A program made the translations under genes and the position numbers. The notes below the pieces were generated by a model. The model was not told the DNA's origin. It saw only the letters and a program-made list of their open reading frames with translations, and did no database searches. A stretch of 51,604 bases of DNA from Bacteroidota bacterium (GTDB lineage Bacteria; Bacteroidota; Bacteroidia; NS11-12g; UBA9320), in NCBI GenBank assembly GCA_013359235.1, contig JABWCE010000018.1, positions 1 to 51,604 on the forward strand, read 5' to 3'. Of this stretch, positions 1 to 51,604 are shown piece after piece (position 1 is the stretch's first letter; the number at the start of each line of letters is the position of its first letter).

Positions 1-99
1 GAGTCATGCCCCATTGTCGAGTCATGCCCCATTGTCGAGTCATGCCCCATTGTCGAGTCATGCCCCATTGTCGAGTCATGCCCCATTGTCGAGTCATGC
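1..99. repeat. 18-bp tandem repeat, 5.5 copies, truncated by window edge
   Basis: The unit gagtcatgccccattgtc occurs five times without any mismatch (1-18, 19-36, 37-54, 55-72, 73-90), followed by a half unit to 99. The period is a multiple of three and falls in frame in the minus-strand transposase, where each unit reads HDSTMG. The array begins at the first base of the window, so its true length is unknown. A contig break inside a long perfect repeat would explain this. Confidence 0.97.
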
Positions 100-440
100 T
101 CACCTATTACTGGTTTTGTTATTCCTCTCCAAATATTGAATTCTCTGGCTGATTTTGATTTTAGTTTACCTACAATTGCCGGTAATTTTTGATGATTGCA
201 AACTATAATAAAATGCAAATGGTCTGCACATAGATTTAATGATAATATTTTAAGATTATCTTCTTTAATAATTTTACATATAATTTCAATTAGTTTCTCT
301 TCTTCCTTTAGGTTCAAAAATTCAGGAATGCCTCTCTTAACTTTGTAATCTATCATTCGCTGTGATACTCTTGAATTGTGCATTACACAAGTAATATGAA
401 AAATACTTTGATTATTTTCAATTTCGTTTTTTTCTATCAT
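1..440 (-). CDS. IS200/RAYT-like Y1 transposase, 5' part; 3' end outside window
   Basis: The frame is open from an ATG at 438-440 to the left edge, giving about 146 residues with no stop. It starts MIEKNEIENNQSIFHITCVM. Around residues 72-82 it has NLCADHLHFIIV, which fits the His-hydrophobic-His metal-binding motif of Y1 (HUH) transposases of the IS200/REP-associated type. It is followed by a KLKSKSAREFN segment, where these proteins usually have the helix carrying the catalytic Tyr. That Tyr is not visible and may lie beyond the edge. After residue 111 the reading frame enters an 18-bp tandem repeat translated as repeated HDSTMG. The family call rests on motif resemblance only. Whether the gene is intact cannot be judged. 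Confidence 0.7.
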   Translation of the reverse strand, partial: MIEKNEIENNQSIFHITCVMHNSRVSQRMIDYKVKRGIPEFLNLKEEEKLIEIICKIIKEDNLKILSLNLCADHLHFIIVCNHQKLPAIVGKLKSKSAREFNIWRGITKPVIGEHDSTMGHDSTMGHDSTMGHDSTMGHDSTMGHD

Positions 441-499
441 TATTCAATTTATGCTTGGAATGTTCAATTTTTGTTTAAGAAATTACAAAATCAATATTA

Positions 500-1072
500 T
501 TAGTAAAATAAATATACTTTTTCGGTAAGATATTCATAAACCCTGTTTATTGGTAAGCCCATAATATTAAAATAATCACCTTCAATTTTACTAATTCCTG
601 TAAGACCTATCCAGTCTTGAATACCATAAGCCCCTGCTTTGTCAAAAGGTTTATATTTTTTAATATAATGATTTATTTGCTTTTCATTTAGGTTTTTGAA
701 ATAAACTATACTTTTTTCTGTAAAAGAAATTTGATTTTTTTCACTTCTTAAACATACACCAGTGAAAACATAATGTTTTTTTCCCGATAATTCACTAAGC
801 ATTTTTACAGCATTGTTGTAGTCTAATGGTTTATTTATAATTTTACCTTCAAGCCATACAATTGTATCGGCAGTTAAAAGAATTTTTCCTTTCAAATTAC
901 CATTAAATGACTTAGATTTTTTTATAGCGAGATATTCGGCAACTTTTTGATATTTTAAATTTGCTGGAAAATCTTCGTCTGAATCAATATTTACTGTTTT
1001 AAATTTTAACTCGGTAGATTTTAGTAAAAATTTTCGCCTTGGTGATTTTGAACCTAAAAGTATTTTTAACAT
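500..1072 (-). CDS. maf: Maf-like nucleotide pyrophosphatase
   Basis: This is a 190-residue protein of the Maf/HAM1 superfamily. The family hydrolyses non-canonical or modified NTPs (dTTP/UTP or m7GTP, depending on subgroup) to the monophosphate in the cytosol. The N-terminus ILLGSKSPRRKFLL is the family's S-x-S-P-R-R signature. LLTADTIVWLEGKIINKP carries the conserved ADT-V...KP motif with the presumed catalytic Asp. Length matches the family. It is the last gene of the minus-strand run beginning near ykuK, 7 bp after the prenyltransferase gene. Subgroup (YhdE-like or YceF-like) cannot be decided by eye. Confidence 0.93.
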   Translation of the reverse strand: MLKILLGSKSPRRKFLLKSTELKFKTVNIDSDEDFPANLKYQKVAEYLAIKKSKSFNGNLKGKILLTADTIVWLEGKIINKPLDYNNAVKMLSELSGKKHYVFTGVCLRSEKNQISFTEKSIVYFKNLNEKQINHYIKKYKPFDKAGAYGIQDWIGLTGISKIEGDYFNIMGLPINRVYEYLTEKVYLFY

Positions 1073-1079
1073 TCTTTTT

Positions 1080-1943
1080 TTAAAAAAATAACATTGATAA
1101 AATCCCGGTAAACATCACATATTTGGCAATTTTACTCATATATACGAAATCGCTTTTTTCCCATGCATATTGTGCTTTTACAGAAAGGTGAAATAATGGA
1201 ATGCCGATACACAAAACATTATAAATAATAAAAACAGAACTCAAAGGATATGAAAAGTACTTTTCAACCATTATTCTTACATATATGGTAATTATTAAAA
1301 CATAAACGAAAATAAGAATAAGTAATAATATTCTTGTAGCCTTAATGCCTGCTAAAATTGGGAATGTAAATCGTCCTGCAATATTGTCTCCTTCAATGTC
1401 TTCGGCATCTTTAATAATTTCTCTAATAAAATTTATTCCAAAAGCATAAATTGAAAATATTAATACTAAATCAACTTTAATGTTGCTATCGAAAAGATTA
1501 AATATAAAAATTGAAAAAGCAGTAATTAGTGAAATAAGTATATTACCAACAAGAGGTAATTTTTTTAAAAATATATTGTAAAACATTAACAAAATAATAA
1601 GTATAAAAACTACTATTCCAAGCTTTAGAGAAGCGATAAATGAAATTGCCAATGCAAAAAACGTAAAAAACAAATAAGCAATAAAAAAAATATTTTTTGT
1701 GCGTTTTTCGATGATATTTTTCTTGTAAGTTTTATTTACCGTGTCACTTTTAATATCGGTTAAATCATTAAGAATATATGCGCCTGCAGCTGAAAAAATT
1801 GTAGATAAATAAATTGAAACATGCAAAAAATCAAAAACATTATTTAATTCATTTTTAAAACCAAGAAAATATACAGTTGCAAACTGTGAAAAAAATATCA
1901 TAAGTATATTTAAAGGTCTTACAGAAATAAAAATTTTATTCAT
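1080..1943 (-). CDS. UbiA-family prenyltransferase
   Basis: This 287-residue integral membrane protein of the UbiA superfamily has about 8-9 hydrophobic segments. The two Asp-rich motifs that bind the Mg-prenyl diphosphate are visible: NDLTDIKSD near residue 60 and REIIKDAEDIEGD near residue 175. The second motif (IKDAEDIEGD) is like that of the subgroup annotated as geranylgeranylglycerol-phosphate geranylgeranyltransferase, which is common in Bacteroidota. The acceptor substrate is not evident from sequence. The start codon overlaps the stop of def by one base, indicating translational coupling. Confidence 0.88.
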   Translation of the reverse strand: MNKIFISVRPLNILMIFFSQFATVYFLGFKNELNNVFDFLHVSIYLSTIFSAAGAYILNDLTDIKSDTVNKTYKKNIIEKRTKNIFFIAYLFFTFFALAISFIASLKLGIVVFILIILLMFYNIFLKKLPLVGNILISLITAFSIFIFNLFDSNIKVDLVLIFSIYAFGINFIREIIKDAEDIEGDNIAGRFTFPILAGIKATRILLLILIFVYVLIITIYVRIMVEKYFSYPLSSVFIIYNVLCIGIPLFHLSVKAQYAWEKSDFVYMSKIAKYVMFTGILSMLFF

Positions 1944-2497
1944 TATTTTGATTTATAGAATTTCATTTTGTAATCCACTTGTATTTTTCCAATTGTTATA
2001 TCATTTAGTTTTCCTTTAAGCAATTGTTTTTTGAAAGATGATAAATGGTCGATAAAGAGAATGCCTTCAATATGGTCGTACTCGTGCTGTATTACCCTTG
2101 CTTCAAGACCTTCGAAGGTTTTTGTAATACAACTAAAATCTTCATTTAGATATTCAATTTCAATTTTTGGCAAACGGCTTACATTTTCTCTTATTTTTGG
2201 GATACTTAAACATCCTTCTTCAAAATTCCATGCTGCTCCACTTTCGTTTTTTATTACTGGATTTATAAAAGTTTGTTTTATTCCATTTTTCTTTTTGTCT
2301 TCAAACATATTTGTATCAATTACAAAAAGTCTTATATCATGACCAATTTGAGGCGCTGCAAGCCCAACCCCATTACTACTGTACATTGTTTCATACATAT
2401 TTTCTATTAAATCTTTTAGATTAACGAAGTCGTGTGATATTTCCCTACATTTTTTTCTTAAAACGGGATCACCGTAAGCTCTAATTGGTAAAATCAT
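1943..2497 (-). CDS. def: Peptide deformylase
   Basis: This 184-residue enzyme removes the formyl group from the N-terminal Met of nascent proteins. All three family motifs are present: GVGLAAPQIG (motif 1, residues about 43-52), EEGCLSIP (motif 2, metal-binding Cys) and QHEYDHIEG (motif 3, HExxH metal ligands with catalytic Glu). Length is normal. The start overlaps the end of ruvX by 4 bp and the stop overlaps ubiA by 1 bp, so it sits in the middle of a tightly packed operon. Confidence 0.98.
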   Translation of the reverse strand: MILPIRAYGDPVLRKKCREISHDFVNLKDLIENMYETMYSSNGVGLAAPQIGHDIRLFVIDTNMFEDKKKNGIKQTFINPVIKNESGAAWNFEEGCLSIPKIRENVSRLPKIEIEYLNEDFSCITKTFEGLEARVIQHEYDHIEGILFIDHLSSFKKQLLKGKLNDITIGKIQVDYKMKFYKSK

Positions 2498-2907
2498 TGA
2501 ATTGATAACAAATATCCTTGCAAAATTAAGGTTGCTGCTACAGAATCCAAAAGTTTTTTATCTTGCCTGCGTTTTTTCTTATAACCGGCATCAATTAAAG
2601 TTTGCATTGCCATACTTGATGTAAACCGTTCGTCAAATCGCACAATTGGAATATTTATAAAATGATTTTTTAGATTTTCTATAAATGGTAAAATATTTTT
2701 TTCATTTTCTGAAGATTCGCCTTTTAAAGTTTTGGGTAAACCCACAACAATAGTTTCTATTTTTTCTTTTTTGCAATAATCAATTAAAAAATTAAAAACT
2801 TTTGTTGTTTCTATTGCAATAAGTGATGTGGCTATAATTTTCAAAGGGTCTGTAACAGCAATTCCTGTTCTTTTGGTGCCATAATCAATAGCTAATATTC
2901 TACCCAT
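2494..2907 (-). CDS. ruvX: Holliday junction resolvase-like RuvX/YqgF
   Basis: A 137-residue protein with an RNase H fold. ILAIDYGTKRTGIAVTDP at the N-terminus carries the first catalytic Asp, VVGLPKTLKGE the central conserved segment, DERFTS the second acidic site, and the late KKLLDSVAATLILQGYL the last Asp. The family acts in 16S rRNA 5' maturation (YqgF in E. coli) and is annotated as a putative Holliday junction resolvase. It overlaps def by 4 bp and follows the TonB-domain gene by 6 bp. Confidence 0.96.
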   Translation of the reverse strand: MGRILAIDYGTKRTGIAVTDPLKIIATSLIAIETTKVFNFLIDYCKKEKIETIVVGLPKTLKGESSENEKNILPFIENLKNHFINIPIVRFDERFTSSMAMQTLIDAGYKKKRRQDKKLLDSVAATLILQGYLLSIQ

Positions 2908-2913
2908 TAAACT

Positions 2914-3336
2914 TTAAATTGAAAATACAATGGGAAGCATCATATATACCGGAACTGCAATACCGTCTTGCTTGCCGGGTATCCATTTGGGCATTTTTTG
3001 AAAAATTTTTACAGCTTGTTCTTCAAGTCCATAACCTAATTTTGTTCCAACGGTTCTTATTTCGGTAAGTGTTCCATCTTTTGCTACAACAAATTCAACA
3101 TTTACCTTGCCTTGAATATTGTGTTTCAAAGCTTCGAATGGATATGTAAGGTTTTCTCTTATGTATCGGTTTAAAGCATGTTTTCCACCAGGGAATTGTG
3201 GCATTTGAGCTACAATCATATATGGCTTTTCTTTTACAGGATTTTGTCCTCCTATTTTAAAAGAATTTAAAGGAATTAATATAAAAATTAGAAGTAAATT
3301 AAAAATTAGTTTTTTGCCAGCCAACTTCATTATCAA
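2914..3336 (-). CDS. Secreted/anchored protein with TonB C-terminal domain
   Basis: A 140-residue protein. Residues about 7-29 form a hydrophobic signal or anchor segment (LIFNLLLIFILIPL). The remainder is a TonB C-terminal domain: PQFPGGKHALNRYIRENL, then YPFEALKHNIQGKVNVEFVV and the late GIAVPVYMMLPIVF strand. Small single-domain members like this are abundant in Bacteroidota. They may energise outer-membrane transporters, but without the long Pro-rich linker a partner cannot be named. Two in-frame Met (residues 1 and 3) could start it. It lies between ykuK and ruvX. Confidence 0.85.
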   Translation of the reverse strand: MIMKLAGKKLIFNLLLIFILIPLNSFKIGGQNPVKEKPYMIVAQMPQFPGGKHALNRYIRENLTYPFEALKHNIQGKVNVEFVVAKDGTLTEIRTVGTKLGYGLEEQAVKIFQKMPKWIPGKQDGIAVPVYMMLPIVFSI

Positions 3337-3370
3337 AATTATAGAAACAAAAATACAAATATTTTTATTA

Positions 3371-3838
3371 CTATTTTACAACTTTATTTGCACAATACGT
3401 ACTTGCAAATGCTTCTGGCTTGGCTTTGAATGTATATCCCATTCCCAGTATATAGCCCATAGCTTCTTTCAAAGCAACATTTGACTTAAATTGTGGGTCA
3501 GTGTTGATATCTGCATGCACTTCGAGTTCTACATTGAATTCATCAAGTAGAGGACAAATCATTAGAGCCACTTCTACTGAGTCGGCTACTTCAAGAATCA
3601 TCCTTTCTTTTAATGAAATTTTTTGATGTGTTTGATATGATTTATGATATATAAACCCTCCCTTCCCTTCTCTAATAAAAACTAAAGCAGTTGCAAACTC
3701 TGTTATATCTCCTTTTACTTGAGAATCAGTTCCAATACATACTTTTAATTTATTATCCGATTCTTCGATAAGTCTAAGCCTTATTTCGTCTATAATTGGT
3801 AATTTTATTGGTTTTCCTGAAAAAGATTTCCATTTCAT
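3371..3838 (-). CDS. YkuK-family (DUF458) RNase H-like protein
   Basis: A 155-residue protein matching the YkuK/DUF458 family. CIGTDSQVKGD near residues 35-45 carries the acidic first strand typical of an RNase H fold. Further segments are YHKSYQTHQKISLKERM and ELEVHADINTDPQFKS, with family-typical HaDiN residues. The function is not established. The fold suggests nucleic-acid binding or nuclease activity. It is the probable first gene of the minus-strand operon ykuK-tonB-ruvX-def-ubiA-maf and is divergent from the acyl-CoA reductase gene. Confidence 0.85.
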   Translation of the reverse strand: MKWKSFSGKPIKLPIIDEIRLRLIEESDNKLKVCIGTDSQVKGDITEFATALVFIREGKGGFIYHKSYQTHQKISLKERMILEVADSVEVALMICPLLDEFNVELEVHADINTDPQFKSNVALKEAMGYILGMGYTFKAKPEAFASTYCANKVVK

Positions 3839-3903
3839 ATTACAAACATTAATTTTTTATTTTAACTAAATACAACATCATATACACATTTTTGTAAAAT
3901 TAT

Positions 3904-3911
3904 TAATTTTG
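3904..3911 (+). promoter_or_regulatory. Candidate Bacteroidota -7 box (TAATTTTG)
   Basis: TAATTTTG matches the TAnnTTTG -7 consensus and lies about 31 bp upstream of the acyl-CoA reductase start. No well-spaced TTTG -33 box is visible, so support is moderate. Confidence 0.45.
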
Positions 3912-3942
3912 CATCCATTTTTTTAAGGTTTCAGAATTAATT

Positions 3943-4938
3943 TTGGTAAGAGATAAAATAATATCTTCATTAAATGTACTTGGTAATAAGTTTGAAAGTA
4001 TTAAACCCGAAGATTCAGTAATTAACCAAACTCATCTTGAAAACCAATGGTTTGTTCCTCAAAATACTTTATTAGCTTTAAAATATTGGGCTCAAAAATT
4101 AAATTATAATGAATTAAGTAATTTTTCAAAGAATTATTCTTTCAATAGCTCCCCGAAAACTATTGGACTTGTTGCTGCAGGAAACATTCCGTTAGTTGGG
4201 TTTCACGATTTATTATGTATTTTGCTTTCCGGCAATATCTGTAATATCAAATTATCTGCTTCGGATACTGTATTAATGAAGTTTGCAATTGATTTTTTAT
4301 GTAATTCAAACCATGATTTGATTGAAAGAATAAATGTAGTTGATAAACTTAATGAATGCAATGCTTATATTGCTACCGGAAGTAATAACACTGCAAGATA
4401 TTTTGAATATTATTTCAAAAGCAAACCAAATATTATTCGCAAAAACAGAAACAGTGTTGCTGTGCTTACTGGAAACGAAACCGATGAAGATTTAAAAAAT
4501 CTTGGTTTTGATATATTTTCATTTTTCGGACTTGGATGTAGAAATATTTCAAAAATTTTTGTACCTGAAAATTATGACTTCAATAAATTATTTAAAAATT
4601 TTGAAAATTATAGGTTTGTAGAAAATCATAATAAGTATTTTAACAATTATGTATATCACAAAGCAATTTTTTTGATGAACGGTTCAAAACATTTTGATAA
4701 TGGATTTTTACTTTTAAAGGAAGACGAAGGCTTTTATTCACCACTATCTTGCTTATTTTACTCTTTCTATAAAAGCATTGGCGAAGTTGAATTTAAAATT
4801 AAAAATAATAAAGATAAAATACAGATTATTGTTGGTGAAAATAAACTTGGAAATATTAATTTTGGAAAATCACAAGAGCCTGAACTAAATGATTTTGCCG
4901 ATGGAATTGATACAATGCAATTTTTAAGTAAAATATAA
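3943..4938 (+). CDS. Acyl-CoA reductase (LuxC-like)
   Basis: A 331-residue protein of the LuxC/acyl-CoA reductase family, which reduces acyl-CoA or acyl thioesters to aldehydes with NAD(P)H. The nucleotide-binding segment TIGLVAAGNIPLVGFHDLL is near residue 72. FFGLGCRNISKIFVP near residue 195 contains the Cys expected to form the thioester intermediate. The start is TTG, with no ATG before residue 125. Close homologs in Bacteroidota often sit beside a ferredoxin gene and serC. Here serC is 15 kb away and no ferredoxin gene is nearby. The physiological acyl substrate is unknown. Confidence 0.85.
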   Translation: MVRDKIISSLNVLGNKFESIKPEDSVINQTHLENQWFVPQNTLLALKYWAQKLNYNELSNFSKNYSFNSSPKTIGLVAAGNIPLVGFHDLLCILLSGNICNIKLSASDTVLMKFAIDFLCNSNHDLIERINVVDKLNECNAYIATGSNNTARYFEYYFKSKPNIIRKNRNSVAVLTGNETDEDLKNLGFDIFSFFGLGCRNISKIFVPENYDFNKLFKNFENYRFVENHNKYFNNYVYHKAIFLMNGSKHFDNGFLLLKEDEGFYSPLSCLFYSFYKSIGEVEFKIKNNKDKIQIIVGENKLGNINFGKSQEPELNDFADGIDTMQFLSKI

Positions 4939-5019
4939 AAATTTAGTTTGAAAAATATAAAATTTAACTAAAATTGAATTTAAAATAAACGCTTATTATA
5001 TAAGAAAAAAATATAAAAA

Positions 5020-5973
5020 ATGGACGCATTAATAGCAACAAATTTTTCATTTAAAAAACAAAAAGATTTTACACGAGGCAAAGTTCGTGATGTGTACAAT
5101 ATCAACGATGAATTACTTGTGTTAGTAGCAAGTGATAGAATTTCAGCATTTGATTTTGTGTTGCCAAAAGCTATACCGTACAAAGGTCAGGTATTAAGTC
5201 AGGTTGCATCATTTTTTCTAGATATTACAAAAGACATAGTACCCAATTGGAAAATAGCAGACCCAGATCCACAAGTTACAATAGGTTATAAATGTGAACC
5301 TATTCATATAGAATGTGTGGTAAGAGGATATTTAGCCGGTCATTCGTGGCGTTTGTACAATTCGGGTATGAGAGAAATTTGCGGAAATAAATTACCCGAA
5401 AAATTAAGAGAAAACGACAAATTAAATGCACCTATTTTTACACCTACAACAAAAGCAAAACAAGGTCATGATATAGATATAACAAAAGAAGAACTGATTG
5501 AACAAAAATTGATAAAAAAGAGAGATTTAGAACAAATAGAACATTATTCAATGGAATTGTTCAATGCGGGGTCAAAACATGCGGATAGCAGAAATCTTAT
5601 ACTTGCCGATACCAAGTATGAATTTGGCATATATAATGGAAAAATAATGTTAATTGACGAGATTCATACACCCGATTCATCAAGATATTTCTACAAAAAT
5701 ACTTATGATGAAATTCAGAACAAAGACCAACAACAGAAACAACTTTCAAAAGAATTTGTAAGAAAATGGCTTATAGAAAATGGTTTTCAAGGGCGAAAAG
5801 GTGAACTTGTTCCTGATATGAATTCCGAATTAATTACGTCTATCAGCGAGAGATATATAGAATTGTATGAAAACATTACAGGTAAAACATTTATAAAAAG
5901 ATCTTATGATAAAATTATGGAAAAAATTGAAAATTCTGTGAATAGTTTTATTGAAGTTTATTACGAAAATTAA
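5020..5973 (+). CDS. purC: Phosphoribosylaminoimidazole-succinocarboxamide (SAICAR) synthase
   Basis: A 317-residue enzyme of purine synthesis that joins CAIR and aspartate using ATP. Visible signatures are GKVRDVYNINDELLVLVASD (ATP-binding N-terminus), RISAFDFVLPKAIPYKG, and IECVVRGYLAGHSW near residue 105 (the SAICAR synthase signature). It is of the longer form (about 300-320 residues) rather than the 240-residue bacterial form. It follows the acyl-CoA reductase gene by 81 bp. No other pur gene is in the window. Confidence 0.97.
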   Translation: MDALIATNFSFKKQKDFTRGKVRDVYNINDELLVLVASDRISAFDFVLPKAIPYKGQVLSQVASFFLDITKDIVPNWKIADPDPQVTIGYKCEPIHIECVVRGYLAGHSWRLYNSGMREICGNKLPEKLRENDKLNAPIFTPTTKAKQGHDIDITKEELIEQKLIKKRDLEQIEHYSMELFNAGSKHADSRNLILADTKYEFGIYNGKIMLIDEIHTPDSSRYFYKNTYDEIQNKDQQQKQLSKEFVRKWLIENGFQGRKGELVPDMNSELITSISERYIELYENITGKTFIKRSYDKIMEKIENSVNSFIEVYYEN

Positions 5974-5982
5974 TCATATTTG
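5951..5982 (+). promoter_or_regulatory. Candidate promoter TTG-N21-CATATTTG
   Basis: TTG at 5951-5953 and CATATTTG at 5975-5982 (one mismatch to TAnnTTTG) are separated by 21 bp, 28 bp before the NHL-repeat gene. This suggests that gene has its own promoter in the 3' end of purC. Confidence 0.45.
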
Positions 5983-6009
5983 CACAAAAATTAAAAAATT
6001 TATAGAAAG

Positions 6010-7668
6010 ATGAAATATTTAAAAATTACTATTTTAAGCATTGCTTTAATTGTTAGTTCATGTATTTATTCGCAAACGGTAAAACATTTTGCAGGCAGAG
6101 ATAACGCTGGTGATAATGGTCCGCTTTATTACAATAATTCAACTTGTGTTAAAGACAGTGCTTATTTTTACTTTCCTGAAGGTATAAATTGGGATGCTAA
6201 TGGAAACTTGTGGATTACCGAAAAAAATAAAATCAGGCTACTTTACAATGGCAATTTTTACAACAGAGCAGGCAAATTGGGACCTGGCGACCAATCTCAA
6301 AGATATCAAAATGGTACTGGTATTATGGCTCAATTTTATGCACCTACAGCAATTGTTTCTGACGCTTCAGGCGTACTTTACATAGTTGACAGTGAAAATC
6401 ATGCAATCAGAAAAATGGAAAAATTCTCGTCTGTTGGGCAAAATCAAGCTGTAACAACATTTGTAGGAGCTCCACCAACTGTTGATGGTTTTGGAACGCC
6501 AGGCAGTTCTAATGGAAATGGTACAAATGCAACTTTTTATAACCCAAAAGGTATAGTAAGAGATGGTTCCGGAAATTTTTATATTACCGAATTTAATAAT
6601 TTTACAATAAGAAAAGTTACATCTTCTGGTACGGTTACCACACTTGCAGGTCAATTCGGCACTCAAGGTTCGGCTGACGGAACAGGCACTTCGGCAACAT
6701 TTGGAGGTCCTTATGGAATAGCCCAGCTTGATAATAATTATGTTGTAGTAAGTGATTTTGATAATGGTACTATTCGCAAAGTACACATGTCAACCGGTGC
6801 CGTTACTACTATTTGCGGCAAAGCAGGCGATAACAGATATGCTGATGGCAATTTTACAAATGCCAGATTTCGCGAACCTCGTGGTTTAACAGTGGTTGAT
6901 GGCAAAATATACGTTTGCGATGGCTCGGTAATTAGAGTTATTGATATTAATACAAGTACAGTTTCTACTTATGCAGGAAGCACTGCTGAATCAGGGAATA
7001 AAGATGGCGAAGGTACAGCAGCCAGATTTGGCACACTTGGCGGCATAGCTTACGATGGTAAAATTTCTTTATATGTTACCGATTTGTATTATAATGTAAT
7101 AAAAACTGTAAAAATTAATGGTTTAGCTCCGGTTACAGCTTTTACAGCGAGCAAAACAAGTGCACTTGTTGACGAAATAGTTACATTAACCAACACTTCT
7201 ACGGGCAAGCCAACAACATCATTAAAATGGACAATTACTTCAGTAGGTCTATCGCATTCAATAGTATCGGGTACAGAAACATCATTAACGCCAATTGGGG
7301 TAAAATTTCATGCAGCAGGATTTTATAATGTAAAATTATGGGTTAAAAATTCCTATGGTCAAGATTCGCTTGCAAAAAATTCATATATTAGTATTTCAAC
7401 AACCGGTATTAATAAAGTTAATAATGAACAGTTGGTTACTGCTTATCCCAATCCTACAAATGGCTTGTTCACTTTACAAAGCCTGAATGGCAACTACCCT
7501 GTTCAATCATTTGAAATAATTGATTTATCAGGCAAAACAATTTTGAAACGCACTTGTGGAAATACTCTAAGCGAAGAAATAGATTTGAGTTGTTTCAAAA
7601 CAGGTATTTACTATTTAAAAGCCATGTCTTCAAAAGGAATTTCCAATATAAAACTTCAAAAATTATAA
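6010..7668 (+). CDS. Secreted NHL-repeat protein with T9SS sorting domain
   Basis: A 552-residue protein. Residues 1-21 are a signal peptide (KYLKITILSIALIVSS, then CIYSQ). Residues about 30-370 hold at least five NHL-type beta-propeller repeats, each with a PxGI/PTAI start, a G-x-hydrophobic-Y-hydrophobic-x-D/E segment and an IRK end (for example YAPTAIVSDASGVLYIVDSE). Residues about 375-465 look like a PKD/Ig-like domain. Residues about 478-552 form the C-terminal sorting domain (TAYPNPTNGLFTLQS ... GIYYLKAMSS). It is thus expected to cross the outer membrane by T9SS and be surface-attached or released. NHL propellers usually bind ligands or proteins. No enzymatic motif is seen. Confidence 0.9.
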   Translation: MKYLKITILSIALIVSSCIYSQTVKHFAGRDNAGDNGPLYYNNSTCVKDSAYFYFPEGINWDANGNLWITEKNKIRLLYNGNFYNRAGKLGPGDQSQRYQNGTGIMAQFYAPTAIVSDASGVLYIVDSENHAIRKMEKFSSVGQNQAVTTFVGAPPTVDGFGTPGSSNGNGTNATFYNPKGIVRDGSGNFYITEFNNFTIRKVTSSGTVTTLAGQFGTQGSADGTGTSATFGGPYGIAQLDNNYVVVSDFDNGTIRKVHMSTGAVTTICGKAGDNRYADGNFTNARFREPRGLTVVDGKIYVCDGSVIRVIDINTSTVSTYAGSTAESGNKDGEGTAARFGTLGGIAYDGKISLYVTDLYYNVIKTVKINGLAPVTAFTASKTSALVDEIVTLTNTSTGKPTTSLKWTITSVGLSHSIVSGTETSLTPIGVKFHAAGFYNVKLWVKNSYGQDSLAKNSYISISTTGINKVNNEQLVTAYPNPTNGLFTLQSLNGNYPVQSFEIIDLSGKTILKRTCGNTLSEEIDLSCFKTGIYYLKAMSSKGISNIKLQKL

Positions 7669-7692
7669 TTAGTTACTTTTAAATTAAAAAAA

Positions 7693-7721
7693 GGGCTGTC
7701 AGAAATCTGGCAGCCCTTTTT
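7693..7721. terminator. Bidirectional rho-independent terminator
   Basis: The hairpin has arms gggctgtcag (7693-7702) and ctggcagccc (7707-7716), with one G.T pair and a 4-nt loop. It is flanked by an A-run upstream and T-run downstream. It separates the convergent NHL gene and the small Tyr/Cys-tail gene and can serve both. Confidence 0.92.
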
Positions 7722-7743
7722 ATGTTTTCAGGTTAATATTTGT

Positions 7744-8169
7744 TTAGCAGCAATAATAGTAGTAGTACCAATATCCGTAAGCATCCTGAAGGTAATAGTA
7801 GCAAACATACACACAATCACCGCGACTTTTCTTTTTGTTTTGAGTTTTTTGACCATTTTTAGATTTTGCAATAGCTTTACTAATTTTTGCAAGGTCTTCA
7901 CTTGTCAAAACATGACCTACTTTATAAGTAGTTCCGTCAATTGTTACCTCATCATTTGCCCCACGTGATTTTTCGCCTTTCGCTTTAGTTACAGCAGTAA
8001 GAAATCCCAAATCTTCTTTAGACAAAACTCTTCCATCAGCAAAGTTGTCAATCTTTGTTGCATTAGCTTTTGCTTTTGCTTTGTTTTTGTCTTGTGCACT
8101 AAGTGTGCTTGCTGAAAATGCCATAACGGCAACCATTAATACGATGTTAAAAATTCTTGTTTTTTTCAT
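7744..8169 (-). CDS. Small secreted protein with Tyr/Cys-rich C-terminal tail
   Basis: I do not recognise this 141-residue protein. Residues 1-25 are a clear signal peptide ending SASTLSAQ. The middle is rich in Lys/Ala and contains two related segments: GRVLSKEDLGFLTAVTKAK (about 47-65) and GHVLTSEDLAKISKAIAKSK (about 89-108). This suggests an internal duplication. A basic stretch ending KKKSRGD leads to a 23-residue tail (119-141) with 11 Tyr and 4 Cys, beginning CVYVCYYYLQDAYGYW and ending in five Tyr and two Cys. It is a single-gene unit facing a terminator. The tail could form disulfides, cross-links or adhesive contacts, or be enzymatically modified. All of that is inference. Confidence 0.8.
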   Translation of the reverse strand: MKKTRIFNIVLMVAVMAFSASTLSAQDKNKAKAKANATKIDNFADGRVLSKEDLGFLTAVTKAKGEKSRGANDEVTIDGTTYKVGHVLTSEDLAKISKAIAKSKNGQKTQNKKKSRGDCVYVCYYYLQDAYGYWYYYYYCC

Positions 8170-8348
8170 TTTTTTTTAAATTTTAAATTTTAAATTACTT
8201 TGTTTTTTAATTGATTTTTCAAGTCAATACTCAAAAAAATCAAATGGTAAATGCAATAATAAAAAAAAATTATAAATAAATTATTTTAAAGGCAATTTTT
8301 GTTGAAAATACTATTGCCGCAAATAAAAATTATAAGCATTATTTTAAT

Positions 8349-8356
8349 TAATTTTG
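8349..8356 (+). promoter_or_regulatory. Candidate -7 box (TAATTTTG)
   Basis: An exact TAnnTTTG match, 19 bp before the response-regulator start codon. No clear -33 partner is visible. Confidence 0.4.
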
Positions 8357-8375
8357 AAAAATTTTAAATAAATTT

Positions 8376-9548
8376 ATGATTCCAAAAATTTTTATAGTTG
8401 ACGATAACCCAATGTATGCCGCTGCTATTGAAAACAGCCTAAAAGAATTTGATTACGAAGTAAAGGTATTTTATAATGGGGCTGATTTATTAAATCATTT
8501 AAACGAAAATCCAGATATTGTTACTCTTGATTATAACCTCCCTGATTTTACAGGTATGGATTTGCTTAAAAAAATCACAAAAAATTATTCTCAAATTTCA
8601 ACAATAATGCTTTCGGGGCAAGAAGATTTACAAACTGTTGTTGATACATATAATAATGGAGCAAAAAATTATATAATAAAAAACGACAATGCAATAGTAG
8701 AACTTAAAAATGCTATTAAAAATTTAGTTTCATCAATTAGCTTAAAACAAGAAGTTGAAGTTTTAAGAGAAGAAATAACAGACAGAAACAAATATTCAAA
8801 CATAGTTGGTGAAAGTTCGGCAATTTTTAAAGTTTTAAAATTAATTCAAAGAGTTGAAAAAACTGATTCATTAGTAATGATAACCGGTGATAGCGGCACT
8901 GGCAAAGAAGTAGTTGCAGAAGCTATACATATAAATTCATTGAGGCGAAAAAAACCTTTTGTAGCAGTAAACCTCGCTGCTATTCCAACTCATTTAATTG
9001 AAGATGAACTTTTTGGTCATGAAAAAGGAGCTTTTACAGGTGCTGTTTCAAAAAGAATAGGAAAATTTGAAGAAGCCGAAGGTGGTACAATATTTCTTGA
9101 TGAAATTGGAGAACTTGAAATATCACTTCAAACAAAACTTTTAAGAGTTTTACAAGAAAAAAATATAACGCGTTTAGGTAGTAACAAACTAATAAATCTG
9201 AATGTAAGAATAGTTACTGCTACCAACAAAAACCTAAGTGAACAAGTAAAATTAGGCAAATTCAGAGAAGACTTGTACTATCGTATTCAAGGCTTTTTGA
9301 TACATTTACCAAAACTGAGGGAAAGAGGAAATGATATTATTGTTTTAGCTAAACATTTTCTTAATTTATTTACACATAAACATAAAATTGCTCCTAAGCA
9401 GTTTGATGAAAGTGCAATAAATGCTATGCTTAAACACAATTGGCCCGGAAATGTTAGAGAATTAATTGCTTTTGTAGAACGCACTGCGCTTATGAGCGAT
9501 TCGAATATTATTACAAAAAATGATTTGATTTTTTCAGAGTCAATTTAA
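8376..9548 (+). CDS. Sigma-54-type response regulator lacking a DNA-binding domain
   Basis: A 390-residue protein. Residues 1-120 are a receiver domain with the acidic pair D9-D10, phospho-acceptor D52 (VTLDYNLPDFTGMD), S80 and K102. Residues about 140-375 are the AAA+ activator domain: Walker A GDSGTGKE (171-178), GAFTGA sigma-54 contact loop (218-223), Walker B GGTIFLDEIG (236-245) and NWPGNVREL near the end. The chain stops about 20 residues later (KNDLIFSESI) without the Fis-type helix-turn-helix usual in NtrC-class regulators (about 450 residues). It may act on sigma-54 without site-specific DNA binding, or through a partner. The natural sensor kinase is not in the window. Two T9SS genes follow downstream. 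Confidence 0.93.
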   Translation: MIPKIFIVDDNPMYAAAIENSLKEFDYEVKVFYNGADLLNHLNENPDIVTLDYNLPDFTGMDLLKKITKNYSQISTIMLSGQEDLQTVVDTYNNGAKNYIIKNDNAIVELKNAIKNLVSSISLKQEVEVLREEITDRNKYSNIVGESSAIFKVLKLIQRVEKTDSLVMITGDSGTGKEVVAEAIHINSLRRKKPFVAVNLAAIPTHLIEDELFGHEKGAFTGAVSKRIGKFEEAEGGTIFLDEIGELEISLQTKLLRVLQEKNITRLGSNKLINLNVRIVTATNKNLSEQVKLGKFREDLYYRIQGFLIHLPKLRERGNDIIVLAKHFLNLFTHKHKIAPKQFDESAINAMLKHNWPGNVRELIAFVERTALMSDSNIITKNDLIFSESI

Positions 9549-9549
9549 G

Positions 9550-9580
9550 TTTGTATTATTAAATAATATATTTATATTTG
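9550..9580 (+). promoter_or_regulatory. Promoter TTTG-N19-TATATTTG
   Basis: TTTG (9550-9553) and TATATTTG (9573-9580) are separated by exactly 19 bp, an ideal Bacteroidota housekeeping-sigma promoter. It lies directly after the regulator's stop codon and 32 bp before the first twin T9SS gene. Confidence 0.75.
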
Positions 9581-9612
9581 CCAACTGAGAAAAATATTAA
9601 TTTTAAAAAATT

Positions 9613-10689
9613 ATGAAACAAAATATTGAACCAAATGTAAAGCCCGAGCAAAAATTATTGAGAATTGTTTTAATATCTTCAATAATTGTTATACTTTTAG
9701 GTGGGCTATTTTTTCTAATCTCAAATTTATTGCCTTCCAAAAAAAGTTTGGCAGGAACAACCCCCAATGTTTATGATTGCAATGGCAATATTTCATCAAA
9801 AGAAGTTGCTAAAGTTTTTGACGCTTGTGTAGATGGTGATACTTTGAAAGTAACTAAAGAATTGGTAGTAGAAAGCAGCAATAAGGCTTTATACAAAAAA
9901 AATATTATCTTTTTAATTGACGGTTGTGAAATGAGATGGGAAGGTGATTATTTATTATATATAGGTAAAGATTGCAAAATACTTTTGAAAGATGGAGGAA
10001 AACTTACAACACTTAAAAATAAAACATTTTCAAAAGCTATTGTTTACTTTAATCGTGAACCATTAGTTTCTTTTGATGGTAAAAATGGAAAATTTAGTTT
10101 TGATGATGTAAACAAATATGGGGGAATAAGCATGTCCGGGCTTGTTGCTTTGCCTGTAAAACTGATAAGTTTTAATGCAAAATTTGAAAATGAGACAGTA
10201 AATTTAGAATGGGCTACAGCCACAGAAATAAACAACAGTCATTTTGAAGTACAACGAAGTGTAAATAAAGTTGATTGGACTGTTTTGGATAGTGTTAAAG
10301 GTAATGGCAATTCAAACACAATTAAAAAATATAGCTATTCTGACAAAATTGGCAAATTGACCGGTGAAATATATTACAGGTTAAAACAAGTGGATTTTGA
10401 CGGAAAAAGCGAATTTAGCAATATACGTGTCGTTTCATTAAATAATACAAAAATTAATATAGGCAAAGTTTATCCTAATCCAGCAAATGATATAATAAAA
10501 GTAAATATAAATACCGAAGGCGAATACGATATTGTTTTGCAAGATATAAATGGAAAAGAAATTTTAAGAAGCAATGGCAACAGTAGTGTTGAAACTATAA
10601 ATGTTTCAGAAATACCAGCCGGAATATACTTCGTCAAAATACAAAGTAATGTTGTAAACGAAAGCCATAGAATTGTAATCAAGCATTGA
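9613..10689 (+). CDS. Membrane/secreted T9SS sorting-domain protein, twin copy 1
   Basis: A 358-residue protein. A charged N-terminus of about 17 residues precedes a strong hydrophobic segment (about 20-42, IVLISSIIVILLGGLFFLIS). This is either a long signal peptide or a membrane anchor. Residues about 55-175 resemble a small beta-helix head of unknown function (for example KNIIFLIDGCEMRWEGDYLL). Residues about 180-280 are the linker domain common in Bacteroidota T9SS proteins (LPVKLISFNAKFENETVNLE, ATEINNSHFEVQRS). Residues about 288-358 are the sorting domain (KVYPNPANDIIKVNI ... GIYFVKIQS). It is closely similar to the next gene. It has its own well-formed promoter. Confidence 0.88.
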   Translation: MKQNIEPNVKPEQKLLRIVLISSIIVILLGGLFFLISNLLPSKKSLAGTTPNVYDCNGNISSKEVAKVFDACVDGDTLKVTKELVVESSNKALYKKNIIFLIDGCEMRWEGDYLLYIGKDCKILLKDGGKLTTLKNKTFSKAIVYFNREPLVSFDGKNGKFSFDDVNKYGGISMSGLVALPVKLISFNAKFENETVNLEWATATEINNSHFEVQRSVNKVDWTVLDSVKGNGNSNTIKKYSYSDKIGKLTGEIYYRLKQVDFDGKSEFSNIRVVSLNNTKINIGKVYPNPANDIIKVNINTEGEYDIVLQDINGKEILRSNGNSSVETINVSEIPAGIYFVKIQSNVVNESHRIVIKH

Positions 10690-10762
10690 TTTGTTCCATT
10701 TGTTGTTTATTTTATTGAACACTTGTGATATCTGATGTTAAATATTAATTTATATATTTATA

Positions 10763-10770
10763 TATATTTG
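10763..10770 (+). promoter_or_regulatory. Candidate -7 box (TATATTTG)
   Basis: An exact TAnnTTTG match 24 bp upstream of twin copy 2. The 105-bp spacer may therefore carry a separate promoter for this copy. No good -33 box is seen. Confidence 0.45.
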
Positions 10771-10794
10771 TTCTAATATTTAATAAATACTACT

Positions 10795-11871
10795 ATGGAA
10801 TTATATAATGAACCAAACGTAAAGCCTGAACATAAACTATTAAAATTAGTAATTGTTTCATCAATTATTGTCATTTTGCTTGGTGGAATTTTCTTTCTAA
10901 TTTCAAATCTTTTACCTTCTAAAAAAAGCGCTGCACATTCAAGTCCCAAAGTTCATTATTGTAAAGGTTCGATAATGTCAAGCACAAACAAAAAAGTTTT
11001 TTCAAGTTGTGTAAATGGAGATACCATTAAAGTTACTCAAGGATTAAATATTAATCAAGGCTGCGATAAATTAAAAGATAAAGATATATTATTTTTAATT
11101 GATGGTTGTGAAGCAAAATGGAATGGTAATTATTCGTTTTATGTGGGAAAAGGGGGTAAAGTATTTCTGAAAAACGGAGGAAAACTTACAGTAAAATCAG
11201 GTAGCTGCAATTCAAATGCAGCAATATATTTTGGCACAACAAAATTTGTAACTTGTGATGGTCAAACTGCAAGTTTTAGTTTCGACCAGGTTAATAATTA
11301 TGGAGGAGTTAGCTTTGCAGGTTTAACTGTATTGCCTGTAAAACTTATAAGTTTCACAGCTAAATATAATAAAGAAATAGTAAATCTTGAATGGGCTACA
11401 GCTTCAGAAGTGAATAACAGCCATTTTGAAGTACAACGCAGTTTGAATAAATCTGATTGGACAGTAGTTGGTACTGTGAAAGGAAATGGAAATTCAAGTT
11501 CAATAATTAAATACAGTTTTGATGACAAAGTGGGCAAAATGACTGGTGAAATTTATTACAGGTTGAAACAGGTTGATTTTGATGGGAAAAATGAACTTAG
11601 TAATGTTAGAGTTGTATCATTAAACAACACTAAAATTAATATTGGAAAAGTATATCCAAACCCTGCAAATGATATAGTGAAAGTAAATATCAATACCGAT
11701 GGCGATTACAACATTATTTTGCAAGACATAAACGGTAAAGAACTTTTAAAACAGGAAGGAAGCAGCAGTATAGAAACAATAAATGTATCAGAATTTCCTG
11801 CAGGAATTTATTTTGTAAAAATACAGAATGACGAAATAAACGAAAGTCACAGAATATTAATTCGCCATTAA
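10795..11871 (+). CDS. Membrane/secreted T9SS sorting-domain protein, twin copy 2
   Basis: A 358-residue paralog of the preceding gene with identical length and layout: the NVKPE start, the hydrophobic segment (IVSSIIVILLGGIFFLISNL), a beta-helix-like head, the LPVKLISFTAKYN linker and the KVYPNPANDIVKVNI sorting domain. The linker and sorting domain are nearly the same in the two copies. The head region (about residues 45-165) is much more divergent, which suggests tandem duplication followed by change in the exposed part. Its stop codon overlaps the stop of the convergent aminotransferase gene. Confidence 0.88.
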   Translation: MELYNEPNVKPEHKLLKLVIVSSIIVILLGGIFFLISNLLPSKKSAAHSSPKVHYCKGSIMSSTNKKVFSSCVNGDTIKVTQGLNINQGCDKLKDKDILFLIDGCEAKWNGNYSFYVGKGGKVFLKNGGKLTVKSGSCNSNAAIYFGTTKFVTCDGQTASFSFDQVNNYGGVSFAGLTVLPVKLISFTAKYNKEIVNLEWATASEVNNSHFEVQRSLNKSDWTVVGTVKGNGNSSSIIKYSFDDKVGKMTGEIYYRLKQVDFDGKNELSNVRVVSLNNTKINIGKVYPNPANDIVKVNINTDGDYNIILQDINGKELLKQEGSSSIETINVSEFPAGIYFVKIQNDEINESHRILIRH

Positions 11872-13157
11872 AAACTCAAAGTTTTCAAAGCATTTTTTAT
11901 ATTAAGCAATATTGGCTCAATATCAGATGAAGGGCATGTTCCTACTGATAGTCTAAACCAATCATGATTATTAGCACCAAAAGCCGAAAAGGGAACTAAT
12001 CCAACCCCTGCTGTATTAATTAAAAATTCTGAAATATCTTTGCCAGTTTCAAGTATAAATCCATCATCCGTTTGAAATCCTTTTAATTGAAGTTTTACAG
12101 TTAAATAAATTGCTCCTTCAGGGGCTACACTATCTACTGGGAATCCTTCATTTTTCAATTGTTGAAAACCCATGTGAAATTTTAATAACCTAAATTGCAC
12201 TCTTTCATTCATTTTGCTTATATAACTTGATACAGCTTCGTGATTTGAAAGATATTTTGCAGCAGCAATTTGCTCAGGTTTTGGTGCCCATGCTCCTATA
12301 TGAGTGAGAATTGCTTTCATTTTTGAAATAATTTCTGCTGGTCCCGAAGCCCAGCCAACTCTTACTCCTGTAGCAGCAAATGCTTTTGACATACCGTCAA
12401 TAAAAATGGTATAATTTTTCATTTCTGGTCTAAGTGTAACCGGATTGTGATGTTTAGTTTCGCCAAAAGTTAAAGCCCAATAAATCTGGTCGTACATAAG
12501 GTATAATGGTTTTTTATCACTACCCCTTCTATTGTTTTCTTCCAAAATCAAATCACAAATTTCTTCAAGTTCGTCTTTATCAAACATAGTGCCTGTAGGG
12601 TTTAGTGGCGAACAAAGTGCCAATAGAGTAGCATCCTTTAAATATGGCTCTAGTTCAGAAGCCAGAGGCATAAATTTATTTTCAGCTTTTGTTTCAATTT
12701 CAATAACTTGTGCATGACTAAGATAAGAATAATGATTATTGTTCCATGATGGAACTGGATAAATTATTTTATCATCTTTGTCAATTAAAGTTTGATACAT
12801 ACTAAAAATCAAAGGCCTGGCACCTGCCGAAATTAATATTTCATCAGCATTGTATTGTAATTTTCCGAATTTGGCAAGATAACCCGAAACGGCATTTCTT
12901 AAATCATAAACACCACTTGCATCAGGATAATTAGTTTCGTTGAGGCGGTATGCTTTAATTATTTCTTCGCGAAATTCTGAAGGAATCGGAAATAGGTTCG
13001 AATCAAAATCTCCAATTGTAAGATTGTAAATTTTTTCACCTTTCGATATTTTGTCTTTTATTTCGCCTGCAAGCTTGATAATTTCAGAACCTATGAGGTT
13101 TTGAGCTGTTTTTGAAACAATGTTCGTTTTGTTTTTTACTATAATTTCCGAAGGCAT
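11868..13157 (-). CDS. PLP-dependent class I/II aminotransferase
   Basis: A 429-residue fold-type I aminotransferase. It shows NLTIGDFDSNLFPIP at the N-terminus, LCSPLNPTGTMFDKDEL near residue 185 (the NPTG substrate/cofactor segment), a D-Q-Y segment in LMYDQIYWAL, and the Schiff-base lysine in DGMSKAFAATGVRVGW near residue 260. It resembles aspartate/aromatic aminotransferases of the AspC/PatA type. The exact amino-acid substrate cannot be set. It is a single gene, with an exact -7 box 20 bp upstream and a stop codon overlapping that of the facing gene. Confidence 0.93.
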   Translation of the reverse strand: MPSEIIVKNKTNIVSKTAQNLIGSEIIKLAGEIKDKISKGEKIYNLTIGDFDSNLFPIPSEFREEIIKAYRLNETNYPDASGVYDLRNAVSGYLAKFGKLQYNADEILISAGARPLIFSMYQTLIDKDDKIIYPVPSWNNNHYSYLSHAQVIEIETKAENKFMPLASELEPYLKDATLLALCSPLNPTGTMFDKDELEEICDLILEENNRRGSDKKPLYLMYDQIYWALTFGETKHHNPVTLRPEMKNYTIFIDGMSKAFAATGVRVGWASGPAEIISKMKAILTHIGAWAPKPEQIAAAKYLSNHEAVSSYISKMNERVQFRLLKFHMGFQQLKNEGFPVDSVAPEGAIYLTVKLQLKGFQTDDGFILETGKDISEFLINTAGVGLVPFSAFGANNHDWFRLSVGTCPSSDIEPILLNIKNALKTLSF

Positions 13158-13176
13158 TATCAGAATTTTTGTGGCA

Positions 13177-13184
13177 CAAATTTA
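13177..13184 (-). promoter_or_regulatory. Candidate -7 box (TAAATTTG, minus strand)
   Basis: The minus strand reads TAAATTTG, an exact TAnnTTTG match, 19-20 bp before the aminotransferase ATG. No clear -33 box. Confidence 0.4.
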
Positions 13185-13260
13185 ATAATAATTCTCAATT
13201 TTAAAAATTTTCTCATTTTTTTTTGAATTTCTATTATTGAATTTTTCAAATACATTTACC

Positions 13261-14928
13261 TTATAGCCCTGCAACGGCTTTGTTTTTGGGATATGTAATT
13301 TCATAAGTAAATTTAATTTTTTTCTGTTCTTTTGATTTCAATTTAATATTCCATTTTAGCATTCCTGTATTATTATCATAAATTGCTTCATCGGCTTCGA
13401 GAAGTTCAACTTTTATTTCATTTGTACCTTTCACAACAGGAATTTGGTCTTCTACCGATATTTCAATCGGCACATTTTTAGTATTTCTTACCATAATCTC
13501 TATTGTTCTAGTTTCTATTTTATCGTCATTCAAATATTTTATTTTAGTTTTTTCTTTAACTTTCTTTCTTGATACAGTTATTGTTTTATCTCTTCCAAGG
13601 TCAATATCAAGTGTATCTAATGTAGTTGAAGCACTTAAATATGTTTCGCCTACATAACCGTTATCAAAATAAACTCTGGCTACACCTGGTATTATTTTCA
13701 TTTCTTCCCAACCTGTAATTTGAGCTAACAAAAAGGCATCTGTACATATTTTTGGAACAGTTGCGAATTTTAAATTCATATCTATTTCATGTTGATTTAT
13801 CATCACTTTATGCTGTTTTGCATCACAGTTAATTGTATATTTCATATTTATTTCATATTCGGTTCTTATTAGATTTTCGGTGATTGCAATATATTCTGTA
13901 AGATATTTTTCATCCATATCTTCATTTTTATCATTATATTCTCCAGCAATTGCATCATCTTTTGATGTTGAAATGCTTTTGGGCGTTGAACTTATATTAA
14001 TTCTTGCATTTGATTTTGATTTTTCTCTTAAATATTGATTGAAACTTAAAAACCAAGGATTTAATATCGGTTTCAAATTATTTTCTGAGGGATTTGATGT
14101 ACTTAATGTTAAATTTACATTTTCCCATGATATACCTGTATTTTGAGTTAATGATGCAAAATATTTCAAGTTTATTTTACCCGAATTTGATGATGCTTGC
14201 AAATCGTATTGTGGTATCCAGCTTGCCTGATTTACAAAGTAATTAAATGAAATCTGAGAGTTTGAACTTGTTTCAGCAAAAACATTTACTATTACTTGAT
14301 TTACTGTTTTGGCATTGTTTATTAAGTTTTGTCCGGAACTCAATAATTGCAAATCGGTATAACGCTGATTTAATTGATTTTGCCTTTTTATAAGTTTATT
14401 TTTAGATTTTTCAAGTTTTAGATTTTGTTCATAAATTGAATTTAATCTTTCACGAAGCAAAGCAAGTCCATCTCTAAGCAAAGGCAATGAATCGCGTAAT
14501 TGTTGTCCTTTCATAATTCTGTTGTTTAAAAGCATATTTTTTTCGGTTTCGAGTACATAAAATTTGTTTTTTATATCCTGCAAATCAAAATTTATATCTT
14601 CAATACTGTCTAATACTGCCTGTATTTCTCTGTCATATTTTTTTGTAACCTTTGGTTTGTCTTTGTAAACAAGTTGATGCCTTATCTCGGTAATTACCCC
14701 GTTTTTGCATGATGCTTGTAAGGTATTTTCATAAATATATGGCGAAATGTTTTCAAAAATAAATTCATTGTTTCCTGTGTTTAGCGTAATGTTTTCAGTG
14801 TAGTAAAGATGTGCTCCACTTACATAAACTGTAACTTTCTGAAGTTTTGCAATTGTTGGCTTCGAATTTTCTGCACTTAATCCTATGATTAAAAAGAATG
14901 AGGCGATTGTTAAAAAAATGTGTTTCAT
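13261..14928 (-). CDS. Secreted DUF4139/DUF4140 (MuiA-like) protein
   Basis: A 555-residue protein. Residues 1-19 are a signal peptide (FLTIASFFLIIGLSAE). Residues about 25-120 fit the DUF4140 N-terminal region (KLQKVTVYVSGAHLYYTENI). A coiled coil at about 90-190 is rich in Leu/Lys/Glu. From about 210 the DUF4139 beta-rich domain begins (SFNYFVNQASWIPQYDLQAS) and runs to the C-terminus with TYPKNKAVAGL at the end. Homologs are annotated 'mucoidy inhibitor MuiA family', but function is not established. It acts in the periplasm or at the outer membrane. It is divergent from the ECF sigma gene, 77 bp apart. Confidence 0.88.
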   Translation of the reverse strand: MKHIFLTIASFFLIIGLSAENSKPTIAKLQKVTVYVSGAHLYYTENITLNTGNNEFIFENISPYIYENTLQASCKNGVITEIRHQLVYKDKPKVTKKYDREIQAVLDSIEDINFDLQDIKNKFYVLETEKNMLLNNRIMKGQQLRDSLPLLRDGLALLRERLNSIYEQNLKLEKSKNKLIKRQNQLNQRYTDLQLLSSGQNLINNAKTVNQVIVNVFAETSSNSQISFNYFVNQASWIPQYDLQASSNSGKINLKYFASLTQNTGISWENVNLTLSTSNPSENNLKPILNPWFLSFNQYLREKSKSNARINISSTPKSISTSKDDAIAGEYNDKNEDMDEKYLTEYIAITENLIRTEYEINMKYTINCDAKQHKVMINQHEIDMNLKFATVPKICTDAFLLAQITGWEEMKIIPGVARVYFDNGYVGETYLSASTTLDTLDIDLGRDKTITVSRKKVKEKTKIKYLNDDKIETRTIEIMVRNTKNVPIEISVEDQIPVVKGTNEIKVELLEADEAIYDNNTGMLKWNIKLKSKEQKKIKFTYEITYPKNKAVAGL

Positions 14929-15005
14929 GACTTTTTATATTATTAATTTGAACTTTTATAGCCATTTGATGATTAATTAAAATTTATTCCATAAAAAAAA
15001 ATCGA

Positions 15006-15620
15006 GTGCTGAAAAATTTTTCTGATATAAATGATGAAAATCTGGTAAAAATGTACCGAGAAAGCGGTAAAATGATTTATGCAGGCGAACTTTTCAAAAG
15101 ACATTTGATAATGAGTTACTCTATAAGCTACAAATACCTGAAAGATGTTGCTGAGGCACAAGATGCGGTGATGAATGTTTTCGAAAAAATTCTTACAGAT
15201 TTGAAAAAGTTTGAAATTTTAAATTTCAAAAGCTGGCTTCATTCTGTAATCAGAAACCATTGCTTGATGTTGCTACGCAAAAAAAATATAAATCCTGTTT
15301 CTGAAAGTTTTGATACGAGTGATGAAAATAAAATTATGAAATTAGACAAATATTTGCATCAACCTGTTGAAGTTTTATTAAAAGAAAAAAAACTTGAAAT
15401 GGTTGAAGAAGCAATAAATATGCTTAATAGCAAACAAAAAATCTGTATAGATTTGTTTTATTTAAAAGGTAAAAGCTATGAAGAAATTTGTGAATTTACA
15501 GGTTTTACAAATAATGAAGTTAAAAGTTTTATTCAAAACGGCAAAAGAAATTTGAAGATAATTTTGACCGAAAAAGGTATTGATTTGATGATAATAATAT
15601 GGCTTACAGCAATTGTATAG
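15006..15620 (+). CDS. ECF-type RNA polymerase sigma factor
   Basis: A 204-residue sigma-70-family protein. Residues about 25-95 contain region 2 (YSISYKYLKDVAEAQDAVMN, then VFEKI and FKSWLHSVIRNHC). Residues about 135-190 contain region 4 (LNSKQKICIDLFYLKGKSYE, EICEFTGFTNNEVKSFI). The start is GTG at 15006. An internal ATG at 15051 would remove 15 residues and is less likely given the upstream sequence. The end overlaps the anti-sigma-like gene by 22 bp, the usual arrangement for a coupled pair. Target genes cannot be read from this window. Confidence 0.92.
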   Translation: MLKNFSDINDENLVKMYRESGKMIYAGELFKRHLIMSYSISYKYLKDVAEAQDAVMNVFEKILTDLKKFEILNFKSWLHSVIRNHCLMLLRKKNINPVSESFDTSDENKIMKLDKYLHQPVEVLLKEKKLEMVEEAINMLNSKQKICIDLFYLKGKSYEEICEFTGFTNNEVKSFIQNGKRNLKIILTEKGIDLMIIIWLTAIV

Positions 15621-16615
15621 ATAATAAGTTGTGGTTAGATTATTCGCAGCAAAAGCTCGAAAAGACTGAGCTTGACAAGATTTTATTACATACCAAAAAT
15701 TGTGAATTATGCAATGAAATAAAACAAGGTATTGATTTGATGAAAAATAATTCATCGTTAAATTCATCTTTGGAAATTTTAAGTTCGAAAATTGATAATA
15801 GAATAAATCAAAAATCTAAATCAATTTTATTTTTCAGATATACATCGGCAGCGGCCGTATTTATTGCTATTGTAGGAATAGCATGGTTTTTTTCTAATAA
15901 AACCAAGCCTGAAGTTGTAATTGAAGAAATTAATAAAACTATTAAAAAAGAAAGTAATATTTCAAAAATTGATTCTTCATCCAATTTTACAATAAATGTA
16001 GAAAACAAAAAGAAAATTATAGAAAATTATGATACCAAACTAAACGAAACACCAGAATTTGTTGACACTTCAGGTTTGATAAAATCGGAAGATGCAAATT
16101 TGAAGTTAAACAATATTGCAATTGCTGAAGATAATAACGGAGCAAATGAAACAGATGATGAAAGCAATGAAAATTTAGAAAGAAATGAATCAAAAAACTT
16201 GAATGAAACAGAATCGGTGCAGCCTGCAACTACTGAAAATATCAAAGAAAGCAAAAGAAGAAAAGCCAAGGGCAAAAAAACTCTTCCATCAAATAAATTT
16301 TACAAAAATGTAGAACCTACGTCAACTGACGATTATTTAGATAAAAATATTTATAATTATTCCATAGATTCAATAAGTTTTTACAAAGCTTTAAATTTTT
16401 ACAATAACCAAAAATACGATTCTTGTAATTTTATAATAAAATCAATAGAAGTATTGAAAGAATCTCCATTTTTTGAAGATTTTTTATTATTACAAGCAAA
16501 AACCTTGATTAAACTAGAAAGAAAAAGTGAGGCTGAATTTGTTTTAAAAGAAATAATAAATTTACATGGCAAGCATTTTCGTAGTGCAAAAAAACTATTG
16601 AAATCAATAAATTAA
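15599..16615 (+). CDS. Membrane anti-sigma-like protein with zinc-finger motif
   Basis: A 338-residue protein. The N-terminal cytoplasmic part has H31-x3-C35-x2-C38, the zinc-binding anti-sigma motif. A transmembrane segment lies at about 77-99 (YTSAAAVFIAIVGIAWFFSN). Residues about 100-240 form a low-complexity, acidic and Asn-rich periplasmic linker ending in a Lys/Arg cluster. Residues about 255-338 look like two or three TPR-type helical hairpins (YKALNFYNNQKYDSCNFIIK). It very likely holds the partner sigma factor at the membrane and releases it on an envelope signal. The TPR-like output end could be the sensor. The role is inferred from the motif and the overlap. Confidence 0.8.
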   Translation: MAYSNCIDNKLWLDYSQQKLEKTELDKILLHTKNCELCNEIKQGIDLMKNNSSLNSSLEILSSKIDNRINQKSKSILFFRYTSAAAVFIAIVGIAWFFSNKTKPEVVIEEINKTIKKESNISKIDSSSNFTINVENKKKIIENYDTKLNETPEFVDTSGLIKSEDANLKLNNIAIAEDNNGANETDDESNENLERNESKNLNETESVQPATTENIKESKRRKAKGKKTLPSNKFYKNVEPTSTDDYLDKNIYNYSIDSISFYKALNFYNNQKYDSCNFIIKSIEVLKESPFFEDFLLLQAKTLIKLERKSEAEFVLKEIINLHGKHFRSAKKLLKSIN

Positions 16616-16661
16616 TGTAAAATAGTTTTGAAATGCTATTTGATATTTAAAACCGAAAAAA

Positions 16662-17882
16662 TTAATAAAATTTTTGAATAATAAGCCCCCCACGCAATTT
16701 AGGCTCTATATAGGTTGATTTTGGTGGCATTACTTTGTTTGAATCTGCAATTTCCTTTACTTCATTAAATGATACTGGATAATTTGAAATTATGTAGTCA
16801 ATACTGCCATGCGAGAGAAGATTTAAAGATTTTTCTATGTCTTCGGTTGATGCAACAAAAGAAAGTCTTTTATCTGTGCGGGGATGATTAATTTCGAAAA
16901 CAGGTTTCAATAAATATTTTTCGAGAATACTTACATCCAATTTACTCTCAGGATTTTTAATTTCTTTTAAACTTTTAAAAGTTAGTTTTAATGAATATTC
17001 TCTTGATAATAGTCCGAATTCATTGTGTTTTTGAGGAATGTACAATTTATTTTCATCAAAGCTTTCTACTGTAAAATCATCATTTATTTTATTTTTAAAT
17101 GAATCGTAGTTTAATGTTCCTGTTCCGGAAACAATGCGGTGAAACGATTCAATATTCAGTTGATTTTCACTTAAAAGATAAATCATAAAAAATCTATTGT
17201 TCACATTAGGGTTTAGTTTGTAATTTCTAATAACCGAAGCACAACGATGGTGCCCATCAGCAATATAAAATGCGTTAATATTTTGAAAGCTATGATATAT
17301 TTTTTCAAGCAGTTCAGAGTCGGTTACTCTCCAAATTTTATGATTTTTATTGTCAATTGTATTAAAGTTGTATTCTACATCGTTTTTGGTAATTTCGGCA
17401 ATTAAGTCATCAATTTTTTTGTCATTTTCATGTCCTATAAGTACCGGTTCGCCCAACACCCCGGTATAAAACAACTGCTTGTATAAATAATCTTCTCTTT
17501 GAATTTTAGTGTGTTCGTGCTTTTTTATAAGGCTATTTTCCACTTCTTCTACATCGGCAAGCCCAATAAAGCCCGTAAAAACTTTATTTGATACAAAATC
17601 AGTTTGGCGATATACAAAAAATCCGGGTTTTGAATCTATTGTTAAATCACCTTTTTTAATTTTTTCATTAATATATTTTGCTCCGTGTGCAAAATGATAT
17701 TCGATGTTTTCATTGTCCTTGTAAACCAAAAATCTTTTAGTTACATAGTAATAGCTTTGGGTATTAGTTAGCATATCGGCAACAATTTCTTCCTGATTTT
17801 TAAAATCTGATGTTTTTGCTGAAAATTCAGATACCTTTTTTTTAGTAGGTCTTAATGCTCTGAAAGGTAAAAACGAAGGCAT
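16662..17882 (-). CDS. DUF1015-family protein
   Basis: A 406-residue protein of DUF1015, with family segments LPFRALRPTKKKVSEFSAKT at the start, FYIADGHHRCASVIRNY near residue 205 (conserved ADGHHR) and MPPKSTYIEPKLRGGLI at the end. The family resembles SerB-like partners: it commonly sits behind serC and serA in Bacteroidota. It may act in serine or one-carbon metabolism, but no activity is established. It begins immediately after the serA stop codon with no gap. Confidence 0.88.
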   Translation of the reverse strand: MPSFLPFRALRPTKKKVSEFSAKTSDFKNQEEIVADMLTNTQSYYYVTKRFLVYKDNENIEYHFAHGAKYINEKIKKGDLTIDSKPGFFVYRQTDFVSNKVFTGFIGLADVEEVENSLIKKHEHTKIQREDYLYKQLFYTGVLGEPVLIGHENDKKIDDLIAEITKNDVEYNFNTIDNKNHKIWRVTDSELLEKIYHSFQNINAFYIADGHHRCASVIRNYKLNPNVNNRFFMIYLLSENQLNIESFHRIVSGTGTLNYDSFKNKINDDFTVESFDENKLYIPQKHNEFGLLSREYSLKLTFKSLKEIKNPESKLDVSILEKYLLKPVFEINHPRTDKRLSFVASTEDIEKSLNLLSHGSIDYIISNYPVSFNEVKEIADSNKVMPPKSTYIEPKLRGGLIIQKFY

Positions 17883-18842
17883 TTAGTTTTTAAAAAAATT
17901 AATAATCAACGTTGCCAGTTCTACACCTATACGTTCCTGTGCTTCTATTGTAGAAGCCCCTGTATGAGCAGTAGCAGTTACATTAGGGTAACCTATAAAA
18001 TCTGTAAATTCTGGAGGTTCCTTTTCAAAAACATCAATTCCTGCAAATGCAAGTTTTCCATTTTTCAAATATTCTGCCAGGTAATTTTCATCAACGGTGC
18101 CACCTCTTGAGCAATTAATAATTGCGGCGTTTTTTTTCATCATGTCAAATTCATTTTTACCAATTAAATACTTGCTTCCACCAGGCACATGTAACGTAAT
18201 AAAATCAGAATTTGAAAGAACCTCAGATAATGAAACCATGTTTATTGTTACTTCTAAAGGTGAAATTGACAAATTTTTATGAAAATTTATTTTCAAAGTT
18301 TTTGATTTGAAAAAAGGATCATAAGCCAATACATTCATTCCCATTCCTATTGCAATGCGGGCTACCTCCTGCCCTATTCTTCCAAAACCTATAATTCCAA
18401 TAGTTTTGTTAAATAATTCAATTCCTTTTGATGCATTTTTCTTTACTTCTTTAAAATTTGATTTTGGGTTTTCGGTGAGTTTGTTGTTTGAATAATTAAT
18501 AAAGCGACATCCGGCAAGCAAATGTGCAAATACTAACTCTGCAACGGATACTGAAGATGCTGCGGGTGTATTTACAACTTCAATATTTTTTGATTTTGCA
18601 TATTCAACATCAATATTATCAACTCCTACACCGCCTCTTCCAATTATTTTAAGATTTTTACCGGCATCAATTATTTCACTCGTAACTTTTGTGGCGCTTC
18701 TTACAAGCAAAGCATCAAAACTACTTATTTTAGCTGCAAGTTCTGCCTGCGGGATATTTTCAGTTGTTACATCAAATCCGGCATTAATAAGCAGTTTTAA
18801 TCCCGCTTCATTTATCCCATCATTTGCAAGTATCTTTTTCAT
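17883..18842 (-). CDS. serA: D-3-phosphoglycerate dehydrogenase
   Basis: A 319-residue D-isomer-specific 2-hydroxyacid dehydrogenase that makes the first step of serine synthesis. The NAD-binding motif is GIIGFGRIGQEVA near residue 150. The catalytic set is visible as NCSRGGTVDE (Arg), FEKEPPEF (Glu) and TAHTGAST (His near residue 292). It is the short form without the C-terminal ACT regulatory domain, so serine feedback through ACT is not expected. Identity as serA rather than another 2-hydroxyacid dehydrogenase is supported by a 4-bp overlap with serC. Confidence 0.92.
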   Translation of the reverse strand: MKKILANDGINEAGLKLLINAGFDVTTENIPQAELAAKISSFDALLVRSATKVTSEIIDAGKNLKIIGRGGVGVDNIDVEYAKSKNIEVVNTPAASSVSVAELVFAHLLAGCRFINYSNNKLTENPKSNFKEVKKNASKGIELFNKTIGIIGFGRIGQEVARIAIGMGMNVLAYDPFFKSKTLKINFHKNLSISPLEVTINMVSLSEVLSNSDFITLHVPGGSKYLIGKNEFDMMKKNAAIINCSRGGTVDENYLAEYLKNGKLAFAGIDVFEKEPPEFTDFIGYPNVTATAHTGASTIEAQERIGVELATLIINFFKN

Positions 18843-19894
18843 GGTTTAAAATTTCTCATTACTTCTACAAGTGCATTTACACTTTCTATTTCTAAGGCAT
18901 TATACAACGAAGCTCTAAATCCGCCAACGCTGCGATGCCCTTTTATACCAACAATATTTGCTTCTTTGCACAACTGCATAAATTTTTCGGTATGTTTTTC
19001 ATTTTTCAAAACAAATGTTACATTCATCCACGATCTATCTTCTACCATTGCTGTACCTTCAAAAAATTCATTATTGTCAATTTCATTATAAAGAATTTGT
19101 TGTTTTGTGCGATTATCGCTTTCAATTTTTTCAATGCCTTTGTCTTTTATCCATTTCAAAACCTGTAATGAGCAATAAACCGCAAAAACCGATGGTGTGT
19201 TGTACATACTTTCTTTACTTAAATGTACTCTGTAATCAAGCATACTTGGTATTTTGCGTGTGATTTTTTCTAAAATTGATTTTTTAAGAATTACAAGCGT
19301 TGTGCCTGCTGGTCCCATGTTTTTTTGAGCACCTGCATAAATCAAATCGAATTTTGAAGCATCAATTTTACGACTAAAAATATCCGAACTCATATCGCAA
19401 AACATAGGTATTTTGCATTCGGGAAAACTGTGCATTTGTGTCCCGTATATCGTATTATTGCTTGTGCAATGGAAATAATCCGAATCTTCATTTATTTTAT
19501 AATTTTTAGGAATATAGCTAAAGTTTTTATCTTCGCTGCTTGCTACAACTTGGGTAGAACCCAATAAACCAGCTTCCTTAATAGCATTGCTTGCCCATAC
19601 TCCGGTTTTTAGATATGATGCTTTACTATTTAAAAAATTAAAAGGAATCATACAAAATTGCAAACTTGCTCCTCCTTGCAAAAAAATTGATTCATAATCG
19701 CTTCCAAGTCCTAAAATTTCGAGTGGAAGTTTACGTGCATTATTCATTACTTCAACAAACTCTTTTCCGCGATGCGAAACCTCTATTAGCGACAACCCTG
19801 TACCTTCAAAATTTTTCAATGCTTCTATTGAATTTTGAATAGCCTGACTTGGTAATATTGCAGGTCCGGCACTGAAATTATGTATTTTTTTCAT
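18839..19894 (-). CDS. serC: Phosphoserine aminotransferase
   Basis: A 351-residue PLP enzyme converting 3-phosphohydroxypyruvate to phosphoserine. It starts HNFSAGPAILPSQAI (family N-terminus). It has SLIEVSHRGKEFVEVM and the PLP lysine in AGAQKNMGPAGTT near residue 195. The end includes IKGHRSVGGFRASLYNAL. Length is normal. It is the first gene of serC-serA-DUF1015. No serB is in the window. A TAGTTTTG -7 box lies 17 bp upstream. Confidence 0.97.
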   Translation of the reverse strand: MKKIHNFSAGPAILPSQAIQNSIEALKNFEGTGLSLIEVSHRGKEFVEVMNNARKLPLEILGLGSDYESIFLQGGASLQFCMIPFNFLNSKASYLKTGVWASNAIKEAGLLGSTQVVASSEDKNFSYIPKNYKINEDSDYFHCTSNNTIYGTQMHSFPECKIPMFCDMSSDIFSRKIDASKFDLIYAGAQKNMGPAGTTLVILKKSILEKITRKIPSMLDYRVHLSKESMYNTPSVFAVYCSLQVLKWIKDKGIEKIESDNRTKQQILYNEIDNNEFFEGTAMVEDRSWMNVTFVLKNEKHTEKFMQLCKEANIVGIKGHRSVGGFRASLYNALEIESVNALVEVMRNFKP

Positions 19895-19911
19895 TCTAAA
19901 TTCCTATTCTG

Positions 19912-19919
19912 CAAAACTA
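19912..19919 (-). promoter_or_regulatory. Candidate -7 box of serC operon (TAGTTTTG)
   Basis: The minus strand reads TAGTTTTG, an exact TAnnTTTG match, about 17 bp before the serC ATG. No well-spaced -33 box. Confidence 0.42.
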
Positions 19920-20004
19920 AGTTTTTTATATTTTACCTTTTTTAGAAAATGTCAAATTCGAAAATTATTTTTACAGCCATTTATTAAACATATAATTTTA
20001 AAAT

Positions 20005-21438
20005 TTGACGAGGTTTACAATACGAAAATTCTATAGTGAAATTGATCTTATAAAGACTTTTTCTTCAATTAAGTTCTGGATAATATTGTTTTTTGCAATT
20101 AGGTTAATTGGCATTACCAATCCACCTCTGGAAAATGGTCATAATTGGCGGCAGTGTCTTACAAACATGATTACACGTAACCTTTATGAAACTGACAATA
20201 ACCCTTTATACCCAAGAGTAGATAATGGCGGAAAACACAATGGTATAATTGCTTCTGAATTTCCGGTTTATAATTATTTTTCATTTTTAATTTCTGAAGT
20301 TTTCGGTTATCATCACTGGTACGGGCGTTTGGTGAGTTTAATATTTTCATCTTTAGCAATCTGGTATTTTTACAAATTGCTTTTAATGTATTTTAATCAA
20401 TCAACTGCATTCTATTCAGCATTTTTACTAATGATATCAATATGGTTTGGTTTTAGTCGTAAAATAATGCCTGATGTTTTTAGTATGTCATTTATGTTGA
20501 TTTCACTTTATTACGCTTTTTTGTTTTTAAAAACCGGCATTTGGAAACACATATTGATTTACTCAATTACTGCATCAATAGGTGTTTTGGCTAAAATGCC
20601 TGTAATTTATATCCTAAGTATTTTTGCTTTGCCACTTTTATCAAAAAATTACAATTTAGGTTATAAATTCACATTAACAGTTGCTTCAATTTTTGTTTTT
20701 GCAGTAATGTATTGGTGGTATTTTGTTTGGGGCGAATATTTACTTAAAACGTGGGAGTATCAGCTATTTTTCCCAAAAAATTACAAAGAAGGTCCAAAGG
20801 AATTTTTCCCTTTTATAGGTATGGCATTTGAAAAATTTTACTACTCTGCATTTTGCAGTTTTACAGCATTTGGCGTATTTCTTACAAGTTTTTTTTATAG
20901 TTTCACTCAAAAGCAATATTTGCCATTAAAAATTATAGTAACTACATTTCCATTGTTTTTTATTTTTATGGTAAAGACAGGAAGTGTTTTTGCTCATCAC
21001 AATTATTATATAATACCTTTTGTGCCTGTAATGGCTATATGTGCTGGCTCTGCTTTAAGCAATTTTTCAAAAAATATAAGTTTATTGTTTTTAATTTTAA
21101 TTGCTGCAGAATCATTTGGCTCACAATTCAATGATTTTTTTATTAAAAAGTCAGAAAAATTTATTTTAGGTTTTGAGCAGGAAATAAATAAAACAATACC
21201 GGCAAACGAAAAAATAGCCCTTGCCGGAAGCGATAGCCCGCAATATCTGTATTTTGCACACCGCAAAGGATGGGGTTTAACTCCTGCTCAAACACTCGAC
21301 ACAGCTTATATGAATTTTGTTTTTGAAAAGGGTTATAGATATATGGTTCTTGTAAAACGAAATTTTGATAAATTGCCTAATTACACGAAGTTTAACGAAA
21401 CAAACCATTTGATTTTTTACAAAATCAAAAAACTATAA
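20005..21438 (+). CDS. GT39-like membrane glycosyltransferase
   Basis: A 477-residue polytopic membrane protein with about 10-11 hydrophobic segments. The first loop has NPPLENGHNWRQCLTNMITR, which resembles the lipid-linked-sugar-binding loop of GT-C (ArnT/PMT, GT39-like) transferases, where acidic or His residues follow TM1. HHWYGRLVSLIFSSLAIWYF is another typical segment. The C-terminal 100 residues are a soluble periplasmic domain. It probably transfers sugar from a polyprenyl phosphate donor to lipid A, glycan or protein. The acceptor is unknown. The start is TTG at 20005 and no ATG precedes the first TM. Confidence 0.75.
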   Translation: MTRFTIRKFYSEIDLIKTFSSIKFWIILFFAIRLIGITNPPLENGHNWRQCLTNMITRNLYETDNNPLYPRVDNGGKHNGIIASEFPVYNYFSFLISEVFGYHHWYGRLVSLIFSSLAIWYFYKLLLMYFNQSTAFYSAFLLMISIWFGFSRKIMPDVFSMSFMLISLYYAFLFLKTGIWKHILIYSITASIGVLAKMPVIYILSIFALPLLSKNYNLGYKFTLTVASIFVFAVMYWWYFVWGEYLLKTWEYQLFFPKNYKEGPKEFFPFIGMAFEKFYYSAFCSFTAFGVFLTSFFYSFTQKQYLPLKIIVTTFPLFFIFMVKTGSVFAHHNYYIIPFVPVMAICAGSALSNFSKNISLLFLILIAAESFGSQFNDFFIKKSEKFILGFEQEINKTIPANEKIALAGSDSPQYLYFAHRKGWGLTPAQTLDTAYMNFVFEKGYRYMVLVKRNFDKLPNYTKFNETNHLIFYKIKKL

Positions 21439-21439
21439 T

Positions 21440-21919
21440 TTATGGGGAAAACATCTTAAAACTCACCAAATTTTTAAACTCTATCAAGGACCATTTTTCG
21501 GCATTAAATTCAAAATATGCAATTGTGCTGGTTGGTAAATTTGAAAAATTTGAATTGTTTAAAATATTTACAACCTCAGTAATTGCAGGGTTGTGAGCTA
21601 TTATAGCTAAATTATTTATTTCGTTTGGAGTGTTGTTTAGTGCTTTAAGGATATTTTTGAATTCAGAGTTATATAAATCTTCATTTTTTAATATTTCAAT
21701 TGAATCCCAACTTAAATTTTTTGCCAAAATTTTTGCAGTTTGCAGAGTGCGTTTTGCAGAACTTACCAAAATAATATCAGGAAAAAAATCACAGTTTTTG
21801 AGTTTTGAGCATACTGCTTTGATTTCATTTTTACCCTTTTCTGATAGTTCTCTTTCAAAATCTGATTTTGTGAAACTGTCAACTGCGTTAGCGTGGCGTA
21901 TAAGTAATAGCTTTTTCAA
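21440..21919 (-). CDS. SixA-like histidine phosphatase
   Basis: A 159-residue member of the histidine phosphatase superfamily. LLLIRHANAV at the N-terminus has the catalytic His (RHA rather than RHG). ELSEKGKNEIKAVCSKL follows, then LVSSAKRTLQTAKIL (the conserved Arg), and LAIIAHNPAITEVVNIL carries the second His. Length and pattern fit SixA, which removes phosphate from phospho-His in HPt or PTS-Ntr proteins in E. coli. The substrate here is unknown. It converges with the GT39-like gene, one base between stop codons. Confidence 0.9.
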   Translation of the reverse strand: MKKLLLIRHANAVDSFTKSDFERELSEKGKNEIKAVCSKLKNCDFFPDIILVSSAKRTLQTAKILAKNLSWDSIEILKNEDLYNSEFKNILKALNNTPNEINNLAIIAHNPAITEVVNILNNSNFSNLPTSTIAYFEFNAEKWSLIEFKNLVSFKMFSP

Positions 21920-22029
21920 TATATTTTTTTTAAAGTTTGGAAATTTTATAATAATTATTTAAACATTAAAGCAATTTAAAAAGTTTTTTTTACTGAATAT
22001 TTTGGTGACTTTTTGTCATTGTAAAATTT

Positions 22030-22037
22030 TATCTTTG
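22030..22037 (+). promoter_or_regulatory. Candidate -7 box of miaB (TATCTTTG)
   Basis: An exact TAnnTTTG match 10 bp before the ATG at 22047. It would give a very short leader. A TTTG at 22012 is only 14 bp upstream, shorter than the usual spacing. Confidence 0.45.
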
Positions 22038-22046
22038 CATTTTAAA

Positions 22047-23474
22047 ATGTTTGAGGAAACCGCGATAAAAAAAGAAATTACAGAAAATACTACAAACAAA
22101 AAAATGTTTATAGAAAGTTATGGTTGTGCTATGAATTTTGCGGATAGCGAAATTGTGCTTTCAATTCTCTCTGAAAATGGGTACAGCCAATCTGCCGGCG
22201 AAAGCGATGCTGATGTAATTTTTATAAATACATGTAGTGTAAGAGATAATGCAGAGCAAAAAATAAGAAACAGATTAATACAACTTAAAAACAACAAAAA
22301 ACACAAACCCGATCTTGTTGTTGGCATTTTGGGGTGTATGGCAGAAAGGCTTAAAACAAAGCTGCTTGAAGAAGAAAATCTTGTAGATATTGTTGCCGGA
22401 CCTGATTCTTACCGCGACTTACCAAATTTATTGAAAAATGTAGGTGGTGGCAATAAATCAATTAATGTGATACTTTCGTTAGAAGAAACCTATGCCGAAA
22501 TAAGTCCTGTGAGAATAAACAGCAATGGAGTTAACGCATTTGTAAGCATAATGCGTGGATGCGACAATATGTGCAGTTTTTGTGTAGTTCCATTTACTAG
22601 AGGCAGGGAAAGAAGCAGAGATGTAAAAAGTATTTTGACTGAGATAAAACAACTTTCAAAAAATGGATATAAAGAAGTTACTTTACTTGGACAAAATGTT
22701 GACAGCTATCTTTGGTTTGGCGGAGGTCCAAAAAAAGATTTTGAAAGCTTGTCAGAAATTGAAAAACAAAATTCAGTAAATTTTGCACGATTATTAGAAC
22801 TAGTTGCTCAAGTTGACGAGAAAATGAGAATTAGGTTTAGTACATCGCATCCCAAAGATATAACCGATGAAGTTTTATACACAATTAAAAAATATCCAAA
22901 TATTACAAATTACATTCATTTGCCTGCACAAAGCGGCAGCAGCCGTATTCTTGAAGTTATGAACAGAAATTATTCGAGAGAATGGTATCTTCAAAAAATT
23001 GCCAGAATAAAAGAAATTATTCCCGATTGTGGTATTTCGTGTGATATAATTTCGGGTTTTTGTACCGAAACAGAATTTGACCATAATGAAACATTGAGCT
23101 TAATGGAAAAATGTGAGTTTGATTTTTCGTATATGTATAATTACAGCGAACGCCCGGGCACACTTGCAGAGCGAAAAATGAAAGATGATGTTGCGATTGA
23201 AGATAAAAAAAGAAGATTGACAGAGATTATTTCTTTACAAAACAAAATATCAAAAAACAAAAACAAAAACAGAGAAGGAAAGGTTTACAGAGTGCTTATT
23301 GAAGGGGCATCAAAACGAAACAAGGAAGAATATATGGGTCGCAGTGACCAAAATATAGTAGTAATATTTAATAAATTAAATTACCAACCCGGAGATTATG
23401 TAGATGTATTGATAGAAAGAAGTACAACAACGAGCTTAATTGGCAAAATTATTGCAAAAGCTGAAAAACCATAA
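22047..23474 (+). CDS. miaB: tRNA-2-methylthio-N6-dimethylallyladenosine synthase
   Basis: A 475-residue radical SAM methylthiotransferase that modifies A37 of tRNAs. The UPF0004 domain starts [17 protein letters not shown]. The radical SAM cluster is [20 protein letters not shown] (C-x3-C-x2-C). The C-terminal TRAM segment starts near [21 protein letters not shown] chose ATG 22047. A TTG at 22002 extends the frame by 15 residues, but those codons cover a promoter -7 box and look non-coding. It is first in the miaB/sigma-54 activator/lptE/repeat protein/secG run. Confidence 0.97.
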
Positions 23475-23488
23475 AAATTGATAAAGAA

Positions 23489-24754
23489 TTGGATATACAA
23501 GCAATTAAACTAAGATTTGGAATTATTGGCAACTCGCCAAGAATTAATTTTGCACTTGAAACAGCAGCAAAGGTTGCCCCTACTGATATTTCAGTTTATA
23601 TACGCGGCGAAAGCGGAGTGGGCAAAGAATCATTTTCAAAAATCATACATCAGTTAAGTAATAGAAAACACGGACCGTTCATATCAATAAATTGCGGGGC
23701 AATACCCGAAGGTACAATTAATTCGGAACTTTTCGGACACGAAAAAGGCTCATTTACCGGAGCAAACGAAAGCAGAAAGGGATATTTTGAAACTGTAAAC
23801 GGCGGAACAATTTTTCTCGATGAAATAGGCGAATTGCCACTTGAAACTCAAGCCAGATTATTGCGGATACTCGAGTATGGAGAATTTATAAGAGTAGGTT
23901 CGTCAAAAGTTCAAAAAACTGATGTTAGAATTGTAACAGCTACAAACAAAGATTTATTAAAACTGTGCGATATCGGAAAATTCAGAGAAGATTTGTATTA
24001 TCGCTTATCTACCTTACCTATTTATGTGCCGGCTTTGAGAGAAAGAGCTATTGATATACCAATACTATTCAGAAAATTTGCATCGGATTTTGCAGAAAAA
24101 TACAGAATAAAATCAGTAGAACTTACGCCCGAAGCAGAAAAAGTAATTTCTGAATATCGTTGGCCCGGTAACATAAGGCAATTGAAAAATATAGTTGAAC
24201 AAGTGTCGGTTCTTGAACAAAGCCGTGTAATTAATGAAACATTGATATTAAAATACCTTCCGGTTGAAAGTTCGTCATCGCAAATGATTTTGAGCAACGA
24301 AAACCGACAGGAAAGCCTGAACGAAAGAGAAATTTTTTACAAAGTTTTGTTCGATTTGAAAAGAGATGTAAACGACCTGAAAAGCATTGTTTTGGGTATG
24401 CTGGAAAATCAAAAAAGCATTTCAACAGAATTTAGCGAAAATGCTAAAGATGCAATTACCCGAATATTGCCTTTGGACGAAGAAATAGAAATTCCACAAT
24501 CAAAAGAAATAGTATTGCGAAAGCAGCCAGTTACAATTATAAATAACAATAATGATATTTTTGAACAGGAAATAGCCCAGTCAGAATCAGTAAATATTGA
24601 AGAAAATCTGAGCCTTGAAGCCAAAGAAAAAGAATTGATTAAAAAATCGTTGATTAAAAATAACGGAAGACGCAAAAAGGCAGCATTAGAACTTGGAATT
24701 TCGGAAAGAACATTGTATAGAAAAATTAAAGAATTCGGACTTGAAAACTATTAG
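23489..24754 (+). CDS. Sigma-54 interaction-domain transcriptional activator
   Basis: A 421-residue protein with no receiver domain. From the N-terminus MDIQAIKLRFGIIGNSP the AAA+ domain starts at once: Walker A GESGVGKE (40-47), GSFTGA (87-92; Ser for Ala in the GAFTGA loop), Walker B GGTIFLDEIG near 105-114 and RWPGNIRQL near 225. Residues about 260-375 are a linker. Residues about 378-421 are a Fis-type helix-turn-helix (GRRKKAALELGISERTLYRK). The TTG start at 23489 is supported by the family's N-terminus. The position beside miaB and lptE is typical in Bacteroidota, but its target genes are unknown to me. Confidence 0.95.
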   Translation: MDIQAIKLRFGIIGNSPRINFALETAAKVAPTDISVYIRGESGVGKESFSKIIHQLSNRKHGPFISINCGAIPEGTINSELFGHEKGSFTGANESRKGYFETVNGGTIFLDEIGELPLETQARLLRILEYGEFIRVGSSKVQKTDVRIVTATNKDLLKLCDIGKFREDLYYRLSTLPIYVPALRERAIDIPILFRKFASDFAEKYRIKSVELTPEAEKVISEYRWPGNIRQLKNIVEQVSVLEQSRVINETLILKYLPVESSSSQMILSNENRQESLNEREIFYKVLFDLKRDVNDLKSIVLGMLENQKSISTEFSENAKDAITRILPLDEEIEIPQSKEIVLRKQPVTIINNNNDIFEQEIAQSESVNIEENLSLEAKEKELIKKSLIKNNGRRKKAALELGISERTLYRKIKEFGLENY

Positions 24755-25241
24755 ATTTTTTAAATTTCTTTTAATTGGATTTTTATATTGTACCACCGGA
24801 TGCTACACGTTTCAGGGAGCATCAATACCTCCAGATGTAAGTACATTTTCAGTTTCATTTTTCGAAAACAAAGCAGCAACTGTAAATCCATCACTAAGCA
24901 ACACAGTTACAGAGAAATTAAAAGACAAAATGAATAACACACGATTGAATTTTGCGAGAGAAAACGGAGATTTTAATTTCAGCGGCTATATTTCTGAATA
25001 CAATGTTGAACCAATCTCCATGCAGGGCGATGCAAATACAACTAAAAACCGCTTAAAAATTTCAATTCAAGTAAAATTTGAATGCAGTAAACATCCTGAA
25101 AAAAACTTTGAGCAACAGTTTAGCAATTTCAAAGATTTTGATGCCAATTTAAATTTTACTTCAATCGAAGCCCAATTAGTAAAAGAAGTTACCGATTTGA
25201 TAATTCAGGAAATTTTTAATAAAGCAGCAGTAAATTGGTGA
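24741..25241 (+). CDS. lptE: LptE-family LPS assembly lipoprotein
   Basis: I place the start at TTG 24741, giving 166 residues, MKTIRFFKFLLIGFLYC then TTGC. This is a lipoprotein signal with the lipid-attached Cys about residue 21. A start at 24693 would add 16 residues of antisense-like sequence overlapping the Fis domain of the upstream gene. The mature part (CYTFQGASIPPDVSTFSVSF, then FFENKAA and a late NRLKISIQVKF strand) fits the LptE-like family, which plugs the LptD channel for LPS insertion in the outer membrane. It overlaps the upstream gene by 14 bp and the downstream gene by 4 bp. Confidence 0.85.
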   Translation: MKTIRFFKFLLIGFLYCTTGCYTFQGASIPPDVSTFSVSFFENKAATVNPSLSNTVTEKLKDKMNNTRLNFARENGDFNFSGYISEYNVEPISMQGDANTTKNRLKISIQVKFECSKHPEKNFEQQFSNFKDFDANLNFTSIEAQLVKEVTDLIIQEIFNKAAVNW

Positions 25242-26530
25242 GCAAAATATCGGAGTACATATCAAATTCAGAAAACCTCGGACGGCTTGAGGCTGACGAA
25301 CTTGAAAATTTGAAAGAAAAATATATGTATTTCCAAATTTTACATATTTTAATTGCAAAATCTCATAAAAATCAAAACACTTTTGGATTTAATAAAAACT
25401 TGCGAATAGCTTCATTATATGCTGGCGACAGAAGAATTCTATATGATTTCATAAATAAAGAATCTTTAGAATTTGAAGAAGAAACGACACAAACTATTGA
25501 AAATTTAGATACTGAAACCAGTATTAAAACCCAAAATAATATCATTGATGAAGAAATTAAAGAATCGTTAGAATTTGAAGAAGAAACGACACAAACTATT
25601 GAAAATATCGATACAGAAAATACTATTGAAGAACAAAATAATATAATTGAAGAAGAAATTAAAGAAGCAATAGAATTTGAAAACTCACCTTCAAACGAAA
25701 TTTCAGAGGCAATTGACGAGATAAATTTTGCGACTGATACAATAGATGAATACAAATCAAATGTTGCTGAAAAAAATGAAGATAATATAAAAGAAAGCAA
25801 TAATTTTATTTCGTCTGAAATAATTGAGCAAGAAACAGAGCCTGATATACAAGTATATTTTGAAGAAAAATTAGAATTAGAAGCAAAAGAAATTAACGAA
25901 AACAATTTTGAAAATACAATTGAAAGCGAAGAATTAATTGAAGAACAACCGGAAGAAGCTATAAATCTCGAATCAATAAATGATATTGAAGAAATCAATG
26001 AGAAAACAGAAATACCATTAAATGAAATGAGCTTTGTTGAATGGCTTGATAAATATAAAATAAATGAAACAAATACCGAATTTAAAGAAGAAAAAGAACC
26101 TGATAAAACCATTGAAAATATTAGTGAAGAATTAGAGCAAATTTCTGAAGATGAAGATCAATACGACCCTATTGGATGGGCAGAAATTGCTTACGAAATT
26201 CAAGCTTTTGTAAAACAACCTGAGCAAGAAATACACAAAAATCTTTCACGCACAGAGGTTGATAATATTTTGGATAATTTTATAAGTAAAAATCCAAGTA
26301 TTTCAAGACCTAAAGCCGAATTTTACAAACCAGAAAACATGGCTCGTAAAAGTGAAGATTTTAATACCGAATTTGTAAGCGAAACACTTGCAAATTTGTT
26401 TTATAAACAAGGATTACTTCACAAAGCTTTAGAAATGTTTGAAAAATTAATTTTGCAAAGTCCGATAAAAAAAGACATTTTTGCAGAGAAAATCAAAACA
26501 ATAAAAGAAGAATTAATAAATAAATTATAA
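25238..26530 (+). CDS. Acidic repeat protein, lptE-secG locus; function unknown
   Basis: I do not recognise a catalytic domain. With the GTG at 25238 (GTGA overlap with lptE) it has 430 residues; a TTG three bases upstream is also possible. Residues about 1-70 look helical (LYAGDRRILYDFINK). Residues about 75-150 hold two and a part copies of a 34-residue repeat (ESLEFEEETTQTIEN ...), and the acidic Glu/Ile/Asn-rich region runs to about 300. The C-terminal part (FVSETLANLFYKQGLLHKAL, then EMFEKLILQSP) is a TPR-like hairpin. No signal peptide is seen, so it is probably cytoplasmic. A gene of this general type occurs between lptE and secG in related genomes as I recall them. Confidence 0.82.
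   Translation: MSKISEYISNSENLGRLEADELENLKEKYMYFQILHILIAKSHKNQNTFGFNKNLRIASLYAGDRRILYDFINKESLEFEEETTQTIENLDTETSIKTQNNIIDEEIKESLEFEEETTQTIENIDTENTIEEQNNIIEEEIKEAIEFENSPSNEISEAIDEINFATDTIDEYKSNVAEKNEDNIKESNNFISSEIIEQETEPDIQVYFEEKLELEAKEINENNFENTIESEELIEEQPEEAINLESINDIEEINEKTEIPLNEMSFVEWLDKYKINETNTEFKEEKEPDKTIENISEELEQISEDEDQYDPIGWAEIAYEIQAFVKQPEQEIHKNLSRTEVDNILDNFISKNPSISRPKAEFYKPENMARKSEDFNTEFVSETLANLFYKQGLLHKALEMFEKLILQSPIKKDIFAEKIKTIKEELINKL
25457..25680 (+). repeat. 102-bp in-frame direct repeat (2.2 copies)
   Basis: The sequence from 25457 recurs at 25559 and partly at 25661, a period of 102 bp (34 codons). The first about 50 bases of copies 1 and 2 differ at a single position (aaagaatctttagaatttg against aaagaatcgttagaatttg). 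The later half is more divergent. The high DNA identity points to a recent in-frame duplication. Confidence 0.85.
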
Positions 26531-26531
26531 A

Positions 26532-26870
26532 ATGTTCACATTAATCACCTGGCTCACAATAATAGCATGCGTACTTTTAGTAGCAATAGTACTTATACAG
26601 AACCCTAAAGGCGGAGGTCTTGCAACAAATTTTTCGGCTGCCAACCAAATTTTAGGAGTTAATAAGACTACAGAAGGAGTTGAAAAAATAACATGGATAC
26701 TTGCAATAACACTGCTCGTTTTATCTCTTGCAGGACCGTTTTTTATTTCAGGTTCGTCAAACTCAAGAGAATCAATGATGAAAGATAATATTGAAAATGC
26801 AACTCCAAGACCAACAGCCCCCGCCCCTCCTGCTCCTAATGGCAACGGGCAGCAACCACAACAACCATAA
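26532..26870 (+). CDS. secG: Preprotein translocase subunit SecG
   Basis: A 112-residue membrane protein of the SecYEG channel. The first TM (LITWLTIIACVLLVAIVLIQ) is followed by the family signature NPKGGGLATNFSAANQILG. The second TM is about residues 56-74 (WILAITLLVLSLAGPFFIS). The C-terminal tail is Pro/Asn/Gln-rich, common in Bacteroidota SecG. It starts one base after the stop of the acidic repeat gene and is followed by a strong terminator. Confidence 0.95.
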   Translation: MFTLITWLTIIACVLLVAIVLIQNPKGGGLATNFSAANQILGVNKTTEGVEKITWILAITLLVLSLAGPFFISGSSNSRESMMKDNIENATPRPTAPAPPAPNGNGQQPQQP

Positions 26871-26898
26871 TTTCAAAAAAAAAATATTAAATAATATT

Positions 26899-26921
26899 GC
26901 CTCGCTTCGGCGGGGCTTTTT
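26899..26921 (+). terminator. Rho-independent terminator after secG
   Basis: The hairpin gcctcgc-ttcg-gcggggc (26899-26916) has a UUCG tetraloop and one G.U pair, followed by a T-run. It closes the miaB-secG unit. Confidence 0.93.
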
Positions 26922-27093
26922 ATTTGTAGAAAACAAATAATAAAAAACTTTAAAAAAATGTTGAGATAAACTCAATATTGTATGTTTTCAATGGAATAAA
27001 TTGCTAATTAAAAAGCAAATATAAAAATTTGATGAATTGTTTAGCTTTTAATAATTTTTTGTGTAAACCTGTTTTAAAACAAGGCAATAATTT

Positions 27094-27101
27094 TAATTTT
27101 G
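27094..27101 (+). promoter_or_regulatory. Candidate -7 box of surE (TAATTTTG)
   Basis: An exact TAnnTTTG match 9 bp before the surE ATG, in the 190-bp gap after the secG terminator, which otherwise shows nothing recognisable. No clear -33 box. Confidence 0.45.
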
Positions 27102-27110
27102 TAAAAAAAA

Positions 27111-27878
27111 ATGGCCAAACCCCTAATATTAGTTTGTAATGATGATGGAATTTCGGCACCAGGAATCAGCTCGCTTGTAAAAAGCATGAGACAAATTGGC
27201 GATGTAGTTGTAGTGGCTCCCGATAGCCCACAAAGCGGTACCGGACACGCAATAACAATGAATCATCCGCTTCGTATGGAAAGAGTGCATTTGTTTGATG
27301 AAATAACTGCTTATCAATGCAGCGGCACACCTGTTGACTGTGTAAAACTTGCTGTTGATAAAGTATTGCACCGTCACCCTGATTTGTTGGTTTCAGGAAT
27401 TAATCACGGCTCAAATTCATCAATAAATGTGATATACAGCGGTACTATTAGTGCTGCTGTAGAAGGAGCAATTGAAGGTATAAACTCAATTGGGTTTTCG
27501 TTAAATGACTATGGATACGAAGCAGATTTTGAAGCTTCTGTGCATTATAGCAAAATTATTGCAGAAAAAGTATTGCAATACGGCTTGCCGCAAGGAACAT
27601 TGCTAAATGTGAATATTCCCAAACTTAAAACCGAAGAAATCAAAGGCATTAAAATTTGCCGTCAGGCAAAAGCAAAATGGGTTGAAGAATTTGATGAAAG
27701 AACCGATCCGCATCGCCGTAAATATTATTGGTTAACAGGAAATTTTGTAAACAATGATCATGGCGAAGATACTGATGAATGGGCATTAAAAAACGGTTTT
27801 ATTTCAATAGTTCCCACCCAGTTTGATTTAACTGCCCATCATTCAATAAGTATATTAAACACATGGAATTTTCAGTAA
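27111..27878 (+). CDS. surE: 5'/3'-nucleotidase SurE
   Basis: A 255-residue metal-dependent phosphatase acting on nucleoside monophosphates. The motif LVCNDDGISAPGI holds the metal-binding Asp pair. SGTPVDCVKLA, LVSGINHGSN and YSGTISAAVEGAI are the further conserved segments with the metal-binding Asn. Length is normal for the long form. It is followed by a small membrane protein (16-bp overlap) and lpxB, an order I recall from other Bacteroidota. Confidence 0.97.
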   Translation: MAKPLILVCNDDGISAPGISSLVKSMRQIGDVVVVAPDSPQSGTGHAITMNHPLRMERVHLFDEITAYQCSGTPVDCVKLAVDKVLHRHPDLLVSGINHGSNSSINVIYSGTISAAVEGAIEGINSIGFSLNDYGYEADFEASVHYSKIIAEKVLQYGLPQGTLLNVNIPKLKTEEIKGIKICRQAKAKWVEEFDERTDPHRRKYYWLTGNFVNNDHGEDTDEWALKNGFISIVPTQFDLTAHHSISILNTWNFQ

Positions 27879-28132
27879 ATAAATTCGATAAATTTTGGTT
27901 AGGATTAACAGTAGGATTATTTACACCTGCATTTTTTGTCTTTATAATGTTTTTGCAAGAAAAAATGTTTGCCATGATGCTTGTAAGTTCATTGTTGAGA
28001 ATAGGTTTAGTTTTTAATTTAGTCATTTTTCTCATTACATTTTACACAAAATTTACTAATATCCCCAAGGGGATTTTGTATGCTACAATATTTTACGCTC
28101 TAATTATCGCATATCTTTTTGTAACTTCTTAA
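27863..28132 (+). CDS. Small membrane protein, unknown function
   Basis: An 89-residue protein with three hydrophobic segments (about 12-30, 34-56 and 65-87: LGLTVGLFTPAFFVFIMFLQ, AMMLVSSLLRIGLVFNLVIF, LYATIFYALIIAYLFVT). No conserved catalytic motif is evident. The ATG at 27863 overlaps the end of surE by 16 bp. It is therefore likely translated with surE and lpxB. Its position suggests an envelope role but nothing in the sequence proves it. Confidence 0.82.
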   Translation: MEFSVNKFDKFWLGLTVGLFTPAFFVFIMFLQEKMFAMMLVSSLLRIGLVFNLVIFLITFYTKFTNIPKGILYATIFYALIIAYLFVTS

Positions 28133-28148
28133 AAAACATAAAATCAAA

Positions 28149-29264
28149 TTGAAGTATTACATTATTTCAGGTGAAGTATCGGGTGATTTGCATGGTGCTA
28201 ATCTTATAAAATCTATAAAAAAAATAGACGAAAATGCTCAATTCAGAGTTTGGGGCGGAGATATGATGCAAAACGAAGGTGCAGTAAACGTAGTGCATAT
28301 TAAAGAACGTGCATTTATGGGCTTTGTAGAAGTATTTCTCAATTTTTTTAAAATTATAAAACTCATTAAATTAGCAAAAAATGATATTTTAAAATACCAA
28401 CCGGATAGATTAATTTTTATTGACTATCCAGGATTTAATCTAAAAATTGCAGCATGGGCTAATAAAAAAGGTTTTACAACTCACTACTACATATCGCCAA
28501 AAATTTGGGCATGGAACACAAAACGTGCTTTGAAAATTAAAAAAATAATTACAAAAATGTATGTAATCCTGCCTTTCGAAAAGCATTTTTATAAAACCTT
28601 TGATTACAATGTTACTTATGTCGGAAATCCATTAATTGATGAAATAGAAAATTTTATACCCTACTCTGATTTTCTAATAAAAAACAACATAGGACAAAAA
28701 CCCATCATTGCTTTGCTGCCAGGTAGTCGCAGACAAGAAATTAATTTAATTTTACCCATAATGTTGAATAGCGTAATAAATTATTCAGACCAATATTGCA
28801 TTGTGCTTGCAGTAGCTCAGGGTTACGATTTTTCTTATTTCGACAAATTTAAAAACATTGAAAAAGTAATACTAATAAAAGATAATACATACAATTTGCT
28901 TAAAAATAGTTACGCAGCAATAGTCACTTCGGGTACTGCTGCACTCGAAACAGCTATATTTAATGTTCCGCAAGTTGTTTGTTACAAAACGAGTTTTTTG
29001 AATGCTTTTATTGCCAAATTTGTTTTGAAAGTTGATTTTATTTCGCTTGTAAACCTCATTATGAACAGAGAAGTGGTAAAAGAATTGCTACAAAATGATT
29101 TAAACGAAATGAATTTGAAAATTGAAATTGATAAAATACTTGATACAACAAACAGGAATGAAATTTTAAAATCATACAAAGAACTAAAACTGATTGTAGG
29201 TGGTAGCGGTGCTTCTGCCAAAACTGCAGAATGTATTGTGTACAATAAATCAATTGAACAATAA
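28149..29264 (+). CDS. lpxB: Lipid-A-disaccharide synthase
   Basis: A 371-residue GT-B glycosyltransferase that condenses UDP-2,3-diacylglucosamine with lipid X in lipid A synthesis at the inner membrane. The start MKYYIISGEVSGDLHGANLI (TTG codon) matches the family's N-terminus. ISPKIWAWNTKRALKIKK is the conserved central block, LLPGSRRQEI marks the second Rossmann domain, and TSGTAALETAI the donor-binding site. It lies 16 bp after the small membrane protein gene. Confidence 0.96.
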   Translation: MKYYIISGEVSGDLHGANLIKSIKKIDENAQFRVWGGDMMQNEGAVNVVHIKERAFMGFVEVFLNFFKIIKLIKLAKNDILKYQPDRLIFIDYPGFNLKIAAWANKKGFTTHYYISPKIWAWNTKRALKIKKIITKMYVILPFEKHFYKTFDYNVTYVGNPLIDEIENFIPYSDFLIKNNIGQKPIIALLPGSRRQEINLILPIMLNSVINYSDQYCIVLAVAQGYDFSYFDKFKNIEKVILIKDNTYNLLKNSYAAIVTSGTAALETAIFNVPQVVCYKTSFLNAFIAKFVLKVDFISLVNLIMNREVVKELLQNDLNEMNLKIEIDKILDTTNRNEILKSYKELKLIVGGSGASAKTAECIVYNKSIEQ

Positions 29265-29284
29265 ATGATTAATATAAAAATGAT

Positions 29285-29292
29285 TATTTTTG
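29285..29292 (+). promoter_or_regulatory. Candidate -7 box of plsY (TATTTTTG)
   Basis: An exact TAnnTTTG match 22 bp before the plsY ATG. This suggests plsY can be transcribed separately from lpxB. Confidence 0.42.
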
Positions 29293-29314
29293 CAAATGAT
29301 ACATTAAAAATTTA

Positions 29315-29947
29315 ATGGAAATATTTATTATAATTTTATTTAGTATTCTATCGTATCTTCTCGGCTCATTACCAAGTTCTATTTGGCTTAGCAGGGTTTT
29401 ACATGGTATTGATATCAGAGAACATGGCTCAGGTAATGCTGGGGCTACAAACACTTTTAGGGTTTTGGGAAGCAAAACAGGTTTAATGGTTTTGGCACTT
29501 GATATTACTAAAGGCATTACAGCTTCAAGCCTTGTATTGTTTTTGGGAAGTATAGCACATGGTACCGATAGATATATAAATATTCAATTATTATTTGGAC
29601 TTTGTGCTGTGCTTGGGCATCTTTTCCCAATTTACGAAAATTTTAGAGGCGGAAAAGGTATTGCTACATTACTCGGCATGGTTATAGGCATAAATTATAT
29701 ACTTGCATTATCGTGTATAGCATTGTTTTTAATAGTATTATTTCTTACAAGATATGTTTCATTAAGTTCAATTCTTGCAACAATATCATTTCCCATTTTT
29801 GCCATATTTGTACTTAAAAAAGATGAGCCTTTGCTAATAGCTTTTGGTATAGTTGCAGTAATAATTGTAATTTTAACCCACCAAAAAAATATTAAAAACC
29901 TCATTGCAGGTGAAGAAAACAAAGCCAATTTATTCAGAAAAAAATAA
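29315..29947 (+). CDS. plsY: Acyl-phosphate glycerol-3-phosphate acyltransferase
   Basis: A 210-residue polytopic inner-membrane enzyme of phospholipid synthesis, first acylation of glycerol 3-phosphate. Family motifs are SYLLGSLPSSIWLSR (motif 1), GSGNAGATNTFRVLG (motif 2 region) and FRGGKGIATLLG (motif 3). It has about five TM segments. The usual acyl-phosphate donor enzyme PlsX is not in the window. The gene ends one base before clpS. Confidence 0.96.
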   Translation: MEIFIIILFSILSYLLGSLPSSIWLSRVLHGIDIREHGSGNAGATNTFRVLGSKTGLMVLALDITKGITASSLVLFLGSIAHGTDRYINIQLLFGLCAVLGHLFPIYENFRGGKGIATLLGMVIGINYILALSCIALFLIVLFLTRYVSLSSILATISFPIFAIFVLKKDEPLLIAFGIVAVIIVILTHQKNIKNLIAGEENKANLFRKK

Positions 29948-29948
29948 T

Positions 29949-30236
29949 ATGTTTTTTAATACCGAAACAAAAGAATTATCAGAAACAATATATATTGAAG
30001 ATATAATTGGCACTTCAAATCTTATTTTATTTAATGACGATGTAAATACTTTTGACTGGGTAATAAAATGCCTGGTAGAGTTTTGTAATCACACAACAGA
30101 ACAGGCCGAACAATGTGCTTTGATTGTACACTTTAAAGGTAAATGCAAAGTTAAAAGCGGTACTTATAAAGAACTTGAAAAAATCTGCGAAGCTCTACTT
30201 TCAAGGGGGTTATCTGCAAAAATTGAAGATAATTAA
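29949..30236 (+). CDS. clpS: ATP-dependent Clp protease adaptor ClpS
   Basis: A 95-residue adaptor that delivers N-end-rule substrates to ClpA/ClpC-ClpP. The core LILFNDDVNTFDWVIKCL contains the NDD ligand-binding segment. ALIVHFKGKCKVKSG holds the pocket His. I chose ATG 29949 directly after plsY. An upstream TTG at 29904 would add 15 residues encoded inside plsY and is unlikely. Partner clp genes are not in the window. Confidence 0.93.
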   Translation: MFFNTETKELSETIYIEDIIGTSNLILFNDDVNTFDWVIKCLVEFCNHTTEQAEQCALIVHFKGKCKVKSGTYKELEKICEALLSRGLSAKIEDN

Positions 30237-30300
30237 ACAAAAGAGTTTTATTCGGATTTTATACGTTTAAAGTACACTTATTGCATTTTTCTATAAAACT

Positions 30301-31692
30301 ATGCTCTACAAAAATCAGGAAAAAATTGAACTAATTGACATTGAAGCTCCCGAATTTATCGCTTCCTCGTTACATTTATTATCAAAAAACGGTTGGAAAA
30401 TAGAGAATTTCAATTATGAGAGATTATCTGCCGTAAAAAATATAAATCAAAGCGAAAATTGCATTTTAAACATTAATATAAGAAACACAAGTGCTGACAT
30501 AACTTGTGAAACGAATTTTGATATTGAAACTCCTAAAAACGAACTAAATAATTTTATAATCTCTTATACAGAGTTTTTGAGTTCTAATGATTTTGAAGAA
30601 CAAATTACTGAACTCAAATATCATTATTTTATGGATAATCCCATAGAATACGATGATTTTGCAGTTAAGAATAGTGAAAAATCAAGCAGAAAAAAACTAT
30701 TTGGATTTTACAAAGGTCACCCTGTTACTTCAGTTATTATTTTACTAAATTTTTTAGTATTTGTAATAATGGTTGTTTCGGGCGTAAGTTTAATGATGCC
30801 CGAAACGGAAGAAATATTAAAATGGGGAGGCAATTTCAGACCGTTAATTTTAGAAGGCGAATGGTGGAGATTGTTATCGTGTTGTTTTATACATATTGGA
30901 ATAATTCACATACTTTTTAATATGTGGGCTTTGTACAACATTGGCATTGTAATAGAGCCAATGATAGGTAGTTTCAGGTTTGGTTTTGCATATATAATTT
31001 GTGGACTTGCAGGCAGTTTAAACAGTATAGTTTGGCATTATGCAACGCCAAGTGCCGGAGCTTCGGGGGCTATTTTCGGAATGTTTGGGTTATTTGCTGC
31101 TTTACTCACCACAAATCTTTTAGAAAAAGGTTTTAGAAGTGCTATGCTCAAAAGCATTATGCCAATGATTGTTTTGAACCTTATTTTAGGCACTTCGGCT
31201 ATGATAGACAATGCCGGACACATTGGAGGCTTGCTTACAGGGGTTTTATTTGGTTATTTAATTGCATGGCGTTTTAAGTTTCCTAAAAGTACAATTGTAA
31301 ACATAATTTTATTTGCAATTCCTATTTTGCTTTTGGCTTCATCTGTATTTGCTATAAATAAATATCTTCCAAACCCATACAAAGAGTACAAAAATTTGCT
31401 TGCAAACATTAATAAATATGAAATATCTGCACTTGAACTTGAGAAAAACCAACAAAATCAAAATTCATTAAAACAAGCGGATTTACTGTGGGATAAAGCA
31501 ATAAAAGATGCCACTGAATTGCAAAATTTAAAACTTGATAAAAATACTGAAGTGGTTAATGAAAGGCTTCTATACTATCTCAAGCTAAGAAAAAAAGAAT
31601 TGAATTATTTGAATCAACCCGAAGATTATGACAAATTGAGAAATACATCTCAAAGTATTGATTCTATCCTTAAAATAATAAATGAAAAATAA
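30301..31692 (+). CDS. Rhomboid-family intramembrane serine protease
   Basis: A 463-residue protein. Residues about 1-125 form a soluble domain of unknown type. Residues about 140-355 are the rhomboid core with six or so TM segments. It has HIGIIHILFNMWALYNIG (the conserved His/Asn segment), ASGAIFGMFG with the catalytic Ser in G-A-S-G near residue 255, and IDNAGHIGGLLTG with the catalytic His. Residues about 360-463 form a helical tail rich in Lys/Leu/Asn. Substrates are unknown. Both catalytic residues are present, so it is probably active. Confidence 0.92.
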   Translation: MLYKNQEKIELIDIEAPEFIASSLHLLSKNGWKIENFNYERLSAVKNINQSENCILNINIRNTSADITCETNFDIETPKNELNNFIISYTEFLSSNDFEEQITELKYHYFMDNPIEYDDFAVKNSEKSSRKKLFGFYKGHPVTSVIILLNFLVFVIMVVSGVSLMMPETEEILKWGGNFRPLILEGEWWRLLSCCFIHIGIIHILFNMWALYNIGIVIEPMIGSFRFGFAYIICGLAGSLNSIVWHYATPSAGASGAIFGMFGLFAALLTTNLLEKGFRSAMLKSIMPMIVLNLILGTSAMIDNAGHIGGLLTGVLFGYLIAWRFKFPKSTIVNIILFAIPILLLASSVFAINKYLPNPYKEYKNLLANINKYEISALELEKNQQNQNSLKQADLLWDKAIKDATELQNLKLDKNTEVVNERLLYYLKLRKKELNYLNQPEDYDKLRNTSQSIDSILKIINEK

Positions 31693-31739
31693 TCTGAGAG
31701 TTTAAATTAAGTTCAAATAATTTAATTTCGCTAAAAAAA

Positions 31740-32102
31740 ATGAATCCTCAGGAATTAAAAGAACGCACAAAAGTTTTAGGACAAACTTGTACCAAATTAG
31801 CCCTTGTATTGCCACAAAACAATATAATTTCAGATTATATAAGAAAAGAATTACTACAAGTTTCAATAGATTTGCCATGCAAAGCAAGAACTTTGCTCAT
31901 AGGCCAAACATCATCAAATTTTGTAAACAAACTTTCTGAATGCAGCGAACTTGCAGATAAATGTGCCTATATTCTCGAATTTGTAATAGATGAAAAACTT
32001 ATGGACGATAAACTTGTAACACCTTTGATTGAAGAATGCAATGAACTTATATTAATGTTTTATAAGGCATTTAAGTCAGTTAAAGACAAAATTGACAATT
32101 AA
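31740..32102 (+). CDS. Four-helix-bundle (IVS/23S-insert-like) protein
   Basis: A 120-residue all-helical protein of the four-helix bundle family first met as an ORF within intervening sequences of 23S rRNA genes. The pattern is LPQNNIISDYIRKELLQVSI and LIGQTSSNFVNKLSECSELA, followed by a helix with YILEFVIDEKLM. Here it is a free-standing gene with no rRNA around it. The family's function is unsettled. A TAATTTCG box resembling the -7 element is at 31723-31730. Confidence 0.75.
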   Translation: MNPQELKERTKVLGQTCTKLALVLPQNNIISDYIRKELLQVSIDLPCKARTLLIGQTSSNFVNKLSECSELADKCAYILEFVIDEKLMDDKLVTPLIEECNELILMFYKAFKSVKDKIDN

Positions 32103-32109
32103 AGCATTT

Positions 32110-33192
32110 ATGCTTAAAAAACTTGATTTTTATATTATTAAAAAATTTGTTACTACATTTTTTGTAGCAATTGCTCTTTTTACACTTATCATCATAATAT
32201 TTGACATTGCCGAAAAACTTGATGATTTTGTTGAGAAAAAAGCACCACTTAATGCAATTATATTCGGTTACTATATAAACTTTATTCCTTTTATTTTAAA
32301 TCTTTTCAGCCCGTTTTTTATTTTTCTTACAGTTATATTTTTTACTTCGAAACTTGCCGATAAATCAGAAATAATTTCGATGATAGCTTCGGGTATTACA
32401 TACAACCGCTTTATTAGACCATATTTGATTGTAGCAGTTATTTTAGGTTTTTTTTCATTTGTACTTAATGCATGGATAATTCCAAAAAGCGATAAGCAAC
32501 GTGTAAAATTTGAAAACAGGTATGTAAGAAATGTTAATGATGAATATAAAGAAAATATTATTAGACAGATAAAACCTGGTGTTGTTATGTCTTTGGGCAG
32601 TTTTAATAGAATGGACAGTACAGGGTTTAATCTTAATATAGAATGGATAAAAAAAGGAAAAATCACAAAAAAACTTTTTGCTGATAGAATTTCGTGGGCA
32701 AAAAACAAAAAAAAATGGCGAATATTTAACTACCGCTACAGGATTTTTAATAATGACGGAAGCGAAAAAATAATTATCGGCGAGCTAAAAGACACGTTAA
32801 TTCCTTTTAATCCCAATGATTTTTTTATAAGAGATGAAGACGTTCAATCTTTTAATATGAGAGAACTCAATAATTTTATTAAACTTGAAAAAATGCGTGG
32901 TACAGGGCGTGAATTCTTCTACGAAACCGAAAAATACAGGCGATTTGCTTCCCCATTTTCGCTTATACTCCTTGCTTTTATCGGAGTATGTGTATCTAGT
33001 ACAAAAAAACGTGGAGGTATTGGAATTAATTTAGCAATTGGACTTTTTATAAGTTTTGCATACTTATTTCTTATACAGTGGTTTATTTCGTATGGTAGCA
33101 ATGGAAGTATGCATCCGGTTTTAGCAGTTTGGTTGCCAAATGTGATTTATTTGCCCATTGCTTTATTGTTTTATTTAAAAGCACAGAAATGA
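32110..33192 (+). CDS. LptF/LptG-family LPS export permease
   Basis: With ATG 32110 the protein has 360 residues (a TTG at 32092 would add six and overlaps the preceding gene's end). MLKKLDFYIIKKFVTTFFVA is the usual N-terminus of YjgP/YjgQ. Three N-terminal TM segments, a periplasmic jellyroll-like region (about 140-245) and three C-terminal TM segments are visible (SFAYLFLIQWFISYGSNGSM). It is a transmembrane subunit of the LptB2FG ABC exporter that pulls LPS from the inner membrane. F and G cannot be separated by eye. It overlaps the next gene by ATGA. Confidence 0.93.
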   Translation: MLKKLDFYIIKKFVTTFFVAIALFTLIIIIFDIAEKLDDFVEKKAPLNAIIFGYYINFIPFILNLFSPFFIFLTVIFFTSKLADKSEIISMIASGITYNRFIRPYLIVAVILGFFSFVLNAWIIPKSDKQRVKFENRYVRNVNDEYKENIIRQIKPGVVMSLGSFNRMDSTGFNLNIEWIKKGKITKKLFADRISWAKNKKKWRIFNYRYRIFNNDGSEKIIIGELKDTLIPFNPNDFFIRDEDVQSFNMRELNNFIKLEKMRGTGREFFYETEKYRRFASPFSLILLAFIGVCVSSTKKRGGIGINLAIGLFISFAYLFLIQWFISYGSNGSMHPVLAVWLPNVIYLPIALLFYLKAQK

Positions 33193-35072
33193 AAATCAAT
33201 ATTAAAAATACTATAACTCTTTTATTAGCGATAAATGTTTTATTGCCTTTTGCTAATGGGCAAAATAAGTTTAGCAATAAAGAAAATCAAAAGATATGGG
33301 AGGCAAAAGATAGAAATGATGTAATTTATACTTACCAAGTACTTAAAAAAGGCAGCAATACTGAAAAGCAAATAGCATTAAAGGGATTGATGAGTTGGAA
33401 CGACCCTCAATTCAGAAAAATCTTGATAAAGATTGTAAAAAAGAAAAATTTAGCATTAAAAAAAGCATCCTTAAAAGCTATAGGACAAACTAAAGATTCG
33501 TTTTACATATCATATCTATTAAAAATAATAAATAAAAATAAATACAACAAAATAAGACCCGAAGCCTTGATAGCATTGGGCAAATGCATTACAATATCTC
33601 AATCAGAGAAATTATTAGATATAAAAAAAACAAATACATCGGGTTATACAGAATGTTTGTACAGGGCATTGTTGAATGGCGTATGTTTGCCTCAATTTAC
33701 CGATACTATGGTTAGAAATCTATCAAGCTATGACGAACAAAACAAGTTTTACGCAGCCTGGTATTTATCAAGGACAAAATTTACACTTACTTCAAAAAAT
33801 ATTGAACCTGTATTAAATTTTCTTGAAATAAATACCGAAAATGAACTTGCTATACCATTAGTTATTGCAATTGCAAAAAGTAAAGTGCTGAAAGTTGATA
33901 GTCTGAGAATAAGAAAAATTTTAATCAACAATTCAAAATCAAAAAATGTAGCGATAAAAATAAGTGCAGTAAAAGCAATGCACATATCCAAATACCATTT
34001 TGACGATGAGCTGATAAATAAAACTTATGAGCAAAACGATTTACCACAATTACAAGTTGCCATAAGTGATTTGATTGTAAATAATTGCAATAATTACAAC
34101 AAATACAAAGCTCTCGATTACCAACCTGCATTGGTAAATATTATTTCGAATCAAAAATGTAAAAACACTATCAAACTTGCTGAAACAGGTACTATCTACG
34201 ATAAAATATGGTATTTAAAAACAATAGAAAAAGATATTAATAAATATCCCGAAATTCAAAATATACTTTTGCAAAGTACAAATCCTGCATTAAAAGCCGC
34301 TGCAACCGAATCATTAATAAAATGTGCAAACAACAAGGGTTTCCCTGCTACACTTAATGATGATTTTATTGAAACCCTACTTTTGTTGGTAAAAGATGGC
34401 GATGAAGGAGTTTTGAGTACAATTGCAATAGCTTTGGTAGAAAAACAAATAATACGGCAAACAAATTACAACCTTAAAGAGTTTATTGATTTGTTTACCG
34501 ATGCCATGACAGAACTTATACTTCCACGCCAAATAGAAACATATACTGATATTGTAAAGGCTCTTTCATTTTTAAAAGATACTATTTACACAAAACCTGT
34601 AGCAGAATGGAATACAGCAATTGACTGGAAATACGTTGAAAAAATTTCGGAATCTCAAAAAATAGAAATTACAACCAACAAAGGTAAATTTACCATTACA
34701 CTAAATGTAAACGAAGCACCTGGGTCGGTTTCTGCCATATTAAAATTAGTTGATGAAGGATATTATGACAATAAATATTTTCATAGGCTTGTTCCCAATT
34801 TTGTAATACAAGGAGGTTGTCCAAGAGGCGATGGTTATGGGAGTTTAGATTATACCCTGCGAAGTGAATTTTCAGACCTTAAATACAGCACAGGAACTGT
34901 AGGCCTTGCATCTTCAGGACCAAATACTGAGAGTTGCCAGTGGTTTGTAACACATTGCAACACCCCTCATTTAGACGGCAGATATACAATAATAGGATAT
35001 GTAACAGATGGATTTGAAACTGTTCAAAGACTTGGTGTAGGCGATAAAATAATATCAGTAAAAAAGAAATAA
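33189..35072 (+). CDS. HEAT-repeat/cyclophilin peptidyl-prolyl isomerase fusion
   Basis: A 627-residue secreted protein. Residues 1-24 are a signal peptide (ITLLLAINVLLPFANGQ). Residues about 25-460 contain helical HEAT-like repeats (for example LMSWNDPQFRKILIKIVKKK, NPALKAAATESLIKCAN). Residues about 490-625 are a cyclophilin domain: TNKGKFTITLNVNEAPGSV, FHRLVPNFVIQGG, NTESCQWFVTH and HLDGRYTIIGYV. Cyclophilin active-site Phe-His-Arg and Gln-Trp-Phe are recognisable. It is probably a periplasmic folding helper with a large protein-binding arm. The start overlaps the stop of the LPS permease gene, which suggests an envelope-assembly role. Confidence 0.92.
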   Translation: MKINIKNTITLLLAINVLLPFANGQNKFSNKENQKIWEAKDRNDVIYTYQVLKKGSNTEKQIALKGLMSWNDPQFRKILIKIVKKKNLALKKASLKAIGQTKDSFYISYLLKIINKNKYNKIRPEALIALGKCITISQSEKLLDIKKTNTSGYTECLYRALLNGVCLPQFTDTMVRNLSSYDEQNKFYAAWYLSRTKFTLTSKNIEPVLNFLEINTENELAIPLVIAIAKSKVLKVDSLRIRKILINNSKSKNVAIKISAVKAMHISKYHFDDELINKTYEQNDLPQLQVAISDLIVNNCNNYNKYKALDYQPALVNIISNQKCKNTIKLAETGTIYDKIWYLKTIEKDINKYPEIQNILLQSTNPALKAAATESLIKCANNKGFPATLNDDFIETLLLLVKDGDEGVLSTIAIALVEKQIIRQTNYNLKEFIDLFTDAMTELILPRQIETYTDIVKALSFLKDTIYTKPVAEWNTAIDWKYVEKISESQKIEITTNKGKFTITLNVNEAPGSVSAILKLVDEGYYDNKYFHRLVPNFVIQGGCPRGDGYGSLDYTLRSEFSDLKYSTGTVGLASSGPNTESCQWFVTHCNTPHLDGRYTIIGYVTDGFETVQRLGVGDKIISVKKK

Positions 35073-35073
35073 A

Positions 35074-36087
35074 TTGAAAGTAGAAAACAAAAGTATCATA
35101 ATCTGGCTTTTTAGCGGTTGTTTTTTAATTTTTTTAATGGTTGTGGTTGGTGGATTAACCAGGCTTACACATTCGGGATTATCAATGGTAGAATGGAAAA
35201 TTACAGGTTCCTTCCCTCCTACAAGCGAAACCGAATGGAATATTTTATTTGAAAAATACAAAAACACACCCGAGTATAAACTTGTGAATTCATATTTTAC
35301 ACTTGATGATTTTAAAAGTATTTTTTGGTTTGAATATATTCACAGGCTCATTGGCAGGCTCATTGGTGTAGTTTTTATAATACCATTTATTTTCTTTTTA
35401 ATAAAGAAAAAAATACCTAAAGGGTATTTAAAAAAGTTAATTTTTTTACTTGTTTTAGGTGCGTTGCAGGGTTTAATAGGTTGGTATATGGTAAAAAGCG
35501 GGTTAGTAAAAAATCCTGCTGTAAGCCATTACAGGCTGGCTTTTCATCTAATAACTGCGTTTATAACTTTTGGATTCACATTTTGGTTTGCATTAGATTT
35601 GATTTATATAAATAAAAACAAAATAAAGCATAAAACACTAAAGCAATATTTGATAGTTTTTTTAGGAATATTAGTTTTACAGATTATTTACGGGGCTTTT
35701 GTTGCAGGATTAAAGGCAGGTTATATATACACAACTTATCCTAAAATGGGCAATGAATGGATAGCATCAATTATTACATCACAAAAACCGGTTTGGTTAA
35801 ATTTCTTTGAAATGCACGCTGGTGTTCAATTTGTACATCGTTACATTGCTTTGTTTTTATTGATTTTTTCTTTTGTTATTTTTTACAAATCAAAAAAATC
35901 ACAAATAAGTGAAAACCTTAAAAAATCATTAAATTTAATTCATATTACAGTTGTCATTCAATTTCTTTTAGGCATTTTTACATTGATTTATTCAGTACCT
36001 GTACTAATAGCAATATTACATCAAACTGTTGCTTTCATACTATTTTCTGTAACATTATTAAACTTACATAAAATCCAAAAATCATAA
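35074..36087 (+). CDS. Heme A synthase (COX15/CtaA family)
   Basis: A 337-residue membrane protein with about eight TM segments. VVGGLTRLTHSGLSMVEWKI is the family's first loop. Heme-binding His pairs appear in FEYIHRLIGRLIG, SHYRLAFHLI, VQFVHRYIALF and AILHQTVAFI. It oxidises heme O to heme A for aa3-type cytochrome oxidase, so the organism likely respires oxygen. Oxidase genes themselves are not in this window. The start is TTG, one base after the previous stop codon. Confidence 0.94.
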   Translation: MKVENKSIIIWLFSGCFLIFLMVVVGGLTRLTHSGLSMVEWKITGSFPPTSETEWNILFEKYKNTPEYKLVNSYFTLDDFKSIFWFEYIHRLIGRLIGVVFIIPFIFFLIKKKIPKGYLKKLIFLLVLGALQGLIGWYMVKSGLVKNPAVSHYRLAFHLITAFITFGFTFWFALDLIYINKNKIKHKTLKQYLIVFLGILVLQIIYGAFVAGLKAGYIYTTYPKMGNEWIASIITSQKPVWLNFFEMHAGVQFVHRYIALFLLIFSFVIFYKSKKSQISENLKKSLNLIHITVVIQFLLGIFTLIYSVPVLIAILHQTVAFILFSVTLLNLHKIQKS

Positions 36088-36121
36088 AGTTGATAAAATG
36101 AAAAATTAAATAAATAAAGTA

Positions 36122-36152
36122 TTGTTTGCTTTAATAAATTATTTTAATTTCG
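36122..36152 (+). promoter_or_regulatory. Candidate promoter TTG-N20-TAATTTCG of rplS
   Basis: TTG at 36122-36124 and TAATTTCG at 36145-36152 (one mismatch, C for T) have a 20-bp spacing. The same variant box TAATTTCG lies before the four-helix-bundle gene (31723-31730). Confidence 0.42.
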
Positions 36153-36175
36153 CAGCCTTTAAAAAACGCAGTTCG

Positions 36176-36520
36176 ATGAACTTAATCAAAACTATAGAAA
36201 ACAACCAAATGCGAACCGATATACCTGAATTTTCATCAGGCGACACAATTACAGTGTATTACAAAATCAAAGAAGGTTCAAAAGAAAGAATACAACATTT
36301 TCAAGGAGTAGTATTGCAAAGAAGAAATTCGGGTTTAACCGAAACTTTTACAGTTAGAAAAATTTCTGGTGGCATAGGAGTTGAAAGAATTTTCCCTGTA
36401 CACAGCCCAAATATTGATAAAATAGAAGTAAACAGAAGAGGAAAAGTTAGGCGTGCAAGATTGTTTTACCTTAGAGAAAAAACCGGCAAACAAGCTCGTA
36501 TCAAAGAAAGCAGAAGTTAA
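36176..36520 (+). CDS. rplS: 50S ribosomal protein L19
   Basis: With the ATG at 36176 the protein has 114 residues, the normal L19 length. [50 protein letters not shown] and [20 protein letters not shown] match L19. A TTG upstream at 36122 would add 18 residues with no L19 homology and would lie in the promoter region. A terminator follows 29 bp downstream. Confidence 0.97.
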
Positions 36521-36548
36521 TTACTATAAAAATATATTTTTTTATTTA

Positions 36549-36577
36549 AAACCATTGCATTTGCAGTGGTTTTTATT
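36549..36577. terminator. Bidirectional terminator between rplS and vWA gene
   Basis: The hairpin has arms aaaccattgc (36549-36558) and gcagtggttt (36563-36572), with one G.T pair and loop attt. It is followed by a T-rich run. It serves rplS and may serve the convergent gene, whose stop codon lies at 36573-36575. Confidence 0.88.
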
Positions 36578-38066
36578 TTTTTAAAGAGTTTTGCATAATC
36601 TCGTACACAAGAGCATCGCTTGCTTGACTTTCGGTTTTTATAACTATAAAATTTCCCAGTCCGTTTTTAGCAACATTTTTCAAAAATTCAATTGCTTCAT
36701 CGTTTTTTCCAAAACCTATTGCAGAGGTGATTATTTTTTGATTTTTAGCATAATCTTTGGTTAGTTTATATATTTTTTTTGGTGAAAAATCATCAGAGTT
36801 AAAAAGTCCATCAGACACTAATATTACCTGATTGTTTCCATTAAGTATAAAATTTCTCATTGCGGCTTCATAAGCTACTTTCATTCCTTCGCTTCCATAA
36901 GATTGACCTTTTGCCTGAAGTGAATTGATTATTGAATAAATTTTTTCTTTATTATTTCCGCTTTCGCTTTCAAGCACTACTTTTACTTTGCTTGAGTAAG
37001 TAATTATTGTGACGTAATCATTTTCCCTGAGTATTTTTACCATTTCTATAACCGATTTTTTAAGTAATGGAAGTTTTTCGGGCTTATCCATACTGCCCGA
37101 AACATCTATCAAAAAGACAATATTGTTATTGGCGTATTTTTTTTTGTTTAGTTTTCCTTCATTGTCAAAATCACTTTCAAAACCAGCTGTATCAATGCTT
37201 AAAGAATCTTCTTCACCTGGTTTTATAAGAATTACATCTTTTTCGATAATTTTTTTACCTTTATAAAGCGAATCGTATTTTTTTCTGAGTTTTTCAATAT
37301 CATCTTTATCATTACTCTTTTCCTTTTCTATTATTATTTCTTCGCTTGTACCAAATGTGTCTTTTTCATTTTGGGTAATTAATGGTTCATCTTCGGGTAT
37401 CAATTTCACAACAAATTTTCTGTAATATTTGCTTACAGTAACTTCCTGCACTTTTGTTTCATATCCACTAAGACTTACTGTTATTGTATAATCGCCATTT
37501 CTCACATGTTCAAACTTTACTTTCGAACTTGGCGAAACTTCAATTAATCGGCTTTCAGAATTGTTTTTTAGTATAAGATTAAATCCACTAAGACTTTTGC
37601 CTGTAATTCCATCTTTCACTTCAATTTCTACTCCTGTTTCTTTTGATTTGGGCTTGTCGTCGCCCATAGATGGGCAATTCATAAGTGCATCAGGATGAAA
37701 ATCTATAATTTTTCCTTTTATTACAAGTAGAATGGGTTTAGGTAAAATACTTAGATAAACGGGTACATCTCTTCTAAAATTACCGCGTGAGTGTGTGTAG
37801 TAAACTATTTTTATTAATGTGGTTTCTCCGGGTTCAATTTTATTACGTGGGGCTATCACCAGCAAATCTTCTGTATAGCCTATTGGCAAAAACATCATGC
37901 TGCTCTCTGAATTATTTTTTAATTCGAATACTGCTGTATCGTTTTTCCATTTTGCTACAATTCCGAAATCATAAATTTTAGGTGAAACTTCTATGTTATT
38001 TTGAGCAAAAGATGATTTTATTGCAAAGAATGTTAAGAGAAATATGAAAAAAATTTTTCGATACAT
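36573..38066 (-). CDS. Secreted multi-domain protein with vWA domain
   Basis: A 497-residue protein. Residues 1-21 are a signal peptide (FFIFLLTFFAIKSSFAQ). Residues about 25-120 look like a DUF1573/Ig-like domain (SPKIYDFGIVAKWKNDTAVF). Residues about 150-225 look like a carboxypeptidase-regulatory or PEGA-type beta sandwich (VEVKDGITG-like, GYETKVQEVTVSKYYRK). A charged coil follows at 230-270. Residues about 315-497 are a von Willebrand A domain with the MIDAS motif DVSGS in FLIDVSGSMDKPEKLPLL. It probably binds proteins or metal at the cell surface. No sorting domain is seen. It is a single gene. Confidence 0.85.
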   Translation of the reverse strand: MYRKIFFIFLLTFFAIKSSFAQNNIEVSPKIYDFGIVAKWKNDTAVFELKNNSESSMMFLPIGYTEDLLVIAPRNKIEPGETTLIKIVYYTHSRGNFRRDVPVYLSILPKPILLVIKGKIIDFHPDALMNCPSMGDDKPKSKETGVEIEVKDGITGKSLSGFNLILKNNSESRLIEVSPSSKVKFEHVRNGDYTITVSLSGYETKVQEVTVSKYYRKFVVKLIPEDEPLITQNEKDTFGTSEEIIIEKEKSNDKDDIEKLRKKYDSLYKGKKIIEKDVILIKPGEEDSLSIDTAGFESDFDNEGKLNKKKYANNNIVFLIDVSGSMDKPEKLPLLKKSVIEMVKILRENDYVTIITYSSKVKVVLESESGNNKEKIYSIINSLQAKGQSYGSEGMKVAYEAAMRNFILNGNNQVILVSDGLFNSDDFSPKKIYKLTKDYAKNQKIITSAIGFGKNDEAIEFLKNVAKNGLGNFIVIKTESQASDALVYEIMQNSLKK

Positions 38067-38093
38067 TAAATATTTTAACGCTTATTCACCGGT

Positions 38094-38834
38094 TTAAGTA
38101 TTATTGTTTTTCAAAGCCAAATCAACAGATATTTCGGCGGTTTTATCAATTTTTAAATCGTGGTATTTCATTTCTGTTTTTAAACCATTTTTTAATACCT
38201 GTGTTATACTCACTGTAGAAACAATTTCAGTTTTTATTATAAGGTTTTGCTTTTTATCAGTAAAATCTTTGTTTTTATGAAAGTTTAATATTTCCTTTTC
38301 GAATGTTGTCTCATTGTTTTTGTTTATAAAATCATCAAACATTTTTTTACGATGTATTCTGATTTCGCTTTCATAAATCATTACTGATGACCAAATATGA
38401 GGCTTGTTTGCATCTTTATAAAAAATCTGAATTTGTTTGCCATTCCAAACAATTTCAAAGAGTTTTATCTGATTAACATATTGAATTATTACTAAAGTAA
38501 AGGGCTCTACACCTTTAAAATCGGTGCTTATGAGAAATTGATTAATATTGTTATAATTAAAAAAATCAAGTAAAATCAACCCACGGCTGCGTTTATAAGA
38601 TTTCATAGGTTTGTGTGGTGTATTTGCCCCATTAAAAAGGCAAAGTGTATAGCAATTATCAGACATTGCTATCCATGTTCCGTTTTTTTCCAAATCTTTA
38701 GGGTATGCTACATTTACACCTTTTATATTATATAATTGGGGACTAAGTGCCGATTTTCTTTCGTATTTTTCGTCCCGGTTGCTTGTTAAAATATAATCAT
38801 TATGAGATAATGGAATGTATGAGAGAGTGCACAT
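38094..38834 (-). CDS. NRDE/TANGO2-family protein
   Basis: A 246-residue member of the NRDE (TANGO2) family. It starts with Cys2 after Met (MCTLSYIPLSHNDYILTSN), which fits an N-terminal nucleophile hydrolase fold. It carries the family signature NRDEKYERKSA, then a GTWIAMSDNCYTLCLFNGA segment. Bacterial members have no settled function; animal TANGO2 has been tied to lipid or heme handling. It starts 2 bp after pyrG, so it is probably cotranscribed. Confidence 0.9.
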   Translation of the reverse strand: MCTLSYIPLSHNDYILTSNRDEKYERKSALSPQLYNIKGVNVAYPKDLEKNGTWIAMSDNCYTLCLFNGANTPHKPMKSYKRSRGLILLDFFNYNNINQFLISTDFKGVEPFTLVIIQYVNQIKLFEIVWNGKQIQIFYKDANKPHIWSSVMIYESEIRIHRKKMFDDFINKNNETTFEKEILNFHKNKDFTDKKQNLIIKTEIVSTVSITQVLKNGLKTEMKYHDLKIDKTAEISVDLALKNNNT

Positions 38835-38836
38835 TT

Positions 38837-40489
<1,653 letters not shown>

Positions 40490-40531
40490 TTAAAATGGTT
40501 CTCTTTAATTAAAACCATTAATTACGGGATG

Positions 40532-40539
40532 CAAAGCTA
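40532..40539 (-). promoter_or_regulatory. Candidate -7 box of pyrG (TAGCTTTG)
   Basis: The minus strand reads TAGCTTTG, an exact TAnnTTTG match about 49 bp before the pyrG ATG in the 120-bp gap to htpG. Confidence 0.45.
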
Positions 40540-40603
40540 AAAAAAAATACTGTTTAATTAGCCTTTATTTTATCAAGATAGTATTAACAAAGTTTTATAA
40601 ATT

Positions 40604-42415
40604 TTAAGCTAATTCAGCACTTCGTTTTATAAAATTGCTCAATGCTTCTCCGTGAAGCATGTTTTGTGCTAATAGTGCCAGATCTGCAAGACGGCGTGCA
40701 TTTGTATTTTGCTTGTGGTTATCTTTTTCTTTAACGAGATTGAGCATTGATGTGTGATTTGTATTTACAATTACATCATACTTTTCGGGCATATTTGCCA
40801 TAAATGAGTACATGCCCCCACCCATTTGATTCATCTCTCTCATTCGGCGGTCAAATTCATTTTTTGTTATGCTAATAAATTGTTCGTCGGGCGATAATGA
40901 TTGTAGTTCAACTTTGAATTTTTCTTTATCAAACTGATTTTCCATAAGTTCGGTTAAAATTTTCTTTTCTTCGTCACTTAGTACAGTATCAAAAACTTGC
41001 CCTTTATCAATTATTTTATCAGCCGATGCTGAATCAACCCTTTTTATTTGTAATTTTTCGTTTTTCTGCTCAAGGTGCATTATAAAATGATTGTCAATAG
41101 GCTCATTAAAAAGCAAAATATCATACCCTTTTGCCTCCAAAGGTTCGATAAACGAAAATTGTTTGTTTTGGTCTGTAGTATATAATGCTACTTTGTTATT
41201 GTCTTTATCTGTTTGATTAACACTTATTTTATTCAAATATGCTTCAATTGTATAATATTTGTTTTTTGTATTTTTCAAAAGACAAAAGGCTTTGGCACGT
41301 TCATCAAATTTTTCATCACTTATTATGCCGTATTTCACAAATAAGCTCATACTGTCCCATTTGTTTTCAAAATCTTTTGCATCTTTTTTATAAAGTTCGT
41401 GAAGTTTGTCAGCTACTTTTTTACTAATATGTGAAGTTATTTTTTTTACGTTGCTATCTGCCTGTAATGCACTTCTCGATACGTTAAGAGGAATATCCGG
41501 CGAATCAATAATACCTTGAAGCAACATTAAATATTCGGGCACAATTTCCTGTACATGCTCAGTAACAAATACCTGATTGCTATACAATTTTATGCGGTCT
41601 TTGCTAAGCTCTATCTCCTTTCTTGTTTTTGGGAAATAAAGAATACCCGTCAGGTTAAACGGATAATCTACATTAATGTGTATCCAGAAAAGTGGCGATT
41701 CTTGAAAGGGATGTAATTCATTATAAAATTTAATATATTCTTCATCGGTTATTTCGCTTGGAGATTTTTTCCATATTGGGTTCGTGTTATTTATTACTTT
41801 GCCGTCAAACTCAATTTCTATTGGTAAAAACTTGCAATATTTTGTTAATAATTCATTTATTTTCCATTTCTGTAAAAATTCAGTAGAATCTTCGGCAATA
41901 TGTAAAATAATATCTGTACCTCTATCTTTTTTCTTGCCTGCACCTAATTCAAATTCTGTATTCCCTGTACATTTCCAATAAGCAGATTTTTCGCCTTTTT
42001 TATAGCTTAACGATTTTATTTCAACAGTATTTGCGACCATAAATGACGAGTAAAACCCAAGTCCAAAATGCCCAATTATCTGTGCGTCAGTTGTATCTTT
42101 ATATTTGTTTACAAATTCTTCGGCACCCGAAAAAGCAATTTGATTTATGTATTTTTCAATTTCTTCTTCAGTCATTCCTATTCCTCGGTCACTTATTGTA
42201 ATTGTTTTTGCTTTTTCGTCAATTATTACTTTTATTTTCAAATCTCCAATTTCGCCTTCTAATTCGCCTTTCGAAGCTAAAACATTGAGTTTTTGAGAGG
42301 CATCTACGGCATTTGATATTAATTCTCTTAGAAAAATTTCATGGTCAGAATAAAGAAATTTTTTAATTATGGGGAACAAATTTTCGGTGTGAACTGATAT
42401 ATTTCCTTTTTGCAT
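40604..42415 (-). CDS. htpG: Chaperone HtpG (Hsp90)
   Basis: A 603-residue cytoplasmic Hsp90. The ATP-binding domain has LRELISNAVDASQKL, DRGIGMTEEEI and IIGHFGLGFYSSFMVANTVE. The middle domain has LYSNQVFVTEHVQEIVPEYL followed by GIIDSPDIPLNVSRSALQAD, and the C-terminal domain helps dimerise. It is a full-length single gene with no strong stress-promoter signature that I can see. Flanking genes are unrelated. Confidence 0.98.
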   Translation of the reverse strand: MQKGNISVHTENLFPIIKKFLYSDHEIFLRELISNAVDASQKLNVLASKGELEGEIGDLKIKVIIDEKAKTITISDRGIGMTEEEIEKYINQIAFSGAEEFVNKYKDTTDAQIIGHFGLGFYSSFMVANTVEIKSLSYKKGEKSAYWKCTGNTEFELGAGKKKDRGTDIILHIAEDSTEFLQKWKINELLTKYCKFLPIEIEFDGKVINNTNPIWKKSPSEITDEEYIKFYNELHPFQESPLFWIHINVDYPFNLTGILYFPKTRKEIELSKDRIKLYSNQVFVTEHVQEIVPEYLMLLQGIIDSPDIPLNVSRSALQADSNVKKITSHISKKVADKLHELYKKDAKDFENKWDSMSLFVKYGIISDEKFDERAKAFCLLKNTKNKYYTIEAYLNKISVNQTDKDNNKVALYTTDQNKQFSFIEPLEAKGYDILLFNEPIDNHFIMHLEQKNEKLQIKRVDSASADKIIDKGQVFDTVLSDEEKKILTELMENQFDKEKFKVELQSLSPDEQFISITKNEFDRRMREMNQMGGGMYSFMANMPEKYDVIVNTNHTSMLNLVKEKDNHKQNTNARRLADLALLAQNMLHGEALSNFIKRSAELA

Positions 42416-42529
42416 TTTTTTATTTTTTATAAAGTTTTAACAAAACATAATCCATTTAATTTATTATGAAAATTTGTCATAATTTTTAATTTTCAAAATA
42501 ATTAATATCGTTTTTTTTATAGTTTAAGT

Positions 42530-42564
42530 TTTGCAAATAAAAACAGTCCAAAAATCTAACTTTG
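42530..42564 (+). promoter_or_regulatory. Candidate promoter TTTG-N23-TAACTTTG of murB
   Basis: TTTG (42530-42533) and TAACTTTG (42557-42564, exact TAnnTTTG) are spaced by 23 bp. The murB start lies 15 bp downstream. Confidence 0.5.
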
Positions 42565-42579
42565 CAAAAACATATTTAA

Positions 42580-43581
42580 TTGCAAAATCTTTTACCATAT
42601 AATAGCTTTAAGATTGAAGCGTTTTCTGATGATTTGATTAAAATAATCAATATCGAACAACTTTTAAAACTTATCAAAAATAAGGAACTTGAAAAATCAA
42701 AATATTTGATTTTGGGCGGAGGAAGTAATATTCTTTTTACAAAAGATTTTAAAGGGATTGTTTTAAAAAATGAAATTAAAGGAGTTTCAAAAATTAAAGA
42801 AGATGAAAAAAATATATGGCTAAAGGTTGCTTCAGGCGAAAACTGGAGCGATTTTGTAGATTATTGTGTTGAAAACGGTTGGGGTGGTTTAGAAAATTTA
42901 TCATTAATACCAGGAACAGCCGGTGCTGCTCCTGTTCAAAACATAGGGGCTTATGGAGTTGAAATAAAAGACAGAATAGAAACAGTAGAAGCTATTGAAA
43001 TAAAAACCGGCAAACAAAAGTTGTTTTCAAAAGAAGAGTGTGATTTTGGCTATCGCGATAGTATTTTTAAAAATAAAGCTAAAAATAATTATTTTATAAC
43101 TTTTATAACCTTAAAACTTGACAAAGAACCGGTTTTAAACACAACTTATGGCGATATTAAAATGTTTTTAGAACAACAAAATATTAAAAATCCAACGATT
43201 TCTGATGTTAGTAATGCTGTAAAAAAAATACGCAAAGACAAGCTGCCAAATCCTGAATTTATTGGGAATGCCGGCAGTTTTTTTAAAAATCCGATTATTG
43301 ATAAAAAGCATTTTGAGGTATTGATTAATAAATATCCAGATATTAAATATTATAAAGACAAAAATGACAATTACAAAATTGCTGCAGGTTGGCTTATAGA
43401 AAATGAAGGTTTTAAAGGTTTTTGTCAGGGAAATGCAGCAGTACACCACAAGCAAGCATTAGTTTTGATAAACAACGGTAATGCAAAAGGAATTGAAATA
43501 AAAAATCTTGCATTTAAAATAATTGAAACCATAAATACAAAATACGGCATAAATCTTACTCCGGAAGTGAATATTTTATGA
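42580..43581 (+). CDS. murB: UDP-N-acetylmuramate dehydrogenase
   Basis: A 333-residue FAD enzyme of peptidoglycan synthesis that reduces UDP-GlcNAc-enolpyruvate. LILGGGSNILFTKDF is the FAD motif. ENLSLIPGTAGAAPVQNIGA, CDFGYRDSIFK and GNAGSFFKNPII carry catalytic residues (including the Ser of the G-S-F segment). Length fits the E. coli-like type I. It starts with TTG (MQNLLPYNSFKIEAFSDD), and no ATG is available before the FAD motif. It overlaps the next gene by 4 bp. Confidence 0.96.
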   Translation: MQNLLPYNSFKIEAFSDDLIKIINIEQLLKLIKNKELEKSKYLILGGGSNILFTKDFKGIVLKNEIKGVSKIKEDEKNIWLKVASGENWSDFVDYCVENGWGGLENLSLIPGTAGAAPVQNIGAYGVEIKDRIETVEAIEIKTGKQKLFSKEECDFGYRDSIFKNKAKNNYFITFITLKLDKEPVLNTTYGDIKMFLEQQNIKNPTISDVSNAVKKIRKDKLPNPEFIGNAGSFFKNPIIDKKHFEVLINKYPDIKYYKDKNDNYKIAAGWLIENEGFKGFCQGNAAVHHKQALVLINNGNAKGIEIKNLAFKIIETINTKYGINLTPEVNIL

Positions 43582-44264
43582 ATTACGAAGAAGTAAAAAA
43601 TAGAATTTTGTTTGAAGACAATCATTTAATTGCATTTAATAAACCTGCCGGAATACTTGTGCAACCCAACCCCGAAGGTGAAGAATCTCTTGAAATTATT
43701 TTAAAAGAATTTTTGAAACTGAGAGACCAAAAACCATCAAATGTTTATTTAGGGGTTATCCATCGTTTAGACCGTAACGTTAGCGGATTAGTGATTTTTG
43801 CCAAAACAAGTAAAGCATTGGCAAGAATGAACGAACTGTTCAAATCTCGTGAAATGAAAAAAACATATTACGCTATTGTGAAAAACAAACCCAAGCAATC
43901 CGAAGGTAAAATTGAAAGTTATTTATTAAAAGATTCAAAAAACAACATTTCAAAATCATTTAGTAATAGTGTGAAGGGGTCAAAACTCTCGCAAACTATG
44001 TATAGGTTGATTTGTGCATCTGAAAGTTATTTTTTATTAGAAATTACACCTCTTACCGGGCGCCATCATCAAATAAGATTACATTTGTCTGAAATTGGAA
44101 TTCCTATTGCCGGCGACCTAAAATATGGTGCAGCACGAAGTAATAAAGATGGTGGCATATCGCTACATTCAAAATCTCTTGAATTCTTACATCCTGTAAA
44201 AAAAGAAATGATTAAAATTGATTGCCCAATGCCCAATTATGGAATTTGGCAATACTTTTCTTAA
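43578..44264 (+). CDS. RluA-family pseudouridine synthase
   Basis: A 228-residue enzyme that isomerises uridine in RNA. The catalytic motif GVIHRLDRNVSGLVIFAKT contains the Asp nucleophile (H-R-L-D-R). The C-terminal RHHQIRLHLSEIGIPIAGD is the second family motif. It lacks the N-terminal S4 RNA-binding domain that RluC/D have, resembling short members such as RluA/TruC. The RNA target is unknown. It is coupled to murB by an ATGA overlap. Confidence 0.94.
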   Translation: MNYEEVKNRILFEDNHLIAFNKPAGILVQPNPEGEESLEIILKEFLKLRDQKPSNVYLGVIHRLDRNVSGLVIFAKTSKALARMNELFKSREMKKTYYAIVKNKPKQSEGKIESYLLKDSKNNISKSFSNSVKGSKLSQTMYRLICASESYFLLEITPLTGRHHQIRLHLSEIGIPIAGDLKYGAARSNKDGGISLHSKSLEFLHPVKKEMIKIDCPMPNYGIWQYFS

Positions 44265-44300
44265 TATTTTTAGTAATTAAAGAATAGTTAATTAAGTAAA

Positions 44301-46376
44301 TCAAATTCTTTGAAGGTAAGTTTTTATAAACAAAGCACCTAAATTTTGATGGGGAGGAATATAATCTTTAAATTTTGAAAGAGCTTCTTTGTTCTTCCCA
44401 AATTTTTTTTCAATTGTTGTCCAAAGTTCAGCCCAGTCAATATTTTTTCCAAGTCTTAAAAATTCATTCATTTGGTAAATCACTTCATTATTTACAGCCA
44501 TAGTTCCAATTTGCTTTGATGAAATTATATGACTTTCGGGGCTTATGAGCAAAACCTTGCTAATATTATTAAAACCACCGCAACTCCCCAAAACTACAAT
44601 CCTTACATCAGGATTAAGCGATTCTATTGTAGCCCATGCGTAATAACTGTGCCCTCTATGTACAACAATAGATGCTGTACGTTTTAATTTATTAAGTGTA
44701 TCTTTTATATCTTTTTGTCCTTCGGCTTCCTTTTCGGGTTTGTTGGCATATATAATTATCTGTTTCCCTTTTTTTGGTGAAATTTTAACATAGTTTTCAA
44801 AATTTTCAATTATCCATTCAGGTTTTTTGTATGTTTCTATAAACGAAATAAAACTGTACTTACCATCATCATCATCGTAAAACATCAACTCTTCATAGCA
44901 TGTATCGTTTTTGAACAATTGGCTTTGTGAAACCGATGAAAAAGCTATAGCATTAGGATTGTTTTTACCTGAAATAACCTCTAATAGCAATTCATAAAGT
45001 TTTGATGCTTCAAAATTCCCTTTTCCGGTTACAAGATAAAAATAATTTGTAATAAGTTTTTCAAGCTGTTTTTTAGTGGCATCATCTTTCAAATTTCCAT
45101 AAGTATCAGCAACTATTACAGCATTTTCGAGGCTGCCATAATTATCTTCAAGACCTTCGCAAAACTTACGAAAAATTCTGTTTTTTTGTTCGGGTTTTAG
45201 CTTTTCAAGGATATTGTTTAATGTGTTGTAACTTGCACACATTTTTATGAAAGTTCTGAATTTGTACCAATTCTGGTTTTCTAAAAAATCATAAACCGTA
45301 GAATCAATAAGCTTAGAATTAAACCTATTGTAGAGACCAATAAATGTAGATGTATAAATTTCTGATTCGCCCAAAACTATCAAATAATAAATTTCGTTGG
45401 CTGTGAGACTACTTGTACTTGCAAACCGCACTTCGTCCTTTTGTTCATGCAAATCGTTTATTGCTCTAACCTGTTTTAAGCAAAGTTCTTGCAGTTCTTT
45501 TTCGATAGTGTATTTTGCAATATTTGATTTGCGACCAATTGCTTCCGAAAGATACTTAATATATGAAGACGGATTTGAACTTATTTGCTCGGCAATGGCA
45601 ATAGTCATTTTAATATTACAAATATCATCAAGCATAGTAAATGAACGACTTTTCATCCCTTTTTCGCTGTATATTTTAGCAAAAGCTACAAACCATTTGT
45701 TTGAAGAATTTTTAATTTTGGCACTTACTGTATTATGTGAATACATATATCCTTTTACTTCGCCGGGGGCGTATTTCACTATTTCGAGCAAAACTGTATC
45801 GGCATATTGTTTTTCACTTATTTCTTTAAAATGAGAAAGTACTTCAGTAGGGGTTACTCTTAAAATTCTAAGTAAAAAATCACCCGTTAAATTATTATTA
45901 AAATAAAATGGAAGAATTTTGAGTGAATTAGAGGGGTTTGCCGTCATTGCAGGAAATAATTTTTCTAGATCCTGTTCTATCATACATTTATTTGCGAGAT
46001 TTATTTGAGATTCGTATTGGCTTACAAATGTTATATTCTCGGCATCTATTCTCGAAAGTATTTTATAAATACATTCCAATTTTAGCAGCTTTGTTTTGTA
46101 ATCTTTTTCTCTTGTTTCAACAAGTTTTGTAAGGTCTTTTACTTTATAAAATATCAATTGTTGGATTTTGTCTGATATTTCAGTACTTTCAAGTTTAACT
46201 TTGTTGTCTGAAACAGAATCAATCAAATCAATTCTTCTCTGTTCGTTTTTTATTTTATCTATAAGGTATTTGGATGCATCTTTGGGTTGTGAAAATAATT
46301 TTGTGGAAAATAGTAAAACTATCAGAAAGCTAATTATAACATGTGATTTCAAATATTTAAAAAGTAATTCGTTCAA
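44301..46376 (-). CDS. Secreted protein of unknown function with possible clan CD-like Cys-His domain
   Basis: I do not recognise this 691-residue protein as a whole. Residues 1-29 are a signal peptide (SFLIVLLFSTKLFSQ); the start codon is TTG. Residues about 30-500 are helical and rich in Lys/Leu, with no clear repeat. The C-terminal about 150 residues alternate strands and helices: KQIIIYAN (strand), RTASIVVHRGHSYYAWATIE with His573 and His576, VRIVVLGSCGGFNNIS with Cys599, then IISSKQIGTMAVNNEVIYQM and a helix. His-Gly-type turn, then a strand ending in Cys, is the order found in caspase, gingipain and CHAT proteases. Function as a protease is inference. Confidence 0.7.
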   Translation of the reverse strand: MNELLFKYLKSHVIISFLIVLLFSTKLFSQPKDASKYLIDKIKNEQRRIDLIDSVSDNKVKLESTEISDKIQQLIFYKVKDLTKLVETREKDYKTKLLKLECIYKILSRIDAENITFVSQYESQINLANKCMIEQDLEKLFPAMTANPSNSLKILPFYFNNNLTGDFLLRILRVTPTEVLSHFKEISEKQYADTVLLEIVKYAPGEVKGYMYSHNTVSAKIKNSSNKWFVAFAKIYSEKGMKSRSFTMLDDICNIKMTIAIAEQISSNPSSYIKYLSEAIGRKSNIAKYTIEKELQELCLKQVRAINDLHEQKDEVRFASTSSLTANEIYYLIVLGESEIYTSTFIGLYNRFNSKLIDSTVYDFLENQNWYKFRTFIKMCASYNTLNNILEKLKPEQKNRIFRKFCEGLEDNYGSLENAVIVADTYGNLKDDATKKQLEKLITNYFYLVTGKGNFEASKLYELLLEVISGKNNPNAIAFSSVSQSQLFKNDTCYEELMFYDDDDGKYSFISFIETYKKPEWIIENFENYVKISPKKGKQIIIYANKPEKEAEGQKDIKDTLNKLKRTASIVVHRGHSYYAWATIESLNPDVRIVVLGSCGGFNNISKVLLISPESHIISSKQIGTMAVNNEVIYQMNEFLRLGKNIDWAELWTTIEKKFGKNKEALSKFKDYIPPHQNLGALFIKTYLQRI

Positions 46377-46457
46377 TATTATCCTTTAAAAAAAAGTATT
46401 ATGCAAATTTCTTTATCAAGATTAACAAAAACAAACATTATACAAACATTTAAACCT

Positions 46458-46465
46458 TAATTTTG
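46458..46465 (+). promoter_or_regulatory. Candidate -7 box of tmk (TAATTTTG)
   Basis: An exact TAnnTTTG match 18 bp before ATG 46484. A TTG within this box (46463-46465) could also be read in frame as a start, but it is better explained as promoter sequence. Confidence 0.5.
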
Positions 46466-46483
46466 AAAACTCATATCAATAGA

Positions 46484-47119
46484 ATGGCACAAAACAAAAA
46501 CTTTTTCATAGTGTTTGAAGGAATTGATGGTAGTGGAAAAACTACACAAGCGAGATTGTTGTATGAAAAACTTTTAAGCAAAAATTACAAGGTAATTCTC
46601 ACATCAGAACCTACTGACAACGAAATTGGCAAATTAATAAGAAGTATTTTAAACGGAAACAGTAATTGCGATTACCTTTCTATTGCTGCACTTTTTGTTG
46701 CAGACAGGTTGGAGCACCTCAAAAACAAAACAAACGGACTTGAAAAATATTACAATGAAGGTTTTATAATAATTTGCGACAGATACTATCTTTCAAATTA
46801 TGCTTATAACAGTATGCATGTAAGCATAGACTGGCTAATTGATGCAAATAATATATGCAGAGAAATTTTAAAGCCAGATTTAAATATTTTTATTGATGTA
46901 AATGCTGAAATAAGTATGAAAAGGCTTGCTGCAAACCGCGAAGAATACGAGCTTTTTGAAAAAAGCGAAACTTTGAATACGGTAAGAAACAATTATTTTA
47001 AAACCTTTGAAAAGTTGAAGGATGTTGAAACTATTGAAATTATAGATGGCAACCGCCCTGTAATTGAAATTGAAAATGATGTGTGGAAAATAATTGAGCA
47101 AAAATGGAAATTAGAATAA
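46484..47119 (+). CDS. tmk: Thymidylate kinase
   Basis: A 211-residue enzyme that phosphorylates dTMP to dTDP. FIVFEGIDGSGKTTQARLL is the P-loop. CDRYYLSNYAYNS holds the DR(Y/H) dTMP-binding motif. NIFIDVNAEISMKRLAANRE leads to the lid. I chose ATG 46484 (MAQNKNFF). A TTG at 46463 would give seven more residues but lies in the -7 box. The gene overlaps the next one by 16 bp. Confidence 0.95.
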   Translation: MAQNKNFFIVFEGIDGSGKTTQARLLYEKLLSKNYKVILTSEPTDNEIGKLIRSILNGNSNCDYLSIAALFVADRLEHLKNKTNGLEKYYNEGFIIICDRYYLSNYAYNSMHVSIDWLIDANNICREILKPDLNIFIDVNAEISMKRLAANREEYELFEKSETLNTVRNNYFKTFEKLKDVETIEIIDGNRPVIEIENDVWKIIEQKWKLE

Positions 47120-47556
47120 GAGAAGCAAAAGCAACTGATGTAAAAGAAATTTTAAAACTTGTAAAAGAACTTGCAATTTTCGAAAATGCACCTTTTGAAG
47201 TAATAAATACCGAAGAAAAAATGCTTAATGATGGTTTTTCTTCAAATCCACTTTACGGCTGCTACATTGCCGAATATAATAATATAATTGCAGGGTTTGC
47301 TTTGTATTACTATAGATATTCAACATGGAAAGGGAAATGCCTATATCTCGAAGATTTGTTTGTAAAAGCTGAACTTAGAAGACTGGGTATAGGAAATAAA
47401 CTATTTGAAAATGTTATTAAAAAAGCTAAAGACGAAAATTGTTTCAGGTTAAATTGGCAGGTTTTAGATTGGAACACAAATGCTCAAAAATTTTATGACA
47501 AATTTAACGCAAAGTATGATAAAGACTGGTGGAATGGATATATTGAAATAATTTGA
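47104..47556 (+). CDS. GNAT acetyltransferase, diamine/spermidine acetyltransferase-like
   Basis: A 150-residue GNAT protein. LYLEDLFVKAELRRLGIGNK includes the acetyl-CoA-binding R-R-L-G-I-G segment. YRYSTWKGK and LNWQVLDWNTNAQKFYDKF resemble the signature of the spermidine/spermine N1-acetyltransferase (SAT1/SAT2) family. The substrate could be a diamine, polyamine or thialysine. Family members are about 150-170 residues. It overlaps tmk by 16 bp. No polyamine genes are nearby. Confidence 0.86.
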   Translation: MEIRIREAKATDVKEILKLVKELAIFENAPFEVINTEEKMLNDGFSSNPLYGCYIAEYNNIIAGFALYYYRYSTWKGKCLYLEDLFVKAELRRLGIGNKLFENVIKKAKDENCFRLNWQVLDWNTNAQKFYDKFNAKYDKDWWNGYIEII

Positions 47557-47647
47557 TTTTTTTTTTGAATACAATTGTTTTTTAAAGAAAAAACATTGGA
47601 ATAAAAGTTGCATTTTTGTAGTATTAATTTTTAAAAAATATATAAAA

Positions 47648-48331
47648 ATGTTTGGAATTTATGCAATTGGTATTTTGTTTTTCATTATAAGTCTTGTCGT
47701 AAGCACCAGATTGAAAAACAAATTTAAAAAATATTCTCAAATACAATTAGTTTCCGGTTTGTCAGGAGCTGAAATAGCTAATAAAATGCTAAAAGACAAT
47801 GGAATTTACGATGTGAAAGTTGTTTCGGTAGAGGGACAACTTACCGACCATTACAACCCATTAACCAAAACAGTAAATCTCAGCCAAAATGTATATTACG
47901 AAAGAAATGCTGCTGCTGCAGCAGTAGCAGCACACGAATGCGGTCATGCAGTACAGCACAGAGATATGTATGTATGGCTAAATCTTAGAAGCCGTCTTGT
48001 TCCGGTTGTAAATGCCACATCAAATGTAATGCAATGGATAATACTTGCAGGAATAATGGTTTTGGGAGCTACAAAAAACCCTACAGTATTGGTAATAGGT
48101 ATTGCATTATTTGCACTCACAACTCTTTTCAGTTTTATTACATTGCCTGTTGAATTTGATGCAAGCAAAAGAGCGCTTGCATGGATAAAAGAAAAAAATA
48201 TTGTATCGAGTTCAGAGTATGAAATGAGCAAAGATTCGTTAAAATGGGCTGCATTAACTTATGTAGTTGCAGCTATTGGTTCACTTGCTACATTACTTTA
48301 TTACATTTCATTTTTGAAAGGTGATAGATGA
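47648..48331 (+). CDS. Membrane zinc metallopeptidase (YugP-like)
   Basis: A 227-residue membrane protein of the zinc metallopeptidase family (YugP type). The active-site helix AAHECGHAVQHRDMYVWLNL has the HExxH motif (H-E-C-G-H) near residue 97. A conserved LSQNVYYERNAAA precedes it. Hydrophobic segments at about 1-18, 128-145, 147-170 and 200-220 anchor it. LPVEFDASKRALAWI holds the third zinc-ligand region with Glu/Asp. Physiological substrates are unknown. Confidence 0.9.
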   Translation: MFGIYAIGILFFIISLVVSTRLKNKFKKYSQIQLVSGLSGAEIANKMLKDNGIYDVKVVSVEGQLTDHYNPLTKTVNLSQNVYYERNAAAAAVAAHECGHAVQHRDMYVWLNLRSRLVPVVNATSNVMQWIILAGIMVLGATKNPTVLVIGIALFALTTLFSFITLPVEFDASKRALAWIKEKNIVSSSEYEMSKDSLKWAALTYVVAAIGSLATLLYYISFLKGDR

Positions 48332-48499
48332 GCAATCTTTAAAAAATAATTATAAAAATTTTGAATTGAATACATAACTTTTCTCCTGCAAAAGTGATGT
48401 ATTAAATAATTGTATTAGAATAAACATTTTATTTACTATAGTAATAGGAAGCAAAAAAAAATCGTTTCAAGTTTTAAAAAACCAAAGGATGTAATTATA

Positions 48500-48507
48500 T
48501 AATTTTG
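48500..48507 (+). promoter_or_regulatory. Candidate -7 box (TAATTTTG)
   Basis: An exact TAnnTTTG match 25 bp before the start of the TlpA-like gene. The rest of the 200-bp gap (48332-48532) shows nothing recognisable. Confidence 0.42.
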
Positions 48508-48532
48508 AAAGCATGAAAAAGCAATTAAAAAG

Positions 48533-49846
48533 ATGGTAAAAAAAATTCTAACAATATTACTTGTATTGTCATTCAATATATCATTAGCTCAAAAAACTTA
48601 TAAAATATACCTAAATACAAAAGCCGAAGATGATAAGATAAAAAAAACTCAAGCTATTATTCCGGTTTATAAATTTGAAAACACCGAAATTGAACCTTAC
48701 TTGAATTTTGGCTTTGATACTGAGAAAAAAACTAAAAAAATTAAAATAGATAAAATGCCCAAAATGGATGGTTGCACTGATACAGCTTACACATTCATAT
48801 ATTTTTCGGGTGCTGATAATAAAAAAAACTCAGGTTATATTATTTCGCTTATTGGCAACTACAAAAGAAGTCGCCAGCCTGTGTACTTTTATATTGATAA
48901 AAACAATAACCTTGATTTTAGTGACGATGGAAGCCCAGATATTCTGCCATTTGAAAGCGATACAATTGTTTTAAAACTAAAAAATCAAAAAGAAGATAGT
49001 TCAGAATACAATGTAAAACTCAGCCGAATTGTGCCAGGTAAAAACATGGCATACAAATCTCTTTTAGAAGAACATTATAAAAAACACAGCGGGTCAAAGC
49101 TTTTTACACGGATTAATTACTGCTACCGTGAACAAAGATACAATTTGAGTTCAGGTGAGTTTAGAAATTTGTCTGATTCTTTTACTATTGCCGTAAAAGA
49201 TATGAATGTGAATGCACTATTTAACGACAAAGGGCAAGACCAAATATATATTGGACCATACAAGCAGGAAATTTATGCCGAAAACATGATTGAGTATCAA
49301 TCAGGCAGAAAAAAAACAACTTTTGAATGGAATGAAAAAAAATTTCAAATAAATCAAATTGATAAACTTGGCAAATGGATTGTGATTACTGAGTTACAAG
49401 ATGTTAAAACTTATAAAAAATTAAAATTGCACCGAAAGGTACCCAAAATAAGTTTTACTACCGAAATGAACGAACATTATACTTTAAAAAAATTCAGGAG
49501 AAAAAATATTTATCTATATTTTTGGAATGACGACTTGTACAGCCTTGCTGAAGATACAATTTATCTTAGAAAATTGCAAAATGAATACAGTCGAAAAATA
49601 CAAGTAATTGGTATGAATTACGGTGACGAGCCTAAAACTATGCGTTGGTTTCAGCAGTATTACAAAATACCTTGGATAATAGGTATGTCAAACCGTGAGA
49701 TAAACCAAAAATATTTCGTTGAAAATCTTCCAAAAGGTTTTTGGATTAGCAAACGAAGAAGGCTAAAAGCAAGAAACATTAGCCCTAAACAAATGTACAC
49801 TAATGCTCAAAAAAAATTCGGCAAAAACAAAAACCTTACAAATTGA
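48533..49846 (+). CDS. Secreted protein with degenerate TlpA/thioredoxin-like C-terminus
   Basis: A 437-residue protein. Residues 1-19 are a signal peptide (ILLVLSFNISLAQ-type; LTILLVLSFNISLAQ). Residues about 20-310 have no recognised family but include DKNNNLDFSDDGSPDI near 120-140, a Ca-binding-like acidic loop. Residues about 315-437 resemble a TlpA/AhpC-TSA thioredoxin fold: NIYLYFWNDDLYSLAEDTIY, then YSRKIQVIGMNYGD and LPKGFWISKRRRLKA. The CxxC redox pair expected after the FW segment is absent (NDDLYSL). Disulfide chemistry is therefore unlikely. A binding or structural role is possible. Confidence 0.78.
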   Translation: MVKKILTILLVLSFNISLAQKTYKIYLNTKAEDDKIKKTQAIIPVYKFENTEIEPYLNFGFDTEKKTKKIKIDKMPKMDGCTDTAYTFIYFSGADNKKNSGYIISLIGNYKRSRQPVYFYIDKNNNLDFSDDGSPDILPFESDTIVLKLKNQKEDSSEYNVKLSRIVPGKNMAYKSLLEEHYKKHSGSKLFTRINYCYREQRYNLSSGEFRNLSDSFTIAVKDMNVNALFNDKGQDQIYIGPYKQEIYAENMIEYQSGRKKTTFEWNEKKFQINQIDKLGKWIVITELQDVKTYKKLKLHRKVPKISFTTEMNEHYTLKKFRRKNIYLYFWNDDLYSLAEDTIYLRKLQNEYSRKIQVIGMNYGDEPKTMRWFQQYYKIPWIIGMSNREINQKYFVENLPKGFWISKRRRLKARNISPKQMYTNAQKKFGKNKNLTN

Positions 49847-49848
49847 TG

Positions 49849-51291
49849 TTATAGCTCAGAAATTATAAATTTTCCTGTCTCTGTTTGATTGTCAGCATAA
49901 ACAAGTTTATAGAAATATAGGCCACTATTCAAATTATTGCGGCATATTAAAATTTCTTGACCATTAATATCTTTTATTTGTTTTACTATTTGCCCGCAAC
50001 TATTGTAAATATAAAAGGTTGCATTTTTTAAAATGAAACTTGTATGCAATACAGTTTGTGTTGAAAACGGATTAGGATATATAAACGCATTTACTATTTT
50101 AGTTAATGGGTAACTTCCGTTTGTAGTGTTGAGTTTTATCAGCCTTTCGTATATATTTATTTTATTATTGACAGTATCATTTGAAAGCCAAACCAAATAA
50201 AAATTATTCTCATCAATTTTATTAAAAGATGAATACGCTGAACCAAAGCCATTATGTGTGTATGCAAAAGTATCAACGCTAAAACTTTTGAAATTGCCCC
50301 AGTTGGTAGAATAAGTGAAACCTACATCTTTTTTTGTATCGTCATAAAGCGAAGAACCAATTGGTCTTTGTTCGTAAGAAATACCTACAAACCCTTTATT
50401 ATTACAATCAATATGTGCAAACTGTGAAAGTTTTTTCGAATTACTAATAAACTCTGGTGCCGACCACGTTTCTCCAAAATTTGTAGAACGTTGTAAATAA
50501 ATTTTATTTTGGCTATCATAGGTAAGATAAACATAATGTGTGTTAGTTAACTTATCAAAAGCATAAGCTATATTCGGGTCTTTTGAACTTGTCAAAAACG
50601 ATTTAGTAGGTTCAGTTGGAGGCGTATCCCACGATAATCCCCCATTAAACGACTTTCTAAACCAAACTTTTGAAGGGTAAGGTAATTCTTTCCATGTACA
50701 CAGTACCGTATCGCCAATTGCAACTATAGAAGGGAAAAGCCCATGTCCTGTTAAATTGCTCAACCTGTATTCTGATGTTAAAAATCCATTTTTAAAAAAT
50801 ACTCTATGATAAACGGCAGTATCAGAATTAGATTCTGTATGCCATGTAAAATGTATTTTGCCATTTGACGAAGCATAAATTGAAGGTGATGAAACATTAC
50901 CTGCGGTAGAAACAGTTATTACACTGCTCCAATTTTTACCTTTATCGGAAACATATCTTGCTTTAATAAAAGGACCTTCTTTCCAGCAAAGCCAAACCGT
51001 ATCTTTATTTAAAGTTAAAGTTGCAGAAAGTATATTGTTTCCCGTGTTTGCAATTATTTTTTTACGAATTCCTTCATTATTTGTGTTTAGAAAAACAGTA
51101 TCAGGATTAGAATAAACCAAAAAACGTTCTGTGTTGCTTTTGCCAGCCATTAGTTTTGTATTGTTAAAGCAAAATTGAGTATTTGTTTTTTCTAATGATA
51201 CTAATGATACAGTATCTATTTTTACTTGTGAGTAAACATTTTGTACCAACAAAACAGAAATTAAATAAACTGAAATCAATACTTTTTTCAT
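49849..51291 (-). CDS. Secreted sialidase-like BNR-repeat protein with T9SS sorting domain
   Basis: A 480-residue protein. Residues 1-22 are a signal peptide (LISVYLISVLLVQNVYSQ). Residues about 60-390 hold a beta-propeller with Asp-box/BNR motifs: SDKGKNWSSVITV, RKSFNGGLSWDTP and STNFGETWSAPEF. This matches the sialidase/BNR superfamily, but the Arg triad and nucleophile Tyr of true sialidases were not identified, so enzymatic activity is uncertain. Residues about 400-480 are the T9SS sorting domain (AFIYPNPFSTQTVLHTS ... GLYFYKLVYADNQTETGKF). It is convergent with the TlpA-like gene, 2 bp between stop codons. Confidence 0.88.
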   Translation of the reverse strand: MKKVLISVYLISVLLVQNVYSQVKIDTVSLVSLEKTNTQFCFNNTKLMAGKSNTERFLVYSNPDTVFLNTNNEGIRKKIIANTGNNILSATLTLNKDTVWLCWKEGPFIKARYVSDKGKNWSSVITVSTAGNVSSPSIYASSNGKIHFTWHTESNSDTAVYHRVFFKNGFLTSEYRLSNLTGHGLFPSIVAIGDTVLCTWKELPYPSKVWFRKSFNGGLSWDTPPTEPTKSFLTSSKDPNIAYAFDKLTNTHYVYLTYDSQNKIYLQRSTNFGETWSAPEFISNSKKLSQFAHIDCNNKGFVGISYEQRPIGSSLYDDTKKDVGFTYSTNWGNFKSFSVDTFAYTHNGFGSAYSSFNKIDENNFYLVWLSNDTVNNKINIYERLIKLNTTNGSYPLTKIVNAFIYPNPFSTQTVLHTSFILKNATFYIYNSCGQIVKQIKDINGQEILICRNNLNSGLYFYKLVYADNQTETGKFIISEL

Positions 51292-51486
51292 GATGTAAAT
51301 ATATTTATTAAAATATGTTTGACAATCAATTTTGATTAATTATTCCATTATGAAATAAAATTAATTCTTTAACTATTCTAACTTTTAATACCATTAATTT
51401 CAATTTACAAATCTTTAATTAAATTTTGTAAGATATAAAAATTAACAATTAAAACAAATTTTAAATTTTTTACGACATTATTTTAA

Positions 51487-51604
51487 TTAACTTTTTTGCC
51501 CGCAGCTTTTTGCTTCAAAACTGAATTTATCTAATAACCATTCCCGCCTACTTTCGCTTATTTGTTCCATTGTTTTGATAATTTCTTTGGATGTAAATTT
51601 TTTA
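51487..51604 (-). pseudogene. Truncated REP-associated/IS200-like transposase remnant
   Basis: The minus-strand frame is open from the right edge to TAA at 51487-51489. It encodes about 39 residues: KKFTSKEIIKTMEQISESRR, then EWLLDKF and ending SCGQKS. This resembles the mid-C-terminal 'KRFTSK.I...ESRKEWLL' segment of Bacteroidota Y1 transposases. These normally continue into a Y-Q-F-W...HPxE block and an NPV ending. That continuation is not found in any frame downstream, so it is likely a decayed 3'-truncated copy. The 195 bp between it and the T9SS gene are AT-rich with nothing recognisable. Confidence 0.65.

Follow-up and report, generated by a model that had tools for sequence, protein, structure and literature searches.

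Clan CD peptidases, for which a MEROPS review counts eight families as of March 2025 (PMC12445089), are described as placing the His and the Cys of the dyad each at the C-terminal end of one of two consecutive strands (PMC4357240), and Gly directly before the catalytic His is reported as a clan feature (PMC12445089). In separase (MEROPS C50), described as a eukaryotic enzyme of 140-240 kDa (PMC4852461), a helical N-terminal arm precedes the C-terminal caspase-like domain, and the human dyad H2003/C2029 has a spacing of 26 (PMC12609080, PMC9729208). Csx29/TPR-CHAT of type III-E CRISPR (Craspase) combines helical repeats with a following caspase-like domain and a His-Cys dyad; it is reported to be RNA-activated through Cas7-11 and to hold a pseudo-caspase, CHAT1 (PMC10028731), and its dyad spacing is given as 42-43 (PMC9729208, PMC10028731). 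Both separase and TPR-CHAT are described as inactive until a cue (PMC9729208). The secreted Bacteroidota peptidases of the clan include C11 (iotapain, PmC11), with the motif His-Gly...Ala-Cys (PMC12445089) and a spacing of 46 between H133 and C179 of PmC11 (PMC4357240), and the gingipain/PorU family C25, which is also exported. YabG, a bacterial His-Cys sporulation protease with an irregular residue beside the His and a spacing of 46 (H161/C207), was proposed for clan CD with no sequence homology to its members (PMC12445089).

We analyzed a window of 51,604 nucleotides, the whole stretch of DNA under study, from a Bacteroidota genome of 2.65 Mb in 44 contigs. We suggest that the product of the gene at 44301-46376 is probably an exported cysteine endopeptidase that has a clan CD-type fold and represents a new family. 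The features of the gene and its product are the following.

44301..46376, minus strand: coding sequence of the predicted exported caspase-like protein, 691 aa, TTG start, stop included (ORF listing)
46287..46376, minus strand: predicted Sec signal peptide, residues 1-30 (read from the sequence)
44937..46277, minus strand: N-terminal alpha-helical solenoid arm, residues 34-480 (AlphaFold2 model, conservation in alignments A1 and A2)
44304..44936, minus strand: C-terminal caspase/haemoglobinase-like alpha/beta domain, residues 481-691, 211 aa (AlphaFold2, VIA-align)
44865..44873, minus strand: acidic loop D502-x-D504, then G505, after the first strand of the domain (D502 and D504 in 105 of 105 distinct homologs)
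44646..44660, minus strand: HRGHS motif, residues 573-577 (all five residues identical in 103 of 105)
44658-44660, minus strand: H573 (kept in 105 of 105)
44649-44651, minus strand: H576, proposed catalytic base (kept in 103 of 105; H576L in two)
44574..44588, minus strand: GSCGG motif, residues 597-601 (invariant in A1 and A2)
44580-44582, minus strand: C599, proposed nucleophile (kept in 105 of 105)

The open reading frame, strand, length and residue numbers (H573, H576, C599) given in a previous sequence-only reading agreed with the sequence, and the quoted motifs ASIVVHRGHS, VRIVVLGSCGG and HIISSKQIGTMAVNNE were all present. Five of the six members examined in the window's genus (the window gene and L001-L006) have no ATG that keeps the signal peptide, L003 alone having one, so the start is TTG or another codon. 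The gene is flanked by an RluA pseudouridine synthase family gene and a dTMP kinase gene, with MurB and HtpG close by (NCBIfam). Further along the window we detected a membrane protein of 227 aa that carries an HECGH (HExxH) motif, is zinc metallopeptidase-like by eye and has no NCBIfam match (47648-48331), and an exported protein, one end of which weakly matches a ResA-like thioredoxin (48533-49846) and which adjoins a T9SS type A cargo protein (49849-51291, NCBIfam TIGR04183).

The signal peptide and long helical N-terminal arm of the sequence-only reading were borne out, by the sequence and by the AlphaFold2 helices of residues 34-480, respectively. The signal peptide has no lipobox cysteine, and our guess is that it would be cleaved after Gln30. 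A crude hydrophobic-segment test was positive in 68 of 79 family proteins of at least 600 aa, the window protein counted; of the 11 that failed, most lay close to the threshold or were artefactual because of the start chosen, and one belongs to Patescibacteria. The Patescibacteria copies with an available start appeared leaderless by eye. On the signal peptide alone, the Bacteroidota members would be placed in the periplasm or outer membrane. The T9SS type A C-terminal sorting domain (TIGR04183), matched by the neighbour at 49849-51291, was absent from the window protein in the NCBIfam search. Within the arm, conserved blocks were found near residue 50 (RID..D) and at 307-384 (INDLHE...RFA, EIYTSTF.G and KMCA.YN) in A1 and A2, and residues 296-472 gave weak importin-alpha-like structural matches (Z 6.8-7.5, VIA-align). 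The C-terminal domain was not detected outside full-length members: a class-wide search of 247 genomes gave matches in 11, all belonging to the full-length family.

Conservation was counted on 156 hits from Bacteroidota and Patescibacteria, reduced to 105 distinct rows by removal of repeats. The conservation of the motifs is far beyond chance: HRGHS is identical in 103 of these rows, and within it the remaining two differ at H576 only. G575, the Gly directly before the His, was found in all 105 rows, and so was Ser577 directly after it, where clan CD has Gly (the His-Gly motif); because of this Ser we name the family clan CD-like and not a settled clan member. The spacing of H576 to C599 is 23 residues. 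Neither motif varied among the 22 sequences of A1 or the 78 of A2 (built from the best 80 of 438 loci minus the truncated proteins L042 and L103 and minus L110), and A2 is otherwise variable, with a mean column identity of 39%. Four Azospirillum proteins, counted apart from the 105 rows, all carry HRGHS and GSCGG; three of them were included in a nine-protein alignment spanning three phyla, whose members are 19-39% identical to the window protein and in which D502, D504, G505, H573-S577, G597-G601, G624, N629, W648, W652, F669, Y672 and P675 are invariant, among others. D502 and D504 were retained in every one of the 103 homologs with an intact His, in the two H576L copies, and in Azospirillum and Patescibacteria, and this loop possibly forms an S1 pocket or a metal site.

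The two exceptions at H576 are tandem second copies beside an intact gene; homologs without the His or the Cys, which the sequence-only reading had listed as contrary evidence, thus amount to these 2 of 105. At L084 (2927-5990) and L093 (3026-6029), a copy of about 1000 aa lies directly upstream of a normal copy and reads HRGLS, H576 being replaced by Leu and C599 kept. The loci L055, L066 and L068 have the same tandem layout with HRGHS retained, and on the tree their long copies group with the His-less ones. Of 28 domain positions conserved at 95% or more in the other 103 rows, the His-less copies keep 24 (23 in one copy); H576, K621, Q622 and L679 are altered together in both, and G680 also in one. 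This looks like a pseudoprotease that arose once in a duplicated lineage, and the second-copy status of the HRGLS forms suggests that it is the loss of H576 that turns the product into a different protein.

These copies bear on the possibility that the whole family is a catalytically dead clan CD-like scaffold, that is, a binding module using the dyad region for ligand binding as pseudo-caspases do. Ser577 in place of the clan CD Gly agrees with such a role, and H576L with C599 kept in two tandem copies indicates that loss of the His can be tolerated in a second copy. However, both dyad residues are present in 103 of 105 distinct homologs and in the four Azospirillum proteins, their retention amid sequence as variable as that of A2 is what catalysis predicts, and the His-less copies found adjoin an intact one. 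We therefore consider a dead scaffold unlikely, and the option of a degenerate relative, raised in the sequence-only reading, is unsupported for the main family.

The preferred reading, a cysteine endopeptidase with a clan CD-type fold, was supported by structure prediction. The AlphaFold2 model of the full-length protein (A2) had a mean pLDDT of 90.6 and pTM of 0.83, and that of the domain alone (A3, 33 sequences) a pLDDT of 92.9 and pTM of 0.90. The first half of the modelled domain consists of strand 492-499, helix 503-515, strands 521-525, 529-534 and 539-545 and helix 547-563; the dyad region follows with strand 570-574 and then H576, helix 577-585, strand 593-596 and then C599, and helix 601-611; the domain ends with strand 616-620, helix 626-641 and three further helices. 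Thus the predicted alternation of strands and helices in the C-terminal part is present in the model, with the domain starting near residue 490 rather than at 540. H576 and C599 are each modelled directly after consecutive strands, as in clan CD; at this level of secondary structure, a fold with the two residues far apart, the other contrary outcome listed in the sequence-only reading, was not seen. The order of elements along the predicted chain fits clan CD, with no sixth strand longer than two residues seen in the model.

VIA-align, for which best Z values of 7 to 8 are common according to the tool documentation, placed separase first for the full model (5mz6, Z 9.6, 158 residues, 3.6 A), followed by the C11 iotapain (6nag, Z 8.2, 178 residues, 3.8 A), Csx29 (8eex, Z 8.1), the Craspase TPR-CHAT (Z 7.8-7.9) and the first GTPase (Z 7.8). 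With the domain alone, Csx29 8eex ranked first (Z 8.9, 144 residues, 3.5 A), and the matches below it included iotapain (Z 8.1, 178 residues, 3.9 A), GTPases from Z 7.8 down and caspase-6 and -7 (Z 7.1 over 162 and 156 residues). The lead over GTPases is narrow: separase exceeds them by 1.8 Z units and the other top clan CD entries by 0.3 to 1.1. Foldseek alone placed FeoB and small GTPases first, with a best E of 5.6e-4 for the domain; for the full-length model every E exceeded 0.001. The P-loop consensus is GxxxxGK[ST]; the sequence after the first strand is FYDDDDGKYSF, which has no P-loop, and we rejected a GTPase reading of the Foldseek matches. The caspase-like fold suggested by the sequence-only reading was moderately supported, the best structural neighbours in the VIA-align comparison being clan CD peptidases, closely followed by GTPases; we assign the fold class with moderate confidence and regard a clan CD-like domain fold as quite likely.

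No Pfam model exceeded its cut-off for the window protein, NCBIfam gave no match, and PDB sequence searches with the protein, the full profile A2 and the domain profile A3 returned nothing usable, separase not being among the chain matches. Pfam matched neither CHAT, C14, C25, C11 nor separase to the window protein, CHAT PF12770 being absent even at E 10, and these families were not among the Pfam families listed in searches with 22 and 33 members (for the latter, the best 25 of 35 families). The profile comparison with CHAT, C14, C25 and C11 proposed in the sequence-only reading, done by hhalign with profiles built from Bacteroidota genomes (29, 19, 20 and 4 sequences, respectively), yielded no significant match; over this and the two comparisons that follow, C14, C25 and C11 gave E 0.15-0.9. 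With context gene families and reversed profiles as decoys, CHAT had the best score among 38 profiles (E 0.014, against 0.034 for the best decoy), C599 falling on the CHAT Cys. When Azospirillum and Patescibacteria sequences were added, GATase_3 ranked first of 40 (E 3.1e-4, 28 columns) and CHAT second (0.019). We do not claim sequence homology to CHAT, its matches at E 0.014-0.019 covering 19-20 columns and lying near the decoys. The case for clan CD is therefore an argument from fold and motif, not from sequence homology. A protein with a CHAT domain above the Pfam cut-off was detected in the same genome (G000:C29:36771-37577, in a 1727-aa open frame also matched weakly by the C25 model); it is a gene separate from 44301-46376. 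In the open-licence literature, searched with motif strings as well, we recognised no description of this family.

The GATase_3 match raises the alternative that the domain is a relative of the class I glutamine amidotransferases (GATase_3/CobQ), an amidase or transferase of flavodoxin-like fold with C599 in a GxCGGYQ-like elbow. Of the 33 domain members, 6 matched Pfam GATase_3 weakly (best E 0.0016), and its profile ranks first because LGSCGGY resembles GICGGYQ, the query GSCGG lying on GICGGYQ. The similarity is limited to a short stretch at the Cys, and the profile is thin (5 sequences, Neff 2.2). Class I glutamine amidotransferases require His and Glu downstream of the Cys, but beyond C599 no His or Glu is conserved in 80% or more of the 103 rows, only D671 being so (95 of 103), and both invariant His precede the Cys, which is the clan CD order. 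A decoy profile that we take by eye to be CTP synthase, an enzyme that includes a class I GATase domain, produced no match in the C599 region, and no GATase appeared among the best 50 VIA-align matches, an absence that does not amount to exclusion. An amidotransferase origin is accordingly improbable, more so than a dead scaffold.

We return to the endopeptidase reading and its relation to the described systems. Like separase, the window protein has a helical N-terminal arm and a C-terminal caspase-like domain, and the separase spacing of 26 is, by the cited figures, the nearest to 23 among the enzymes compared. In contrast to separase, which has Gly after the His, the window protein has Ser577, is only 691 aa long, is predicted to be exported and gives no sequence match, and its model has no second (pseudo-caspase) alpha/beta domain. 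The separase-like layout may thus hint at how the protein works, not at separase identity. The layout of Csx29/TPR-CHAT is also shared, whereas the signal peptide, the spacing of 23 and the lack of a PADLOC match set the window protein apart. C11 ranked second in the VIA-align comparison but gave no profile match; C25 likewise gave none, and the window protein has no T9SS type A tail. By its description (PMC12445089), YabG resembles the window family in a clan CD proposal made in spite of absent sequence homology and in an odd neighbour of the His. Peptidases of the caspase fold that combine a His-Cys dyad with a helical arm are a known kind of protein; what the libraries searched do not cover is the family, its exported context, the GHS motif and the short spacing. 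The new family of exported, periplasmic or surface cysteine peptidases envisaged by the sequence-only reading gains support from the dyad, the fold and the missing Pfam and NCBIfam cover, as a predicted peptidase.

By analogy with these enzymes we infer how catalysis, specificity, activation and role might be arranged. C599, where the fourth core strand ends, would act as the nucleophile and H576, which closes the preceding strand, as the general base, with an oxyanion hole possibly formed by backbone amides around G575-S577 and C599-G601. The helical solenoid would hold the catalytic domain and probably bind a substrate or regulator, as in separase and TPR-CHAT. Since the two enzymes that share this layout are both cue-activated, a regulated, site-specific cut is the natural guess, and once cued the protein would cleave at just one or a few specific sites. 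The D502/D504 loop may select a basic residue before the cut (P1), and metal binding is equally possible. The least probable alternative, an autoproteolytic processing domain that would act once to release the arm or the domain during export or maturation, the arm being the effector, agrees with the autoprocessing or self-regulation reported as common in clan CD (PMC4357240, PMC12445089), with arm and domain being in one protein and with the lack of a conserved adjacent partner gene, but no conserved cleavage-site motif is evident between arm and domain, residues of about 470-490 being variable in A1.

Homologs were detected in 41 of 58 genomes of the window's genus, family and order, its own genome counted. 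A phylum-wide draw of 395 genomes contained 14 carriers, namely the same genome and 13 of one further family (f4). In GTDB 220 contigs, 438 stretches encode relatives, and among the best 80, which were fetched, the named carriers include Chitinophagaceae, Saprospiraceae, Flavobacteriales and one Peribacteria MAG, most being MAGs. In Patescibacteria, 2 of 286 genomes searched carry family members: a Peribacteria genome of 1.1 Mb with two copies (including G656:C12:21198-21806, L228, and L110), one of which is on a 33.7 kb contig beside rnc-, nusB- and rpmF-like genes (by eye), and a second genome with one copy (G737:C1:83123-83629). On the tree, the Patescibacteria members form a group close to the long Bacteroidota copies, which suggests transfer between phyla. 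Four Azospirillum megaplasmids carry a more distant relative (E about 4e-29 to 5e-24), annotated as hypothetical protein; L231, L233 and L234 share a neighbourhood of a DUF1194 protein, the family gene, a LysE transporter and a GGDEF protein.

The neighbourhoods of the fetched loci were ordinary and chromosomal in look. The commonest neighbour by eye was a SpoU/TrmL-like methyltransferase gene, found at 41 of the best 80 loci and absent near the window gene, followed by PPK2-like genes at 14 and RecQ-like genes at 11; no partner gene recurs throughout the best 80 of 438 loci. We read the Bacteroidota gene as vertically kept and chromosomal, and not as part of a toxin or defence module. A role in a defence island or CRISPR was rejected, PADLOC giving no match for the window protein, and so was a phage role, no phage record or viral contig holding a relative and the best PHROGs E being 0.69.

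Taken together, this is an unnamed, widespread and very probably clan CD-like family with an intact dyad. A more specific hypothesis, which we offer tentatively as quite possible, is that of a compact exported separase-like endopeptidase family new in clan CD, with a helical arm, a minimal caspase core, GHS in place of GHG and the shortest His-Cys spacing among the enzymes compared, distributed in Bacteroidota, Patescibacteria and Azospirillum and regulated in some Bacteroidota by a tandem His-less pseudoprotease. Another clan CD family widespread in environmental Bacteroidota would add an exported, regulatory-type protease to these organisms, and the natural His-less tandem copies allow a protease to be compared readily with a pseudoprotease. 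The occurrence of a separase/TPR-CHAT layout beyond both CRISPR and eukaryotes is relevant to the origin of separase-like architectures.
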